Assembly (NCBI GenBank): GCA_022448365.1
Contig: JAKVCS010000003.1
Span: forward strand, 992,001 to 1,056,000
Direction: 5' to 3'
Source of the DNA: Saccharospirillaceae bacterium
GTDB lineage: Bacteria; Pseudomonadota; Gammaproteobacteria; Pseudomonadales; Oceanobacteraceae
Length of the DNA stretch: 64,000 nucleotides
Position 1 is the stretch's first letter. Each line of letters opens with the position of its first letter. This document shows, piece by piece, positions 1-64,000 of this stretch. A model generated the notes under the pieces. The model saw nothing but the letters and a program-made list of their open reading frames with translations, searched no databases and was not told the DNA's origin. The translations under genes and the position numbers were made by a program.

Positions 1-637
1 TGGTAATAAAGACGCCGTCGCCGAAAAGGCGCTGCTGGAACGTATCGTAGAGCATTTGGAAGGCGATCAACCGGTTCGCACGATGGAATTGAACGACGAC
101 GATCAGAGTCGCATACGACTATTCCACATGATCACGATCAAACCAACCATGTATATCGCCAACGTGGCGGAAGATGGTTTCGACGATAATCCACATCTTG
201 ATGTGGTTCGAGGAATTGCTGCGAATGAAAATGCCGTCGTTGTGCCGGTTTGCAACAAGATCGAGCAGGAAATTTCTGAACTGGAAGATGCCGAAGACGT
301 TGCCATGTTTCTTGAAGAAATGGGCCAGAGTGAACCGGGTCTCAACCGGGTTATTCGAGGCGGTTATGAGTTGTTAGGGCTGCAGACGTATTTCACTGCC
401 GGCAAAAAAGAAGTGCGCGCCTGGACCGTGAAACAAGGTGCTACTGCCCCTCAGGCAGCGGGTGTGATTCACACCGATTTTGAACGCGGTTTCATCCGTG
501 CTGAGACCATGTCTTACGATGACTTTATCGCTCATAATGGCGAATCTGGTTGTAAAGCTGCAGGGAAGTTGCGGGTAGAAGGCAAAGATTACATCGTGAA
601 AGATGGTGATGTGATGCATTTCCTCTTTAACGTGTAA
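1..637 (+). CDS. ychF: YchF, Obg-family ATPase/GTPase, C-terminal part
   Basis: The frame is open from base 2, so the gene starts upstream; about 211 C-terminal residues are present and the TTG at 56 is not a real start. Seen: the segment [13 protein letters not shown], the [18 protein letters not shown] stretch that follows the G domain, and the TGS-like C-terminus ([19 protein letters not shown], then [12 protein letters not shown] and a terminal [13 protein letters not shown]). These are characteristic of YchF, a universally conserved P-loop protein that prefers ATP over GTP and associates with ribosomes; the function is family knowledge. The nucleotide-binding G1-G3 motifs lie outside the window. 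A strong terminator follows directly. Confidence 0.96.
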
Positions 638-647
638 CTCAAACCTT

Positions 648-676
648 AAAAATGCCACCCCGAGGTGGCATTTTTT
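648..676 (+). terminator. Rho-independent terminator after ychF
   Basis: Hairpin with arms ATGCCACC and GGTGGCAT around a CCGA loop, preceded by an A run and followed by six T. It begins 11 bases after the ychF stop codon. Confidence 0.9.
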
Positions 677-825
677 GCTCCAGTGACCTCATTATCTTTA
701 CTTTGATCGTTTGGCACATAAAAACGCCAAACTGTTCAATAAATTAGCAAAATCGACTCGCCAAATAATCCATACTCTTTCTATAATTCCTGTTTGAGAT
801 TAAAACGTCCACACGGAGAGTATCG

Positions 826-3633
826 ATGAACGCCTATTCAAAGACCGCACTCGCGGCAGCCATTACCACTGCATTGACCGCTTGCAGTAGCGGCTCCACC
901 AGCAACGATGACAGCCAACCGTCGAATAATGGTAGCGATGACAACCAACAGACTGAAGCCGTTACTGTTGAACGCGTCAGCCTGACGGGGCTGGCGGTAA
1001 AAGGCAACGTGCTCAACGCACAGGTTGAGATGTTCAAAATTCTGAACGGGACTGTGGACACCACCGCTTTTGCAACAGGAACCACCGACTCCAATGGACG
1101 TTACAGCCTGCTGGCTGTGTCTGAAACACCCTACAACGGACCAGCACTGGTAAAAATCAGCCACCGTACGGGAGCTAAAATGGTGTGTGATTCACCTGCT
1201 GGCTGTGTTGGTACGCAACAAGCTGATGATCAGCAGGCTCCTGATGGCATTCAGTTCAACGAATTATTCGATCTGCCAACCGATTTTGAAATGACTGCGA
1301 TTTTACCGCGAGTCAACACTAGTAAAGAGACTGAACAGGTATTTTCAGCCAACGTTACCTCCCTGACCCATGCCTCTGCGCAGTTTGTTTCATCACAAAG
1401 CACCATTGATGAAACTCTGATTCGTCAACTCAACAACCGCATCCGAACCATGTTTGGTTTAAGCGGTAATGTTGACCTATTACTGACTGAACCGACCGAC
1501 GTAACAAACAGCGATGTCACAGCGGATCAGGCTGCGCTCTACGGCTCATTGACTGCTGCACTGGCGGACATTGCCAAACAAAAAGATATTACGGTTGGAG
1601 AAGTATTAAATCAGTTTTCCAACTCGCTATCGGCGGAAGGCCAATTGCTATGGAATAACAAAACAGATACCAGCAAGATATCCATTGAAGAGATTCTCGC
1701 TGCAGCTCAACGCGTTATTACAGAGCTCAAGAGAAACAGCAGTTCTGACTTTACTCTCATCGATCAGGTTGTGGTCGGAGGGATCACCAACGCCAATGGC
1801 CGTCCGGGTGATGGCCCTGGCAGTATCAGCGACTTTAATCCACCGACCGCCATCCCTCCGGCAAATCAGCAAATTATCGTGGGCAATCAGGCGATACTGT
1901 CAGGCTCAAGCGATCAGAGCGACGTTAGCTACAGCTGGTCAAAGATCAGCGGCCCAGTGATCCCGGATGTTAGCTTTCCTGTCACGGCACAAAACCTGGA
2001 CATTACCCCAAATATCGCCGGAGATTATGAGTTTGACCTGACCGTCTCGAAAGCGGGCCAAACCGGATCAGCTCGTGTACGAGTTACGGTTGAGAGCCTT
2101 CCAGGTGCGGCATCTTTGGTTGCTGGTAAGTACTCGTTACTTGCAGGAACTGCCGATTTTGCCGTCAATGATCCTGGCACATCAAACCGATCACTCGCAC
2201 TTGAACTCGGTACAGAGCGCACAACAGGCTTTGAGTTAGAGGCGGGATCAGGCAGTAACCTGACGTTGAATTTTGATGGCACAATAGAAAATGATTGGGA
2301 TTTAACCCAATCGTTCACCACAAACGCAGTGTTTAGTGGAACAGATGCGCCTAAATCTACAATTTCAGGTAACTTATCAAATGCCGATATTGATACTGGG
2401 GCCGGGTCGGAGCCAGGAGAAGTTGACTCGGAGGGGAATATCTCAATTGATGCGGGCGCCGACTTAAACATAGAGAGTGACCGTATTAATTACTATTTTG
2501 CGCGCAGGGTCGACCTTGTTGAGGTAGCACCTGGCAGTTACGTATCGACTCAGCTGGCCCGAGAGTCGGAAGTTGGTAAAACGGCGGACAACCAACCGGA
2601 CTTCAGTGATCGAAAACGTGAAAGTACGATTGTTGATACGCTGATATTTAACAAGGATGACGGAAGCTTTACCGGAACGAATATTCAACCTGAGTATGGC
2701 GTAATCAGTGTTGAGTTAGGATCCGATGAGTCAAATGGCCAAGCGATTGCGTCGGAGCTGCAAACCTGGGAAACCGTTGCTACTGATAGTGGTTTCAACC
2801 TCAAGCGAAAAACCGATTCCAGTCTGAACAAAGTTGGCCGGATTATTTCAAGATTTTCAGCAGGCTTGACCTTCGACGGCAACACCTACACGCAGATTAC
2901 CGATCCGACTCTGCGCGATTCAGTGACCAGCAACAAAGACACCAGCGGTGAAGCAAACGATAGTGATGCTCTACCAGCATTCTTCCTCTCCGATGGAAGT
3001 TCGCTATTCAATATTCCCTCGTCTCTGCTCGATGAAGTTCTCGATGGATACAGTAATGCCAGCGCGATTTTTGAAGGCTTATTCAGCCCGCAGGGCGAGG
3101 TGATTAATGTCAATCTGATGGTGAAAGGGTCTCTGGGCCAGTTCAATGGCACAAACATCGTTACTCAGGTTCTCAACCGTAATATCGGGGTTGCGATCGA
3201 TAACGCAGATCCGGGGACCATTAGCGGAGAATATCGCATCCAGGGAATTGAGTATGGCATTCGCAAAGGTAGCCCTGGCGTTCAGGTCGCTGCTCTGAAT
3301 GGCACACTGTCATTCAATGGCTCTGCGGCTGAATTTGATGTTCAGTCGGATGACGTGAGTCTGGTTACGGAAAACAATTTCTTCGGTGTAAACGTTACGG
3401 GTGAGCGAAATAGTGGCACGGTCACTGTCACAACGGCGGCGAATGGTCGTATTACGCTCAGTGATATTGACACCACACTGGAAGGTTTCGTCAGCACCGA
3501 TAAAAAACGCATGGTATTGCGCCTAATTAGCAAAGAGGCAGTAGACAGTGCCAATGCGCCTGCAAGTCAGGCAGATGAAGCGCGCCATGGCTATGTTATT
3601 GCAACGCTGATCGAAGATCAGACCGCCCAGTAA
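826..3633 (+). CDS. Large putative lipoprotein with Ig/PKD-like domain, unknown function
   Basis: A 935-residue protein I cannot assign to a characterised family. The N-terminus is a lipoprotein signal with lipobox LTAC and acceptor Cys20, followed by a Ser/Asn/Asp-rich linker (residues 21-45). Residues about 50-110 look like a carboxypeptidase-regulatory-like beta fold (VSLTGLAVKGNVLNAQVEMF, then TDSNGRYSLL). Residues about 345-430 resemble a PKD/Ig-like domain (GNQAILSGSSDQ, YSWSKISGP, GDYEFDLTVSKAG). The rest is Asp/Asn/Ser/Thr-rich and predicted beta-rich, typical of exported proteins. ATG 826 has the upstream GGAG of ACGGAGAGTATCG. The gene stands alone between two terminators. An outer-membrane-anchored surface or adhesin-like role is inference only. 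Confidence 0.8.
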   Translation: MNAYSKTALAAAITTALTACSSGSTSNDDSQPSNNGSDDNQQTEAVTVERVSLTGLAVKGNVLNAQVEMFKILNGTVDTTAFATGTTDSNGRYSLLAVSETPYNGPALVKISHRTGAKMVCDSPAGCVGTQQADDQQAPDGIQFNELFDLPTDFEMTAILPRVNTSKETEQVFSANVTSLTHASAQFVSSQSTIDETLIRQLNNRIRTMFGLSGNVDLLLTEPTDVTNSDVTADQAALYGSLTAALADIAKQKDITVGEVLNQFSNSLSAEGQLLWNNKTDTSKISIEEILAAAQRVITELKRNSSSDFTLIDQVVVGGITNANGRPGDGPGSISDFNPPTAIPPANQQIIVGNQAILSGSSDQSDVSYSWSKISGPVIPDVSFPVTAQNLDITPNIAGDYEFDLTVSKAGQTGSARVRVTVESLPGAASLVAGKYSLLAGTADFAVNDPGTSNRSLALELGTERTTGFELEAGSGSNLTLNFDGTIENDWDLTQSFTTNAVFSGTDAPKSTISGNLSNADIDTGAGSEPGEVDSEGNISIDAGADLNIESDRINYYFARRVDLVEVAPGSYVSTQLARESEVGKTADNQPDFSDRKRESTIVDTLIFNKDDGSFTGTNIQPEYGVISVELGSDESNGQAIASELQTWETVATDSGFNLKRKTDSSLNKVGRIISRFSAGLTFDGNTYTQITDPTLRDSVTSNKDTSGEANDSDALPAFFLSDGSSLFNIPSSLLDEVLDGYSNASAIFEGLFSPQGEVINVNLMVKGSLGQFNGTNIVTQVLNRNIGVAIDNADPGTISGEYRIQGIEYGIRKGSPGVQVAALNGTLSFNGSAAEFDVQSDDVSLVTENNFFGVNVTGERNSGTVTVTTAANGRITLSDIDTTLEGFVSTDKKRMVLRLISKEAVDSANAPASQADEARHGYVIATLIEDQTAQ

Positions 3634-3655
3634 CGAACCAATGACTGCCTACTTA

Positions 3656-3679
3656 AGCCCTGCTGGTAACAGCAGGGCT
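3656..3679 (+). terminator. Terminator-like hairpin after the large lipoprotein
   Basis: Perfect 10-bp arms AGCCCTGCTG and CAGCAGGGCT around a GTAA tetraloop, 23 bases past the stop codon. The following TGTCTCAGT is a poor U tract, so termination may be partial or Rho-assisted. Confidence 0.7.
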
Positions 3680-3808
3680 GTCTCAGTAGTCTGTTATACA
3701 ATTCTCCGGATTAGTCAGCACAAACACGATTGCAACAAATCATCTCGGTAATCAAACTCAATGCAGTTACCCGATTGAGTTATACTATGCGCCTTTTGAG
3801 CTATCTCA

Positions 3809-4981
3809 GTGCGCATTCCACTTCCCTTCCTACTTGCCTTTCTGTCTGCCATTCCACCACTGGCGATTGATATGTACCTGCCCGCAATGGCACTGATGGC
3901 GGGTGATCTCAGGGTTGATATTCATCAAGTTGAACTATCGGTGAGTACTTTTTTAATAGGTTACGCCATCGGCCAGCTATCCGGCGGCCCATTATCGGAT
4001 CGCTTTGGCAGGCGACCTGTGATCATATTAGGCTTGTCGTTATTTTCGATAGCCAGTTTGCTACTGATTACTGTTGAATCTTTACAGAACTTATTGGCAC
4101 TTCGGGTGTTTCAGGCAGTTGGCGGGGGAATCGCCACTGTTAATTCAGCTGCCGTTGTCCGTGATCGCTATCAAGGCAACGATATCGCTAAAACGCTGTC
4201 GATGGTTGCCATGATCATGATGTTGGCTCCACTTATCGCACCGATGCTAGGTTCTCTGGTGGTGAAGTTTGGGCACTGGCGGGAGATATTTACCTTCCTT
4301 TCTATCTATGCAGTATTGGTACTGATAATACTGACGTGGCAACTGGAAGAAAGTCACCCGAAGGAGAATCGCCAAAAAGCGTCACCATGGCAGAACTACC
4401 TGAGGGTAATCCGCCACCGAAGGGCCAGAGGATTTATTTTGTCGCTGGCGTTTGCCTTCGCCACCATGTTTGTTTTCATCACCGCATCACCGTATTTATA
4501 TCTGGAGTATTTCAACCAACCTCCGTCAGTGTTTCCCTGGTTATTTGGCTCCAACATCGTTGTCATGATGACAATGAATCGGCTGAATATGGTGCTGCTC
4601 AATCGTTATAGCAGTAAGCAGTTATTGACCATGGGAATAATCATTCAACTTCTGGCAATACTGAGCCTTGTGATGCTCTACCTGGTGGTTCCCCCATCGT
4701 TGTGGATTACCGTGCCTTTGATCGCTCTTGCTGTCGGAAGCCTGGGATTGATTGCTGCAAATGCCATGAGCCTGGTTTTGCATTACTTCCAGGATATCAG
4801 CGGTTCAGCCACCGCGTTAATTGGAGTAACCGAATTTTGTATAGGTGCACTGTTTGGTTACTTCTGGACCCTGCTGCATAACGCAACCCCTTTGCCGATG
4901 ATGGTGATCATGGCTGTCTCTGCGATATTAGCTCTGCTATTTGCCTTGAGGGCCAGCAAATCGGCTGAGGAAAGCTGCTAA
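3809..4981 (+). CDS. MFS drug-resistance transporter, Bcr/CflA type
   Basis: A 390-residue inner-membrane protein with about 12 hydrophobic segments, the usual length for the Bcr/CflA drug:H+ antiporter branch of the major facilitator superfamily. Seen: the opening PPLAIDMYLPA typical of this branch, the MFS loop 2-3 motif GGPLSDRFGRRPV, FQAVGGG in helix 4, and a GHWREIF segment. The start is GTG 3809: an in-frame TGA lies at 3797 and the first ATG would remove helix 1. No good ribosome-binding site is visible. It is followed after 66 bp by a TetR regulator in the same direction, so local control is plausible. The substrate cannot be predicted. Confidence 0.9.
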   Translation: MRIPLPFLLAFLSAIPPLAIDMYLPAMALMAGDLRVDIHQVELSVSTFLIGYAIGQLSGGPLSDRFGRRPVIILGLSLFSIASLLLITVESLQNLLALRVFQAVGGGIATVNSAAVVRDRYQGNDIAKTLSMVAMIMMLAPLIAPMLGSLVVKFGHWREIFTFLSIYAVLVLIILTWQLEESHPKENRQKASPWQNYLRVIRHRRARGFILSLAFAFATMFVFITASPYLYLEYFNQPPSVFPWLFGSNIVVMMTMNRLNMVLLNRYSSKQLLTMGIIIQLLAILSLVMLYLVVPPSLWITVPLIALAVGSLGLIAANAMSLVLHYFQDISGSATALIGVTEFCIGALFGYFWTLLHNATPLPMMVIMAVSAILALLFALRASKSAEESC

Positions 4982-4982
4982 C

Positions 4983-4998
4983 GTTTCATTGATGAAAC
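4983..4998. promoter_or_regulatory. Inverted repeat between MFS gene and TetR gene
   Basis: GTTTCAT-TG-ATGAAAC, 7-bp perfect arms with a 2-bp spacer, two bases after the transporter stop codon and 50 bp before the TetR start. It has no U tract, so an operator for the downstream TetR gene fits better than a terminator. This is inference. Confidence 0.35.
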
Positions 4999-5047
4999 AA
5001 TCTGATTCAGTTATGACCTCTAGTACTGACCACTCAGGTAGACCAGA

Positions 5048-5641
5048 ATGAACATTCAGTCACAATCACAGAAACTTATGGACAAACGCGAACAGATACT
5101 CGATGCAACAGCCGACCTGATTGCCGAATGTGGGCTGCAGGCCAGTCCCATGTCAAAAGTTGCTAAAAGTGCCTGTTGTGGCGCAGGTACGATTTATCGC
5201 TACTTTGAAACCAAAGATGAACTGGTCCAGGAGTTGTTTGTTGACCTCGTCCAACGTCTGTCGTCCGAGTGTCTGCGCGAATACGATGAGACTGCTTGCA
5301 TAAAGATGCGCTTTTCACGTTTCTGGGGGAACTTTTACGGTTACATGTATTCCAATCCCAGAGATTGCACGCTGATGGACCAGCTTTCTGCATCGCCAGC
5401 AATATGCGGTGATTTTAAAGAAAAAGCGATGGAACAAATGTATAGCCTGCTGCACCGCATGTTGGATGATGGTAAAGAGCAGCAGCTATTCAAAAATTTG
5501 CCCAATGAAACATTAATCATGTTCATCTATGGCAGCCTGACAACCATTGCCAAGAAACAAAACACCATGCCAGAGAAATTGGCTGGTCAGTTTGAAACCG
5601 ATGATTTACTGAACCTGTGTTGGGATGCCATTAAGGCATAA
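5048..5641 (+). CDS. TetR/AcrR-family transcriptional regulator
   Basis: 197 residues. The N-terminal helix-turn-helix (residues about 12-58) is clear: REQILDATADLIAECG, then MSKVAKSACCGAGTIYRYF and KDELVQEL. The C-terminal helical domain is the ligand/dimer domain and cannot be assigned. Adjacent cysteines in the HTH turn (SACCGAGTIY) are unusual and could be redox- or metal-responsive, although this is speculation. It lies downstream of a Bcr/CflA-type exporter and upstream of a strong TGAAT-type palindrome and a small ORF; either could be its target. ATG 5048 has only a weak Shine-Dalgarno, and ATG 5078 is an alternative start. Confidence 0.9.
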   Translation: MNIQSQSQKLMDKREQILDATADLIAECGLQASPMSKVAKSACCGAGTIYRYFETKDELVQELFVDLVQRLSSECLREYDETACIKMRFSRFWGNFYGYMYSNPRDCTLMDQLSASPAICGDFKEKAMEQMYSLLHRMLDDGKEQQLFKNLPNETLIMFIYGSLTTIAKKQNTMPEKLAGQFETDDLLNLCWDAIKA

Positions 5642-5694
5642 CACACCAAATACCAAGAGCTACCGAAAAACCAATTAGAGCATTGTTTTACGCT

Positions 5695-5712
5695 AGTGAA
5701 TGAATATTCACT
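5695..5712. promoter_or_regulatory. Palindromic operator candidate (TetR-type or ArgR-box-like)
   Basis: AGTGAAT-GAAT-ATTCACT has perfect 7-bp arms and lies 28-45 bp upstream of the small ORF. It fits TetR-family operators and also the ArgR half-site geometry TGAAT-N4-ATTCA. Which protein binds cannot be decided from sequence; the adjacent TetR gene is the simplest candidate. Confidence 0.5.
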
Positions 5713-5739
5713 CTTAAGCAAACAGACCAGGAGATTACG

Positions 5740-5883
5740 ATGAATACAAGCGCTGTCGCAGAACCAGTCACCAACAAACCTGATACTATTCGTCCGGCGC
5801 AGAAGCCGCGCGTCGACACAGGGTACTATGAAATGCTGACACAACTGGCTCTGACCAATAAACGTCGCCAACGAGCAGCCTGA
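5740..5883 (+). CDS. Small 47-residue hypothetical protein
   Basis: ATG 5740 is preceded by CCAGGAGATTACG, giving AGGAG at a good distance, and the frame runs 47 codons to TGA 5881. The product starts MNTSAVAEPV, is Pro/Thr-rich in its first half (KPDTIRPAQKPRVDTG) and ends in a basic helix-like tail (YYEMLTQLALTNKRRQRAA). It has no signal peptide or membrane segment. A palindromic operator candidate lies just upstream and a hairpin covers its stop codon, so it looks like a discrete transcription unit. I do not recognise the family. Confidence 0.6.
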   Translation: MNTSAVAEPVTNKPDTIRPAQKPRVDTGYYEMLTQLALTNKRRQRAA

Positions 5884-5894
5884 TTGTCAGGCTG
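5876..5894. terminator. Hairpin between convergent genes
   Basis: CAGCCTGA-TTG-TCAGGCTG, 8-bp perfect arms, spanning the stop codon of the 47-residue ORF and ending just before the stop of the gene on the other strand. There is no clear U tract, so its efficiency is uncertain. Confidence 0.4.
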
Positions 5895-5896
5895 TT

Positions 5897-6493
5897 CTAG
5901 TGCAGTATTGCACCCTCACCGTTGTCGGTAACGGCAAACGCAGCCGGTAAAACCGCCAGACGATTAACCATCAGTACACTGTGGTCAGGAATGAGGATAT
6001 CCCCCTCCGCGTTGATCAAGGGATCGAGTAAGACGCATGTGGCGTCGATAGCATCCAAGCCAACAATGATCGCCAACGGTGCACCAAAGTGAGTATTCAG
6101 CGACACCAGATCGCCGATTTCCAGTTCTTCCCGCTCGGTGATTACGTCATCTGCCAGTAACTCGTCTAACGGTCTTGGCGTTTGGAAACGATGCAGTGCG
6201 ACTAATTGCACAATTCCCTGGACCACATCATCATTCAAATCCAGTTCAATGTCCGGACGATCATTGGTATCAACGACCCGCTCTATTAGATCTAAAAACA
6301 GGCTACTGTCTTCCTCCGACCAACGCAGGTCCTGGGGTTCATAGCAGGGAGATTTAGAGGGGAAACTGACGTCCATAGGTACTTCGGCAACATCGCCGCC
6401 AGCGTCCGCAGGCATCAATAAACTGACAACATTTATTCCCTGCTGCTTGGTCTGGCTGATTCGCCAAAACAGGGGTTGCATCTCTGCATTCAT
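5897..6493 (-). CDS. Hypothetical protein, 198 residues
   Basis: No family is recognised. The start is ATG 6493, because TAAGGAG sits 8 bases upstream of it; the earlier in-frame GTG 6502 overlaps that Shine-Dalgarno. The product is acidic and soluble, with no signal peptide. It has a middle segment EEDSSLFLDLIERVVDTND and a C-terminal half that reads like a small beta domain (LEIGDLVSLNTHFGAPLAII, then DILIPDHSVLMVNRLAVLPA). It is convergent with the 47-residue ORF and divergent from the lipoprotein gene at 6693, with a shared 199-bp promoter region. Confidence 0.7.
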   Translation of the reverse strand: MNAEMQPLFWRISQTKQQGINVVSLLMPADAGGDVAEVPMDVSFPSKSPCYEPQDLRWSEEDSSLFLDLIERVVDTNDRPDIELDLNDDVVQGIVQLVALHRFQTPRPLDELLADDVITEREELEIGDLVSLNTHFGAPLAIIVGLDAIDATCVLLDPLINAEGDILIPDHSVLMVNRLAVLPAAFAVTDNGEGAILH

Positions 6494-6692
6494 AGGGATC
6501 ACTCCTTAGTCTTCGCTTACACCGGTTTACAGGTTCTCGAACGATGAAACAAGGCATCCTCTTTGGTTTGCATACTTTCTATATATCAGCCAAGTCACGC
6601 AGAAACAAGCACTAACTGGTCGCATTCTCGTGTACAGATGATAATATCGGCAAAAAAATAATCCGCTGTGGATCGTTGTATAAGGAAGAAAC

Positions 6693-7637
6693 ATGAACCT
6701 GATTTCTCAAACCGCCATCGCCACATTGGCCCTAGTGCTGCTCAGTGGTTGTTCCAATAAAATTGCTAACTTTGAAGCCATTAGCCAAACCGCAAAGCGC
6801 GACGCCGCCGTTGCCGATGAGTCTGCAGCGCGCACGATCCAACACGCTCAGTCCAAAATTGATCTGGCACGCAGTGAAAAACTGGAGTTTTATGCTCCAC
6901 GCCACCTCGAACTGGCTCAGGAGCAATTGCTCGAAGCACAAGAGATGCACACCGGCGGAGAGCCCGATGGCCCGGTTAAAACCGTTGCAATGACTTCAAT
7001 AAGAACACTGGACGCAGGCCTGGAGACCAAGCGTAATATTCTCGAGCAACTGAAACCGACGCTTGATCACCGCGGTGTTCTGCTGAAAATCAAAGCCGAC
7101 CAGTTTTTCCCCACTGACTTTGCCGGCCTGGAGCAGACGTTACGTGAAATGATTGACCTGATGGAAGACAGCCAGACCCTTGAAGTTCGCAAACGTCAGA
7201 AAGAACTGCTGGCACGCATGCACCAGGTTGAAGTCAACACCATTGAATACATCCAGCTGAAACCCGTAAAAGATCAACTTGAACGTATTGATGCCAGAGG
7301 CGGCTCATCCGTTGCCCCGATCAGCTGGGATACAGCACAAAAGGCTTTGATGCAGAGTCAGGCATTAATCGCTAAAACGCCGCGAGCCAAGGGAGCAATC
7401 GCCAAAGCCACCGTCGCAGCAACACGCGCTGCAGAGCATGCGGCTGTGATTACTGATTTGAGTAATGAAATTCTGGATGCTGACTCTGATGTGGCAGAAG
7501 GTATTGCTCTGCGTATGGAACGCTGGTTGTACCGTATTAGTGTGGCGCTGAAACACGACGACATTCGGCACGAACCCTTAGCTGATCAGGCAGCAGAATA
7601 TGCCAGTGCGATCGAGGCAGTGATGCGCAATAAATAA
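6693..7637 (+). CDS. Putative lipoprotein, helical, unknown function
   Basis: 314 residues with a lipoprotein signal (lipobox LLSGC, acceptor Cys20). The mature part is almost entirely predicted alpha-helix, rich in Ala, Gln, Glu and Lys. An early segment, ARSEKLEFYAPRHLELAQEQ, resembles the helical repeats of DUF4398-like periplasmic lipoproteins that often sit in front of OmpA-type domains, but no peptidoglycan-binding domain follows. ATG 6693 is preceded by AAGGAAG at good spacing. A terminator follows. A periplasmic scaffold or coiled-coil role is inference. Confidence 0.8.
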   Translation: MNLISQTAIATLALVLLSGCSNKIANFEAISQTAKRDAAVADESAARTIQHAQSKIDLARSEKLEFYAPRHLELAQEQLLEAQEMHTGGEPDGPVKTVAMTSIRTLDAGLETKRNILEQLKPTLDHRGVLLKIKADQFFPTDFAGLEQTLREMIDLMEDSQTLEVRKRQKELLARMHQVEVNTIEYIQLKPVKDQLERIDARGGSSVAPISWDTAQKALMQSQALIAKTPRAKGAIAKATVAATRAAEHAAVITDLSNEILDADSDVAEGIALRMERWLYRISVALKHDDIRHEPLADQAAEYASAIEAVMRNK

Positions 7638-7655
7638 ACGAAACAAAAATCAATC

Positions 7656-7679
7656 ACAGGCAGTATCGCAACTGCCTGT
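7656..7679 (+). terminator. Terminator hairpin before miaB
   Basis: ACAGGCAGT-ATCGCA-ACTGCCTGT, 9-bp perfect arms, 18 bases after the lipoprotein stop codon, followed by the pyrimidine-rich TCTCCCTTTC. Confidence 0.65.
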
Positions 7680-7802
7680 TCTCCCTTTCGTTCAGTTAAC
7701 TATCGCAGGTCAAAAAGTAGCAATTTTCCCTTCTGCCAACGTATAATGCCCCGCTTTTTTCAGCAGTAAGGGCGGTCTTCCGCCTCGATACATCCATTTC
7801 AC

Positions 7803-9167
7803 ATGACAGAGCAGGCTATGACAGAGAAGGCGAAAAAGCTTTTTATCAAAACCCACGGTTGCCAGATGAACGAATATGATTCTGCGCGCATGGCCGATAT
7901 GCTCGGTGAAAGCCATGAAATGGAGCTGACCACCAATCCGGAAGAAGCGGATGTTATCCTCCTCAATACCTGTTCAATCCGTGAAAAGGCCCAAGAGAAG
8001 GTATTCCATGAACTGGGACGCTGGAAGGGACTGAAAACCTCTAATCCAAACCTCAAGATTGGCGTGGGTGGCTGTGTTGCTTCTCAGGAAGGCGATGCCA
8101 TCATGAAACGGGCGCCATTTGTCGACATGGTATTTGGCCCGCAAACGCTTCACCGCCTGCCGGATATGGTCAATAAAGCAGACAATGCCATCAAAATCGT
8201 CGATGTGACTTTCCCGGAGATTGAAAAGTTTGATCACCTGCCACAGCCAAAAGTAGAAGGTTGTAGCGCATTCGTCTCGATCATGGAAGGTTGTTCCAAG
8301 TATTGTACATTCTGTGTTGTACCCTATACCCGTGGTGAAGAAGTCAGCCGTCCTCTGGCAGACGTTTTAAAAGAAGTTCAGTCACTGGCTGATCAGGGCG
8401 TACGTGAAGTCAACCTGCTCGGACAAAACGTAAATGCTTATCGTGGTGACACAGTCGATGGTGATGTTGCTGATTTAGCGGAATTAATTACCGAAGTTGC
8501 TGATATTGAGGGCATCGACCGAATTCGCTTCACAACATCGCATCCGCTGGAATTCAGTGACAGTCTGATTGATGTGTATGCAGAAGTACCAGAACTGGTC
8601 AGTCATATCCACCTGCCGGTACAAAGCGGCTCAAACCGAATTCTGGCAGCGATGAAGCGTGGCCACGAAATCGATATCTATATTGATAAAATCCGACGTC
8701 TGCGTGCATTACGTCCAGACATCTCCGTCTCATCCGATTTTATAGTTGGCTTTCCTGGCGAAACGCTTGAAGACTTTGAAGATACTATGAAGCTGATTGA
8801 ACAAATTGGTTTTGATACATCGTTCAGTTTTGTTTACAGCTCACGCCCAGGTACCCCGGCAGCTGACCTGGAAGACGATACGCCAGAAGATGTGAAGAAA
8901 GACCGCCTGCGTATCCTGCAAGCCCGCATCGTTCAGCACGCACAGCAGATCAGCCGTCGTATGGTCGGTAACGAGGAAACGATTCTGGTTACCGGAGTAT
9001 CCAAGAAAGACCCGGGCGAGCTGCAAGGCCGTACCGAAAACAATCGTGTGGTGAATTTCCGTCACCATGACCACGATATGATCGGTAAGTTTGTTAAAGT
9101 AAGTATCGAAGACGCGTATCCAAACAGCCTGCGCGGCATCGTACTGAATCCGGAACTGGCTTATTGA
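7803..9167 (+). CDS. miaB: MiaB, tRNA 2-methylthio-N6-(dimethylallyl)adenosine-37 methylthiotransferase
   Basis: 454 residues. A radical-SAM methylthiotransferase that converts i6A37 to ms2i6A37 in tRNAs reading UNN codons. Seen: the N-terminal UPF0004 domain with Cys20 ([12 protein letters not shown]), Cys57 (LLNTCSIRE) and Cys91 (GGCVASQEG), which bind the auxiliary 4Fe-4S cluster; the radical-SAM triad Cys164, Cys168, Cys171 (CSKYCTFC); and a C-terminal TRAM domain from about residue 380. ATG 7803 is used; ATG 7818 is an alternative. It is first in the miaB-ybeZ-ybeY-corC-lnt order conserved in gammaproteobacteria. Confidence 0.98.
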
Positions 9168-9216
9168 TTTGTCACATGACAATCATCGAACCTAGAAAGA
9201 GGCAACAGAGACCCTT

Positions 9217-10314
9217 TTGAGTACAGAGACTCCTGTAAACCAGACAACTGCACAGATACAAGCGGCTGAACAACCGCAAAGAACACAACATGCGACCAGC
9301 TTTACGCTGGAGCCCGATGATGCTGCGCGGCTATCTAACCTGTGTGGCAATCTCGATAGCCACATTCGCCAGATTGCTGAACACTTTCAACTGACAATCT
9401 ACAACCGCGGCTCCAGATTCAAAGTCGAGGGCAGTGCAAAAGCCAGTAAACGAGCTGCCCATCTGATTCAACGTCTCTACAAAGAGACCCATAACGGTAC
9501 TCAGATCACACCTGACCTCATCCATCTGCTGTTGCAGGAAGACGCTGCAGAAGCGGCTTACGCTCAAGTTAAAAAAGGCCACCAGGCAGGGGTTATCAAA
9601 ACACCGCAAGCGCTGATCAAGCCTCGCGGCCCACACCAGCTGGAATACCTTGAACGGGTTCGTCAGTACGATATTAATTTTGGTATAGGTCCGGCTGGCA
9701 CGGGTAAAACCTTCCTAGCCGTGGCAGCGGCTGTTGAAGCCTTGATGCGTGATGAAGTTAAACGCATCCTTTTGGTCCGCCCGGCGGTTGAAGCCGGCGA
9801 AAAGCTGGGCTTCTTGCCCGGAGACCTGGCACAAAAAATCGATCCGTATCTTCGCCCACTGTACGATGCGTTGTACGAAATGCTTGGTTTCGAGCAAGTT
9901 GCGAAGATGATGGAGCGCAACGTCATTGAAGTAGCGCCGTTGGCTTACATGCGTGGCCGGACACTGAGCCATTCGTTTGTGATTCTCGATGAGAGTCAGA
10001 ATACCACCAAAGAGCAGATGAAGATGTTTCTTACTCGCGTCGGTTTTGGCTCTAAGGCGGTGATTACCGGCGATGTTACTCAGGTTGACCTGCCGCGTGG
10101 TGTCTACTCTGGTCTGAAACATGGTCTGAGTGTGCTCGACGGTGTCGAAGACATCGGAATTACTCGCTTTAATAATCAAGACGTCGTACGTCACCCGCTT
10201 GTCCAGAAAATTGTCGATGCTTACGACAAGCATGATGAACTGGAAAAACAGGCAGAACGTGAGCGCCGTCAACAGCGAAGCGAATCAAACAAAGATAGTC
10301 AGAGTAATGATTGA
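9217..10314 (+). CDS. ybeZ: PhoH-family ATPase (YbeZ)
   Basis: 365 residues. Seen: the N-terminal KH-like region (about 28-90, [13 protein letters not shown] onward), Walker A GPAGTGKT at residues 158-165 and Walker B VILDESQN near residue 255, followed by the PhoH signature [20 protein letters not shown]. Family knowledge: YbeZ partners YbeY in 16S rRNA maturation and ribosome quality control. The start is TTG 9217, the first start codon after an in-frame stop at 9193; no upstream ATG exists. The tail is highly charged ([16 protein letters not shown]). Second gene of the operon, 49 bp after miaB. Confidence 0.95.
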
Positions 10315-10804
10315 GCACATGAACGCATCAGAACTGTTTGTTGATGTGCAGATTGCAGATGACATCGGCGATCATCACAAACTCCCCTCCGCAGAGACAT
10401 TAACCGCTTGGGCCGATGCCGCTATCTCAGGGCGCTGCCAGCTGGAAGATCCGGAGCTGACCATTCGCCTGGTCGATAATCCGGAAAGTCAGCAACTCAA
10501 TAGCGAATACCGTGGTAAAGACAAACCAACCAACGTCTTGTCTTTCCCGTTTGAAGCGCCGCCCGAAGTCCCGATACCCTTACTAGGTGACCTGATCATC
10601 GCTGTCCCGGTAGTCGAACAGGAAGCTATTGAGCAAAATAAAACCAGTGAGGCTCACTGGGCACACATGGTCGTACATGGCTGCTTGCATTTATTGGGGT
10701 ACGACCATATAAAGGATGACGAAGCGGAAGCAATGGAGAGTCTGGAGCGCACAATTCTGGCACAGCTCGGATTTGGCGACCCCTATTCTGAAGAGAAACT
10801 ATGA
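10307..10804 (+). CDS. ybeY: YbeY, endoribonuclease / rRNA maturation factor
   Basis: 165 residues. Single-strand endoribonuclease for 16S rRNA 3'-end processing and 70S quality control (family knowledge). Seen: the zinc-binding motif [11 protein letters not shown], giving His124, His128 and His134, and the conserved block [16 protein letters not shown]. The start at ATG 10307 overlaps the ybeZ end by 8 bp; ATG 10319, five bases after the ybeZ stop, gives a length closer to E. coli YbeY and is equally possible. Its stop overlaps the corC start (ATGA). Confidence 0.96.
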
Positions 10805-11643
10805 GCGAAGAGCGACCGAGCAGCCAGCATAAAGGCTGGCTGGAAAAAATCACCGACTTATTTTCTGACGACCCTCAAAGCCGTCAGGACATCAAAGAAA
10901 TTGTCCGAGAAGCGGCACAACGTAGCATTGTTGATAGCGAAACCCTGACAATTCTTGAGGGCGCCCTGCAGGTATCGGAGATGCAGGTCAGGGATATTAT
11001 GATTCCTCGCTCCCAGATGATTTCAATCAATCTGAATGATCTTCTGAAAGATTATTTACCTCAGATTATTGAGTCTGCTCACTCGCGTTTTCCGGTACTG
11101 GGTGAAGATCAGGATGAAGTGCTTGGCATTTTGCTGGCAAAAGACCTTTTGCCATTAATCCTTAATGAAAATCGTGAAGACTTCCACCTGAAGCAGGTAC
11201 TGCGCCCGACCACATTTGTCCCCGAGAGCAAACGCCTCAATGTCTTACTCCAGGAGTTTCGGGCGACGCGTAACCACATGGCGATTGTGGTTGATGAGTT
11301 TGGTGGCGTTGCCGGACTGGTTACCATTGAAGATGTGCTGGAGCAAATTGTCGGCGAAATCGAGGACGAGCACGATTTCGACGAAGATGACAGCATGATA
11401 AAAGAGGTCGAAGAAGGCATCACTATGGTGAAAGCACTGACACCGATCGAAGATTTCAATGAGCACTTCAGCACGAAAATTCAGGACCAGGATTTTGATA
11501 CCATCGGTGGTATCGTTGTACATCACTTTGGCAGAGTGCCAGAGTGCAACGAATGCATCCGGGTCGATAATCTGAGTTTCAAAGTGGTGAATGGCACCAG
11601 CCGCCAGATTAATCTGCTGGAAGTAACCGCCGTCGCGGACTGA
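10801..11643 (+). CDS. corC: CorC/YbeX, CBS-domain Mg2+/Co2+ efflux-associated protein
   Basis: 280 residues, the usual length. Seen: an N-terminal soluble helix, a tandem CBS pair (about 65-190, starting with [16 protein letters not shown] and containing [27 protein letters not shown]) and a C-terminal CorC_HlyC transporter-associated domain (about 205-280). No membrane segment is present, matching YbeX rather than the membrane-bound CNNM proteins. The family is linked to Mg/Co homeostasis, and in E. coli ybeX to ribosome metabolism. ATGA overlap with ybeY indicates translational coupling. Confidence 0.95.
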
Positions 11644-11688
11644 ATATTCGCTCGCGACTATTACGACAATAACTATTAGCGGTGCATT

Positions 11689-13251
11689 ATGTCGCAGTTA
11701 CTCACCTATCTGAAAGACGGCCAGTCGAACGTTCGCTGGCTGGCTCCCCTGCTCTTGCTCTCTGCCGGGTTACTTTTCCCCATTGCTTTGGCACCTTTGT
11801 TCTGGTGGCCACTGGGGTTGTTCAGTATTGCTGTTTTTGTCCACGCGATATGGCAAAGCAAGAGTACAAAGCAGGCATTCTGGCGCTCCTGGTGGTTCAG
11901 TTTCGGGAAATTCTCATCCGGCGTATCCTGGATCTATGTCAGCATGCACGATCATGGCGGCACACCAGCACCACTAGCCATCATACTTATTGGGTTATTT
12001 GCCGCATTTCTCGCGACCTTCCCGGCATTCTGGTTCGCTCTGCGCCAGCGCTTTTTCTCTTCAGCACTGACGTGGCTGACGATTCCCGTGTTCTGGTTTT
12101 TACATGAATGGTTCCGCAGTTGGTTTATGACAGGCTTTCCCTGGCTGTTCGCCGGAGATGCGCATTTATCAAGCTGGATTTCAGGCTGGGCACCGGTGAT
12201 TGGTAGCTATGGTTTATCTCTGATTTTACTGCTGAGTGTAACGGCTGGTTATCAGGCATGGCAGACGCGCAAACCGGTTTACTTGCTGATATTTTTACTT
12301 TGGCCAGCTGGGCTGTTACTGCAACAGCAACAGTGGACTGAAAAAACCGGTGAACTTAACGTAGCTGCCGTTCAGGGCAATATCCCGCAGGATAAAAAGT
12401 GGTTACCTGAAATGGTAACTCCGACCATAAACGCCTACTACGGAGAAACCCGCGCTCATTGGGAAGCTGACTTAGTACTGTGGCCTGAAACGGCTGTAAC
12501 CCTGCTGCTCAACCAGTTTCAGCCATACCTGGACGCCTTCTCACGGGAGGCGTCCGAACATCAAACGACATTAATCACGGGCATCCCCTATCGTTACCCG
12601 AAGGGCCATCCGCTAGCCGGTGAGCTTCACAACAGCATCATTGCCTCAGGCAACGGCGAAGGCATTTATCACAAACAACAACTGGTGCCGTTCGGCGAAT
12701 TTGTTCCATTAGAAAAGCAAATTCGTGGCTTGATCCCATTTTTTGACCTGGAAATGTCAAGCTTCTTACATGGGGAGCCACAGCAACAACCGCTCAAAGT
12801 GACTAAGACCAGCACCATGGGCACAGAAGAGTTATTCCTGATTGCACCTTACATCTGCTATGAAATCGCCTATCCGCAGCTGGTAAGCAGATTGGCAACC
12901 AACGCTGATATGCTGATAACAGTCAGCAACGATGCCTGGTTTGGCGACTCTCTCGGGCCCAAACAACACATGGCTCTGGCTCAGATGCGAGCATTGGAAA
13001 CACAACGCTACTTATTACGTTCAACCAATACCGGCATCACCGCGCTTGTGAACGAAAAGGGCGAAATTATTGATACGTTGCCGCTGGAAGTTCGTGGCAC
13101 ATTAACAGGGATTGCCGAAATGCGTCAGGGCCAAACACCTTATATGCGATTCGGTCTTTGGCCTCTGCTCACTTTTAGCGTATTGGTCTTACTATTTGCA
13201 CGCTTTCAAGCGGCGCGTCAGGGCCGGCCAGCACCTGCTGCCAGCTCCTGA
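11689..13251 (+). CDS. lnt: Apolipoprotein N-acyltransferase (Lnt)
   Basis: 520 residues. Inner-membrane enzyme that N-acylates the diacylglyceryl-Cys of lipoproteins, the last maturation step before Lol sorting. Seen: a hydrophobic N-terminal region with about six membrane segments (about 20-220), then a nitrilase-like periplasmic domain with the Glu-Lys-Cys triad in WPETAV, HKQQLVPFGEF and APYICYEIAYP, and a final membrane helix. The last 77 bp overlap the convergent GntR-type gene, so the C-terminal tail AARQGRPAPAASS is encoded opposite that gene's end. Last gene of the operon. Confidence 0.97.
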   Translation: MSQLLTYLKDGQSNVRWLAPLLLLSAGLLFPIALAPLFWWPLGLFSIAVFVHAIWQSKSTKQAFWRSWWFSFGKFSSGVSWIYVSMHDHGGTPAPLAIILIGLFAAFLATFPAFWFALRQRFFSSALTWLTIPVFWFLHEWFRSWFMTGFPWLFAGDAHLSSWISGWAPVIGSYGLSLILLLSVTAGYQAWQTRKPVYLLIFLLWPAGLLLQQQQWTEKTGELNVAAVQGNIPQDKKWLPEMVTPTINAYYGETRAHWEADLVLWPETAVTLLLNQFQPYLDAFSREASEHQTTLITGIPYRYPKGHPLAGELHNSIIASGNGEGIYHKQQLVPFGEFVPLEKQIRGLIPFFDLEMSSFLHGEPQQQPLKVTKTSTMGTEELFLIAPYICYEIAYPQLVSRLATNADMLITVSNDAWFGDSLGPKQHMALAQMRALETQRYLLRSTNTGITALVNEKGEIIDTLPLEVRGTLTGIAEMRQGQTPYMRFGLWPLLTFSVLVLLFARFQAARQGRPAPAASS

Positions 13252-14017
13252 TGTTGCGATCATTCTTTAGTGGGGAACTGACGAGGCGCGGTTCTTCCGG
13301 CACATTACGCAGATGTTCATACAAAGGTTCTGTGAGCTGCTCAATGTATTGCAGATATTCGTTGATAAGATCATCCAGGTTCACATTGGCCTGACGTGCT
13401 TTCATGACAATACTGACCTGAAAAGTCAGGTGCTGCTTCACATCAATCAACTCAAACAGTTTCTCGGTTAGCAAAGTGCGGATGCGCCGGGAACTGTTTG
13501 CTGATGCTTGAAGCACCAGGTTACCGGTCGCCTCCATCAGCGCTTCAATAATATCGACCTCCATCCTTGCCAGTTCTTGAGTACTGTGACCCCGCTCCAC
13601 ACTACGGTACATTGCCTGTACCATTTCAAGCATTCGGTCGTCGTCAGTTATGCCATCGCGCCGACGCTTTTCCAAAGCCAGCTTTACCGCTGTCGGAATA
13701 GCGCGATTGAACAGCTCCAGCCCTGCCAGCAATAAGCGACCACCTAACTCAAGTTCAGGTATCCGATACAGGTTATCCAGGAAGTCCAGCCCCATATCGG
13801 TATGGATATTACACACCCGAATACCAGATCCCTGAACACTGTTCACAGCGTTCATGCGTCCGAGAGTACGAAGCGCCATACGTAATGAAGTCCGATCAAC
13901 AGACAATAGCTCAGCCAGTTGTCTCTCGGGCGGGAGTTTGTCTCCGGCTTTGAGTTCGCCGGTAAAAATCAGTGCGATGAGTAAATCCGCAATCTGATCA
14001 GGCAGGGTTTTTGCCAT
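13175..14017 (-). CDS. GntR/FadR-type transcriptional regulator
   Basis: 280 residues. The N-terminal winged helix (about 5-75) is typical GntR: LPDQIADLLIALIFTGELKAG, then KLPPERQLAELLSVDRTSLRMALRTL and GSGIRV. The C-terminal all-helical domain (about 90-240) resembles FCD-type regulators, but at the first metal-ligand position (usually DxxFH) the sequence is MEVDIIEALMEATGN, lacking the histidine, so a metal site may be absent. Its 3' end overlaps the end of lnt by 77 bp tail to tail. Upstream, a near-palindrome around GGTTAACC could be its operator. The effector is unknown. Confidence 0.88.
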   Translation of the reverse strand: MAKTLPDQIADLLIALIFTGELKAGDKLPPERQLAELLSVDRTSLRMALRTLGRMNAVNSVQGSGIRVCNIHTDMGLDFLDNLYRIPELELGGRLLLAGLELFNRAIPTAVKLALEKRRRDGITDDDRMLEMVQAMYRSVERGHSTQELARMEVDIIEALMEATGNLVLQASANSSRRIRTLLTEKLFELIDVKQHLTFQVSIVMKARQANVNLDDLINEYLQYIEQLTEPLYEHLRNVPEEPRLVSSPLKNDRNIRSWQQVLAGPDAPLESVQIVRPIR

Positions 14018-14137
14018 TACGTTTTTCTTTTAATTATTGGTGAGATACAGCACAAGTCTGGCTAAAATCAAACAACAGTGCAAGCCGACAAACTGGCCTG
14101 GGTTGTAAAAACTTACATCGCCAATACAAATTCTGTC

Positions 14138-14166
14138 TTGCTAATGTAACACGCCTTCACTAGCAT
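14138..14166 (+). promoter_or_regulatory. Candidate sigma70 promoter in the GntR-DUF6164 gap
   Basis: TTGCTA, 17-bp spacer, TAGCAT; four of six consensus bases in each hexamer. It points right, about 95 bp upstream of a strong terminator, which suggests a short transcript. Confidence 0.35.
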
Positions 14167-14179
14167 TGGTTAACCCAAT
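14165..14179. promoter_or_regulatory. Near-palindrome, possible GntR-regulator operator
   Basis: ATTGGTTAACCCAAT contains the perfect palindrome GGTTAACC with near-symmetric flanks. It lies 148 bp upstream of the GntR-type gene and directly on the -10 of the rightward promoter candidate. Assignment to the neighbouring regulator is inference. Confidence 0.35.
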
Positions 14180-14292
14180 TAAGAGACATGCACACTCTCT
14201 TTTCGTTTGGTACGACGCAGAACTTCCATTCGTTCTGGCCTGATGTGATAAGTGCCACCCAACCGCCGCGTTAATCGTTTGGCGGTTTTTTT
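14173..14292 (+). ncRNA. Candidate small RNA or long leader, about 120 nt
   Basis: The 317-bp gap between two divergently arranged genes holds a rightward promoter candidate and, 95 bp later, a strong rightward terminator, with no ORF of credible size between them. No other + strand gene ends here that would need the terminator: lnt ended 1 kb earlier. A free-standing sRNA, or an attenuated leader of the DUF6164 gene (ATG 14335), would explain this. No known RNA family is recognised. Confidence 0.3.
14261..14292 (+). terminator. Rho-independent terminator without an obvious upstream gene
   Basis: Arms AACCGCC and GGCGGTT around a 13-base loop, followed by a run of T to base 14292. It points toward and lies just upstream of the DUF6164 gene. 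Confidence 0.65.
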
Positions 14293-14334
14293 ATGCCCGT
14301 TTACAATAACCTTCCGAAATCAATCAGATCTGTT

Positions 14335-14700
14335 ATGGCGAAACTACTATTTAAACTCAATGGTGTTAGTGAAGAAGAGGCGAATGAAATTCGTGAGCTA
14401 CTGGACGAACATGATGTTGATTACTACGAGACACATTCCGGACGTTGGGGAATTTCACTGGCGGCGGTCTGGATCAAAAACAATGATCAGTTTGAATCCG
14501 CACGGGAGTTAATACTGGCGAGTCAGCGGCAACGACAAATAAGCTTACGAACAGAGTTCGAAAAACAACGATTGAATGGTGAAATTCCTGACTGGCGCCA
14601 GCGCTTACGGGAAAGACCAATCGATTTTATTGCGGCTGGATTGGCCATCGCATTTATTCTTGGAATCATGCTCTGGCCCTTTTTAACCATCTTCGAATAG
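14335..14700 (+). CDS. DUF6164 family protein, C-terminal membrane segment
   Basis: 121 residues from ATG 14335, whose product begins MAKLLFKLNGVSEEEANEI, the usual DUF6164 opening; the frame extends upstream to ATG 14293, but that start lies right against the terminator T run and adds an unconserved 14 residues. Seen: a ferredoxin-like N-terminal part with DVDYYETHSGRWGISLAAVW, a charged helix (about 55-90) and one C-terminal membrane helix (FIAAGLAIAFILGIMLWPFL). The family is common beside housekeeping genes in proteobacteria but uncharacterised. Convergent with mutT, 4 bp apart. Confidence 0.85.
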   Translation: MAKLLFKLNGVSEEEANEIRELLDEHDVDYYETHSGRWGISLAAVWIKNNDQFESARELILASQRQRQISLRTEFEKQRLNGEIPDWRQRLRERPIDFIAAGLAIAFILGIMLWPFLTIFE

Positions 14701-14704
14701 TGAA

Positions 14705-15115
14705 TTAACTCAAACGTGCTGCAATAGCATCAATGATTGGTCTGTTTGCCTCCGGGAATTGGTATTCATCTAATTCGTGCGCTTTTATCCAGCGTACTTC
14801 CTGACCCTCGGCACCATGAGCTAGCAGGGCGTCATTAATACCAATTTCGACCCAATACACATCCAGAAATACTCTTTTATCTGGATACTCAAATGGAATT
14901 TGCATCAGCTCAGACATATTAGACTCCGCCGTCGGCAGAGCTACCTCTTCATCCAACTCACGCACCAGCGCTGCTGTAACCGTCTCACCATCCTCGACTT
15001 TACCGCCAGGAAACTCCCATAAACCGCCCTGATGTTTATCATCTGGTCGCTTGGCAATTAATACTTCAGCATCGTTTACAACAGCTACAGCAACGGCAAC
15101 ATGGACTTCTTTCAT
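14705..15115 (-). CDS. mutT: MutT-like Nudix hydrolase (8-oxo-dGTP diphosphatase)
   Basis: 136 residues from ATG 15115 (MKEVHVAVAV, as in MutT); the in-frame GTG 15130 is less likely. Seen: a Nudix box from GGKVEDGETV to RELDEEVAL that fits Gx5Ex7REUxEExGU except that the last Gly is Ala. The catalytic Glu residues are intact. The length and the HVAVAVVNDAEVLIAKR start fit MutT, which removes 8-oxo-dGTP from the nucleotide pool. The location, downstream of secA and argJ, matches mutT placement in Pseudomonas-like genomes. Likely co-transcribed with argJ after an 88-bp gap. Confidence 0.92.
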   Translation of the reverse strand: MKEVHVAVAVAVVNDAEVLIAKRPDDKHQGGLWEFPGGKVEDGETVTAALVRELDEEVALPTAESNMSELMQIPFEYPDKRVFLDVYWVEIGINDALLAHGAEGQEVRWIKAHELDEYQFPEANRPIIDAIAARLS

Positions 15116-15203
15116 AAACCGAATATTCACTACTTAATTAATTTCAATCCGACATTCTCACTATCGGAAAAACGTAAAAGATGCTCACCAGATAGCAGAC
15201 TGA

Positions 15204-16421
15204 TTAAGAGCGGTAATCCGCATTAATCGATACATACTCATGAGACAAATCAGTCGTCCATAACGTTTCTGCAATATCGCCCCGTCCCAACTGAATACGA
15301 ATAGCGAATTCGCTTTTAGCAAAAATTGCAGAACCAGCCTCTTCTGTGTAGCTGGCACAACGTCCACCGTCTTCTACGATCTGAACATCATCGAGAAATA
15401 TCTGAACCCTTTTAAGATCAAAGTCCTCGACACCACTGCGTCCAACAGCAGCGAGTATGCGACCCCAGTTAGCATCCGACGCGAACAGCGCAGTTTTTAC
15501 CAAAGGAGAGTGCGCAACGGTATAAGCAACGTCTAGCGCTTCTTTCTGGCCAGCCGCAGTTGATACTTCGACCGTAACGAATTTAGTAGCTCCCTCTCCA
15601 TCACGAACAATTGCCTGTGCCAGTACCTGAAACGCATTTTTTAATTCTGCAAATAATTGCTGTGCCTCAGCAGAAGCTGCATCGTTGATAACTAACGAAG
15701 ATTTACCCGTTGCGATTAGCATGCAAGAGTCATTGGTTGAGGTATCACCATCGATGGTAATGCGATTAAACGAAGCATCGGCTAATTGCTTACACCAGGC
15801 CTGCAATACTGATTTCTCAACAGCCGCATCCGTTGCAATGAAACCTAACATAGTCGCCATATTTGGCATGATCATGCCTGCACCTTTTGAAATGCCGGTA
15901 ATCGTAGTTGTCACATCCGAAATTTGGCATTGAGTACTGAATCCCTTTGGCAAAGTGTCTGTCGTCATGATACCTGACGCAGCACGTTCCCAATTATTCT
16001 GGCTTAAATCGGAGAACGCCGCTGGAATACCGCGTTCAAATGCTGCCATATCAAGCGGCTCACCAATAACACCAGTAGAAAATGGTAAAACCTGATCAAC
16101 AGAACAACCGGTTGTCTGTGCCACCAATGTGCAGCTTTCAATCGCATTCTGATAACCATCAGGCCCGGTTCCAGCGTTAGCATTGCCGGTATTAATTAAT
16201 AGATACCTTGGATCACGCTTAGACAGGTGGTCCTTACAAATCGTCACAGGCGCCGCACAAAATGCATTGAGTGTAAAAACGCCTGCGGTAACGGCCGTTT
16301 CAGCCAATTGAATCAAAACCATATCGTCGCGATTCTGATAGCGGACTCCGGCTTGGGTAATGCCTAACTCAATTCCATCAACCGCGCAAAAATCTTTAAA
16401 TACTTCGAAATTAACAGCCAT
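15204..16421 (-). CDS. argJ: ArgJ, bifunctional ornithine acetyltransferase/N-acetylglutamate synthase
   Basis: 405 residues. Transfers acetyl from N-acetylornithine to glutamate in the cyclic arginine pathway. Seen: the self-cleavage and nucleophile site PNMATMLGF with Thr190, so the protein should process between Ala189 and Thr190 into two chains; the oxyanion segment FSTGVIGEPL; and SGIMTTDT. Whether it is mono- or bifunctional cannot be read from the sequence. ATG 16421 is used. It follows secA on the same strand but is separated by a strong terminator, so it probably has its own promoter in the 196-bp gap. Confidence 0.97.
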   Translation of the reverse strand: MAVNFEVFKDFCAVDGIELGITQAGVRYQNRDDMVLIQLAETAVTAGVFTLNAFCAAPVTICKDHLSKRDPRYLLINTGNANAGTGPDGYQNAIESCTLVAQTTGCSVDQVLPFSTGVIGEPLDMAAFERGIPAAFSDLSQNNWERAASGIMTTDTLPKGFSTQCQISDVTTTITGISKGAGMIMPNMATMLGFIATDAAVEKSVLQAWCKQLADASFNRITIDGDTSTNDSCMLIATGKSSLVINDAASAEAQQLFAELKNAFQVLAQAIVRDGEGATKFVTVEVSTAAGQKEALDVAYTVAHSPLVKTALFASDANWGRILAAVGRSGVEDFDLKRVQIFLDDVQIVEDGGRCASYTEEAGSAIFAKSEFAIRIQLGRGDIAETLWTTDLSHEYVSINADYRS

Positions 16422-16565
16422 AATTTACCTCTTACACCACTATTTTCAGTGCTTCCAAATAGCGATATGTGTAATTTCCTAACCAGCGTCAGAACGTGAC
16501 TCTGCAAACCAATTCAGTAGTTGGAAATGACAAAAATTGCTACTTAAATTCGTCTCTTTTAAAAC

Positions 16566-16595
16566 AAATATGCAGCCAGTTGGCTGCATATTTTT
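16566..16595 (-). terminator. Terminator after secA (usable in both directions)
   Basis: ATATGCAGCCA-GT-TGGCTGCATAT, 11-bp arms, 23 bases past the secA stop. The leftward transcript ends in TATTTGTTTT; the rightward side carries TTTTT. Confidence 0.85.
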
Positions 16596-16617
16596 CAATC
16601 ACAGGAAAACAGATCTA

Positions 16618-19362
16618 TTAATTCAGCTTACCGTGACAATGCTTGAACTTCTTACCGGAGCCACATGGACAAGGATCATTTCGACCTACCTTTACACCAT
16701 CCCGGACAAAGGGTTTTGCTGCTTCAACGTCATCCGCTGCTTCGCGAGGTTTGTCGGCGGCAACCGCTGAGGTCGCTTCATCATGCTGATAGCTGGCAGC
16801 TTTAGCTTGAGCTTCGGCCTGAGCACGTCGCTGCTCTTCCATCTCACGCACTTCTTCTTCTTCACGTACTTTCACATGAGAAAGTACCCGGATAGTTTCA
16901 TGCTTGATGTTCTTCAATAACTCCTGAAATAGTTCAAACGACTCCCGCTTGTATTCCTGCTTCGGATTCTTCTGTCCATAGCCACGCAGATGAATCCCCT
17001 GACGCAGGTGATCCATTGTCGCCAGATGTTCTTTCCATAAGTTATCCAGAATCTGCAACATGACCTGTTTTTCGAACATACGAATCGGTTCAGAACCGAC
17101 AGAGGCCTCTTTATCCTCATAGGCTGTCTGAATATTCTCCTGAATACGCTCACGCAGGGTTTCTTCGTAGAGCTTGTCTTCATTGTCTAACCACGCCTGG
17201 ATCGGCTGATCGATATCAAATTCAGACTTCAGGTGCGATTCCAATCCAGCAACGTCCCACTGCTCTTCAAGACTTTGCGGTGCTATGTAACCGTTAATCG
17301 CTTCGTTAACCACATCCTTTCGGATATTTGCAATGACACCAGAAATATCAGCCATAGCCATCAGATCGTTACGCTGCTCGTAAACAACACGGCGCTGATC
17401 ATTAGCAACGTCATCATATTCCAGCAATTGTTTACGAATATCGAAGTTGCGACCTTCAACTTTTCGCTGCGCTTTCTCAACCGCGTTGGTCACCATCTTA
17501 TGTTCTATGGATTCACCATCTTTCATGCCTAATGCCTGCATCATGCCTCTCATTCGTTCAGACATGAAAATTCGCATCAGATTATCTTCAAGAGATAAGA
17601 AGAAACGCGTCGAACCAGCATCCCCCTGACGGCCGGAGCGACCACGTAGCTGGTTATCAATACGACGTGACTCATGGCGTTCGGTACCAATGATATGTAA
17701 ACCACCGGCCTCAAGGATATCGTCATGGCGTTTTTGCCAGGTTTCGCGAATTTCAGCAATCTTGTCGTCGGCTGGATTATCCAATGCTGCAACTTCGGAT
17801 TCCCAGTTACCGCCCAACATAATATCGGTACCTCGACCAGCCATGTTGGTAGCGATGGTTACGGCTCCCGGGCGACCCGCTTCAGCGATAATCTGAGCTT
17901 CACGAGCATTTTCTTTAGCGTTCAGAACGTTATGAGCAACCTTAGCCTTCTGCAACACCTGAGAAATATACTCGGATGATTCAATAGAAGCGGTACCAAC
18001 CAATACCGGGCGGTTTTGTGCAATAACTTCACGGATTTCCTCAACAACAGCATCGTATTTTTCGCGCTGGGTGGCATAAATCACGTCGTTAAAGTCGATA
18101 CGCTGGATCGGTTTATTTGTTGGAATAACAACCACGTCGAGAGCGTAAATCTGATGAAATTCAAACGCCTCAGTATCCGCGGTGCCCGTCATGCCAGCCA
18201 GCTTACCGTATAAGCGGAAGTAATTCTGAAACGTGGTTGATGCCAACGTTTGACTCTCAGCCTGAATTTCCACACCTTCTTTCGCTTCAACGGCCTGGTG
18301 CAGGCCTTCACTCCAGCGACGGCCGGGCATCGTTCGCCCTGTGTGCTCATCGACAATGACAATCTGCCCTTGCTGGACGATATAATCGACATTCTTCTGA
18401 TACACAGCATGAGCTTTTAAAGCCGCATGGACGTGGTGTAACAACGTGAGGTTAGCCGCTGCGTATAAACTCTCACCTTCACCAAGAATACCTGCTTCAG
18501 TGAGCAATTCCTCAACATACTCATGGCCCTCTTCGGTAAGTTCGATAGAGCGCTGCTTTTCGTCAACAATGTAGTGTCCGGTAGTAATCGCCTGACCACT
18601 GTCTTCGTTTTCTTCACCTTTTTCGAGTTGTGGCACCAACTCATTAATAGCGCGATATTGCGCTGAGCTGTCCTCTGCCGGGCCTGAAATAATCAAAGGA
18701 GTACGAGCTTCATCGATAAGAATCGAGTCAACCTCATCCACAATGGCAAAATTAAGGTCACGCTGAGCTTTATCATCTAGAGAGAAAGCCATATTGTCGC
18801 GCAAGTAATCGAAACCAAACTCGTTATTCGTTCCGTAGACAATATCGGCCTGATACTGTTCGCGCTTTTCAACCGGATTCTGGCCAGGTACCACAATACC
18901 CACGCTCATACCCAGGAATTCGAATAAAGGGCGATTCCACTCAGCATCCCGGCGGGCAAGGTAGTCATTCACGGTAACAACGTGAACGCCTTTACCTGAT
19001 AATGCATTGAGATAACTTGGCAGGGTAGCAACCAGTGTTTTACCTTCACCCGTGCGCATTTCCGCAATGCGGCCTTCGTGCAGAGTAATACCACCAATCA
19101 TCTGTACATCGAAGTGACGCATTTCCATCACGCGCGTACATGCTTCACGACAAACAGCAAAGGCTTCTGGCAACAACTGATCCAATGTCTCGCCATCGTT
19201 TATACGCTGCTTAAATTCAGCGGTTTTGGCCTTTAACTCGTCGTCCGAGAGAGTTTTAAGACCCTCTTCCAGAGTGTTTATTTGGGCTACAACTTTGCCC
19301 ATGCGCTTAAGTTCACGGCTGTTTTTACTGCCGAAAATCTTGCGAAACAGATTACCGATCAT
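16618..19362 (-). CDS. secA: SecA, preprotein translocase ATPase
   Basis: 914 residues, normal length. ATP-driven motor that pushes unfolded preproteins through SecYEG. Seen: an amphipathic N-terminus ([18 protein letters not shown]), Walker A within [14 protein letters not shown] (about residue 100), the [15 protein letters not shown] block, the PPX region, [14 protein letters not shown], the second RecA-like domain ([13 protein letters not shown]) and the C-terminal zinc-binding SecB/lipid-binding tail [14 protein letters not shown]. Between the M23 gene and argJ, the usual place next to lpxC/ftsZ in Pseudomonas-like genomes. No SecM-like leader ORF is evident upstream. Confidence 0.99.
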
Positions 19363-19463
19363 GGTTTTATGATTATCCGAATAAAAAATACTGGCGCTGG
19401 GCCGAAACAGTGCTAAAGGCTACTGTTTACCCACTATGATGACAAGCGTATTGAGCAGAAGTT

Positions 19464-20414
19464 TTATCGCGGCTTACGATGGATATATGAAGAAGGATCG
19501 ACGGTGCGACCGTTTTTGTAAACTTCAAAATGAACGTGTGGCCCGGTAGAGCGACCGCTGCTACCCATTAGGGCAATGATATCACCCTTGCGAACGACCT
19601 CACCGACTTTGACATTGAGTTCTTTACAATGCGCGTAACGTGTTTTGTAACCATTGCCGTGGTTAACTTCGACCAGCTTGCCGTAGCCATAACGGGGACC
19701 AGACCAGGTCACAACACCTGAGGCTACAGATACAATGTCTGAACCCATCTTACCGGCAAAATCGACTCCGGCATGCCAGGCAAGACGTCCGGTAAATGGA
19801 TCGGTACGTTTACCATAACGAGAAGACATCCAGCCTTTGGTGATTGGACGCCCTGCAACAAACGTATCCGAACTTAGCTTGTTGGCAGACATCAGATCGT
19901 CAAGAACTTCAAGCTGCTGTTCACGATTGTCAATGCGCTCAGCAAGCTCATTGAGAACACTGCTGATTTCAGGAGACTGATAAGCTTCGCCAAGCGTTTC
20001 GATTGCACCGATAACACCATTTTCGGGTCCACCAACAGCCGGTAGTGCTGTGAAGTCAAATTCTTCAGCATGTAAGTCAGCGACATCAACCAAACGCTCA
20101 CCGAGGGCATCTAGGCGCAATAACTTCGTTTGCAATTCCGCTAATTTGAGTGTCAGAGCTTCCAGCTCCTGATCGGTCTGTTTACGAATCTGTTGCAGTT
20201 CCTGACGCTGCATATCCAAATCGTGTTCCCAGGCTTTAGCAGCATTCAGATCAAGAAGACCTTCATCCGCCAAACGCTCTGCCAACCAATATCCTGACAC
20301 CCCCATCGCAAACGGTAAGGCAAACAAAAACCCGAACATCACCGCCTTAGCAGTACTGCTAAGCGTATAGGTTCTGGACTCTCCATGGCGACGACCGACG
20401 ATTATTATATTCAT
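19464..20414 (-). CDS. Membrane-anchored M23 (LytM-type) metallopeptidase
   Basis: 316 residues. One N-terminal membrane helix (AVMFGFLFALPFAMGVSGYW, about 24-43), a coiled coil (about 55-125, rich in Gln, Glu and Leu) and a C-terminal M23 domain (about 190-310) with zinc-ligand motifs HAGVDFAG and HVHFE, so it looks catalytically competent. Predicted role: peptidoglycan endopeptidase or amidase activator in the periplasm. Its position between lpxC and secA matches the uncharacterised M23 gene at this place in Pseudomonas and relatives. ATG 20414; the Shine-Dalgarno is weak. Confidence 0.93.
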   Translation of the reverse strand: MNIIIVGRRHGESRTYTLSSTAKAVMFGFLFALPFAMGVSGYWLAERLADEGLLDLNAAKAWEHDLDMQRQELQQIRKQTDQELEALTLKLAELQTKLLRLDALGERLVDVADLHAEEFDFTALPAVGGPENGVIGAIETLGEAYQSPEISSVLNELAERIDNREQQLEVLDDLMSANKLSSDTFVAGRPITKGWMSSRYGKRTDPFTGRLAWHAGVDFAGKMGSDIVSVASGVVTWSGPRYGYGKLVEVNHGNGYKTRYAHCKELNVKVGEVVRKGDIIALMGSSGRSTGPHVHFEVYKNGRTVDPSSYIHRKPR

Positions 20415-20513
20415 AGGATCAGGTTCAAAATTTTCGGGCTTACCCTACTCATTTGTGTGTGTTTTTACCAATAATTTTACAAACTCGTCTGAATTCAATC
20501 ATCCAGACACAAC

Positions 20514-20537
20514 AAAGGCCATATAAGTATGGCCTTT
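20514..20537 (-). terminator. Hairpin after lpxC
   Basis: AAAGGCCATA-TAAG-TATGGCCTTT, 10-bp perfect arms, 48 bases beyond the lpxC stop. The U tract is short and broken (TTTGTTGTG), so readthrough into the M23 gene is likely. Confidence 0.6.
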
Positions 20538-20584
20538 GTGTACGGATTCTCCAACGGAATCCTGTGTATTTTAGTTAACCTGGA

Positions 20585-21493
20585 TCATCCAGCTGCGGCT
20601 GGGCGCATGTAAGAAATTGGCGCTGTTTCTTCTGTGAATTCGACGAATTCCCAGGCATCTTCCTGTTGTAATAACTCACGCAGAAGCTGGTTATTCAGGC
20701 CATGGCCTGACTTATAACCTACAAACTCGCCAATCAAACTGTGGCCTAACAGGTAGAGATCACCCACTGCATCAAGAATTTTATGCTTAACGAACTCGTC
20801 GTCGTAACGCAGACCGTCCTCATTGAGGACGCGGTAATCATCAACGACGATGGCATTTTTTACGCTGCCGCCCAAGGCAAGGTTCTTAGACCGCATGTAC
20901 TCGATATCTTTGGTAAAACCAAAGGTTCTGGCGCGACTAACTTCTTTCACGTAAGAAGTGGAAGAGAAATCAAGACTAGCACGCTGCACGCTTTGCCTGA
21001 GTACAGGATGGTCGAAGTCGATTTCAAAGCTGACTTTAAACCCCTCATAGGGAACGAAAGAGGCAACTTTATCCCCCTCGCGAACTTCAATCTTGCGTTT
21101 GATGCGGATGAAACGCTTAGCAGCCTCTTGCTCTGCAAGGCCTGCCGACTGAATCAGGAAAACAAATGGTCCTGAACTCCCATCCATAATAGGCACTTCT
21201 TGAGCACTGAGTTCTACAATAGCGTTGTCAATGCCTAGACCAGCCATGGCTGACAGCAAGTGCTCCACAGTATCGACTTTGGCGTGTTCTTTGATAAGAG
21301 TTGTGGATAACGTTGTCTCACCGACGCTTAGTGCGTTTGCAGGAATATCAACAACCGGGTCCAGATCGACACGACGGAACACAATGCCACTGTTAACAGG
21401 TGCTGGCTTCAGGGTCAGGTAAACTTTTTCACCTGAATGGAGACCAACGCCCGTTGCGCGGATTGTATTTTTAAGTGTTCTCTGTCGGATCAT
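20585..21493 (-). CDS. lpxC: LpxC, UDP-3-O-acyl-GlcNAc deacetylase
   Basis: 302 residues from ATG 21493, which has CAGGAA at good spacing and gives the canonical start [20 protein letters not shown]; the frame's earlier start 27 bp upstream is not needed. Zn2+-dependent deacetylase, the committed step of lipid A synthesis. Seen: the Zn ligands in [13 protein letters not shown] and HKILDAVGD, the second-shell [18 protein letters not shown] segment and the insert II region. Downstream of ftsZ with a 112-bp gap, as in most gammaproteobacteria. Protein-level control by FtsH/LapB acts on the C-terminal tail, here AAAG. Confidence 0.98.
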
Positions 21494-21605
21494 CTGGACA
21501 TTCCTGCCAATACTGAGCAATTTTTAAACAATTTAACAATGGCCGGGATTATAACAGCAAATTGCAAAGCTACCAGTGGCTGTTTGCAATTTGCTACATT
21601 ATGAC

Positions 21606-22790
21606 TCAATCGGCCTGACGACGCAGGAACGTAGGGATATCCATAATACTGTCATAATCCATATCAGCGGCGGGTTTTTTAACCGCGTTACTCATATCTG
21701 ATGATACTGCTGCGGGGTGGTCCATCGGATTCATCCGCTCAGGTTTTACCTGAGGAGTATTATCGACCACAACCTTTGCCTCAGTTGGCATCGGAGCAAC
21801 AGCAGCTTCTTCCTGGCCGAGACCCGTTGCCACCACAGTGACACGCAGCTCATCGGACAGATCAGGATCCATAACAGTGCCGACTACGACGGTAGCGTTA
21901 TCAGAGGCAAACTCCTCGACAACACTGCCCACTTCACTGAACTCACCCAATGACAAATCAAAGCCAGCGGTCACGTTTACCAGAATGCCACGTGCTCCTT
22001 GCAAATCGATGTCTTCAAGCAGCGGGCTTCCAATCGCCTTTTCAGCTGCCTCGCGGGCACGATTTTCGCCACTTGCAGCACCCGTACCCATCATCGCCTG
22101 ACCCATTTCGGACATAACAGTACGAACATCGGCAAAGTCGACATTGATCATACCTGGCCGGGTAATAAGATCAGCGATCCCCTGAACGGCACCTTGCAGA
22201 ACATCGTTCGCTTCTTTGAAAGCGTCCAGCAGCGTAGTACCGCTTCCCATAACAGACAGCAGCTTTTCATTTGGGATGGTAATTAAAGAATCGACATTTT
22301 CTGCCAACTGTTTTAACCCCTGATCAGCAATCGTCATGCGCTTGCGACCTTCAAACGGAAATGGCTTAGTGACAACAGCAACAGTAAGAATACCCATTTC
22401 TTTCGCTACTTCGGCAACCACCGGCGCACCGCCAGTGCCTGTACCGCCACCCATCCCAGCTGTAATAAAAATCATATCAGCGCCGTCTAAGGCTTCAGCG
22501 ATACGTTCACGATCCTCCAGTGCGGCCTGCCGGCCAACTTCAGGATTCGCACCAGCACCCAGACCTTTGGTCAAACCATTACCCAGCTGAATAATGGAAC
22601 GGGAACTGACGTTACGCAGTGCCTGAGCATCAGTATTGGCACAAATGAAATCGACACCATCGATCTGGCCATCCACCATATGCTGCACAGCGTTTCCGCC
22701 ACCACCGCCAACGCCAATCACTTTAATAACGGCGTTTTGCTGTAAGTCATCTGCTAATTCGAACATATCCCCTTCTCTTTGTTGAGACAT
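21606..22790 (-). CDS. ftsZ: FtsZ, tubulin-like cell-division GTPase
   Basis: 394 residues from ATG 22790, which has AAGGAGA 7 bases upstream; a shorter start at ATG 22766 ([13 protein letters not shown]) is the classical FtsZ beginning and remains possible. Polymerises into the Z ring. Seen: [10 protein letters not shown], the tubulin signature [13 protein letters not shown], the T7 loop region [11 protein letters not shown], a variable linker (about 320-375) and the C-terminal peptide [11 protein letters not shown] that binds FtsA and ZipA. It follows ftsA after 39 bp. Confidence 0.99.
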
Positions 22791-22829
22791 CGCTTTATCT
22801 CCTTCCGCGCGCGCGATCAATATTTAATC

Positions 22830-24065
22830 TTAAAAGTTGCCTTTAATCCAATCTTTTATGCGCGAAAAACCGTTTTTTTCCTGATTTTCATCGAGTTTTT
22901 TCAGCGCTTTATTTTCTTGCTGCTTAACTGCGTGAAGCAGCAAGCCAACGGACGTTGAGTAAATCGGGTTGTTAATCACATCCTGCAGTCCAGAAACCCC
23001 ATGAGGACGTGCCAATCTTACCGGCATATGGAAAATTTCTTCAGCCAGTTCGACAACACCTTCCATTTTTGCGGTGCCACCGGTTAATACAATTCCAGCA
23101 GCAACAAGATCTTCAAAACCACTGCGTCGTAACTCAGATTGAATCAGCGTAAATAACTCGTCATATCGTGGTTCAACCACTTCGGCCAACGCCTGGCGCG
23201 ACAAGTCTCGCGGTGGACGATCCCCCACACTTGGTACCTTAATGGTCTCGTCTGCTTTGGCTAACTGAGTGAGTGCACATGCGTATTTAATTTTAATTTT
23301 TTCTGCATGCTGGGTTGGTGTCCGCAATGCCATCGCAATATCGTTGGTAACCTGATCGCCGGCAATTGGAATAACCGCCGTATGCCGAATTGCACCTTCA
23401 ATAAAAATCGCAATATCAGTAGTCCCGCCACCAATATCTACCATACAAACACCAAGTTCGCGTTCGTCATCTGTGAGTACCGAATAGCTCGACGCTAATT
23501 GCTCAAGAACCAGGTCGTCTACTTGTAAATCACATCGCTCAATACAACGCTCGATATTTTGTGCCGCATTTACAGCCCCTGTCACCAAATGAACCTTTGC
23601 CTCAAGACGAACACCAGACATTCCCACCGGTTCACGAATGCCCTCCTGAAAATCGACAACATACTCCTGTGGTAACACGTGAAGGATTCTCTGATCCTGC
23701 GGAATTGCAACCGCTTGAGCAGCATCAATGACACGTTCGATATCAGTATGAGTAACTTCACGATCCCTGACGGCAACAATACCGTGTGAATTCATTGATT
23801 GAATATGACTGCCAGCAATACCCGCGTTTACCGAATGAATACGACAACCCGCCATAAGTTCCGCTTCTTCAACTGCACGCCGAATTGATTGCACTGTGGA
23901 GTCAATATTTACTACAACGCCCTTTTTCAGACCGTGGCTCGGACAACTACCGAGACCAACAATATCAATCTGTCCGTCCTCACCCACTTCACCAACAATA
24001 GCGACAATTTTTGATGTTCCTATATCCAGGCCAACCACCATATTTTTTTGTTGTACCTGATTCAT
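22830..24065 (-). CDS. ftsA: FtsA, actin-like divisome protein
   Basis: 411 residues from ATG 24065, which overlaps the ftsQ stop as ATGA and has GGAG 8 bases upstream; the longer GTG start lies inside ftsQ and is rejected. Tethers FtsZ to the membrane. Seen: phosphate-1 motif GLDIGTSKIVAIVGE, the 1C domain, phosphate-2 segment CMVDIGGGTTDIAIF, adenosine motif IVLTGGTAKMEGV and the C-terminal amphipathic membrane-targeting helix GFSRIKDWIKGNF. Confidence 0.98.
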   Translation of the reverse strand: MNQVQQKNMVVGLDIGTSKIVAIVGEVGEDGQIDIVGLGSCPSHGLKKGVVVNIDSTVQSIRRAVEEAELMAGCRIHSVNAGIAGSHIQSMNSHGIVAVRDREVTHTDIERVIDAAQAVAIPQDQRILHVLPQEYVVDFQEGIREPVGMSGVRLEAKVHLVTGAVNAAQNIERCIERCDLQVDDLVLEQLASSYSVLTDDERELGVCMVDIGGGTTDIAIFIEGAIRHTAVIPIAGDQVTNDIAMALRTPTQHAEKIKIKYACALTQLAKADETIKVPSVGDRPPRDLSRQALAEVVEPRYDELFTLIQSELRRSGFEDLVAAGIVLTGGTAKMEGVVELAEEIFHMPVRLARPHGVSGLQDVINNPIYSTSVGLLLHAVKQQENKALKKLDENQEKNGFSRIKDWIKGNF

Positions 24066-24814
24066 GCTTCCATCTCCCCAACTGGCAACCACTCAATTGC
24101 AGCACCTTTGACATAACGTAAATCTATCCCTGCCACATTTTTATGGGGCAAGGCTTTTAATAATAATTCGAGACGCTTCATACGCTCTTCGAAATAGTGA
24201 CGACCAAATACAACGTTCCAGCCATTTGATAATTTGCCAGTGATAGAACCTACATCTGATACTTCCAGTTCCAGTACCGAAACACCAGTGTTTTTAAGCA
24301 TTTGATGCAATCTTCGATAATTCCGCATCACACTTTCTGAATAATGAGTATTCCCGCGCATTCGTGCCAATTTTTCGCCGGTCACAAATCCTGGCCGTGG
24401 CAAAATATCGCCACCAACCGTCAATATTTCTTCGCCATTCCAAATTGCCATTGGCACATCTTCATGTACATTAATTAAAATTGTATCTGGCCAACGTTTT
24501 TTCACATTAACCACGTTTAATAATGGCAAATCATCAACTTGCTGAAATACTTGCTGCAACTCCGCAGAAAAGAAACTTTCATCCCTTAACCAGTCAAGCT
24601 GCTCCACAATCAGTTCCGGCTTCCACAGACTAAACTGACCCTGAACCTCAACAGTGTTCACTGGCCAACTGAGATATACCCAACGACCACAAAAAAACAA
24701 GGCAATAAATAGCAGCGGCACAGCAAACCAATAAACGTTCACACGAGGAAAACGAAATTGTATTGGCTGCTTCTCAACAATTCTGGTCGCGCCCGTTGCT
24801 TTATTCCTTCTCAT
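24062..24814 (-). CDS. ftsQ: FtsQ, divisome bitopic membrane protein
   Basis: 250 residues. A cytoplasmic basic N-terminus, one membrane helix (FAVPLLFIALFFCGRWVYL, about 30-48), a POTRA domain starting at VNTVEVQGQFSLW and the beta domain with KRWPDTILINVHEDVPMAIW, typical of FtsQ/DivIB. It recruits FtsB/FtsL and helps regulate septal synthesis. ATG 24814 lies 5 bp after ddl. The position between ddl and ftsA is canonical. Confidence 0.96.
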   Translation of the reverse strand: MRRNKATGATRIVEKQPIQFRFPRVNVYWFAVPLLFIALFFCGRWVYLSWPVNTVEVQGQFSLWKPELIVEQLDWLRDESFFSAELQQVFQQVDDLPLLNVVNVKKRWPDTILINVHEDVPMAIWNGEEILTVGGDILPRPGFVTGEKLARMRGNTHYSESVMRNYRRLHQMLKNTGVSVLELEVSDVGSITGKLSNGWNVVFGRHYFEERMKRLELLLKALPHKNVAGIDLRYVKGAAIEWLPVGEMEA

Positions 24815-24819
24815 ACGTA

Positions 24820-25749
24820 TCAGCCAGCCTGACGGTTTCTGGTTTCTGTTAACAATTTTACGACCAGCTGCGGAAAATCAACGCCACTCGCGCGCGCAGC
24901 CATGGGTACCAAACTGTGATCCGTCATACCTGGACTGGTGTTAGCTTCCAGTAACCAAAAATTACCCGTATCCGCATCCTGCATGACATCGATTCGTCCC
25001 CACCCCTGACACCCAAGAACATCAAATGCTTTTAGTGCCAATTCCTGCAATTCCGACTCTTTTTCAGAACTCAGCCCACATGGCAACAAATACTCAGTAT
25101 CGTTGGCTTGGTATTTCGCATCAAAATCATAAAAATCATGGGGCGTTCTTAATTGAATAGCGGGCAAAGCTATACCATCAACAATAGCAACCGTGAACTC
25201 AGGACCACTTACCCATTGCTCGGCCAGAACCATAGCATCATAGTCGCTGGCAAACTCATAACTCTTTTTCAGTTCCTCAGCTGTATATACACGGCGCATA
25301 CCGATACTTGAACCCTCTCGGGCTGGCTTCACGATGGCATTGTTTGACAGAGCTTCAGTGGTAGCTTGCCAATCACAATTGCTATCCAACAATACTGCTT
25401 TTGGTGTTGCTAACCCTGCAGCTTGCCAAATCAGCTTGGTCCGCCATTTATCCATTGCCAATGCTGAAGCCATAACGCCGCTTCCGGTATAAGGCTTATC
25501 CAACCATTCAAGGACACCCTGAATGGTGCCATCCTCTCCACCTCGACCATGCAATGCGATAAATGCAATATCAAAATCAGCTTCGGTCAGTTGAGCAATC
25601 GCATGTCCCTGTATATCAATTGCAATAACATCTGCTCCGGCATTCTGTAATGCATTAAATACTGCACGACCACTATTCAGAGATACTGAACGCTCTGCAG
25701 AATTACCGCCCATTAATACAGCAATTTTTCCTAAAGAAGTGATATTCAC
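24820..25749 (-). CDS. ddl: D-alanine--D-alanine ligase (DdlB type)
   Basis: 309 residues. ATP-grasp ligase making D-Ala-D-Ala for the stem peptide. Seen: [17 protein letters not shown] at the N-terminus, the [23 protein letters not shown] region in two blocks, [11 protein letters not shown], and the metal-binding ending [18 protein letters not shown]. The start is GTG 25749, which overlaps the murC stop (GTGA) and has the excellent Shine-Dalgarno AGAGGTGA. Translational coupling with murC is likely. Confidence 0.98.
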
Positions 25750-27203
25750 TGATCACCTCTTATATCTTTTAACAAGTCAGGTAACTTGTTCACCAGCGTC
25801 TGTGCTAAAGCGCCCACATCACCGGCGCCTTGGGTCAACAATAGATCGCCCGGTCTCAGTACATTTTTTAAAGATTGCTCAACGGATTCATCACGTGCAA
25901 TAAATACAGGATCAACAACGCCACGCTGCCGAACCGAGCCACAAAGCGCACGACCATCAGCACCTGCAATCAGCTTTTCGCCTGCAGGATACACGTCCAT
26001 TAATAATAAAACGTCGGCCTGTGACAGCACACGCACAAAGTCTTCATACAAATCACGGGTTCTGGTGTAACGATGTGGTTGAAAGACCATGACCAGTCGT
26101 CGTTCGGGGAAGCCACTGCGAATTGCTTCAAGTGTGACCTCAAGCTCTCGTGGATGATGACCATAATCATCCACCAGCATGACATCACCATCAGCTAGCG
26201 GAAATTCACCGCACACCTGAAAACGACGACCAACGCCTTCGAATTTTTCCAGTGCAGACTGCATAGCGTCATCACTAACACCTTCGTCATCTGATACAGC
26301 GATCGCAGCCAGTGCATTCAGTACGTTATGTTTTCCTGGCATACGCATACGAATATCAAGATCTGCTTTTCCGCTATTACGTTTAACAGTAAAGCGAGTG
26401 TACATACCGTCTTGTGTCAAATTAACGGCCTGATAATCCGCATCTTCAGAGAATCCATAAGTCACAAACTGGCGACTGATACGCGGTAATATAGAACGGA
26501 CGTTTTCGTCGTCAATACACACAACAGCCAAACCATAGAATGGCAAATTATGTAGAAATTCAACAAAGGTATTTTTTAGCTTTTCAAAGTCACCATCATA
26601 AGTTGACATATGATCCGCATCGATATTTGTGACAATAGAAACCATTGGCTGCAAATGCAGAAAGCTGGCGTCACTTTCATCGGCCTCGGCTACCAGATAA
26701 CGGCTTGCACCGAGACGAGCATTAGTACCCGCGCTATTTAATTTGCCACCGATCACGAATGTTGGATCAAAGTTCCCTTCCGCAAGGATGGACGTGACTA
26801 AGCTTGTTGTTGTCGTTTTCCCATGAGTACCAGCGACCGCGATACCATGACGAAAACGCATTAGTTCCGCCAACATTTCAGCACGACGAACAATCGGAAC
26901 CCGCTGCTCAAGTGCTGACTTAATCTCCGGATTATTTTCGTCAATCGCAGTCGATACAACCAGCACATCAGCTTGCTCAACATTTTCACTATCGTGACCA
27001 ATAAATACCTTCGCACCCATACTCACCAAACGCTCTGTTACAGCACTCTGACGCAAATCAGAGCCGGTGATTTGATACCCTTGATTCAACAACACTTCGG
27101 CAATTCCACACATGCCTACACCACCAATACCAACAAAGTGGATACAACGGATCCGGCGCATCTCAGGAATTAAATGGGTCAGTGTATTTGTTTTATGACT
27201 CAC
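25746..27203 (-). CDS. murC: MurC, UDP-MurNAc--L-alanine ligase
   Basis: 485 residues from GTG 27203, overlapping murG by 11 bp; the earlier TTG 27218 is less likely and ATG 27161 would lose the conserved LIPEM segment. Adds L-Ala to UDP-MurNAc. Seen: the Rossmann-like start [13 protein letters not shown], the P-loop [37 protein letters not shown] and DDYGHHPRE with the C-terminal Mur ligase domain. Confidence 0.98.
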
Positions 27204-28257
27204 GACTAAATCTCTCAATCTGTTCCACTACCATCTGAGTAGCGTTGGGCATTGCCAGTTGACGAGCAGTATCCGCCATCTGCTGCAGTGCCATTTTATT
27301 GTTGCTGAATTCTTTCCATTGACTGGCTAACCAACCAGCAGACAGATCTTCTTGCTGACAGATCAGCGCAGCATTTTTATCCGCTAGGTATTGCGCATTG
27401 GCCGTCTGATGATCATCCACAGCAAACGGAAAAGGTACAAAAATAGCCGCTTTACCTGCAGCAGCTACTTCGGACACCGTTAGTGCTCCAGCGCGACAAA
27501 CGACCAGATCAGCCCATTCGTATGCGGCTGCCATATCATCGATAAAAGCAGTTACTCTGGCATCGATACCTGCCAACTGGTATTGCTTTTGAACATCCTC
27601 AATATTGCGTTTACCAGCCTGATGCCATAAATCTGGCTGAAGCGCTTCTTCCAGACCAGTCATGGCTTCCAGAACTGTCTGATTTAATGCAACAGCACCG
27701 AGACTTCCACCAACAACCAGTACCTTTAAACGTTGCTCGGAAGCCGAAATCTGATTTCTGATTTGCTGAACATCTTTTCGTACAGGGTTACCTGTAACCA
27801 AGGCATTTTCCAATGCGCCGGGGAATGCCTGCATCGTAGTCTGCGAAATTTTGTGTAATAGCTTATTGGTCATACCGGCAAACGCATTTTGCTCATGAAT
27901 CAACAAAGGCACTGCCGTTAAACGAGCTGCTACACCACCTGGACCAGTGGCGTATCCACCCATGCCCAGCGCGGCAACAGGTTTCACCATTTTAATAACT
28001 TTTTTAGCCTGCCAGATCGCTTTCAAAATGCGAAATGGCGCGCTCAGCAAACCCAATTTACCCTTGCCCCGCAGCCCGGCAATATCGATGCAATGCAATG
28101 GATAACCAGCAGCAGGTACCAAGTCTTTTTCGATACCGCCAGAAGTGCCCAACCAATGAATGTCATACCCTTTTTCAGCCATTTCTTTGGCAACGGCAAG
28201 GGCAGGGAATACATGCCCACCGGTACCACCCGCCATAAACAGAATCGCTTTAGACAT
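27193..28257 (-). CDS. murG: MurG, lipid II synthase (GlcNAc transferase)
   Basis: 354 residues from ATG 28257 with AAGGAG 7 bases upstream; the preceding TTG is rejected because it crowds that site. Transfers GlcNAc to lipid I on the inner leaflet. Seen: [17 protein letters not shown], the second Gly-rich loop [14 protein letters not shown], the UDP-GlcNAc-binding segments [15 protein letters not shown] and [20 protein letters not shown], and [17 protein letters not shown]. Overlaps ftsW by 8 bp. Confidence 0.98.
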
Positions 28258-29521
28258 CAAACGACTCCTTACTCACACTATCTTTTTTCTTGGTCATCGC
28301 TTTCGCTTTTTTGGTTCTCGAACCAGCAACAGGTTTCTCATCTTCAATATCAATTGAGGGGTGTTCGATTTCATAAGATATGCGCATTACCACAGCCACC
28401 ATTGCGCAGCACACCAGCAGGCTACTCCCCCCATAGCTATAAAATGGAAGAGTGAGTCCCTTTGTGGGTAAAAGACCAATGTTAACCCCAAGGTTGATAA
28501 TGATCTGGAGTGCAAGCAATGCGCCAATACCAATAGCAATGTATGAACCATAAAGCTGCCCTGCCTGCTGCGCTTTCCAGGCAACCTGCCATATAAAACC
28601 AATCAGAATAGCGAGCAGTAACAAGGCGACAATACCGCCGAATAACCCCGTTTCTTCAGCCCAGATTGCAAAAACAAAATCAGTATGAGCCTCTGGTAAA
28701 TAAAACAGTTTCTGGACACTTTCCCCCAGACCAACACCAAACAGTTCACCACGACCAAAAGCAATCAAAGACTGAGTGAGCTGATAGCCCGTGCCATAGA
28801 CATGCTCTGGAGCCCACGGGTCCAGATAGGCTAACAAGCGCTCCATGCGATAGGTTTCTGCCGTTAGAACAAAACCGCTGATTATCAGGGTGCCAATCAG
28901 TAACAGAAAAAACTGACCGGCTTTTACACCACCCAAAAACAGTTGAACCAATGCTGCACCCATCAATACAACGACCGCACCAAAATCTGGTTCCAACAGC
29001 AACAGTACAACCATGGCGCCAAGGATAATAAAAGGCTTTAGGAACCCTCTCCAATGTCGTTGAACTTCCTCTTTTCGACGAACCAGATAACCCGCAACAA
29101 AAAAAACAGCAGCAAGCTTGGCGATCTCCGATGCCTGAATCTTAATCAGCCCCAGATTTAACCAGCGTTGGCTACCATTCACCTCATGACCAATCCCAGG
29201 TGCGAAAACAAGAATCAACCCCATAAAGGCAAACAATAAAAATAATGGCTCCGTCTGGCTCCACCAACGCAATGGAATTTGACTCACAACAAAAGTTACC
29301 GTCACACCCAACAATAAATACGCAGCGTGACGCATGGCGAAATATTGTTCATTTCCGGTGTAATATTCGGCAATACCCGTTGACGCTGAAGCAACCATAA
29401 GCCAGCCAAGAAACATCAGTCCAAACCAGGGCAGAAAGAGCGTCTCTTTAAGCTGCCACAACAACCGTGCCGATAAGCGTTGAAGCGGCAATGCTTGTAA
29501 TTTTTGAGTCAGCTCAATCAT
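28250..29521 (-). CDS. ftsW: FtsW, septal peptidoglycan polymerase (SEDS)
   Basis: 423 residues with about ten membrane helices. SEDS-family glycosyltransferase partner of FtsI. Seen: WLNLGLIKIQASEIAKLA, LLLEPDFGAVVVL, the large periplasmic loop 7 with AYLDPWAPEHVYGTGYQ and FYLPEAHTDFVFAIWAEETG, and FYSYGGSSLLV near the end. A Lys-rich cytoplasmic tail follows (TKKAKAMTKKKD). ATG 29521 overlaps the murD stop by 8 bp. Confidence 0.97.
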   Translation of the reverse strand: MIELTQKLQALPLQRLSARLLWQLKETLFLPWFGLMFLGWLMVASASTGIAEYYTGNEQYFAMRHAAYLLLGVTVTFVVSQIPLRWWSQTEPLFLLFAFMGLILVFAPGIGHEVNGSQRWLNLGLIKIQASEIAKLAAVFFVAGYLVRRKEEVQRHWRGFLKPFIILGAMVVLLLLEPDFGAVVVLMGAALVQLFLGGVKAGQFFLLLIGTLIISGFVLTAETYRMERLLAYLDPWAPEHVYGTGYQLTQSLIAFGRGELFGVGLGESVQKLFYLPEAHTDFVFAIWAEETGLFGGIVALLLLAILIGFIWQVAWKAQQAGQLYGSYIAIGIGALLALQIIINLGVNIGLLPTKGLTLPFYSYGGSSLLVCCAMVAVVMRISYEIEHPSIDIEDEKPVAGSRTKKAKAMTKKKDSVSKESFDV

Positions 29522-30911
29522 CTACCACCTCTTGCGAACTCATCACCAGCTGGCGGAAATACTCACCGCGCACTGCGAAATTCTTAAATTGATCAAAGCT
29601 CGCGCAAGCTGGTGATAACAAGACAAGATCTCCAGGCTCAGCCTCCTGCAATGCGTAACTCCAGGCCTGATCCATGGTTGTAAAAATCTCGGTTTTACAA
29701 TCACCCAGATCCTTCTGAATATTGATCGCATCGCGACCAAATAACAAAACCTCTGCCACGTACTTTTTACAAGGCAGAGTCAGATCGGAAAAATTCTGAT
29801 CTTTATCAACGCCGCCAGCCAACAGCCATATTTTTCCTTTACTGCTTGCCCCCAGACCAGTAATCGCTGCGAGGGTCGAGCCAACGTTGGTTCCTTTGGA
29901 ATCGTTGTAACAAGCCACACCATTAATATCAGCAACCCACTGACAACGATGAGCTAAACCAGCAAAGGTTTTGATGGCTGAAAAACTATCGGTCAATTGA
30001 ATATTAAGCGTCGATACTACTGCCTGCACCAGCGCCAAAGCCGACATCACATTCGCCAAATTGTGTTGCCCTTTGATTTTTATCTGGTCTGCTGACAACA
30101 ACGGCTGACTACCGAAATAAATCCAATCCTGCCCATCCACCAGACGAAGGCCGAACTCACCGGTTTCTGGTGAATTCAAACCAAAGCGAACCACTGAAGA
30201 ATCTGAATATGCTTTAGTCATATCATCATCCTTATTTTCAACGATCGCAGAAGCACCAGCAAAAATGCGTTGTTTAGCAACCAGATAATCTTCCATGCCT
30301 GAGTAGCGATCCATATGATCTTCACTCAGGTTTAAAATAGTGGCGACAGCCGCATTTAACTGAGACGTCGTTTCCAGTTGAAAACTTGAAAGCTCCAGTA
30401 CATAGACATCAACATCGCTGTCTTTATCACTACCGTCAGCCGCCACATCGCTAATCAGATCCAAAGCTGGTAAACCAATATTCCCACCAACCAAAGCTTT
30501 AACACCGCAGCTATTTAACATATCACCAGTCAGTGAAGTCACCGTACTTTTGCCATTGGATCCGGTAATAGCAATTACAGGCTTGGTCACGAACTCTTTA
30601 AATAACTGGATATCGCCGGAGATTTTAACCCCGGCCTTTATCGCTTGCTGAATCGCAGGTTCTGCCAGAGCTACCCCCGGGCTGACAATTAACTCGTCGT
30701 ACAGGCTTAACAACTCGCCATCTAAGACCCCGCAGGAGATCGTACTTTCAGGGAACTCTTGTCGAATGGAATCAAGGTTTGTGGGTTCGTCGCGGCTATC
30801 ACATAAATCAAAGGTCCAACCACGACGCTGACAAAAACGCGCACACGACAGTCCGGACATACCCAGTCCAACAATCATACGTTTAGTTGCGGATGTTTTC
30901 GTCAGATTCAT
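29514..30911 (-). CDS. murD: MurD, UDP-MurNAc-L-Ala--D-glutamate ligase
   Basis: 465 residues. Adds D-Glu to the stem peptide. Seen: an N-terminal Rossmann domain (MIVGLGMSGLSCARF), the P-loop AITGSNGKSTVTSL, LELSSFQLET, NLSEDHMDRYSGM, DSKGTNVGSTLAA and the C-terminal VLLSPACASFDQFKNFAVRG. ATG 30911; 23 bp after mraY. Confidence 0.97.
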   Translation of the reverse strand: MNLTKTSATKRMIVGLGMSGLSCARFCQRRGWTFDLCDSRDEPTNLDSIRQEFPESTISCGVLDGELLSLYDELIVSPGVALAEPAIQQAIKAGVKISGDIQLFKEFVTKPVIAITGSNGKSTVTSLTGDMLNSCGVKALVGGNIGLPALDLISDVAADGSDKDSDVDVYVLELSSFQLETTSQLNAAVATILNLSEDHMDRYSGMEDYLVAKQRIFAGASAIVENKDDDMTKAYSDSSVVRFGLNSPETGEFGLRLVDGQDWIYFGSQPLLSADQIKIKGQHNLANVMSALALVQAVVSTLNIQLTDSFSAIKTFAGLAHRCQWVADINGVACYNDSKGTNVGSTLAAITGLGASSKGKIWLLAGGVDKDQNFSDLTLPCKKYVAEVLLFGRDAINIQKDLGDCKTEIFTTMDQAWSYALQEAEPGDLVLLSPACASFDQFKNFAVRGEYFRQLVMSSQEVVDD

Positions 30912-30934
30912 TGCTCAATTTATCCCTTAGTTGG

Positions 30935-32017
30935 TTATCGAATCTTTAACGTCGCAAGACCAATTAACACCAGAATAATAGTGATGATCCAGAACCGGAC
31001 AATCACCCGAGGCTCAGGCCAACCCTTTAATTCATAGTGATGGTGTAAAGGCGCCATACGAAAAATTCGCTTACCTGTCATTTTAAAAGATGCTACCTGT
31101 AAAATAACCGAGACGGTTTCCGCTACAAATATTCCGCCCATAATGAACAGGATGACTTCCTGGCGAACGATAACAGCAACAACACCCAACGCGGCTCCCA
31201 AAGCCAGAGAGCCAACGTCACCCATGAACACCTGAGCCGGATACGTGTTGAACCATAAGAAACCAATACCAGCGCCGACAATAGCAGCGCAGAAAATCAC
31301 CAGCTCACCAGCACCAGCAATATAAGGAATGTGTAGATAATCAGCGAAATTTACGTGCCCCGCCAAATAGGCACAAACGCCTAAAGCCGCTGCAACCATC
31401 ACTGTTGGCATGATCGCCAGACCATCCAAACCATCCGTTAGATTAACCGCATTACTGGACCCAACGATTACAAAATAGGTTAATACCAGAAACATCAGAC
31501 CCAGCTGTGGCATTACGTCTTTAAAGAAAGGCACCACCAGTTGTGTCTCTTGTGGACTTTGAGCGCTATAAAACAAATACGCAGCCGCTATGATGGCGAA
31601 TACCGACTGCCAGAAGTATTTCCAGCGGCCTGGTAATCCCCGGGAATTTTTTTCAACCACTTTGCGATAATCATCGACCCAGCCAATTGCACCAAATGCC
31701 AGAGTAACCAGTAGCACAACCCAGACAAAGCGATTCTCGAGGTCTCCCCAAATCACCGTACTGATCGCAATAGAAAGCAGAATTAATGCACCGCCCATAG
31801 TGGGTGTTCCGGCCTTGCTTAAATGCGATTTAGGACCAACCTCACGAATAGCCTGACCTATTTGGTATTCACGTAATTTGCGAATAACAACGGGACCCAA
31901 GAGTAACGATACCAACAGCGCAGTAATTACCGACAAAATAGCCCTTAATGTTAGGTAGTTAACCACACCAAAGCCCGAATGAAATTGTGCCAACCAGTCA
32001 CCTAGCCATAGCAACAT
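30935..32017 (-). CDS. mraY: MraY, phospho-MurNAc-pentapeptide translocase
   Basis: 360 residues from ATG 32017, the canonical start [19 protein letters not shown] with GAGG upstream; an earlier start inside murF is rejected. Makes lipid I from UDP-MurNAc-pentapeptide and undecaprenyl phosphate. Seen: ten membrane helices, the catalytic acidic motifs [19 protein letters not shown] and [10 protein letters not shown], and the [11 protein letters not shown] loop. One base separates it from the murF stop. Confidence 0.98.
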
Positions 32018-32018
32018 A

Positions 32019-33398
32019 CTAGTTTTCCTCTTCCCCAATTTGTAATGCAGTAACGACTTTATCCATGCCTGCACTACGAGACCCTTTCACCAGCAACACA
32101 TCGGTTGCAGAGGTCTGTTGTTTTAAGTAATGAACCAATTCGTCACGCTTTTCGTACCAGATTCCTTTATCACCAAAGGCCGCTACAGTGTTTTTATTGT
32201 ATTTTCCGGTAGCAACCAGGCGCTTAATTCCCTGTTGTTGAGCGTACTGCCCTATTTTGTAGTGAATACTCTCTGCGTCATCACCAAGCTCCGCCATATC
32301 ACCAAGCACCAACCAACTATTTTCAGCGTTGGCCAGTACATCAATAGCAGCATAAACAGACGCAGGACTGGCGTTATAACTATCATCCAAAATACGTTGA
32401 TTCTGGGCACCGTCACACCAGCGCAAACGACCCTTATACGCCTCAGCAGTTTCGAGACCATAAATAACTTTCTCAATAGGCATGGGAACGGCTAAAGCAG
32501 CAGCAACTACGGCTAACGCATTACGGACGTTATGCTCGCCTAACAAAGGCAAATCGACGGAATACGACGAATCACCATTGACCACCAGCGTGAAATGGCA
32601 CCCCTGGAGGCTAGTCTCTATATTCACAGCTCGAATATCTGCATTAACCGATAACCCGAAACTGGTTACGGCAATACCTTGGCGCTCTGCACGCTGTTGC
32701 CAAACATCATAGAATTCATCATCGCGATTTAAGATAGTACGCCCGCCAGGGCGGACATAATCGATTATTTCCCCTTTGGTTTGTACAATCCCCGAAAGAC
32801 TGCCAAAACCTTCGAGATGCGCTTCGCTGGCATTGGTCAGTATGCTGATATCAGGTTCAACAAACTGCGCGGTGTAAGCAATTTCTTTTAAGCCACTGGC
32901 ACCTAATTCAATCATCGCCGCTTCATGTTCAGGCTGAATGGCTAATAATGTCAGCGGTGCACCAATATGGTTATTCAGATTTCCCTGTGTCATCCAGGTG
33001 CTGAATTGCTGACGCAATACATTCGCCATCAACTGCTTCACACTCGTCTTTCCAGCACTGCCAGTAACAGCAACGACCTGACCTGTAAATTGACGACGCT
33101 GATACTGAGCAATCTGGCCAAGTGCCAATAAACAATCAAATACACGGATTAACGGGAAACTGTTCAGCCCATCAGTATTTATATCTTCGTCAATCAGGGC
33201 GGCAACAGCGCCTGCCGCTTTTGCTTGGTGAATAAATTCATGGCCATTAAAACGTTCACCTTTTAACGGGATGTATAAATCACCTTTTGAAATAGTACGG
33301 GTATCGGTTGAAATACCCCTGATTTCAGTCTCTGAACCCTGAGTCAAAATACCCTTGATGACCGGCAGAATCTCGCTGACTGTAAAAGACTTAAGCAT
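32019..33398 (-). CDS. murF: MurF, UDP-MurNAc-tripeptide--D-Ala-D-Ala ligase
   Basis: 459 residues from ATG 33398; of the tandem ATGs, this one has the better 5-base spacing to GGAGG. Adds D-Ala-D-Ala, the last cytoplasmic stem-peptide step. Seen: an N-terminal Mur ligase fold ([20 protein letters not shown]), the P-loop [14 protein letters not shown], the [13 protein letters not shown] block, [22 protein letters not shown] and [12 protein letters not shown]. Overlaps the murE end by 8 bp. Confidence 0.97.
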
Positions 33399-34875
33399 CA
33401 TGACCTCCCGCCTTCTCAAATCCCAGCTTCAGCAAAACCGCTTCGTCACTGTAAGGCTGTTTTACCCCGGCGATATCCTGATAGTTCTCATGGCCCTTAC
33501 CCGCAATCACAATAAGCTCGACATCAGATTCGCAAGCCCGCTGAATGGCAGCACTTCTGTCATGCTCGCAAGAGAAATGTTCCGATCCAGGACAACTGAG
33601 CACATCAGAAAAAATCTGCTCTGCGCTCTCGGTGCGAGGATTATCGTCGGTTAACCAGACCTGAGCTTTACTGTCCAAAGCCGCCTGCGCCATGAGCGGA
33701 CGCTTTGTACGATCGCGATCTCCGCCACAGCCAAAGACCAGAGCAATATTGTCGGCTGACTGATTCACCGCCTGCATAACATTGGTTAAAGCATCCGGAG
33801 TATGAGCAAAATCCACCACCGCTTGCTGCGTTTTAGCATTTACCTGACGACGATAAAGTTCCATGCGACCTGCGACCGGCTGTAACTTCTCCGCAGCCAA
33901 CAATAACTGATTAAAATTGAAGCCATGCAGGCATAAAACACTGATCGCCGCCACCGTATTGGCCAGATTAAAATCACCAATCAGTGGTAAACGAACAACA
34001 CCGTCACCCCAAGGCGAATACAAATTTGCCGTTAGTAAGCCATCACAATATTTAATATCGTCATAACGAACCTGAGCATCTTTACTTGCACCATAGGTTA
34101 TAATCCTGGTATCTGCTGCCGTGCTTTTTACCAATCTGACGCCGTATTCGTCATCGATATTAATCAGTGCATTTTTAACTGAAAAATCGGTGAATAAAGA
34201 TGATTTAGCGGCAAAATACGCCTCCATATCACCGTGATAATCCAGATGATCCTGAGTGAGATTAGTTAACACTGCGGTTTCGAAAACTAACCCGTCAATA
34301 CGGCCTTGATGAATGCCATGCGATGACACCTCCATCGCCACCAGGTCAGCTTGTTTTTGTTGCATGTCATTTAATAAACGCGCCACTACGGATAAATCCG
34401 GCGTGGTGTTGCGGGTTTCTGCAAGCTCTGGCCAGACGCCGTTCCCTAATGTTCCTAACACACCAGCTTTTTTCTCAATGGCCACTGCCAGTTGGGCGAT
34501 GTACTGAGTAACTGAGCTTTTGCCATTGGTTCCGGTGACTGCAATTAAAGGTAATTCACCATTGGTGTTATAACGACGCTGCAACCAGCCTGGTGTTTCT
34601 GATTTTAAATCCGGTGTAGAAAATACCGGCACACCACCACTGACGAATTCGTAGCCAATACACTCGAATGCAACTGGTCCTTCCGCCAGCACAGCGATTG
34701 CGCCACGCTGAATAGCATCATTAATATGCGTACGACCGTCTTGCTGGGAACCACAACGGGCTATGAATAAATCCCCCGCCCGTACGTCGCGACTATCAAC
34801 GTGAATATGATTGATTTCACGATCCCATTCCGGCGGAATAAATGGAACACCCTGAGTTAATGCAGATAACTTCAT
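33391..34875 (-). CDS. murE: MurE, UDP-MurNAc-dipeptide--meso-DAP ligase
   Basis: 494 residues. Adds the third stem-peptide residue. Seen: VDSRDVRAGDLFIA, the P-loop AVTGTNGKSSVTQYIA, TTPDLSVVARLL, MEVSSHGIHQGRI, NLTQDHLDYHG and VVDFAHTPDAL. The motif DDNPRTESAEQIF in the C-terminal domain is the DNPR signature for meso-diaminopimelate rather than lysine. ATG 34875 overlaps the ftsI stop (ATGA). Confidence 0.98.
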   Translation of the reverse strand: MKLSALTQGVPFIPPEWDREINHIHVDSRDVRAGDLFIARCGSQQDGRTHINDAIQRGAIAVLAEGPVAFECIGYEFVSGGVPVFSTPDLKSETPGWLQRRYNTNGELPLIAVTGTNGKSSVTQYIAQLAVAIEKKAGVLGTLGNGVWPELAETRNTTPDLSVVARLLNDMQQKQADLVAMEVSSHGIHQGRIDGLVFETAVLTNLTQDHLDYHGDMEAYFAAKSSLFTDFSVKNALINIDDEYGVRLVKSTAADTRIITYGASKDAQVRYDDIKYCDGLLTANLYSPWGDGVVRLPLIGDFNLANTVAAISVLCLHGFNFNQLLLAAEKLQPVAGRMELYRRQVNAKTQQAVVDFAHTPDALTNVMQAVNQSADNIALVFGCGGDRDRTKRPLMAQAALDSKAQVWLTDDNPRTESAEQIFSDVLSCPGSEHFSCEHDRSAAIQRACESDVELIVIAGKGHENYQDIAGVKQPYSDEAVLLKLGFEKAGGHDA

Positions 34876-36599
34876 GCTGCACCTCGCTCATTTATAATAA
34901 TTTTTTTGATATTACTGTTATCCGGAGCGACCTGGCGCAGACGCAGTGATTGCTCCATAATTCTTGAGAAAACCGGAGCCGCAACCTCACCGCCATAATA
35001 TTCCTGACCCTGAGGCTCATCCACCACAACCACCAACACCAGTTCCGGGTTTGAAATGGGCGCAACTCCGGCAAAAATGGCGGTATATTCGGAGTCTTCA
35101 TAGCCCTCACTACCCACTTTGTGTGCTGTGCCGGTTTTTCCACCTACACGATAACCTTCAACCCGGGCGCGACGACCTGTTCCTTTTGCTGACGTCACTG
35201 TCTCCAGCATATTTAATACTTGTTTGGCCGTACGAGCCTTCATCACCCGCTGACATTCCGGGCTGTTTTCAATATTTTTCTGCATCAGTAGACGAACAGC
35301 CTGACGGCACCCCTGCTGACTTAAGCTGGTATAAGCTTGGGCCAACTGCAAAGGAGTGACAGATAAACCATAGCCATAAGACATGGTGGCTAAACGAAGA
35401 TCATCCATTTGCTCCGGATAGGGCAAGCGTCCCACAGCTTCACCCGGAAAACCCAAAGCCGTTGCAGTACCCATGCCCGTATCATGAAAAAAGCGCCAGA
35501 TATGATCGGCGCCAAGGTTATGAGCTAATTTTGTCACTCCAACATTGGAGGATTTAGTGATAATACCGGTGACATCCAGCTCACCATAATTACGATGATC
35601 ACGAATGGTTTTATGTTTAACCCGCATAAAACCCGGCGCTGTATTTACTTTCGTGGTCGGCGAGTAACGACCGGAATCCAGCGCTGCTGCCACCGTAAAT
35701 GGCTTCATGGTTGAACCGGGTTCAATCAGATCAGCTAGAGCACGATTCCGCATGAACTCCGCTTTTAATTTGGCACGATTATTCGGGTTATAGGATGGCT
35801 GATTAACCAGAGCCAATACCTCACCATTGCGAGCATCCAATAACACTGCAGATCCGGATTTTGCCTTGTGGGAGGAAACGGCTGCTTTTAATTCGCGGTA
35901 AGCCAGATACTGCAATCGCAGGTCGATCGTCAGGTTCAGATCACTGCCTGGCTGCGAAACTTCATCCACATTTAATTGTTTGATGACATTGCCATATAAA
36001 TCTTTCACGACCTGACGGGAACCTTCGGTGCCTTTCAGGTAATCATCAAATGCCAGCTCCAGACCTTCCTGCCCCTTACCATCGATATTCACGATACCTA
36101 ACGTATGCGCTGTCACTTCCGCTGCGGGATAATAACGACGGAAATCGTCATCACCATACACGCCATTAATACCCATTTTCAGGACGCGCTGCGCCAACTC
36201 AGGCTCAACCTGGCGCTTTAAATAAATGAAAGAGCGGCCCTGAGTGGCCGCTCTTTCTACTTTTTCCAGTAGCGATTTCTTTTTCAGACCCAAAGGCTTT
36301 GCCAATAGCGGAAGTTGCTGCAAATTCACCTGCTGTGGGTTCAACCATAATGTAATTACCGGCGTACTGATGGCCAGGGGTCGTCCATGCCGATCGAGAA
36401 TTTTGCCGCGACTGGCAGGCTGAACTTCAGAGCGCACCGTACGTTTTTCGCCCTGCTCGAATAAGAACGGTTGATCAACCGTATGTAACATAACCAGTCG
36501 TGCCAGAATCGCTAACAACAAAGCAGCAAAAACCGCCATCACCAGCGCAAAGCGCCAGCGGGCAATTCCGCGTGTTGTTGATTCTTGTTGTTCCGTCAC
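34872..36599 (-). CDS. ftsI: FtsI/PBP3, septal transpeptidase
   Basis: 575 residues. Class B penicillin-binding protein that cross-links septal peptidoglycan with FtsW. Seen: one N-terminal membrane helix (about 15-36), the R-rich linker RGKILDRHGRPLAIST, a dimerisation domain (about 60-210), and the transpeptidase motifs S296TMK299, SSN in TKSSNVGVTKL and KTGT in VGGKTGTAHK. The start is GTG 36599 with GGAG at 7 bases. It follows ftsL after 40 bp. Confidence 0.98.
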   Translation of the reverse strand: MTEQQESTTRGIARWRFALVMAVFAALLLAILARLVMLHTVDQPFLFEQGEKRTVRSEVQPASRGKILDRHGRPLAISTPVITLWLNPQQVNLQQLPLLAKPLGLKKKSLLEKVERAATQGRSFIYLKRQVEPELAQRVLKMGINGVYGDDDFRRYYPAAEVTAHTLGIVNIDGKGQEGLELAFDDYLKGTEGSRQVVKDLYGNVIKQLNVDEVSQPGSDLNLTIDLRLQYLAYRELKAAVSSHKAKSGSAVLLDARNGEVLALVNQPSYNPNNRAKLKAEFMRNRALADLIEPGSTMKPFTVAAALDSGRYSPTTKVNTAPGFMRVKHKTIRDHRNYGELDVTGIITKSSNVGVTKLAHNLGADHIWRFFHDTGMGTATALGFPGEAVGRLPYPEQMDDLRLATMSYGYGLSVTPLQLAQAYTSLSQQGCRQAVRLLMQKNIENSPECQRVMKARTAKQVLNMLETVTSAKGTGRRARVEGYRVGGKTGTAHKVGSEGYEDSEYTAIFAGVAPISNPELVLVVVVDEPQGQEYYGGEVAAPVFSRIMEQSLRLRQVAPDNSNIKKIIINERGAA

Positions 36600-36639
36600 C
36601 GCCTGGCTCCGTCTTTTGTTTCTGTCTGTTTTGTTATAA

Positions 36640-36924
36640 TTACTGTTGCAACATCTGAATATCGGTCGCTTCAGTCATATTGAGTTGTTTGCGTACGCGC
36701 TGATCGATTCGCCCCAGAGCCGTTAGCGTGCTGATTTCCAGCAACAATCGGGTCTGCTCCTGCATTAAATCCATGCGCATACGGTCAAGCTTCTGCCACT
36801 GAACCAACAAGCTGCGATGCTGATGCACTTGCGCCACCTGAATACCCGCAGTGATCAATACCAACAACCACAAAAGGAGCGGCACAATTTTTAGTCCGGC
36901 TTTGATGTTAATGACAGTTGTCAT
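36640..36924 (-). CDS. ftsL: FtsL, divisome bitopic protein
   Basis: 94 residues: a short cytoplasmic part, one membrane helix (VPLLLWLLVLITAGIQVAQV, about 13-32) and a periplasmic coiled coil (about 38-85). Forms the FtsQBL complex that activates FtsWI. Sequence conservation is low in this family, so identity rests on size, topology and the position between rsmH and ftsI. ATG 36924 overlaps the rsmH stop by one base (ATGA). Confidence 0.94.
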   Translation of the reverse strand: MTTVINIKAGLKIVPLLLWLLVLITAGIQVAQVHQHRSLLVQWQKLDRMRMDLMQEQTRLLLEISTLTALGRIDQRVRKQLNMTEATDIQMLQQ

Positions 36925-37874
36925 CAGGCCAAACGCTCAGCAACTCGCAACACGGCGCTTCGGGAACGAGCGTTGCGTTTTACTTCTTCCTCAGTTGGCA
37001 TAATGGCTTTGCCAACCCGCTTCATGGTTTTACCCAGCTGGTCATCCGTTAGCGGAATACCCACCGGAACATCCTTACCTTTTTCCTGCGCACGAATAAA
37101 TCGTTTCACCATGCGATCTTCCAGTGAGTGAAAACTGATTACCGCCAGGTGCCCACCAGCAGCGAGCAGATCCACTGATTCATTCAATACATTTTCCAAA
37201 TCACCCAGTTCGTTATTCACGGCAATACGAATCGCCTGGAATGCACGGGTGGCCGGATGCTTATGACGCTCCCAATTCGGGTTGGCTGCCTTTACAATTT
37301 CAGCCAAACGCAAAGTGGTGGTAATCGGCTCTTCCGCCTGCGCTTTTTTCAGCCAATTTGCGATACGCTTGCCATAACGCTCTTCACCGTATTCCTTTAA
37401 TACCCGGGCAATTTCTTTTTCCGGGGTTTGCTCAAGCCACTGGGCTGCACTGAGTCCGGCATCCGGATTCATACGCATATCAAGCGGACCGTCGCGCAAG
37501 AAACTGAAGCCACGCTCAGCATCGTCGAGCTGGGGAGACGACACCCCCAGATCGAGCAAAATCCCGTCTACCTCAGAAATACCTAAGCGCGCTAATTCGG
37601 TTTTCATCTCGGCAAAACTGGACTGCACAATCTGAAAGCGATTGTCTTCCTGCTCTAACTCTTTGCCCGACTGAATCGCCAGAGGATCTTTATCAAACCC
37701 AATCAGGCGACCATTATCGGATAACTTGCTTAATAACAAACGGCTGTGGCCCCCGCGGCCAAAAGTGCCATCCACATACACACCGTCGGGTCTAGTGAGA
37801 CAACCGTCGACCGTTTCTTCCAGCAATACCGTGGTGTGTAAAAAGTGTTCTAAATTTGTGTCTGTCAAACTCAT
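36924..37874 (-). CDS. rsmH: RsmH (MraW), 16S rRNA m4C1402 methyltransferase
   Basis: 316 residues. N4-methylates C1402 of 16S rRNA. Seen: the N-terminal VLLEETVDGCL, SAM motif I VDGTFGRGGHSRLLL, DGILLDLGVSSPQLD, RDGPLDMRMNP, and the C-terminal VISFHSLEDRMVKRFIR. ATG 37874 overlaps the mraZ stop (ATGA), consistent with a mraZ-rsmH-ftsL-ftsI transcript. Confidence 0.98.
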   Translation of the reverse strand: MSLTDTNLEHFLHTTVLLEETVDGCLTRPDGVYVDGTFGRGGHSRLLLSKLSDNGRLIGFDKDPLAIQSGKELEQEDNRFQIVQSSFAEMKTELARLGISEVDGILLDLGVSSPQLDDAERGFSFLRDGPLDMRMNPDAGLSAAQWLEQTPEKEIARVLKEYGEERYGKRIANWLKKAQAEEPITTTLRLAEIVKAANPNWERHKHPATRAFQAIRIAVNNELGDLENVLNESVDLLAAGGHLAVISFHSLEDRMVKRFIRAQEKGKDVPVGIPLTDDQLGKTMKRVGKAIMPTEEEVKRNARSRSAVLRVAERLA

Positions 37875-38326
37875 AGCGACAAGCTCTGTAATTCTTCCGG
37901 CAGCTGATCTGGCTGGCTCACCATATCCAGGTAGTCATCACGACGGCTTTCCCATTGCGCCTTGCTCCAAAGTTCCAGCTTTTTACCCTGACCGACCAGC
38001 ACACTTTCTTTTTCTAAACCGGCGTATTCCCGCAAAGGTTGCGGTAACAGCACTCGTCCACTGCCATCCAGCTCCAAATCTGTTGCATGACCTATCAGCA
38101 GCCGCTGAATACGCCGGGCAACCGGATTAAAGCTGGGTAGCGCCTCAATTTTCTTTTGAATCTCTTCCCACTCATTAATGGGATACACCAACAGACAACG
38201 TTCTTCAGTATCAATGGTGGCTACCAAACGGGCACCACAGAGCTCCGTCAGCGGTTCCCGGTATTTAGTCGGGATCGCCAGACGCCCTTTAGCATCCAGA
38301 TTGATCGTATGTAGCCCCCGAAACAT
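37871..38326 (-). CDS. mraZ: MraZ, transcriptional regulator of the dcw cluster
   Basis: 151 residues, two SpoVT/AbrB-like domains each with the DxxGR signature: LDAKGRLAIPTKYRE (about 10-24) and LDGSGRVLLPQPLREYAGL. Family knowledge: MraZ binds short direct GTGGG-type repeats upstream of its own gene and represses the dcw cluster. Here three GTGG[A/G] repeats at 10-bp period lie just downstream of the predicted -10. ATG 38326; a weak GGGCAG is the only Shine-Dalgarno-like sequence. Confidence 0.97.
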   Translation of the reverse strand: MFRGLHTINLDAKGRLAIPTKYREPLTELCGARLVATIDTEERCLLVYPINEWEEIQKKIEALPSFNPVARRIQRLLIGHATDLELDGSGRVLLPQPLREYAGLEKESVLVGQGKKLELWSKAQWESRRDDYLDMVSQPDQLPEELQSLSL

Positions 38327-38430
38327 GCGTCTGCCCGTCTCTGACCTGTTGTTTGTTTATTGGGTAACTCTTTCTGGCAATGATAGTAAGTACTAACATC
38401 CTGTGAATCTCTCATGCAGCGCAAGGAGAC

Positions 38431-38455
38431 TCCACAAATACCCACTATCTTCCAC
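38431..38455 (-). promoter_or_regulatory. MraZ-box array: three direct repeats at 10-bp period
   Basis: On the - strand GTGGA, GTGGG and GTGGA start exactly 10 bp apart, 105-129 bp upstream of the mraZ ATG and immediately after the promoter below. This matches the known geometry of MraZ operators (5-bp repeats with 5-bp spacers). Confidence 0.8.
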
Positions 38456-38463
38456 ATATTGAC

Positions 38464-38492
38464 ACTATAGGAATCACCCTAGCCTTTTGCAA
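38464..38492 (-). promoter_or_regulatory. Predicted sigma70 promoter of the mraZ/dcw cluster
   Basis: TTGCAA (38492-38487), 17-bp spacer, TATAGT (38469-38464). The predicted start point falls at about 38457, next to the MraZ boxes, so bound MraZ would block initiation or clearance. Confidence 0.7.
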
Positions 38493-38874
38493 GCTAATGA
38501 ACTGGACGAAATTGTACAATTTTGCGTTATTTCACAATGACTTAGCTAAGTGGGAGAGAATGGTGGGGAATTGTGGTGAACAAAACCTGAACAGAGTGTT
38601 CCATCTAACGCGCATAGTTAAAGTAATTTATGAAGTTAGCACCCACTAACTTTTTCTTTTAGAAATTTTAGCTATATGAAGTAATTACTAACTTTCGCCT
38701 CATTACTTTAGTTAGTGAACACTAATGTAATAGTAAAACATTCACTGAGAATAAAGAACTGCAAAGTCGCATCGCACTCTACTCAATTTCAGTCGCCAAG
38801 CCCGCTCTGCTTGATTAACATGCGCGCTGACATCAACCACCGTTCCTCTGTGAACCACAACCAATTCCTGTGCT
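38493..38874. other. Intergenic region between mraZ and the channel gene
   Basis: About 380 bp, AT-rich, with no credible ORF. It holds the palindrome AAATTGTACAATTT (38509-38522), rightward GTGG repeats (38550-38577) and several CACTAA/TTAGTG elements including the palindrome TTAGTG-AA-CACTAA (38712-38725). It must also contain the channel-gene promoter, which I could not fix to one site. Confidence 0.6.
38712..38725. promoter_or_regulatory. Palindrome upstream of the channel gene
   Basis: TTAGTG-AA-CACTAA with perfect 6-bp arms, about 150 bp upstream of the channel ATG. Further copies of the half-site occur at 38644-38650 (CACTAAC) and 38687-38693 (ACTAACT). Operator function is inference. 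Confidence 0.4.
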
Positions 38875-39687
38875 ATGACCATCGAACAAATCCAGGCTGC
38901 TTCCCTAAAATTACGCGATAACAAGTTGTTTGAACTGTTTGTTGTGTCCGTCATCGTCATCTCAGCGTTGCTGATTGGTGCCAAAACCCATCCAATTCCG
39001 GATACCGTCATGCAGGTGGTGATTTGGCTGGATGTCGGTATCACCTTTATCTTCCTGTTCGAAATCGTTGTGCGCTTTATCGCCGAACCAAACAAGAAAC
39101 GCTTCTTCCACAATGGCTGGAACGTGTTCGATACTCTGGTGGTGGTGGTCAGCCTGGTGCCGATTGAAAACAGCGACATGGCTCTGATTGGCCGGCTGGT
39201 GAGAATATTCCGGGTACTGCGGATGGTATCGATTATCCCTGAATTGCGCACGTTACTGAATTCCCTGTTCCGCGCCTTACCTCAACTGGGATATGTATTG
39301 CTACTGATGTTCATCATTTTTTACATCTATGCCGCCGTTGGAGCGACTTTTTTTGCTCCCATCAATCCGGAGCTGTGGGGCGATATTTCAATATCGCTGC
39401 TGACCCTGTTTCGTGTCATGACCTTTGAAGACTGGACTGACGTGATGTACGAAACCATGGACACATACTCACTGTCGTGGATTTATTATCTCACCTTTAT
39501 TTTCCTTACTGCGTTTGCCTTCCTCAATATGGTGATTGGTATTGTGGTAAATGTGCTGGAAGACGAGCATGCCCGCGAGCGCGCCAAGCAGGATGAAGCA
39601 GAAGGCAAAGCCACTATCGAAGATCTGCAGGCCGAAATTCAGGAACTGAAACAACTGATTATCAACCAGCAGGGAAAGTCTTCATGA
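38875..39687 (+). CDS. Voltage-gated cation channel, bacterial NaV/CaV type
   Basis: 270 residues, one six-helix channel domain of the homotetrameric NaChBac family. Seen: S1-S4 in residues about 17-122, with S4 arginines 107, 110, 113 and 116 at three-residue spacing (GRLVRIFRVLRM); S5 at about 138-160; selectivity filter T183-F-E-D-W-T-D189; S6 at about 203-227; and a C-terminal coiled coil (about 230-265) typical of the tetramerising tail. The usual sodium filter is TLESWS; here Glu185, Asp186 and Asp189 give three acidic filter positions, as in calcium-selective designs, so Ca2+ permeation is plausible but inferred. ATG 38875 has a weak Shine-Dalgarno. It overlaps the next gene (ATGA). 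Confidence 0.92.
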   Translation: MTIEQIQAASLKLRDNKLFELFVVSVIVISALLIGAKTHPIPDTVMQVVIWLDVGITFIFLFEIVVRFIAEPNKKRFFHNGWNVFDTLVVVVSLVPIENSDMALIGRLVRIFRVLRMVSIIPELRTLLNSLFRALPQLGYVLLLMFIIFYIYAAVGATFFAPINPELWGDISISLLTLFRVMTFEDWTDVMYETMDTYSLSWIYYLTFIFLTAFAFLNMVIGIVVNVLEDEHARERAKQDEAEGKATIEDLQAEIQELKQLIINQQGKSS

Positions 39688-40208
39688 AAGCGTTACTCAC
39701 AACCGCCCTGCTGTTCCTAAGCAGCCTGAGCTGGGGCTTCAGTTATACAGTGGAAATCAGCGAACAACAGATTCAACAAAAAATTGATGCGCTGATGCCG
39801 CTGGAGCGTAAGAAGCTGTTTTTCCTGGTGACCTTAAGTGATGCCAAAGTGGACCTGGTCGAAGGTAAAAACGAAATCAGCCTGTTTAGTCAGGTGCGCC
39901 TGGATGCCCCCAATAACATCCGTGCTACCGGCAGAGCCGAAATAGCGGGCACCCTGGTCTACAAAGCTAAAGAAGGTGCGTTTTATCTGAACAATCCGCA
40001 GATCAAACAAATCGAAATTGATCAGTTAGACCCTGGCCTCATGCCGACGATGAAAAAACTGGCACAAAACGCCGTGGCAAAATCTCTGGTAAAGCAGCCG
40101 GTTTATACGCTCAATGACCAAGATCTGAAACAGAAACTGGCGAAATCGATGCTGAAATCGATCAACGTTGAAAACCAGATATTAAAAGCAACGCTGAGTG
40201 CGTTCTGA
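39684..40208 (+). CDS. DUF1439 (YceB-like) exported protein
   Basis: 174 residues. A Sec signal peptide (MKALLTTALLFLSSLSWGFS, cleavage probably near residue 18-20) without the lipobox Cys found in E. coli YceB. The mature part matches DUF1439: VEISEQQIQQKIDALMP, SDAKVDLVEGKNEISLFSQV, LVYKAKEGAFYL, and VKQPVYTLND. The family is thought to adopt a lipid-binding TULIP-like or SMP-like fold, function unknown. The 4-bp ATGA overlap with the channel gene indicates co-translation, an unusual pairing. Confidence 0.85.
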   Translation: MKALLTTALLFLSSLSWGFSYTVEISEQQIQQKIDALMPLERKKLFFLVTLSDAKVDLVEGKNEISLFSQVRLDAPNNIRATGRAEIAGTLVYKAKEGAFYLNNPQIKQIEIDQLDPGLMPTMKKLAQNAVAKSLVKQPVYTLNDQDLKQKLAKSMLKSINVENQILKATLSAF

Positions 40209-40270
40209 GTACACTCAGATACTCATACTCGCGGTACCAGCACCCTCAATACCCAAATCCCTGGTTAAGC

Positions 40271-40290
40271 GACCGGTGTTACAACCGGTC
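40271..40290. terminator. Weak hairpin at convergent gene ends
   Basis: GACCGGT-GTTACA-ACCGGTC, 7-bp arms, spanning the stop codon of the HxlR gene. There is no U tract in either direction. Confidence 0.3.
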
Positions 40291-40617
40291 AATTTCCTGT
40301 TGCAGCATTTCCAGCTGATCCAATATCCGCAAAAACTTCTGGCCAAATTCTGTTACCTGATATTCGACCCGCGGCGGAATTTCCGCAAACTCCTGCTTGT
40401 GTAAAATGCCAAACTCAATATTCTTACGCAGACATTCGTTTAACACCTTAGTGGTTAAACCTTCAACCCTGCGCACCATTTCTCCCGGACGGTTAATACC
40501 GTTGGCCAACAACTGATACACCGTTAACGACCATTTACAGCCATAAATGGTTTCCACCATACGGGCACTGCGTTCCGGTGCCGATTTTCTGGAAAATATT
40601 TTTTCGTTAGTTTTCAT
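40279..40617 (-). CDS. HxlR-family transcriptional regulator
   Basis: 112 residues, a winged-helix MarR-like regulator of the HxlR type. Seen: the conserved GCKWSLTVYQLLANGINRPG, LTTKVLNECLRKNIEFG, PPRVEYQVTEFGQKF and a C-terminal dimerisation helix. Cys at the conserved N-terminal position (YGCKWS) is the redox or aldehyde-sensing residue in some family members. Divergent from an SDR gene, 113 bp apart, with a GTACC direct repeat between them; it probably regulates that gene and itself. Confidence 0.92.
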   Translation of the reverse strand: MKTNEKIFSRKSAPERSARMVETIYGCKWSLTVYQLLANGINRPGEMVRRVEGLTTKVLNECLRKNIEFGILHKQEFAEIPPRVEYQVTEFGQKFLRILDQLEMLQQEIDRL

Positions 40618-40623
40618 AAAACT

Positions 40624-40638
40624 GTACCCAAAAGTACC
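40624..40638. promoter_or_regulatory. Direct repeat in the HxlR/SDR divergent promoter
   Basis: GTACC at 40624 and again at 40634, exactly one helical turn apart; GTAC is itself palindromic. It begins 7 bp upstream of the HxlR start codon, a plausible autoregulatory site. Confidence 0.4.
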
Positions 40639-40730
40639 TACCCCACGAATTTGTGCCCGGTTTTACCAAAACCAGCACTGCATTAACCTCTTTCATACTG
40701 AATACACAGACACACCCATAGAGGTTTACA

Positions 40731-41510
40731 ATGACAATTTCAATTCCTGCTTCCAACAACCCACTGGCCATTATTATTGGCGGCTCCAGCGGCATGGGCC
40801 TGGCAACTGCTCATGCATTAATTGAACGTAACACAGATGTATTAATCGTAGGACGTTCACAAGAAAAACTGACTGTTGCACAGCAGTTATCAACAGCAAC
40901 AGCTAAGGTGTTTATTGCTCAGGTGGATTTGTACCAGAAGGAGGACGTACAGCAGTTAATAAATGCTATTGATCAGTCTCCCCGCGCGATTCAGTACCTG
41001 GTGAACGCAGCCGGTTATTTTAACCCGACACCATTTCTCGAGCACAAAGAACAGGATTACCGCATTTATATGGACTTAAACCAGGCGACCTTTTTTATCA
41101 GCCAGGCAGTTAGCCGCAATATGGTAAAACACGGTGGTGGTAGCATTGTTAATATTGGTTCCATGTGGGCCAAACAAGCAATTAAAGCGACACCCTCTTC
41201 GGCCTACTCCATGGCGAAAGCCGGTTTAAATGCATTAACTCAACATATGGCCATGGAACTATCTGAGCATAATATTCGTGTAAATGCGGTTTCTCCGGCA
41301 GTGGTCGCCACACCGATTTATCAAGCGTTTATTAACCCGGATGAAGTGGACGAAGCATTAGCCGGTTTTAACGACTTCCATCCAATTGGTCGTATTTGCC
41401 AGGCGGAAGAAGTAGCCAAAACCATCGACTTCTTGTTAAGTAAAGACGCCAACTGGGTAACCGGCGCCGTGTGGGATATTGATGGTGGTGTTATGGCGGG
41501 TCGCAATTAG
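40731..41510 (+). CDS. Short-chain dehydrogenase/reductase (SDR)
   Basis: 259 residues, a classical SDR. Seen: the cofactor loop GGSSGMG (17-23), VNAAGYF (the NAAG segment), GSIVNIGSMWAK with the catalytic Ser, YSMAK with catalytic Tyr and Lys, NAVSPAVVATPIY and the C-terminal VTGAVWDIDGG. Arg at the end of beta 2 (VGRSQEK) suggests NADP(H). The substrate is unknown. ATG 40731 has AGAGG at 6 bases. Divergent from the HxlR regulator, so possibly an aldehyde- or quinone-responsive reductase (inference). Confidence 0.93.
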   Translation: MTISIPASNNPLAIIIGGSSGMGLATAHALIERNTDVLIVGRSQEKLTVAQQLSTATAKVFIAQVDLYQKEDVQQLINAIDQSPRAIQYLVNAAGYFNPTPFLEHKEQDYRIYMDLNQATFFISQAVSRNMVKHGGGSIVNIGSMWAKQAIKATPSSAYSMAKAGLNALTQHMAMELSEHNIRVNAVSPAVVATPIYQAFINPDEVDEALAGFNDFHPIGRICQAEEVAKTIDFLLSKDANWVTGAVWDIDGGVMAGRN

Positions 41511-41695
41511 AACTCCAATACATCTAAAACATGCTCTGGTAAGACTATCCCCAGCGAGGAGAACAACAAACACAACAGCAGCGCCTGACGTCCGTTTATA
41601 TCCGGCATATGCGGTCAGTGATTCCACTGATCTTGTTGCCATAGAGTCTATGCATTCGTGTACTTAAATGTATCGCCTGCCCATAACGAATCGGA

Positions 41696-42014
41696 TCATA
41701 ACGCCTGTGACGGCTGCTGCTGTAATACGGGAATATCATAACGGCTGGCGCGACCCTGCTGGATACGTTGCAACCTTAGTCCCGATACCAGCAGAGGCCA
41801 GCAGCCCATCCAGCAGGGCAACAATAACCGCTTAATTCAACAATAACGGACTGATTCGCAATAGCAGTCTGAATGCAAATACCGCCAGCTTTTCGCGCTG
41901 TGCATTAGCTCAGGGCGAAATATAGGTTTCAACTGCATCCCGATATTCATCCCTACGGGTAACGTAAGGTAACTTAATAGCGTCAATTTCTTCCCTGCTT
42001 GGGCACTTGATCAT
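41696..42014 (-). pseudogene. Decayed gene, divergent from the TetR regulator
   Basis: The 642-bp gap between the SDR and TetR genes looks partly coding on the - strand. ATG 42014 has the excellent Shine-Dalgarno AAGGGAGG and opens a 34-codon ORF (MIKCPSREEIDAIKLPYVTR onward) to TGA 41910. The same frame continues as ANAQREKLAVFAFRLLLRIS to TAA 41832, and a +1 shift then continues through KRLLLPCWMGCWPLLVSG and LRLQRIQQGRASRYDIPVL to TGA 41696. This pattern suggests a small membrane protein with one nonsense and one frameshift change. The first 34-residue ORF could still be translated. No family is recognised; the rest of the gap shows nothing supportable. Confidence 0.35.
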
Positions 42015-42152
42015 AACCTCCCTTACTAACTACACCGATATCAGCAGCGTATTCTGCTGAATTATTAATAGATAACCAAGTCACAAATCCGTATTCAATA
42101 TGCTATTGTCTGAAAGTGACAGCCCATTCCGTTTTAGTAGAAAGAGATTGAT

Positions 42153-42773
42153 ATGGCCAATATCGCCAGTGAAGCCAAAATAGCCCAACGCCGTTCAGAA
42201 ATTCTTGGAGCAGCGGTTGAAGTATTTGCCAGCAAGGGCTTTCACGCCGCCGGTGTTGCTGATATCGCTAAAATCCTGAATATTGGTCACGGTACTATCT
42301 ATCGATATTATAAAAATAAGCGCGATATTTTTAATGCAATTCTGGCTGATTTATTGGCAGAAATGGCAGCAGTTGTGCAGCAAGAGCCTCCTATCACCAA
42401 TTCACTCGACGATTACCAGGCTCAACTGGAGCGAATTGCAGATCACATGATGGCGATTTTTAATCGTGATCCACGTCTGGCAAAGATCGCCTTCTACGAA
42501 TCACTCGGCGTCGATGGTGATATTCGGGATTCCGTCGAGCACTTTATCTCAATATTTGCGCAATTTACCCAAGCGTATATGAAAAATGGCGTTGATAAGG
42601 GTTTCTTACGCGCCAGCATGGATCAGAAAATTGCCGCTAATCTGATTACCTCCATGTTAATGGAGGCGGTCAAACAGGTAGCTATTGGCCAATTTGGCGA
42701 TGATGAAATGCAGAGCTGGCGCCAGGAAATTATTCAGTTTGTGATCGGGGGTCTGGGCATTAGCAGCAAATAA
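42153..42773 (+). CDS. TetR/AcrR-family transcriptional regulator
   Basis: 206 residues. The HTH region (about 10-60) is clear: RRSEILGAAVEVFASKGFHA, then VADIAKILNIGHGTIYRYYKNKRDIF. The C-terminal ligand domain (about 75-200) is helical, with FNRDPRLAKIAFYESLGVDG, as in AcrR/FadR-like TetR proteins that often control lipid or solvent responses. ATG 42153 has AGAGA nearby. TetR regulators usually control a divergent neighbour; here the divergent sequence appears decayed. Confidence 0.93.
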   Translation: MANIASEAKIAQRRSEILGAAVEVFASKGFHAAGVADIAKILNIGHGTIYRYYKNKRDIFNAILADLLAEMAAVVQQEPPITNSLDDYQAQLERIADHMMAIFNRDPRLAKIAFYESLGVDGDIRDSVEHFISIFAQFTQAYMKNGVDKGFLRASMDQKIAANLITSMLMEAVKQVAIGQFGDDEMQSWRQEIIQFVIGGLGISSK

Positions 42774-42788
42774 TTTTCGTCTGCCTAT

Positions 42789-43295
42789 TTAGCTGCGGTA
42801 CTTTTTCTGCACTCCCTGCAAAAAATTACGCAACACCTGGTCCTGGCATTCGCGATAGTGGCGATGGCCGGGATTACGAAAGAATGCACTCAACTCGGAT
42901 TTCCCCAGTTTAAACCCGGCCAGTGCCAGTAATTTTAGAATATCTTCGGAGCGCAGGTTTAACGCGATTTTCAGCTTCCTCAGAATAATATTATTATTGA
43001 TGCGAGCATGGGCTTTGTTCCAGGGATCAACAGCAGACTTCGTATTCTTAGCCGATTTATCAGCAGCTTCAGGCTCTTCACGCGGACCTCGTTTTTCAAT
43101 AATAAAACCATCGAGAAACGCATTCATGCTATCGTCGTCGCAGCGAATATAACCTTCCAACTCTTCTTTTTTCAGCCATCCGGTTATTTGCTCCTGGCTG
43201 GCTTTACAGTCACCCAAAGAAAAAATTGCCGTCATCTCTGTATCATTCAGATTAAAGCTGTAACGCAAGCGACGCAGAATATCGTTATTAGTCAT
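42789..43295 (-). CDS. DUF1456 (YehS-like) protein
   Basis: 168 residues made of two similar halves, a hallmark of DUF1456: NNDILRRLRYSFNLNDTEM (about 3-21), repeated as NNIILRKLKIALNLRSEDI (about 101-119), each followed by a helical stretch with a LSAFFRNPGHRHY-type ending. The linker is charged (EEPEAADKSAKNTKS). The function is unknown in all species. It starts 11 bp after the upstream 269-residue gene, so the two form an operon. Confidence 0.9.
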   Translation of the reverse strand: MTNNDILRRLRYSFNLNDTEMTAIFSLGDCKASQEQITGWLKKEELEGYIRCDDDSMNAFLDGFIIEKRGPREEPEAADKSAKNTKSAVDPWNKAHARINNNIILRKLKIALNLRSEDILKLLALAGFKLGKSELSAFFRNPGHRHYRECQDQVLRNFLQGVQKKYRS

Positions 43296-43306
43296 AGGCC
43301 CGGGTT

Positions 43307-44116
43307 TTAACGCAACTGTTGCAAGGCTGCCAGTTTATCAGGCTCGGCTTCAATTTGCTTCACCGCATACTTGTAGGGGCCGTGTAAGTGTTTTTTCAGA
43401 TAACGAGTAGCGCTTTTACGATCAATGCTTTTTAGCTGACAAAACAGCGCCAGCACAAAAACACTATCATACTCTGTGAGTGCTGGTTGACGATTGGCCA
43501 TGGCGTTATAACAACTGCCACAGCCACCGCGAATGGTGTAAGCAGAATTAGCGAGTAACACACCAAAGCCCATAAACCCGGCTAACAGCTCACTGGCCTC
43601 CATAAACAGATTCTGACCACCCGGTGGTAATATCCGCCCCTGAATAACCAGATGTTGCGCCAACACATGGGCGTAACTGGCGGCCATGTCTTCCGGCTTC
43701 AACGTTTGTTGAGGATTATAAAAAACCTGTAGCGGTTGTTGTGACTGAATCCGTTCGTTATTCATTTCAACGGGGTTTGAAACGGATAGCGAGTTGCGTT
43801 GAATTTTTTCCAGCCCAGGTTGAGGTGCTGGCGGTATCTGGCACTGAGGCTCCTGCCGCAACTGCTGACTCGATAACAGCTGAAATGGCCAACGATTCAA
43901 ACCGGCATAACGCTGGCTATGTTGAAAAATATTGGCCGCTTTTTCTTCGACACTTGAGACTCTGCCTGGGAAAAAATCGTTGCTTGGCAATACCAGTTGC
44001 GTGCGGTTAAAAAACTCATCCGCATCAAAATGCTGTAATGCCCAGGCAAAGGTATCAAAAACCCAATCAGCTGTTCTCTGATCCACCAGAGGTTTGGACT
44101 TAAAAAAACTCAGCAC
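43307..44116 (-). CDS. Conserved hypothetical protein, 269 residues
   Basis: No characterised family recognised. N-terminal part (about 8-60): ADWVFDTFAWALQHFDADEFF, then LVLPSNDFFPGRV. A Gln/Pro-rich middle (about 85-135) is followed by a C-terminal part with VLAQHLVIQGRILPPGG, FMGFGVLLANSAYTIRGG and CGSCYNAMANRQPALTEYD. The CxxC pair could bind metal or be redox-active. The start GTG 44116 is supported by AAAGGT at good spacing. No signal peptide, so probably cytoplasmic. Co-transcribed with the DUF1456 gene. Confidence 0.75.
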   Translation of the reverse strand: MLSFFKSKPLVDQRTADWVFDTFAWALQHFDADEFFNRTQLVLPSNDFFPGRVSSVEEKAANIFQHSQRYAGLNRWPFQLLSSQQLRQEPQCQIPPAPQPGLEKIQRNSLSVSNPVEMNNERIQSQQPLQVFYNPQQTLKPEDMAASYAHVLAQHLVIQGRILPPGGQNLFMEASELLAGFMGFGVLLANSAYTIRGGCGSCYNAMANRQPALTEYDSVFVLALFCQLKSIDRKSATRYLKKHLHGPYKYAVKQIEAEPDKLAALQQLR

Positions 44117-44207
44117 GCTATACCTTTATAATTTTTATTTAATGACCTTAAAATCCACGCATTAAAACGAATTTTTGCAAAATAGAAACCAGATTGATCT
44201 ACACAAA

Positions 44208-45512
44208 CTATTCAGCCTGCAAAGCAGAAACCATACCCGCCGTTAATAGCGCTACGTCATTATCGCTCATAATGAACTGTGGCATGACATACACCAGCTT
44301 ACCGAATGGTCGAATCCAGATGCCACGTTCAACGCAAGCCGGCTGCAACGTCGCCATATCCACCGGGTGCTTCATTTCAATCACACCGATCGCACCCAAT
44401 ACACGTACATCAGCGACAGAATCGAGTTCTCGGGCTGGCGCCAGACCTTTTTCCAGGCCTTGCTCAATACGGCCGACCTGAGCCTGCCAATCGTTTTCTA
44501 ACAATAAATCGATGCTTTCACACGCCACCCGACACGCCAGTGGATTACCCATAAAGGTCGGGCCATGCATAAAACAACCCGCTTCTCCATTACTGATGGT
44601 TTCTGCCACATGGGCGGTGGCCATCGTTGCTGCCAGGCTCATATAACCACCCGTGATGGCTTTGCCGACACATAAAATATCCGGTGTGATTCCTGCGTGT
44701 TCACAGGCAAACAACTTACCGCTGCGGCCAAACCCAGTAGCGATTTCGTCAGCGATTAGCAGCACATCAAACTCATCACACAACACTCTGGCCTGGCGCA
44801 GGTATTCCGGGTGATAAAAACGCATACCACCCGCCCCCTGAACGATAGGCTCAAGGATTAACGCAGCTATTTCATCGTGATGTTGTTGCAGTTTTTGGCG
44901 CAATGGCCCGATATCGTCAGGGTTCCAGTCATCGTGAAAGCCCGTTTGTGGGGCTGGTACAAAAAACTGTTGCGGCAGAATGCCAGAGAATAAATGGTGC
45001 ATGCCGCGCTGAGGGTCACACACCGACATCGCCCCTAACGTATCGCCGTGATAACCATGCTCTAGCGCCAGCATCCGATTTTTATTCGGTTTACCACGGG
45101 CATGCTGATACTGAATCGCCATCTTAATTGACACTTCCACCGCGACCGAACCCGAATCGGCAATAAATACCTTATCCAGACCGTCTGGGGTTAATGTGAC
45201 CAAACGTTTAGCCAGCTCAACCGCCGGCGCGTGGGTAAGGCCACCAAACATCACATGACTCATTTGCTGCAGTTGCTCGGTTGCAGCTGCATTTAAGCGC
45301 GGGTGGTTGTAGCCGTGAACCACACACCACCAGGAGGACATGCCATCAATCAGCTCGCGGCCATCTTCCAGCATCAAACGCACACCCGAGGCGCTTTTTA
45401 CCGGCCAGATATTTCCTGGTGAGGTCATGGAGCTGTAGGGATGCCAGATATGTTCGCGATCAAACGCCAGGTCCACATTCGCTGAGTGAAAGTTAGATTC
45501 AGTGGCAGACAT
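44208..45512 (-). CDS. bioA: BioA, adenosylmethionine-8-amino-7-oxononanoate transaminase
   Basis: 434 residues. PLP enzyme converting KAPA to DAPA with SAM as amino donor. Seen: the N-terminal [38 protein letters not shown], the cofactor segment [14 protein letters not shown] and the PLP lysine in [11 protein letters not shown] (about residue 280). ATG 45512 has AGGAG at 6 bases. Divergent from bioFHCD across a 222-bp gap containing one GGTTACAA half-site (45551-45558) that resembles a BirA half-box; no convincing second half is present. Confidence 0.98.
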
Positions 45513-45734
45513 AACGCTCTCCTAAAACAATAAAGCAAGCAATAAAACCAGGTTACAAAACATGGTGGAACAATAACCGCGGACATAATGACTGTATTGC
45601 CACAAGCAGTAAACCGGGAAACTACTGTCTAGTTGACCGCTGTTCAGTGCTGCTTATGATGTCGGTTCTTTGATTAATCACCCTGCCTGTTGATCAGGCT
45701 CAGTACCGAGTTAGTCCAACCCAATGCAATCATT

Positions 45735-46904
45735 ATGAGCTGGAATCAACGTATCCATCAGGCCCTTGAGCAACGCAACGAGCGGCATTTGTTACGGCGC
45801 CGGGTGTCGCTGGAAACCCCGCAACATGCCGAAGTCAAACTCGATGGTCAGCGCCTGATTAACTTTTGCTCCAACGATTATCTGGGCCTTGCAAGCGAGG
45901 GTGGCGATGCCTTGGCGAAAGCCGCCAGCAAGTGGAATCTTGGCAGTGGCGCTTCGCATCTGGTGTGTGGTCATTCAAGTGCTCACCATGAACTCGAACA
46001 GGCGCTGGCGGATTACACTGGCTATCCCCGTGCTCTGCTGTTCTCCAGTGGCTTTATGGCGAACGTGGGAACCATCTCAGCGCTGGCACAACGCGGTGAT
46101 CTGATTTTTCAGGATAAGTTAAACCACGCATCGCTGCTGGATGGCGCACAAATGAGCCGCGCGAAACTGTTGCGTTACCGCCATTGTGACTACGCCCAGC
46201 TTGATGACATGCTGGCACATGTGTCCGAGGACAGCGCAGAGCAACTGATCGTCAGCGACAGCATCTTCAGCATGGATGGTGATCTGGCGAACGTTGCTGA
46301 ACTCGCCCGCACTGCCAATAAGCATCAGGCGCTCTTAATGATCGATGACGCCCATGGTTTGGGTATTCTCGGTGGTGAAGAAAAGAATCAAGGCAATGGC
46401 GTTCGTGATCATTTTGGTCTGAGCGACAAACAATTGCCGGTTTATGTCGGTACGCTCGGTAAGGCCTTAGGTGGCTATGGTGCTTTTGTTGCGGGAAGTG
46501 AAGAGCTGATCGATTATTTAGTTCAGTTTGCCCGGTCGTATATTTATACCACCGCGTTGCCCCCTGCTCTGGCGGAAGCCATGTTGTTTAATCTGGAATT
46601 GATGAAACAGCCTGAGCGGCGTAACACCCTGAGCCAGCATATTGCGTATTTCCGCCAGCAAGCTGAACAACTGGGATTGGCGTTAATGCCATCCGATTCA
46701 GCGATCCAACCCTTATTAATAGGTGATGCCGATAAAGCCCTAACAATCAGCGAACAACTGAAACAGCGCGGTTTGTGGGTAAGTGCCATTCGTCCGCCAA
46801 CCGTTCCGGCTGGCAGTGCTCGCTTGCGCATTACCCTGACGGCTGGTCACACTCGTGAACAAATCGACCGACTGTTAAAAGCGCTTGCTGAGGTAACGCA
46901 ATGA
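45735..46904 (+). CDS. bioF: BioF, 8-amino-7-oxononanoate synthase
   Basis: 389 residues from ATG 45735, giving the typical start MSWNQRIHQAL; the frame runs further upstream to TTG 45690 but without homology. PLP enzyme condensing pimeloyl-ACP with L-alanine. Seen: INFCSNDYLGLA, SGASHLVCGHSSAHHELE, SGFMANVGTISAL, DDAHGLGILG and the PLP lysine in VGTLGKALGGYGAF. No clear Shine-Dalgarno. First gene of bioFHCD; its stop overlaps bioH (ATGA). Confidence 0.98.
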   Translation: MSWNQRIHQALEQRNERHLLRRRVSLETPQHAEVKLDGQRLINFCSNDYLGLASEGGDALAKAASKWNLGSGASHLVCGHSSAHHELEQALADYTGYPRALLFSSGFMANVGTISALAQRGDLIFQDKLNHASLLDGAQMSRAKLLRYRHCDYAQLDDMLAHVSEDSAEQLIVSDSIFSMDGDLANVAELARTANKHQALLMIDDAHGLGILGGEEKNQGNGVRDHFGLSDKQLPVYVGTLGKALGGYGAFVAGSEELIDYLVQFARSYIYTTALPPALAEAMLFNLELMKQPERRNTLSQHIAYFRQQAEQLGLALMPSDSAIQPLLIGDADKALTISEQLKQRGLWVSAIRPPTVPAGSARLRITLTAGHTREQIDRLLKALAEVTQ

Positions 46905-47647
46905 GCTGGACAGAATTAAACGCTAGCGAATCCGACATGCTTTATTGCTGGTTTCCCGGCTGGAGTTTTTCTGCTGAAGTATTCTCGCCGCTTTACCAGC
47001 AATTGTCGGGCAGGCATCTGGGGGCAGACTACATTGCGGGAACCAACCTGGAGCCTCACGCCCTGAATCTATCCGATCAGTTAAACCAAATTTGTCATCA
47101 ACAATCGATCAAAAAAATCATCTGTATTGGCTGGTCACTAGGGGGCGCATTAGCCATTCATACCTTGAAACAATTTCAGATGGTTTCTGATATTCCAACT
47201 GCTCTGATTACCCTCGCAACCGGTGAGCGCTTTGTGCAGCAGCCAGAGATTTCAACACAAGGAATGCAGCAAGAAGTCTTTGCGGCGTTTTCAGAAAATC
47301 TGGAAAAGTTTCCGGCAAAAACTGGCAAACGCTTTTTAGGTCTGTGTACTCAATATGCAGACGCACCAAGAGCATTCATGCGTGAGCTGTCGAATACTCA
47401 ACTGTGTGACGCAACAATATTAATCGAGTCTTTAAACTGGCTGAATTACGCCAGGCTTCCAGCAATAGAAATACCGCAACAACACTGGTATGCACAACAG
47501 GACAGCTTTAATCCTCGACGTTTAATACCGGCCTTCGAATCATCGCAAAGCAGCCATGCTTTCTTTTTAGCTGAGCCTAGCCAGAAAGAGTTGTTCAAAG
47601 TGATACAGTCACTGCAATATCAGCTGAATTCGGGAGAAGTCTGTTAA
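46901..47647 (+). CDS. bioH: BioH-like pimeloyl-ACP methyl ester carboxylesterase
   Basis: 248 residues, alpha/beta hydrolase. Seen: an oxyanion-type FPGWSFSAEVFSPLYQQL near the start, nucleophile elbow GWSLGG with Ser79, a likely acid in YAQQDSF and a likely His in SSHAFF. Sequence identity to E. coli BioH looks low; assignment rests on fold, length and the location between bioF and bioC, as in Pseudomonas-type bioFHCD operons. Demethylates pimeloyl-ACP methyl ester to end the BioC-BioH pathway. A distinct esterase isofamily is the main alternative. Confidence 0.85.
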   Translation: MSWTELNASESDMLYCWFPGWSFSAEVFSPLYQQLSGRHLGADYIAGTNLEPHALNLSDQLNQICHQQSIKKIICIGWSLGGALAIHTLKQFQMVSDIPTALITLATGERFVQQPEISTQGMQQEVFAAFSENLEKFPAKTGKRFLGLCTQYADAPRAFMRELSNTQLCDATILIESLNWLNYARLPAIEIPQQHWYAQQDSFNPRRLIPAFESSQSSHAFFLAEPSQKELFKVIQSLQYQLNSGEVC

Positions 47648-48510
47648 TGAATGTTGTCAATATTGATTCGCGGTCTTCTCCTAAAAAAAATACTGAGGGT
47701 CATTCTGCTCACAGTGGCAGTCGTGACAAAAAACAGGTTGCCCGACAGTTCAGTCGTGCTGCGGCAAGTTATGACAGTGCCGCAACGATTCAGCAACAAG
47801 CCATTGAGCGTTTATTAACGTTTCTGCCTGCTGTGGTTAATCAAGACCTGGGTCACTGGCTGGATATTGGCTGTGGAACGGGTGCAGCATTTGAGCCATT
47901 GCTGGAAAGAGGCATTCGACATTTAACCGGTGTTGATTTAGCCGAAGGGATGTTGCAGTTTGCCCAGCAACAAACAGCAGATTCCAACATTATTAACCGC
48001 CTTGAATTTGTTCAGGCGGATGCTGACGACTTACCTTTCCACGACGATAGTAAAAACGGTATTTTTTCCAGCCTGATGCTGCAGTGGAGTGAAAACCCGT
48101 TACACACCCTGAACGAATGGCAACGGGTATTAAGACCAGGCTCCATGATGGCGATTGCTACATTATTGCCCGGAACACAGCAGGAATTAAGTGACGCCTG
48201 GCACCAGATTGATGAACGACCGCATGTAAATCAGTTTGTCGAAAAACAGCGCCTGGTGGATATCTGTGCTCAGCTGAACCTGGAAATTATTACCCAGCAT
48301 CAGGAGCGCCTGATAGAGCATTATGATTCATTAACGGAATTATTGCGCAGCTTAAAAGCCATTGGGGCGACTAATGTTAACTCTGGTCGTAAATCCGGTT
48401 TGGGTGGCCGAGCAGCCCTAAAACAACTGGATCAGTTTTATCCGCGCGACAATAACGGCAAGCTACCGGTGAGTTATCAGGTATTTTGGCTGGTTTTACG
48501 CAAAAGCTAA
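47647..48510 (+). CDS. bioC: BioC, malonyl-ACP O-methyltransferase
   Basis: 287 residues. Methylates malonyl-ACP so it can prime fatty-acid synthesis toward pimelate. Seen: a 25-residue N-terminal extension, then the BioC-type QVARQFSRAAASYDSAATIQ, SAM motif I WLDIGCGTGAAFEPLL, GVDLAEGMLQ, DADDLPFHDDSKNGIFSSLM, LQWSENPLHTL, and ELLRSLKAIGATNV. It starts one base into the bioH stop (TAATG), indicating coupling. Confidence 0.96.
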   Translation: MNVVNIDSRSSPKKNTEGHSAHSGSRDKKQVARQFSRAAASYDSAATIQQQAIERLLTFLPAVVNQDLGHWLDIGCGTGAAFEPLLERGIRHLTGVDLAEGMLQFAQQQTADSNIINRLEFVQADADDLPFHDDSKNGIFSSLMLQWSENPLHTLNEWQRVLRPGSMMAIATLLPGTQQELSDAWHQIDERPHVNQFVEKQRLVDICAQLNLEIITQHQERLIEHYDSLTELLRSLKAIGATNVNSGRKSGLGGRAALKQLDQFYPRDNNGKLPVSYQVFWLVLRKS

Positions 48511-48530
48511 CCATATTCACGAGGGAAATC

Positions 48531-49238
48531 ATGAAACGCTATTTTGTTACCGGTACCGACACTGACGCAGGTAAAACCCTTGTTTCCTCTGCCCTGCTAC
48601 AAAAAGCCCAACAACAAGGCCAAACCACGTTTGGTTTAAAGCCGGTTGCTGCTGGTTGTGAATTAACCGATGGTGATAACAGCAAAGAGTGGCAGAACGA
48701 GGATGCTCAGCTGCTACGTCGCTACAGTTCCGAGCAACACCCTTATTCGACCCATAATCCGGTTGCCTTAAGAGCCGCCATTGCTCCCCATATTGCCGCT
48801 GAGTTAGAGAATAACTCGCTATCAAAGGCGTCATTATTTGAAGCCTGCCAACCCGGTTTAGATGCCACTGTCGATTTTCAATTGGTTGAGGGGGCAGGCG
48901 GTTGGCTGGTGCCTCTCAACAACACTGAAACCCTGGCAGACTTTGCCTGCGAGCTGGACGCCGAGATCATTCTGGTTGTCGGCCTCCGCCTCGGTTGTAT
49001 AAACCACGCATTACTGACCGCACACATGGTTCAAAACAGTGGCGCCCGACTGATTGGCTGGGTCGCCAATAGCCTGTCCGAAAATATGGAAGCTCAGGCC
49101 GGAAACCTGGCTTTTCTAAAGCAATGGTTTACTGAACAGGGTATCAGCTTTCTTGGTCATACGCCTTTTATTGCAGCGATTGATCGCACCGATCCGGAAC
49201 AACTGCAACAAATCACCGATTGCCTGACACTGCCGTAA
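48531..49238 (+). CDS. bioD: BioD, dethiobiotin synthetase
   Basis: 235 residues from ATG 48531, which has GAGGG upstream and gives MKRYFVTGTDTDAGKT; the longer frame inside bioC is rejected. ATP-dependent ureido-ring closure of DAPA. Seen: P-loop GTDTDAGKT (8-16), FGLKPVAAGCE, the acidic VEGAGGWLVPL and LVVGLRLGCINHALLTA. Last gene of the bio operon. bioB, the final enzyme, is not in this window. Confidence 0.97.
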   Translation: MKRYFVTGTDTDAGKTLVSSALLQKAQQQGQTTFGLKPVAAGCELTDGDNSKEWQNEDAQLLRRYSSEQHPYSTHNPVALRAAIAPHIAAELENNSLSKASLFEACQPGLDATVDFQLVEGAGGWLVPLNNTETLADFACELDAEIILVVGLRLGCINHALLTAHMVQNSGARLIGWVANSLSENMEAQAGNLAFLKQWFTEQGISFLGHTPFIAAIDRTDPEQLQQITDCLTLP

Positions 49239-49306
49239 ATATTGCACGTGACGATTAATTCACGGCTTTGCTATCATGGGCGAACTTTCAACCGTGAAGC
49301 TTATCC

Positions 49307-50335
49307 ATGGAAGATGCCATTAATATTGAACAGATTCAGCACTTTGTGCCGTTCGACGAGTTATCCGAACACGCTATCGAAGAGCTGCTGCCTCATTTCC
49401 GTCAACATCAACTGGGCGCAAAAAAGATTCTGTTTAAACGCGGCGTTCATGACGATGAATGCCATTTTTTGCTGTCAGGGGAAATCGATCTGGCGGACGA
49501 AAGTTTTAACATCACCACAGTAACCGGTAATGATGATGAGAACTTTCTGGCTCTGGATAGCAGTCATCCGATTCATCGCTGCTCGGGTATTACCCAATCG
49601 GCTTGTACCTTCTTCTCGATCAAGCGTCAGTATCTGGAATTGATCACCACCTGGGCAGAGCTGCGCCAATCTTATGAACAGATAGACGAACAAGCAGATT
49701 GGCTTGAAGCGCTGCTGACGTCCAACCTGTTCAATCGTATTCCTCCGGCGAACATCCAACAATTACTGGCCAAGTTTCAGGAGCGCAGCACAACACTGGG
49801 TGAAGAAATCATTAAAGAAGGTGATGAAGGTACCGAGTGCTACGTTATCAAAACCGGCAAAGCCGTAGTGAGCCGGAAGCAAGGCAACAAGCAGGAGACA
49901 CTCGCGGCTTTATCCACAGGTCAGTTGTTTGGTGAGGATGCACTGGTCAGTGCCATGCCACGGAATGCCAGCATTACCATGAGCAGCGATGGCGAACTGA
50001 TGGTATTAACCAAAGAAGACTTTGATACCCTGCTGAAACAACCGGTACTGGAATATCTCAATGAAGAACAACTGAAGCAATTGATCGATGATGGTGATAC
50101 CGGCACGGTGATTATCGATGTGCGAACCCGGCAGGAAGCATCCGCCAATCCCGTTGCCCGGGCACGAAATATTCCTCTGGCACAATTACGAGGTCATCTC
50201 GACGAATTATCGAAGGAATTCGTACACGTTCTGATGGGGGAAGGACGTGGCGAGGCGGCGGCTTATATTCTTAGCGAAGCCGGCTTCCAGGCGAAAGTGT
50301 TGACACTGGCAGAACCGGCAACAGAACAGTCTTAG
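49307..50335 (+). CDS. Two cyclic-nucleotide-binding-type domains plus rhodanese-like domain
   Basis: 342 residues. Residues about 8-115 form a first, degenerate cNMP-binding fold (GAKKILFKRGVHDDECHFLLSG). Residues about 137-250 form a second, better one with the phosphate-binding cassette FGEDALVSAMPRNASI (208-223, Arg219). Residues about 255-335 form a rhodanese domain (GTVIIDVRTRQEA), but the active-site loop reads VLMGEGRGEAAAY, with Met310 where the catalytic Cys belongs. No DNA-binding domain. Probably a cytosolic sensor or scaffold rather than a sulfurtransferase (inference). Convergent with trxB. Confidence 0.85.
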   Translation: MEDAINIEQIQHFVPFDELSEHAIEELLPHFRQHQLGAKKILFKRGVHDDECHFLLSGEIDLADESFNITTVTGNDDENFLALDSSHPIHRCSGITQSACTFFSIKRQYLELITTWAELRQSYEQIDEQADWLEALLTSNLFNRIPPANIQQLLAKFQERSTTLGEEIIKEGDEGTECYVIKTGKAVVSRKQGNKQETLAALSTGQLFGEDALVSAMPRNASITMSSDGELMVLTKEDFDTLLKQPVLEYLNEEQLKQLIDDGDTGTVIIDVRTRQEASANPVARARNIPLAQLRGHLDELSKEFVHVLMGEGRGEAAAYILSEAGFQAKVLTLAEPATEQS

Positions 50336-50367
50336 TCGTCCGCTGTTGCAACCATGATTCAGAGCAC

Positions 50368-50394
50368 AAAAAAACCCGCCTTAGCGGGTTTTTT
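50368..50394. terminator. Bidirectional terminator between convergent genes
   Basis: Core arms CCCGC and GCGGG with flanking A7 and T6 runs that extend the stem, loop CTTA. It serves both the cNMP/rhodanese gene (+) and trxB (-). Confidence 0.9.
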
Positions 50395-50407
50395 GCAATC
50401 AGGGTAA

Positions 50408-51788
<1,381 letters not shown>

Positions 51789-52502
51789 ATGCAAAAGCGG
51801 CAAGAAATCCAGCAGAAGTCCAGATTGGGAACACTGTTAATTCATAAAGGACTGATTACTCGCCAACAGCTGGATCAGGCCCTGACTCATCAGGCCAAAA
51901 GCGGTAAACGTTTGGGTGAAGTGTTAGTTGAACACAACTGGATCACCGAAAAACAACTTAGCAGGGTATTGAAAAAGCAATCACGCTACCGTCTGGTTGC
52001 AGCTGTGAGCGCAATACTGCTAGGTCCGATTCAACCTTTCGTAGCCAGCGCCAATGCCGCGATCGATAACAATCGTGCCATCGCCGAGCAAACCTTATCT
52101 GAGCGTATCGGGCTTCAATCCATACCCGACTCTGACCTCAGTGCCGTCACGGGCCAAGCGGTCGGCTCCAACTACGACAAATTGATCGATATTATCAACG
52201 GCAGTTCCTCGGCAGAGGATGATCTGGCTTTAACCAGCCTGGAGTCTCTTGCCGGCGCGCTGATTCCGGGGACTAATTTGCTCGACGCAGATATGGAAAT
52301 CACTGGCATCGAATACGAACCAGGCCCAAAGACCTCGCTCAATGCTGATGGCTCTCTGGATGTTAAGGTACCCACCAAAATTAAACAGATCGCGTTTAAG
52401 AATGTTCGGGTTGCTGGCGCAACCGGGGCCCACTTTGGGGACGTTACGATGAGTAATATCAACCTCGAAGGAGTTGACGTGAAAATTCGTTTGCGCCCTT
52501 AA
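51789..52502 (+). CDS. MshEN-like domain fused to a 'VTGQA'-motif exported protein
   Basis: 237 residues. Residues 12-66 match the N-terminal domain of type II secretion/MshE ATPases, which in MshE binds c-di-GMP: RLGTLLIHKGLITRQQLDQA followed by RLGEVLVEHNWITEKQLSRV. Residues 69-91 are a hydrophobic segment with an AxA-type site (ILLGPIQPFVASANAA) that reads like a Sec signal peptide, directly followed by IPDSDLSAVTGQA, the mature N-terminal signature of DUF6160/FilF-type surface proteins. The C-terminal half is beta-rich. TTG 51969 would start a product carrying that signal at its own N-terminus. A strong terminator follows. Confidence 0.75.
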   Translation: MQKRQEIQQKSRLGTLLIHKGLITRQQLDQALTHQAKSGKRLGEVLVEHNWITEKQLSRVLKKQSRYRLVAAVSAILLGPIQPFVASANAAIDNNRAIAEQTLSERIGLQSIPDSDLSAVTGQAVGSNYDKLIDIINGSSSAEDDLALTSLESLAGALIPGTNLLDADMEITGIEYEPGPKTSLNADGSLDVKVPTKIKQIAFKNVRVAGATGAHFGDVTMSNINLEGVDVKIRLRP

Positions 52503-52520
52503 GGTTTAGCCATACCGGGC

Positions 52521-52558
52521 AAAAGCAGGGAGACACCCTAGCGGACTCCCTGCTTTTT
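52521..52558 (+). terminator. Rho-independent terminator
   Basis: Arms AAAAGCAGGGAG and CTCCCTGCTTTT around a 13-base loop, followed by T, 18 bases after the stop of the MshEN-like gene. The A-rich left side could also serve the convergent gene. Confidence 0.9.
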
Positions 52559-52577
52559 TATGCCGGATAGCAACCCG

Positions 52578-54239
52578 TTAATTCAGGAATTGTTGAATCA
52601 GCTGCGCTTTTTCAGCATCGGCTCTCGCCGCAATACTGACTAATTGCTGACGTTGAGTAAGCGTTAATGCACTGACTTCCCAATTCGACAAAATTGCATT
52701 ATTTACAAGATTCGAAGGTTCGTCCGCGATGTGATCGATCAGCGACTGACGGTAATCAGGGTTACGACTTAACACCGCGCCGGATGCATAACGCTCCTTA
52801 TCGGAACCATTCGCCAGGGCAGCCACCATTTTATTTTCTAATCCCGAGATTTTAGCATTTCCCGCCGCCAGAATTGCGCTGGCAGACTGACTACCACCCT
52901 GACCGATGGTATTACTAAGTTGACCTGTCAGACGATCACGCAGATCTGCTGTGCTCTCACCTGCTACTTCCAAAGTCTGAATCGTCGTACCCATATTGAT
53001 CAAAGCGTTATTGCGCACGTTTGCCGATTCATCAACTTGATTAGCCAATACCGAGAAACGATCAAACGTCTGCGGCGTTACCTTATCGTTGCTCGACAAA
53101 GAGACCATCAACCTCACTTTTTGCAGATCCACTGCTGTTCCTGCCTTGAGTGGCATTGCTGCCAGAATATCGAGCATAAATGCTTCAGCATCCTCGCGGC
53201 CTGTCAGCCCAAGCGCAAAAATTAAGTCGCGCTTGGTTGCATCATCAAGATTATCCTCCATCAAAGCATCGCGTGTGTCGTACGCCGAAAAATTGTCGAG
53301 CATATAATCAGCAGCCTGTTTCAGGGCTGCAACATTTTTACTGTTACCAAAGCCTGCAATGGCGTCCCACATCTGCTGCTCATCGTCGATATCAGCTGTG
53401 AACTCATCGCCGTTTACCTGTTTAACATTCCAGTGATTACCACTGTTCGCATAAGCACTGTATTCAAGTTGATCCAGATCTTTTGTCGCAGCAATACGCT
53501 CAGCTTCGATACGAAAACGAATAAAGCCCTGTTGTCCGGCCGCGCTAATTGGCTGTTGCTCGTTGGATAGCATTTTTTTCGGCAAACAGTGATTATCCAG
53601 AGTAACCTGCCAATCGCTCTGATATTGGTTAAAGGAATTCAGAAATTTATCGATGTTGGCAGTCGTCGGAAACACGGCACGCGCAACACGCCCGGCATCG
53701 TGACGATAACGATAGGTGCGCTGCATCGCGTCATATGGGAAAAAATAGTTATCCCGATCATTACCGACAGACAGTGCTTTCATCAGCTGAGACAAAATCG
53801 CCATGGGATGACGCTCAATCAACCCCAGCGAATTAAACGAGGAAAACACCAGATATTGATCAGCATTGGCTTTCGTAAGAAACAAGACGTCGTGCAAGGG
53901 TAAGTCTCCCTCACCTTCATTCACACGGATATCACCAGCAAGACCTTTAACGACATTATCATTGGCTTGCTGCAGATGAATATTAAAACCTAAGCGTGAG
54001 TCGTAAACGGCGTGACCATTTAATTCAGACGCGACCGTCACAGTGACTTGGTAAGCCACATTCAGAGACTGCCCGGCAGAACAGGAAAAAGCCATTAGCT
54101 GCCCGGAATCATTCAAATCCTGTACGTTCACATATTCAGGCGCTCCGGTTGGTAGCGATTGGATGTATAGATACAGCGCGCCAGCCGATATCAGCAGCAG
54201 AGAGATAATTACAATTGTTATTCTTTTCAAAATAGCCAT
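52578..54239 (-). CDS. Membrane-anchored protein with beta-rich N-domain and helical repeats
   Basis: 553 residues, no recognised family. One N-terminal membrane helix (ITIVIISLLLISAGALYLYI, about 7-26). Residues about 45-280 are beta-rich, with the segment LNVAYQVTVTVASELNGHA and later VYDSRLGFNIHLQQANDN. Residues about 295-553 are helical and repetitive, HEAT-like in style (TKRDLIFALGLTGREDAEAF, VRNNALINMGTTIQTL, LVNNAILSNWEVSALTL). A beta sheet followed by a helical superhelix recalls the N-terminal module of large lipid-transfer proteins, but this is a shape comparison only. Convergent with the MshEN-like gene, in the same direction as the Cys-repeat gene upstream. Confidence 0.75.
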   Translation of the reverse strand: MAILKRITIVIISLLLISAGALYLYIQSLPTGAPEYVNVQDLNDSGQLMAFSCSAGQSLNVAYQVTVTVASELNGHAVYDSRLGFNIHLQQANDNVVKGLAGDIRVNEGEGDLPLHDVLFLTKANADQYLVFSSFNSLGLIERHPMAILSQLMKALSVGNDRDNYFFPYDAMQRTYRYRHDAGRVARAVFPTTANIDKFLNSFNQYQSDWQVTLDNHCLPKKMLSNEQQPISAAGQQGFIRFRIEAERIAATKDLDQLEYSAYANSGNHWNVKQVNGDEFTADIDDEQQMWDAIAGFGNSKNVAALKQAADYMLDNFSAYDTRDALMEDNLDDATKRDLIFALGLTGREDAEAFMLDILAAMPLKAGTAVDLQKVRLMVSLSSNDKVTPQTFDRFSVLANQVDESANVRNNALINMGTTIQTLEVAGESTADLRDRLTGQLSNTIGQGGSQSASAILAAGNAKISGLENKMVAALANGSDKERYASGAVLSRNPDYRQSLIDHIADEPSNLVNNAILSNWEVSALTLTQRQQLVSIAARADAEKAQLIQQFLN

Positions 54240-54252
54240 GCCAAAACCTGAT

Positions 54253-54296
54253 ACAAAAAAGCCCTTTCGCGCCTTATTTGGGCGCCAAAGGGCTTT
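54253..54296 (-). terminator. Strong terminator after the Cys-repeat gene
   Basis: Long stem: AAAGCCCTTT with AAAGGGCTTT, and inner GCGCC with GGCGC. The leftward transcript ends in six U. It separates the Cys-repeat gene from the 553-residue gene. Confidence 0.9.
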
Positions 54297-54340
54297 ATAT
54301 CATGACTAATACAGTGATGTATTAAACGTGCTGTAGTTGA

Positions 54341-55864
54341 TTACTGTGCAATCGCCTGAGATTCTTCACGCACAAACTCAACCGCATTGTCTTCGACGCC
54401 GGTCCATTTCAGATCCGCTTCGTCGCCAAAGGCGTTGATATCGATGCCCAGGACTTTCAGGAATGTGTTCACATACCCATTACCTGAACTCAGCTCACGC
54501 TTCAGAGTTTCCGTTTTATAGGTTTCATAGCCCCCCTCTGAAGACTCACGAACACCCTCTTCAACAGCGTAAGGCATCGCCAGATCCATCACCCATAATT
54601 TAAAGTCAGCGCCAATTTGCAGCAGATCAGGAAGGAAGTTAAGAATGGAGGTGATGCGCAGGTATGCGGTAGAAGACAACCACAGCTCCATGCGCGGAAT
54701 TACTTCCAGACTGGTGCTGTTCGCATGCTGCACGTCGTTGATAATGACAGCAGGTTGAGCACGATCAACAACCGATTCAAGAGTCGTCTCGGCGCTCAAA
54801 GTCGTGCCAACGGTGCCGTAGATGCGGAATGGAATCAGCTCATACACGGATACCGTCATTATCCCTAGATCAACACCTGCCAACGCATGCAAAGCAGGGT
54901 CGAAGGTTCGGGTAGAGGCTTTAACCGTAATACTCGGCTTCATCATCAGACCCGCCGTGGCGACCGTGCCGTCATCTTCACAGCTCAGTTCGGCAGAGAA
55001 GTCGAACAACACGGTTTCAGACAGAGTAGGAACAAACCATGCCTTATTTTCATCTTTAGTTTGATCCGAAATCGCACCAATAATCGCGCCCCCGGCAGCA
55101 TCAACACCTAAAGCACCAAGATTAGCTGCATCAGGAACCGGAACACCGGCAAAACCTTCAATGGCATCCAGACCACAGACGATTGGTGCAAAAGACATAT
55201 CGGTTTTCAGAGTCGGAGTCTGACCGTTCGGCACCAGGATGCCGCCTTGACCGGCATTCGCCAATGCAGTCTGGTGTTGAGCATCCGCCTGATTACGAAT
55301 GAGACTGGCCATACCAGCACCAAAACGACCAAAACACATCGGACCGACACCCTTGAACGTATCTGCGCAGGGTTGGTAACACAGACCCGCTTCATTCACC
55401 TGGCCGGATGGACACTGTTTAACTTTGCGTTCCTGAATCCAGGATTGCTTAGTGATGGTTTTCGGCCACCACTTCCACAAGGTACAAAAAGCACCCGTGT
55501 CGGAGTAACCAGGAGGACACTGTTGCCAGCACACACCTCCCACAGAGCTGAAACCTGCCGGACAATCTTTCGCGCAGAGGCCAGCGTTATTACTGTAGCC
55601 CACGGGACAAACGCTCGGAATTTTCCCCACACCGCGATTGTACGCCCACTCTTCAAACGGACGTTCTATTTTAGCAACGCTGGTATCGATCTTATCTTTC
55701 ACCTTACCAATAACAGACAGAAACCTGCTGCCCTCAGACTCACCACCAACCGCTTCGACTTCAACCGGGTAAATTGCACCCTTAGCAGCATCGGTGGCAG
55801 CCAAACTAAGCTGAGTCAACAATGTTAATGAGCAGATGGCGAACAGGCGTATGACGATGTTCAT
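54341..55864 (-). CDS. Secreted protein with periodic Cys repeats, unknown function
   Basis: 507 residues from ATG 55864, which has GGAGG upstream and starts a Sec signal peptide (MNIVIRLFAICSLTLLTQLS, cleavage near residue 22); the longer frame upstream is not coding. Residues 86-177 contain ten Cys spaced C-x10-C-x3-C repeatedly (86, 97, 101, 112, 116, 127, then 151, 162, 166, 177), each unit reading like CPxGYxxxxGxC. The remaining 330 residues have no recognised domain but include a central Gly/Ala-rich segment and a beta-rich end. Exported and probably disulfide-bonded. A perfect Fur-type box lies about 90 bp upstream. Function unknown. Confidence 0.8.
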   Translation of the reverse strand: MNIVIRLFAICSLTLLTQLSLAATDAAKGAIYPVEVEAVGGESEGSRFLSVIGKVKDKIDTSVAKIERPFEEWAYNRGVGKIPSVCPVGYSNNAGLCAKDCPAGFSSVGGVCWQQCPPGYSDTGAFCTLWKWWPKTITKQSWIQERKVKQCPSGQVNEAGLCYQPCADTFKGVGPMCFGRFGAGMASLIRNQADAQHQTALANAGQGGILVPNGQTPTLKTDMSFAPIVCGLDAIEGFAGVPVPDAANLGALGVDAAGGAIIGAISDQTKDENKAWFVPTLSETVLFDFSAELSCEDDGTVATAGLMMKPSITVKASTRTFDPALHALAGVDLGIMTVSVYELIPFRIYGTVGTTLSAETTLESVVDRAQPAVIINDVQHANSTSLEVIPRMELWLSSTAYLRITSILNFLPDLLQIGADFKLWVMDLAMPYAVEEGVRESSEGGYETYKTETLKRELSSGNGYVNTFLKVLGIDINAFGDEADLKWTGVEDNAVEFVREESQAIAQ

Positions 55865-55952
55865 GATTTTTATCCTCCACAGTTTGAGGCAAGAAGTTAG
55901 TCGCACAAAGGGGCTGAGTCTATCATCAGAGGTGTGAATATGCGCCAACAAA

Positions 55953-55967
55953 TGATAATTATTATCA
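55953..55967. promoter_or_regulatory. Fur box, perfect 7-1-7 inverted repeat
   Basis: TGATAAT-T-ATTATCA, identical to the 7-1-7 Fur-box core. It lies 89-103 bp upstream of the Cys-repeat gene start and after the phoD terminator, so that gene is its only sensible target. Confidence 0.75.
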
Positions 55968-56022
55968 TCCAAAGGACAAAATATGCCACGTTGAACTTTA
56001 GTACCACTTTTATCGAATGAGC

Positions 56023-56051
56023 AAAAAATAAGGCCACATCACTGTGGCCTT
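56023..56051 (-). terminator. Terminator after phoD
   Basis: AAGGCCACA-TCAC-TGTGGCCTT, 9-bp perfect arms. The leftward transcript ends in ATTTTTTGC. It starts 5 bases beyond the phoD stop. Confidence 0.9.
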
Positions 56052-56055
56052 GTTT

Positions 56056-57687
56056 TTACGCTTTTGGTGCCAGAGGCACCGGATTGCCGACTCCGGTCAC
56101 AGGGCTACCAGCCTTGCTGACACGGTTAGCACCGTTGTCAGTTTTATAGGAAACCTTGTGATAGTGAGCAGTGCTTTGCTTCTCAATGGTGTTAACGAAG
56201 TACCAGTCAGCCTGTGCACGTTCTTCAGTGACATCGAGGATAAAGAAACCGTGATGAACCATATCGCAGTATTTCAGATGTGGACTGGATGCTTTCAGAG
56301 CCGCCGCTGCGACATCACCGATAACCGGCGGTAAAGCCGGAGAGGTTACCGACGGTGTAACAAACTCCACCCCCAATGAACCGTCACCGGTTTTACCGTT
56401 GTACTTGTGGCGATCGTATGGGTCCTGAGCCAGGTCTGCCACCCAGGTCGAATGGATATCGCCAGTCAGCACCACAAAGTTATCAATATTATTGTCTTCA
56501 AGGTGATTAAATAAGCGACGACGTGTTTCCGTGTAGCCATTCCAGGTGTCCAGGAAGAACGACGCACCGCCACCCAGTTTATCCGGCAAAGCCACTGGTC
56601 CAATATGCTGGATCTGAACCTGCTGGCCACAGATTTTCCACTTAGCAGTCGAAACAGACAGCTGGTTATGCAGCCATTGCTCCTGATCAAAACCCAGTAA
56701 TGTGCGGTTTGGATCATGACGCTCCGATTGCGTGAAGAAGCCAACCTGTTCATCACGCCCCTCAACGCGAGTATCCAGAACCATCAGATCCACCAGATTA
56801 CCGAATTGCAGTTTACGGTAGACCGCTTCCAGATCATCTGGCTGGTTACGGATTGGCATCCATTCGAAATAGGCCTTTTTCGCAGCTCGCTTACGTGCGT
56901 AGAAATCCCCTTCACTGTCATCATGATTACCGGCACCGTCTTTGTAGGTGTCATTGGCAAATTCATGGTCGTCCCAGGTTACGATAAACGGATATTGCTG
57001 GTGCACCGCCTGGAGGTCAGGGTCTCGCTTATACAGATTATGACGCTGGCGATAATCCGACAGAGAAATGATCTCGTGCTTAGGCAGCAGCGCTCGTTCA
57101 GCTCGCAGGTCTTTATCATCATACTGACCTTCGCCATATTCGTAGATGTAATCGCCCAGATGAACCACCGCATCCAGATCGTTACGCTCAGCCAGCACTT
57201 TATAAACATTGAAGAAACCGTGCGGGAAACTGGAACAGGAAACTACCGCCAGACGCAGTCGATCCAGCCCGGTTTCTGCTGCAGTTTTGGTGCGGCCAAT
57301 CGCTGACTTTTTGTCACCTGCTTCGAATTGATAGTAGTACCAGCTATCTGGCATCAGGCCATCAGCGTCGACTTTAACGGTGTAATCGCGATCCGCATTG
57401 GTTGAGAAAATACCGCTGTTCACTTCATCGGTCATCTCTACATCACGACAGATGCGCCATGTCACATCGATCGCTGCATTTACTTTTGGTGATATACGGG
57501 TCCAGATAATCACACTGTTAGCAAGTGGATCACCGGAAGCAACACCATGACCAAAATCGGCGATATCTTTATCAGCCAGTGGATCGGGTGTTGGCTTCGA
57601 GGACATAGCAGCCGTTGGACCGGCAACCGTAGCAGCAGCGCCGGCCAAACCCAGGTTTTTTAATAACGAACGACGAGAAACAGACAT
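56056..57687 (-). CDS. phoD: PhoD-type alkaline phosphatase/phosphodiesterase
   Basis: 543 residues. Tat signal with twin Arg (SRRSLLKNLGLAGAAAT), so exported folded. Seen: the PhoD N-terminal domain (FGHGVASGDPLANSVIIWTR, about 45-135) and the metallophosphatase core with VVSCSSFPHGFFNVY, HLGDYIYEYGEG, TWDDHEFANDTYKDGAGNHD and LTGDIHSTW, matching the Fe3+/Ca2+-binding residues of PhoD. Releases phosphate from phosphomonoesters and diesters in the periplasm or medium. In the same direction as, and 81 bp after, a second phosphatase gene, suggesting one phosphate-acquisition unit. Confidence 0.95.
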   Translation of the reverse strand: MSVSRRSLLKNLGLAGAAATVAGPTAAMSSKPTPDPLADKDIADFGHGVASGDPLANSVIIWTRISPKVNAAIDVTWRICRDVEMTDEVNSGIFSTNADRDYTVKVDADGLMPDSWYYYQFEAGDKKSAIGRTKTAAETGLDRLRLAVVSCSSFPHGFFNVYKVLAERNDLDAVVHLGDYIYEYGEGQYDDKDLRAERALLPKHEIISLSDYRQRHNLYKRDPDLQAVHQQYPFIVTWDDHEFANDTYKDGAGNHDDSEGDFYARKRAAKKAYFEWMPIRNQPDDLEAVYRKLQFGNLVDLMVLDTRVEGRDEQVGFFTQSERHDPNRTLLGFDQEQWLHNQLSVSTAKWKICGQQVQIQHIGPVALPDKLGGGASFFLDTWNGYTETRRRLFNHLEDNNIDNFVVLTGDIHSTWVADLAQDPYDRHKYNGKTGDGSLGVEFVTPSVTSPALPPVIGDVAAAALKASSPHLKYCDMVHHGFFILDVTEERAQADWYFVNTIEKQSTAHYHKVSYKTDNGANRVSKAGSPVTGVGNPVPLAPKA

Positions 57688-57768
57688 AACAACTCCCTTT
57701 GCGGCACTCTCTCAAAATGCCGCTGTTTTTTTACTTATGGTGATTATTTACGTGGTGCTCTGAACCGC

Positions 57769-58806
57769 TTATTGGCGGGTCAGTGTCTTGCTAAAGGCAG
57801 CCTCGTATTCACCGCTTACCTTATTGACGGTATAAGCGGTGCCACGGAACTCGTCGCCTTCAATTTCGATGTAAAAGAAACCTAACACGCCGTCTTTCTG
57901 CCAGTAGTGAGGGTTCTTTGTACCTTTTAGATCACGGGTTTTTGCGCCAGCACCCGAAACGATGTGGAAGGTTTTACCGCAGCTTTCGGTTGGTTTCAGC
58001 CACTGCAGTTCATGGTCATGACCCGCGATCATCACATCGACGCGGTCGCACACATTGTCCTTTAAGAAGTTACGGTAAATGATACCGGCCCCCGGAAACC
58101 CATCATAAATACCGGCATTTCCGTGTTTACCATTCGATAAATACGCGTGATGAGCGAAGGCAATTTTCCATGGTGCTGTGGAGTTCTGAATGCCCAGATT
58201 AAACCAGTTAGCCTGCTTATTACGGTATGGGAATTGCCAGTATTCAGGATCGGCATCTGCCACACCGGCCAATGGATTAGAATCCAATGCGTAAAATTCA
58301 ACCAATGGATTGACGTCTCCCTTTGGCGCACTGAAGTTGTAGTAACGAGCTGGCATGTTCCATTTATCACTGGGGCGGTCAGACTTGTAATGATATGCGA
58401 CTTGTACGTCACCTTTGTCATTATTCAGGCCATCACCACCAATGATCCAGCTATTATCATGATTGCCCAGGGCCATATAAAACGGGAAGTTGAGGTCTTT
58501 ATAAGGATCTTCAAATTTGGTTTTGAACTGAATATCGTCAGTTGAATCTGCACCGGATTCATACACGTTGTCACCCAGGCCGATAGCAAAATCACAGCCA
58601 CGCTGATCACACACGTCTTTCATAACCGCAGCCACTTTGTACTGACCGTCTTCACCAGTGCCCATATCACCAATGGCAATGAAGCGAACTACCTTACCCG
58701 GCGCAGGTGTCGGTTCCGGCGCAGGTGCTGGTTTGTTGGACATGGCGACAGCCGTTGAGCTCATCAAGGTCGCAGCGATCATGCTAGACAAGATCACGTG
58801 GTTCAT
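57769..58806 (-). CDS. Exported metallophosphatase, purple acid phosphatase-like
   Basis: 345 residues with a Sec signal peptide (cleavage after AVA, about residue 21) and a Pro-rich linker (NKPAPAPEPTPAPGK). The calcineurin-like core carries all metal motifs: IAIGDMG, GLGDNVYESG, GNHDN, AFAHHAYLS and AGHDHELQW. The order and spacing fit small purple acid (tartrate-resistant) phosphatases, whose Fe-binding Tyr would be Y in GDNVYE. Two Cys pairs (VCDQRGCD and later Cys) may form disulfides. Upstream of phoD on the same strand; a possible Pho-box-like repeat lies 48 bp before its ATG. Confidence 0.9.
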   Translation of the reverse strand: MNHVILSSMIAATLMSSTAVAMSNKPAPAPEPTPAPGKVVRFIAIGDMGTGEDGQYKVAAVMKDVCDQRGCDFAIGLGDNVYESGADSTDDIQFKTKFEDPYKDLNFPFYMALGNHDNSWIIGGDGLNNDKGDVQVAYHYKSDRPSDKWNMPARYYNFSAPKGDVNPLVEFYALDSNPLAGVADADPEYWQFPYRNKQANWFNLGIQNSTAPWKIAFAHHAYLSNGKHGNAGIYDGFPGAGIIYRNFLKDNVCDRVDVMIAGHDHELQWLKPTESCGKTFHIVSGAGAKTRDLKGTKNPHYWQKDGVLGFFYIEIEGDEFRGTAYTVNKVSGEYEAAFSKTLTRQ

Positions 58807-58853
58807 TATTTTATCTCCGGTGAGTTTTGATGCGGCGCAGATTAGCGGCCAAT

Positions 58854-58869
58854 TGTTACATCAATGTTA
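58854..58869 (-). promoter_or_regulatory. Pho-box-like direct repeat
   Basis: On the - strand TAACA occurs twice at 11-bp spacing (in AATAACA-TTGA-TGTAACA), the period of PhoB boxes, though the TGTCA core is replaced by TAACA. A third copy follows at 6 bp. Upstream of a phosphatase gene, so plausible but weak. Confidence 0.35.
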
Positions 58870-58905
58870 TTGTTATATTTCATACATTCTTCTGATAAAA
58901 GTGTG

Positions 58906-58931
58906 ATCAGACAGAACGTCATCGGACAGAA
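58906..58931. repeat. 11-bp direct repeat in a divergent promoter region
   Basis: ATCAGACAGAA (58906-58916) and ATCGGACAGAA (58921-58931), one mismatch, 15-bp period, between the phosphatase gene and the GNAT gene. It could be a tandem regulator site. Confidence 0.5.
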
Positions 58932-58976
58932 TCTGAGCATATCAGCTAACACCTTTAAAGGACGTCATGAGCCAAT

Positions 58977-59399
58977 ATGAACACTCGTGCCACTTTCCTT
59001 GAGAATGCTTCGGTCGCAGCACTGAACCGCCTTTATAAAATCAGTCATGATAAGGGGCGCGCTGCGCCCCATAATCGTTTGATTGGTCTGCAGCAACAGG
59101 AAGAGTTAGTTTGCGGAGCCCGGTTAGTGGAGTACCCTCAACATTGGCTACTGCGCAATCTATGCACACTGCCATCGAATCGTCAGCAGGGATTGGCCGG
59201 TTCGCTGTTGCAACAATTGCCACGGCTGAAGCTCAGCAAACCAATCGTTACGTTTCCGCTTCCGCATCTCGATGCTTTTTATCTCAAGTACGGGTTCGTT
59301 TGCTACGACCAACAACAGCTTTGCTCCGAACTGCAACAGCTATTGCGGCAAATCCGACGCCATCACAGCGGCATTCAAGTCATGGTAAGCCAGCCATAA
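58977..59399 (+). CDS. GNAT-family acetyltransferase
   Basis: 140 residues, short for GNAT but with the acetyl-CoA-binding motif A: LRNLCTLPSNRQQGLAGSLL (R/QxxGxG/A type), and the C-terminal AFYLKYGFVCYD typical of motif B. The substrate is unknown. The start is uncertain: ATG 58977 has no good Shine-Dalgarno, while the strong AAAGGA precedes ATG 58967, which opens an 11-codon ORF in another frame. Either that is a translated leader peptide coupling to this gene, or a frameshift separates the true N-terminus. Lies downstream of the shared promoter with the phosphatase gene. Confidence 0.8.
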   Translation: MNTRATFLENASVAALNRLYKISHDKGRAAPHNRLIGLQQQEELVCGARLVEYPQHWLLRNLCTLPSNRQQGLAGSLLQQLPRLKLSKPIVTFPLPHLDAFYLKYGFVCYDQQQLCSELQQLLRQIRRHHSGIQVMVSQP

Positions 59400-59505
59400 C
59401 TCGGATAGACTCCGCCGCTGTTTCACGTGTGATCCACCTTGTTTATGCATGTGCAGAAACATTCAGCAATACCATTGAAATCAGATTAAGCAGAAGACAT
59501 CCGCT

Positions 59506-59994
59506 ATGGCTAACAACAAACTCAGTAAAGTCGTTGGCTTCGTTCAGAAGCTACCAAAGTCCTGGCAAACGCCAGCCCTGTCCTTCGTAATGGGCAGAGT
59601 CATTCCTTTTGCCGGTACCTCTGGTACCCGCGTTGAAAAACTGACACCGAACGAATGTGTCATCGTGATGCGCAATAAAAAGAAGGTTCAGAACCACATT
59701 GGCTCAGTTCACGCGGCCGCCATGGGACTGCTGGCAGAGTCCGCCACCGGCTTTATGACCGGCATGACGGTTCCTGATGATCGCATTATTGTAATCCGCA
59801 CCATGGAACTGGAATATCAAAAGCGTGCTACTGGCGATATGAAAGCTGTTGCCAGTTTTTCAGATGAACAACTGCAATTTATTCAAGACAACCCAAAAGG
59901 TGATATCTCAGTACCGGTTGTTATTACTGACGCCACCGGCACCGAAACCGTTAAAGCAACGATGGTTTGGGCCTGGACGCCGAAGAAGAAATAA
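59506..59994 (+). CDS. DUF4442 hotdog-fold protein
   Basis: 162 residues. DUF4442 proteins share the hotdog thioesterase fold. Seen: PFAGTSGTRVEKLTPNECVI, the family-typical NHIGSVHAAAMGLLAES, and RIIVIRTMELEYQKRATGDM. Likely acyl-CoA thioesterase-like, but no biochemical role is established. The Asn/His at the hotdog helix start (NHIGSVHA) are the probable active-site positions (inference). ATG 59506 lies 106 bp after the GNAT gene. Confidence 0.88.
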   Translation: MANNKLSKVVGFVQKLPKSWQTPALSFVMGRVIPFAGTSGTRVEKLTPNECVIVMRNKKKVQNHIGSVHAAAMGLLAESATGFMTGMTVPDDRIIVIRTMELEYQKRATGDMKAVASFSDEQLQFIQDNPKGDISVPVVITDATGTETVKATMVWAWTPKKK

Positions 59995-60009
59995 AGCCTC
60001 GTAATCAGT

Positions 60010-60029
60010 ACCCGGCTTGCATGCCGGGT
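60010..60029 (+). terminator. Hairpin after the DUF4442 gene
   Basis: ACCCGGC-TTGCAT-GCCGGGT, 7-bp GC-rich arms, 16 bases after the stop codon; no U tract. Confidence 0.45.
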
Positions 60030-60094
60030 GTTGACCTTACCAGCGCATAAAATGTCAGCAAATATTAACGAATCGCCCGATTTTTCCTATCTCA

Positions 60095-60108
60095 GGTCGC
60101 TCGCGACC
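60095..60108. promoter_or_regulatory. Palindrome upstream of the ABC operon
   Basis: GGTCGC-TC-GCGACC, perfect 6-bp arms, about 145 bp upstream of the ATPase gene. It could be an operator; no known motif is recognised. Confidence 0.25.
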
Positions 60109-60250
60109 ATTTTCTGCACATTAGCGACAATGTCACACACACTTGCGGCTTCTGCGTATTGTGTTCTCAGCAGTTACCGCCGACAATAGCGGGTTTTGAC
60201 GAACTGGTCAGATAACTTTCCAGATTCCAGTAACTTACGGCATAGTGTGA

Positions 60251-61024
60251 ATGAACGACTCGAAAACGGCCCTTCAACTGACAGACATCCATAAATCCTA
60301 TGGTGAACTTGATGTTCTGAAAGGTGTCAGCCTGGAAGCCAATACCGGCGACGTAATCTCCATTCTCGGTTCCAGCGGCTCAGGCAAAAGTACCCTGCTA
60401 CGTTGTATCAACCTGCTTGAGAAGCCTAATAAGGGCAAGATCTTCATTGGCGGTGAAGAGTTAGGTCTGGCAGTCAACAAGCAAGGTGAGCTGGATGCCA
60501 GCAATCATAAGCAGCTGGAGAATATGCGCTCTCGACTGGGGTTTGTGTTCCAGCAGTTTAATCTGTGGCCACACATGACCATCCTGCAGAATATCATTGA
60601 AGCGCCGATCAACGTTCTGAAATTGCCAAAAGCTGAAGCCATTGAACGAGCACGCGAATTGCTGCAAAAAGTCGGCCTGGCTGACAAAGAAAGCGTTTAT
60701 CCAGGCAATCTGTCAGGTGGTCAGCAACAACGTGTAGCCATCGCCCGCACCCTGGCCATGGAACCACAGGTTTTGTTGTTTGACGAGCCAACATCAGCAC
60801 TCGATCCCGAGCTGGTGAACGAAGTGCTGGCGGTAATGCGTGACCTCGCCGCTGAAGGCCGAACGATGCTGATTGTAACTCATGAAATGCGCTTTGCCCG
60901 GGAAGTATCGAGTAAAGTGGTATTCTTACATCAGGGCCAGATCGAAGAGATCGGCACACCGGAACAGGTATTCGATAACCCACAGTCGCAGCGTGTCCGC
61001 GACTTTATGGCCAGTCACCAGTAA
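60251..61024 (+). CDS. Polar amino-acid ABC transporter, ATP-binding subunit
   Basis: 257 residues, the HisP/GlnQ/ArtP type. Seen: Walker [10 protein letters not shown], the Q loop in [12 protein letters not shown], signature [16 protein letters not shown], Walker [15 protein letters not shown] loop IVTHEMRFA, and the HisP-like insert after the first beta sheet ([21 protein letters not shown]). It energises the permease pair downstream. The order ATPase-binding protein-permease-permease equals E. coli artPIQM. Basic amino acids (arginine, ornithine, histidine) are the likely substrates but not proven. Confidence 0.95.
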
Positions 61025-61134
61025 TCTGTTGGTGCAACAGGCAATGTGGTAGTCGCTGTTGTTGAAATACATCGCGCCAGCCTGATTGGCGCTTAATAAT
61101 AGCTTGAAAGCAAATAACACTCTGAGGAATGAAT

Positions 61135-61887
61135 ATGATCCGTAAACTGATGACTGCCGGTATCGTACTGGCTTCTCTAATTTCTGCACCAGCAACGCTG
61201 GCTGCAGATAAGATTCGTATCGCGACGGAAGGTGCTTACGCCCCCTTCAATATGGTTGACAAGAATGGTGCGCTGATTGGTTTCGATGTAGATATCGCCA
61301 ACGCTCTGTGCGCAGAAATGAAGGCAGAATGTGAAATTGTTGCCCAGGACTGGGACGGCATCATTCCGGGTCTGCGCGCACGTAAATACGATGCCATCAT
61401 TGCTTCAATGTCGATCACCAAAGAGCGTCTTCGTGTTGTCGACTTCTCTGAAAAATACTACTCCAACGTACTGGCATTTGTTGCTCCCAAAGGTAAAACA
61501 CTCGAGACAACCAAAGAAGGTCTGAAAGGCCTGACTGTTGGTGCCCAGCGTGCCACTATTGCTGGTCAGCGTCTGGAAGATGTTTACGCTGACGTAGTGA
61601 ACGTCAAACTGTATGACACTCAGGATAATGCTTATCTGGATCTGAACTCTGGTCGTCTGGATGCAATCCTGTCCGATAAATTCCCTGCTTATGACTGGCT
61701 GCGTACTGAAGACGGAAAAGGCTTTGAATTTAAAGGCGCAGACATCGATATCGACGATAAGATTGGTATCGCAGTCCGTAAGGGCGACAAGCTTAAAGGC
61801 AAACTGAGCGCTGCAATTAAAGCCATTGTGGACAACGGTACTTACGCAAAAATTAACGCTAAATACTTCCCGTTCGACATTTACTAA
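61135..61887 (+). CDS. Periplasmic amino-acid-binding protein
   Basis: 250 residues from ATG 61135, which has GAGG at 7 bases; ATG 61129 two codons earlier is too close to it. A Sec signal peptide (MIRKLMTAGIVLASLISAPA, cleavage after TLA). Type II solute-binding fold, SBP_bac_3. Seen: IRIATEGAYAPFNMVD, LIGFDVDIANALCAEM, IPGLRARKYDAIIASMSIT and the second-lobe LKGLTVGAQRATIAGQ. It is most like HisJ/AotJ-type lysine/arginine/ornithine/histidine binders. A strong terminator after it should make it the most abundant component of the system. Confidence 0.94.
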   Translation: MIRKLMTAGIVLASLISAPATLAADKIRIATEGAYAPFNMVDKNGALIGFDVDIANALCAEMKAECEIVAQDWDGIIPGLRARKYDAIIASMSITKERLRVVDFSEKYYSNVLAFVAPKGKTLETTKEGLKGLTVGAQRATIAGQRLEDVYADVVNVKLYDTQDNAYLDLNSGRLDAILSDKFPAYDWLRTEDGKGFEFKGADIDIDDKIGIAVRKGDKLKGKLSAAIKAIVDNGTYAKINAKYFPFDIY

Positions 61888-61900
61888 GTTCCACTGAACA

Positions 61901-61943
61901 AAAATCAGCCCGGCTTCTTAACAGGAGTCGGGCTGATTTTTTT
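61901..61943 (+). terminator. Intra-operon terminator after the binding protein
   Basis: Arms AAAATCAGCCCG and CGGGCTGATTTT around a 16-base loop, then TTT. It lies between the binding-protein and permease genes and probably sets their expression ratio by partial readthrough. Confidence 0.85.
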
Positions 61944-61965
61944 CATTTATCTGCAGGATTCCACT

Positions 61966-62676
61966 ATGGATCTACAAGGCTTTGGCCATTTGCTGCTCAG
62001 CGGCGCCTGGATGACGATACAACTGGCACTCGCCAGCCTTGTTATTGGTCTGATCATCGGCTTGATTGGTGCTTCAGCAAAACTTTCAAACAATCGTATT
62101 GCCCGCGGTATCGCCACAACTTACACCACCGTTGTCCGGGGTGTACCTGAACTGTTACTGGTGTTGACTCTGTATTTTGGCGGGTCACAGATTTTACTGT
62201 GGATTGCGGGCTACTTTGGCTACGACGAGTATATTGAAGTCGGACCATTTGCCGCCGGTGTTGCTGCACTGGCGATCGCTTTTGGTGCCTACGCCACCGA
62301 AGTATTCCGCATGGCAATGCTGGAAATTCCAAAAGGTCAGTGGGAATCTGCCCAGGCTATTGGTATGACTCGCATCCAGACTTTTTTCCGCATTATTATG
62401 CCGCAATTGTGGCGTTATTCCCTGCCCGGTCTGGGCAATTTATTTCAGGTTTTATTAAAGGATACTGCGCTGGTTTCGGTAGTGGGTTTAAACGAATTAA
62501 TGCGTCAGGCCGCGGTCGGGGCTGCGAACACCAAACAGCCTTTTGATTTTTATTTGGCTGCGGCAGTGCTGTATCTGGGCCTGACATTAATTGCGACGTT
62601 CGTAACGACGTATCTTGAGCGTCTGAGTAAACCGGAGCAATACCAACAGGCCAAACTCAGCGGAGGTAAAGTATGA
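61966..62676 (+). CDS. Amino-acid ABC transporter permease (HisQ type)
   Basis: 236 residues, about five membrane helices. Seen: the conserved N-terminal RGVPELLLVLTLYFG, the ABC-contact loop EIPKGQWESAQAIGMTRIQTF with the EAA motif (here ESA), and PQLWRYSLPGLGNLFQVLLKDTALVSVVG. Pairs with the next gene product as the heterodimeric membrane channel. Its ATG 61966 follows the intra-operon terminator by 22 bp, so its transcript arises by readthrough. Confidence 0.93.
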   Translation: MDLQGFGHLLLSGAWMTIQLALASLVIGLIIGLIGASAKLSNNRIARGIATTYTTVVRGVPELLLVLTLYFGGSQILLWIAGYFGYDEYIEVGPFAAGVAALAIAFGAYATEVFRMAMLEIPKGQWESAQAIGMTRIQTFFRIIMPQLWRYSLPGLGNLFQVLLKDTALVSVVGLNELMRQAAVGAANTKQPFDFYLAAAVLYLGLTLIATFVTTYLERLSKPEQYQQAKLSGGKV

Positions 62677-63380
62677 ACTGGGAATGGGAAATTATCTGGC
62701 AGTACCTGCCAAAACTGATGGAAGGCGCCTGGTTAACACTGGAGCTGGTTTTTGTTTCAGGTTTGATTGGTGTATTTCTCGCCGTGCCTCTGGCATTAAT
62801 GCGTGCGTCTGAAAATGTCTGGTTACGTGTTCTTCCGGTGGGTTATATTTTCTTCTTTCGTGGCACGCCTCTGCTGGTACAAATCTTCCTGATTTATTAC
62901 GGTGCTTCACAGTTTGACGTGGTTAAAGAATCCTGGATATGGCCGATTCTGCGTGAACCATATTGGTGTGCCATTATTGCTTTTTCACTGAATACCGCGG
63001 CCTACAGTGCTGAACTAATCCGAGGTGCCATTCAGGCGATTCCAAAAGGTGAGATTGAAGTATCCCAGGCACTGGGCATGAGCAAGCCAACTATGATTCG
63101 CCGAATTATCCTGCCGCGTGCATTTGGTATTGTATTCCCAGCCTATGGCAACGAGTTATTACTGATGCTGAAAGGCAGTGCTCTGGCCTCAACCATCACA
63201 CTACTGGATCTGACTGGCATGGCCCGGACCATTATTGCCCGTACTTACACGCCACTGGAAATGTTCTTTGCTGCAGGCATGGTGTACTTAATTATTGCTG
63301 CAGTGATGATTGGCTGTTTTAAATTACTGGAGCATAAAATTAATCGCTATCAATTTTATAATCCGGATACGGCAAAATAG
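62673..63380 (+). CDS. Amino-acid ABC transporter permease (HisM type)
   Basis: 235 residues, about five membrane helices. Seen: FFRGTPLLVQIFLIYYGASQ, NTAAYSAELIRGAIQAIPKG, the EAA-loop EIEVSQALGMSKPTMIRRII and LPRAFGIVFPAYGNELLLMLKGSAL. The 4-bp ATGA overlap with the first permease gene indicates coupling and equal production. A terminator follows. Confidence 0.94.
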   Translation: MNWEWEIIWQYLPKLMEGAWLTLELVFVSGLIGVFLAVPLALMRASENVWLRVLPVGYIFFFRGTPLLVQIFLIYYGASQFDVVKESWIWPILREPYWCAIIAFSLNTAAYSAELIRGAIQAIPKGEIEVSQALGMSKPTMIRRIILPRAFGIVFPAYGNELLLMLKGSALASTITLLDLTGMARTIIARTYTPLEMFFAAGMVYLIIAAVMIGCFKLLEHKINRYQFYNPDTAK

Positions 63381-63397
63381 GTTTTCTGAAACCTATC

Positions 63398-63432
63398 ACA
63401 CCCCTTGCGTCTGCGACGTAAGGGGTGTTTTT
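63398..63432 (+). terminator. Terminator of the ABC operon
   Basis: Arms ACACCCCTT and AAGGGGTGT around a 13-base loop, then five T, 17 bases after the last permease stop. Confidence 0.9.
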
Positions 63433-63498
63433 GTATGCGCTACAGATAAGTGCTCTGTAACCCATGATGCATAACCATGATTACGCTATTACGATGGC

Positions 63499-64000
63499 TT
63501 ATAACGTGCCTGCCATATATTCGCGGCGTTTACGCTCACCTTCGATGTAAGCTAACCATTGGTTTGCCATTTTCTCAGCGCTTTCAAACTCAGAAGCCGC
63601 TTCAAATGCTCCCTGGGCATCCGCTAGGTTATCGAGATTAAATAGAACCAATCCACGCAACACCTGAGCATCGGCCTTCTTTTTAAAGTCTGCATCATTC
63701 AACGCTGAGTCGACATTGCTCAGTGCCTCATCCCACTCCTGGCGCTCGGTATGAATTTGTGCCAGTTTGTAGAAGTCTTTACCGGAGGATGACATTTTAG
63801 CCGCCTGAGTCATAACCTTGATGGCGTTGTCGTATTCTTTAGCAATCATCCACGCATCACCTAACAGCGACAGATTTTTCGCATTAATCTCGATCTGCTC
63901 GGCTTTCATACCATCAGCCATAATCTGAGCCGCTTTATAAGGTACTTCCTGACCTAACAAAGCCTGGGCCAGATTTACCAGTTCAGACTCATTGGTGAGC
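63499..64000 (-). CDS. TPR protein of TonB/ExbB-type system, C-terminal part
   Basis: The frame is open through the right edge of the window (LTNESELVNLAQALLGQEVP at the edge), so the true start lies outside; 166 C-terminal residues are seen. They form helix pairs of TPR type: NAKNLSLLGDAWMIAKEYDN, KDFYKLAQIHTERQEWDEAL, AQVLRGLVLFNLDNLADAQG. The ending MANQWLAYIEGERKRREYM is typical of the TPR protein encoded with ExbB-ExbD-TonB clusters (TtpC-like), which helps TonB energise iron-siderophore receptors; this is inference, and a generic TPR protein is the alternative. Confidence 0.7.
   Translation of the reverse strand, partial: LTNESELVNLAQALLGQEVPYKAAQIMADGMKAEQIEINAKNLSLLGDAWMIAKEYDNAIKVMTQAAKMSSSGKDFYKLAQIHTERQEWDEALSNVDSALNDADFKKKADAQVLRGLVLFNLDNLADAQGAFEAASEFESAEKMANQWLAYIEGERKRREYMAGTL

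Follow-up and report, generated by a model that had tools for sequence, protein, structure and literature searches.

The AnclNavs, described in 2020, are the bacterial channels that invite the closest comparison here; four were cloned and two, CavMr and NavPp, were measured (Shimomura 2020, PMC7041947). NavPp, from Plesiocystis pacifica, has the filter TLEDWTD and is reported there to prefer Na+ over Ca2+ (PCa/PNa 0.308), with low-affinity Ca2+ block, and to prefer Na+ over K+ or Cs+. According to the same report, the filters of artificial Ca2+ channels gave NavPp no Ca2+ permeability, and Gly at filter position 4 made it divalent-selective (PMC7041947). CavMr, from Meiothermus ruber (filter TLEGWVD), is natively Ca2+-selective, a property dependent on its position-4 Gly: Asp at this position lowers PCa/PNa to 7.7, and the CavMr backbone with the NavPp filter has a ratio of 13.8, being less selective and poorer in K+/Cs+ discrimination (PMC7041947). 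AnclNavs from Teredinibacter turnerae and Halomonas elongata reportedly gave no current, despite NavPp-like filters, the T. turnerae channel being silent in Sf9 cells; Ca2+ selectivity is ascribed to the TLEDWSD mutant of NavAb and the TLEDWAD mutant of NaChBac (PMC7041947).

Phe at filter position 2 is known in some BacNavs and AnclNavs, and the NavAb L176F mutant is reported to have no divalent block (PMC10349818). A 2023 review associates Asp at position 4 with a channel that is either Ca2+-selective or Ca2+-blocked (PMC10120453), and selectivity is no longer held to be predictable from the filter acids alone, NavPp being the example given (PMC8002053). Among other bacterial channels, NavSheP, from Shewanella, has a recorded sodium current (PMC5071848).

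The gene considered here lies in a 64,000-nt stretch of the genome of a marine Saccharospirillaceae bacterium (contig JAKVCS010000003.1, positions 992,001 to 1,056,000; "the window" below). It is an intact, ATG-started ORF with a Pfam Ion_trans match (E 8e-49), and its features are as follows, in window coordinates:

38875..39687, + strand: voltage-gated cation channel gene, 270 aa (ORF, Pfam)
38923..39234, + strand: voltage-sensor domain S1-S4, residues 17-120 (model helices)
39193..39222, + strand: S4 with Arg107, 110, 113, and 116 (sequence)
39238..39351, + strand: S4-S5 linker and S5, residues 122-159 (model)
39367..39426, + strand: pore helix P1, residues 165-184 (model)
39421..39441, + strand: selectivity filter TFEDWTD, residues 183-189 (sequence; pattern match in own genome)
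39442..39465, + strand: P2 region VMYETMDT, residues 190-197; acidic at Glu193 and Asp196, lacking basic residues (alignment, sequence)
39475..39600, + strand: S6 and cytoplasmic extension, residues 201-242 (model)
39616..39678, + strand: C-terminal helix, residues 248-268, probably a coiled coil by its heptad spacing (model, sequence)

The ORF, the Pfam match, and an AlphaFold monomer agree with the original prediction of a six-helix channel with the filter T183-F-E-D-W-T-D189. The monomer, built from 27 sequences and of moderate confidence (mean pLDDT 67.4), has helices that fit S1-S6, the pore helices, and a C-terminal helix at 248-268. In the structure alignment, L217 was left out for an in-frame stop, and four more first-listed loci were also dropped. 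The four regularly spaced S4 arginines that had been noted are present, three residues apart, and the proposed coiled coil in the tail is probable: I248, L251, I255, L258, and L261/I262 place hydrophobic residues at heptad spacing within the modeled helix. The pore mouth is strongly acidic (E185, D186, D189, E193, and D196), with no Lys or Arg between R180 and residue 206, and the protein contains no cysteines. It thus has the hallmarks of the BacNav superfamily: a single six-helix Ion_trans domain, an arginine-bearing S4, and a T-x-E-x-W filter. Two other Ion_trans proteins of the same genome, a 318-aa GYGD channel and a pentapeptide-repeat GYGD protein, were considered as similar channels and set aside, both being potassium-channel-like.

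By its filter, TLESW-like but with additional acids, the window channel is assigned to the known AnclNav kind, and native channels whose filter bears E, D, and D were already known as a kind. It resembles NavPp as a single-domain voltage-gated channel with three acids at the same places, a comparison that extends to the filter only; NavPp, from a myxobacterium, has Leu at position 2, where the window channel has Phe. It shares the acids at positions 3 and 7 with the AnclNav CavMr, but position 4, the glycine that CavMr needs for its Ca2+ selectivity, is Asp186. The fold is that of NavAb, NaChBac, and CavAb, the acids of CavAb having been introduced at positions 4 and 7; the native filters of NavAb and NaChBac, however, are TLESWSM and TLESWAS. 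Fourteen aligned canonical channels have one extra residue between the filter Trp and P2 (TLESWSMG-I in NavAb vs. TFEDWTD-V here), and NavAb-like channels carry an Arg in P2, where the clade of the window channel mostly has Tyr/Glu. The TLESWS-type filter, the longer loop, and the P2 Arg of canonical NavAb-like channels are all lacking in the window channel.

The best single-domain match in the PDB is 4dxw (E 8e-60), which we take to be NavRh. NavRh is also a neighbor of the window channel's clade in the tree described below, but its filter, TLSSWET, is without the acids of TFEDWTD. In T-type calcium channels, the first pore aligns gaplessly with the filter and P2 of the window channel, 9 of 17 residues being identical.

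The link to the cloned AnclNavs can be made through T. turnerae. One of the genomes searched (G295) has an LPMO domain identical at 200 of 200 positions to PDB 6rw7, a T. turnerae LPMO enzyme (PMC6767633), and we therefore take it as T. turnerae. Queried with the window protein, it yields one such channel, 62–63% identical and with the filter TFEDWTD, and a second hit that is a GYGD potassium-type channel. Since this is the only candidate found with that query, the AnclNav cloned in 2020 (YP_003073405) is very probably this orthologue. It belongs to a different family group but has the same filter as the window channel, and in the tree it falls in the same clade.

Among the genomes searched of the window's family, 39 of 44 (own genome included) have a match to the channel; in the order, 206 of 293 have some match, a count that takes in weak hits to other Ion_trans proteins. 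Among named records, the closest relatives go under the names Oleispira, Thalassolituus, and Oceanospirillaceae. The dN/dS of the window channel against three relatives is 0.035, 0.053, and 0.049 (dS was saturated in two further comparisons); the gene is under purifying selection. The frequency of matches in the family and the low dN/dS mean that it is not a chance ORF.

TFEDWTD is the usual filter of the clade. It is found in 29 of the best 30 family loci, the other having one unread residue. A set of 128 channels collected by homology, hand-picked from hit lists and including the window's own, comprises 94 with TFEDWTD (three of which sit in another tree group), one TFXDWTD, six TLEDWTD, seven TFESW-type, 19 canonical TLESW-type, and one TLSSWET. 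These seven-letter filters are projections on the window channel's columns, so that a projected "TLESWSG" is really TLESWSM-G in the aligned rows, and "TFESWTA" really TFESWATA. A scan that gave 80 named loci, biased because TFEDWTD was itself one of two search terms, showed TFEDWTD in 79 and TFESWTS in one, a Vibrio. Searched as DNA across 397 genomes of the phylum, the pattern T[LF]EDWTD turned up in 55, with the reversed pattern found once in the same table; 29 of the 30 loci returned are channels, and the remaining one (L150, a TLEDWTD match) was discarded, having no channel alignment. A full-text search that took in a minority of the subscription literature returned no publication containing TFEDWTD, TFEDW, TFESW, FEDWTD, or FESWTA.

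A tree was built from 75 rows (72 loci plus NavAb, NaChBac, and NavRh), with the filter columns left out; the rows were hand-chosen, all available TFESW-type channels being included, so that proportions among them carry no meaning. The window channel falls in a 50-row clade (support 98/95) next to the NavRh-type TLSSWET channels. A separate nine-row group with TLEDWTD or TFEDWTD filters (100/99) lies elsewhere, and the canonical channels, NavAb and NaChBac among them, are also outside the clade, the 14 canonical rows forming one side of a weakly supported branch (87/45) in a tree that drew a long-branch warning from the program and is without NavPp and CavMr. To our knowledge, no current has been recorded from any channel that can be placed in the window channel's clade.

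Both positions 4 and 7 are Asp in 42 of the clade's 50 rows, eight rows have it at neither (L080, L083, L089, L091, L092, L093, L094, and L196), and none has it at only one. Each position changes about five times on the tree, with four supported independent pairs, always together; a sign test on the joint change gives p 0.125, the pairs being too few for significance. In five of the eight channels that lack both, the loop gains one residue, as in canonical channels. The loss of Asp7 wherever Asp4 is lost (8 of 8 such rows) appears to be a new observation. The clade amounts to a natural experiment, in which E-D-D channels can be set against relatives lacking both aspartates on otherwise similar backbones.

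What such a filter would pass is a separate question. Calcium selectivity had originally been predicted, by analogy to engineered NavAb mutants. The filter is indeed acidic, and likening it to the engineered mutants is fair. Asp189 corresponds to NavAb Met181 only when counted from the filter Thr; in the alignment with the 14 canonical channels it falls on NavAb Gly182. The prediction had also named characterized sodium channels with this filter among close homologs as the finding that would speak against it, and NavPp, one filter residue different and Na+-selective with Ca2+ block, comes close to being one. Since a nearly identical filter passes sodium and is blocked by calcium, the sequence of the window channel does not allow it to be named a calcium channel. 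Nor does the count of acid charges predict selectivity here, since TLEDWTD yields a PCa/PNa of 13.8 when placed in CavMr but 0.31 in its native NavPp. The inference from acid number to ion selectivity is a tempting one for bacterial filters, and is corrected here: the nearest measured filter is that of a Na+ channel with Ca2+ block.

On balance we favor, by a modest degree of belief, a homotetrameric, depolarization-opened pore of the AnclNav kind that carries Na+ and is blocked by Ca2+. Four subunits would assemble one pore, opening on depolarization, with Glu185 of each forming the constriction and Asp186 and Asp189 an outer ring; with Glu193 and Asp196 behind this ring, the strongly negative mouth might be expected to bind Ca2+. 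In seawater the current would be mainly Na+, and Ca2+ would sit in the filter, permeate poorly, and block in part, as in NavPp. The NavPp measurements (PCa/PNa 0.308, Ca2+ block) argue for this, as do the Asp at position 4, where Gly confers divalent selectivity, and the presence in the AnclNav set of the T. turnerae channel, with TFEDWTD and a filter called NavPp-like (PMC7041947); Phe at position 2 alone gave no divalent block in NavAb L176F (PMC10349818). Against it are the ratio of 13.8 given by TLEDWTD in the CavMr backbone and the lack of current from the T. turnerae channel of the same clade (PMC7041947), and Asp at position 4 may also signify Ca2+ selectivity (PMC10120453).

A native Ca2+-selective channel, its E/D/D rings selecting Ca2+ as in engineered CavAb, seems rather unlikely. 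The Ca2+-selective TLEDWSD NavAb and TLEDWAD NaChBac mutants (PMC7041947) are consistent with it, along with the gapless alignment to the first T-type pore and the retention or loss of Asp4 and Asp7 as one unit; but native NavPp, with TLEDWTD, prefers Na+, position 4 is Asp and not the Gly that CavMr needs (PMC7041947), and the loop register is unlike that of NavAb, the parent of CavAb. We would give similarly little credence to a poorly selective pore for Na+, K+, and Ca2+: CavMr with the NavPp filter did become more non-selective (PCa/PNa 13.8), but NavPp itself favors Na+ over both K+ and Cs+ (PMC7041947). That we are dealing with a decaying gene or a non-conducting remnant, as the silence of the T. 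turnerae channel in Sf9 cells might suggest (PMC7041947), is very improbable given the intact ORF, the dN/dS of 0.035–0.053 against three relatives, and the matches in 39 of 44 family genomes.

Among the matches listed in the family and order searches, the resident channel gene of at least three relatives (Marinomonas flavescens, G173, and G004) is cut exactly after the last filter codon, at the equivalent of window positions 39441|39442; the window's own copy is uncut. The left border is GAT|TAT in all three, and the right border runs into GTN-ATG-TAY. The pieces are located as follows:

L260 1475 to L261 11051: cut channel and putative element, Marinomonas flavescens (G282 C10)
L263 2464 and L262 8314: cut channel and putative element, G173
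L264 1997 and L265 649: cut channel and putative element, G004

In M. flavescens both halves are on one contig, about 29.4 kb apart, while in G173 and G004 (the latter assembly 75% complete) they are on different contigs. Beside the M. flavescens N-half are genes for a 380-aa tyrosine recombinase, a 737-aa protein with no Pfam match, and a 694-aa recombinase-like protein; relatives of all three occur in the same order in G173 (32, 26, and 31% identity). G004 has a partial relative of the 380-aa recombinase (34% identity), ended by the contig end, and its 75% complete assembly gave no match to the 694-aa protein. The M. flavescens cargo includes type I restriction-modification genes, a PrrC-like protein, and an OLD-like protein. 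The cut looks like the work of an integrative element with tyrosine recombinases, judging by these genes. What looked like a fourth split channel, in G009, was rejected, since each of its two pieces runs out at or beside a contig end and the codons following the filter are unbroken.

The element appears sparsely in wider searches. Relatives of the 380-aa recombinase (E 1e-10 or better) were found in one of 244 genomes of the order (G173) and in none of 321 genomes of the class, a draw that contained no known positive. The element's patterns were not found in the viral contigs searched, nor the 694-aa recombinase in the plasmids searched. The pattern EDWTDY occurred in four of 390 genomes, in two unrelated proteins and two of the split channels already known.

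All three genomes with a cut gene also carry an intact TFEDWTD channel, with IQY rather than VMY after the filter, and thus with different DNA at the cut site. In M. flavescens it lies between the two halves, in G004 it is flanked by the N-half and the partial recombinase, and in G173 it is on the same contig as the C-half. In a quick tree the IQY channels fall together in a single clade (14 of 15 rows, SH-aLRT 100), whose other named members come from Idiomarina, Alteromonadaceae, Pseudoalteromonas, and Ferrimonas. Nine of the ten named genomes carrying an IQY channel have it as their sole match, and the 694-aa recombinase has no match in those nine, so that IQY channels are not generally tied to the element.

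An exact cut behind the filter codons, accompanied by an intact channel from a different lineage, appears to be new. It seems probable that these codons serve as the attachment site of rare integrative elements, carrying defense genes, that bring with them an intact, cut-proof channel of another lineage. Integration would split the resident channel between the filter and the P2 helix; the incoming channel, with the same filter protein, would replace it, and its altered DNA behind the filter (GAY-ATT-CAA for GAT-GTN-ATG) may shield it from integration in turn. If this attachment-site reading is true, the channel would be hard for these bacteria to dispense with, and element and second channel would tie bacterial ion-channel biology to mobile defense islands. 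The Gamma-Mobile-Trio island, characterized by three marker proteins, was considered for the element; among its neighbors, NCBIfam recognized only a VPA1267-family neighbor. The available text of PMC1464126, PMC12715929, and PMC10734457 tells of no insertion site in a channel gene for it, and no relevant publication on mobile elements in channel genes was among the matches listed.

As to its own surroundings, the window channel lies divergently upstream of mraZ (37871-38326), adjoining rsmH (mraW) of the division cluster. The divergent arrangement recurs in all 20 loci with an mraZ match inside the fetched flanks (three of them second copies of one contig; a channel match was present at 179 loci overall), with match starts 335–1205 bases apart. 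Downstream, a DUF1439 gene (39684-40208) overlaps the channel stop codon by 4 bases. An operon of the two was considered and rejected: in flanks of 1.5–4 kb, some shorter, a DUF1439 match was found at only one of the 179 channel loci (some of them one contig taken twice), the window's own.

Relatives occur in other settings as well. A 39.7 kb IMG/VR contig has a 52% identical channel at its very end (L034 5001-5798), and Vibrio alfacsensis plasmid NZ_CP032095.1 has an unannotated relative at 43237-44021 that aligns in two pieces and is perhaps frameshifted. A relative is also present on each of eight large Pseudoalteromonas replicons recorded as plasmids.
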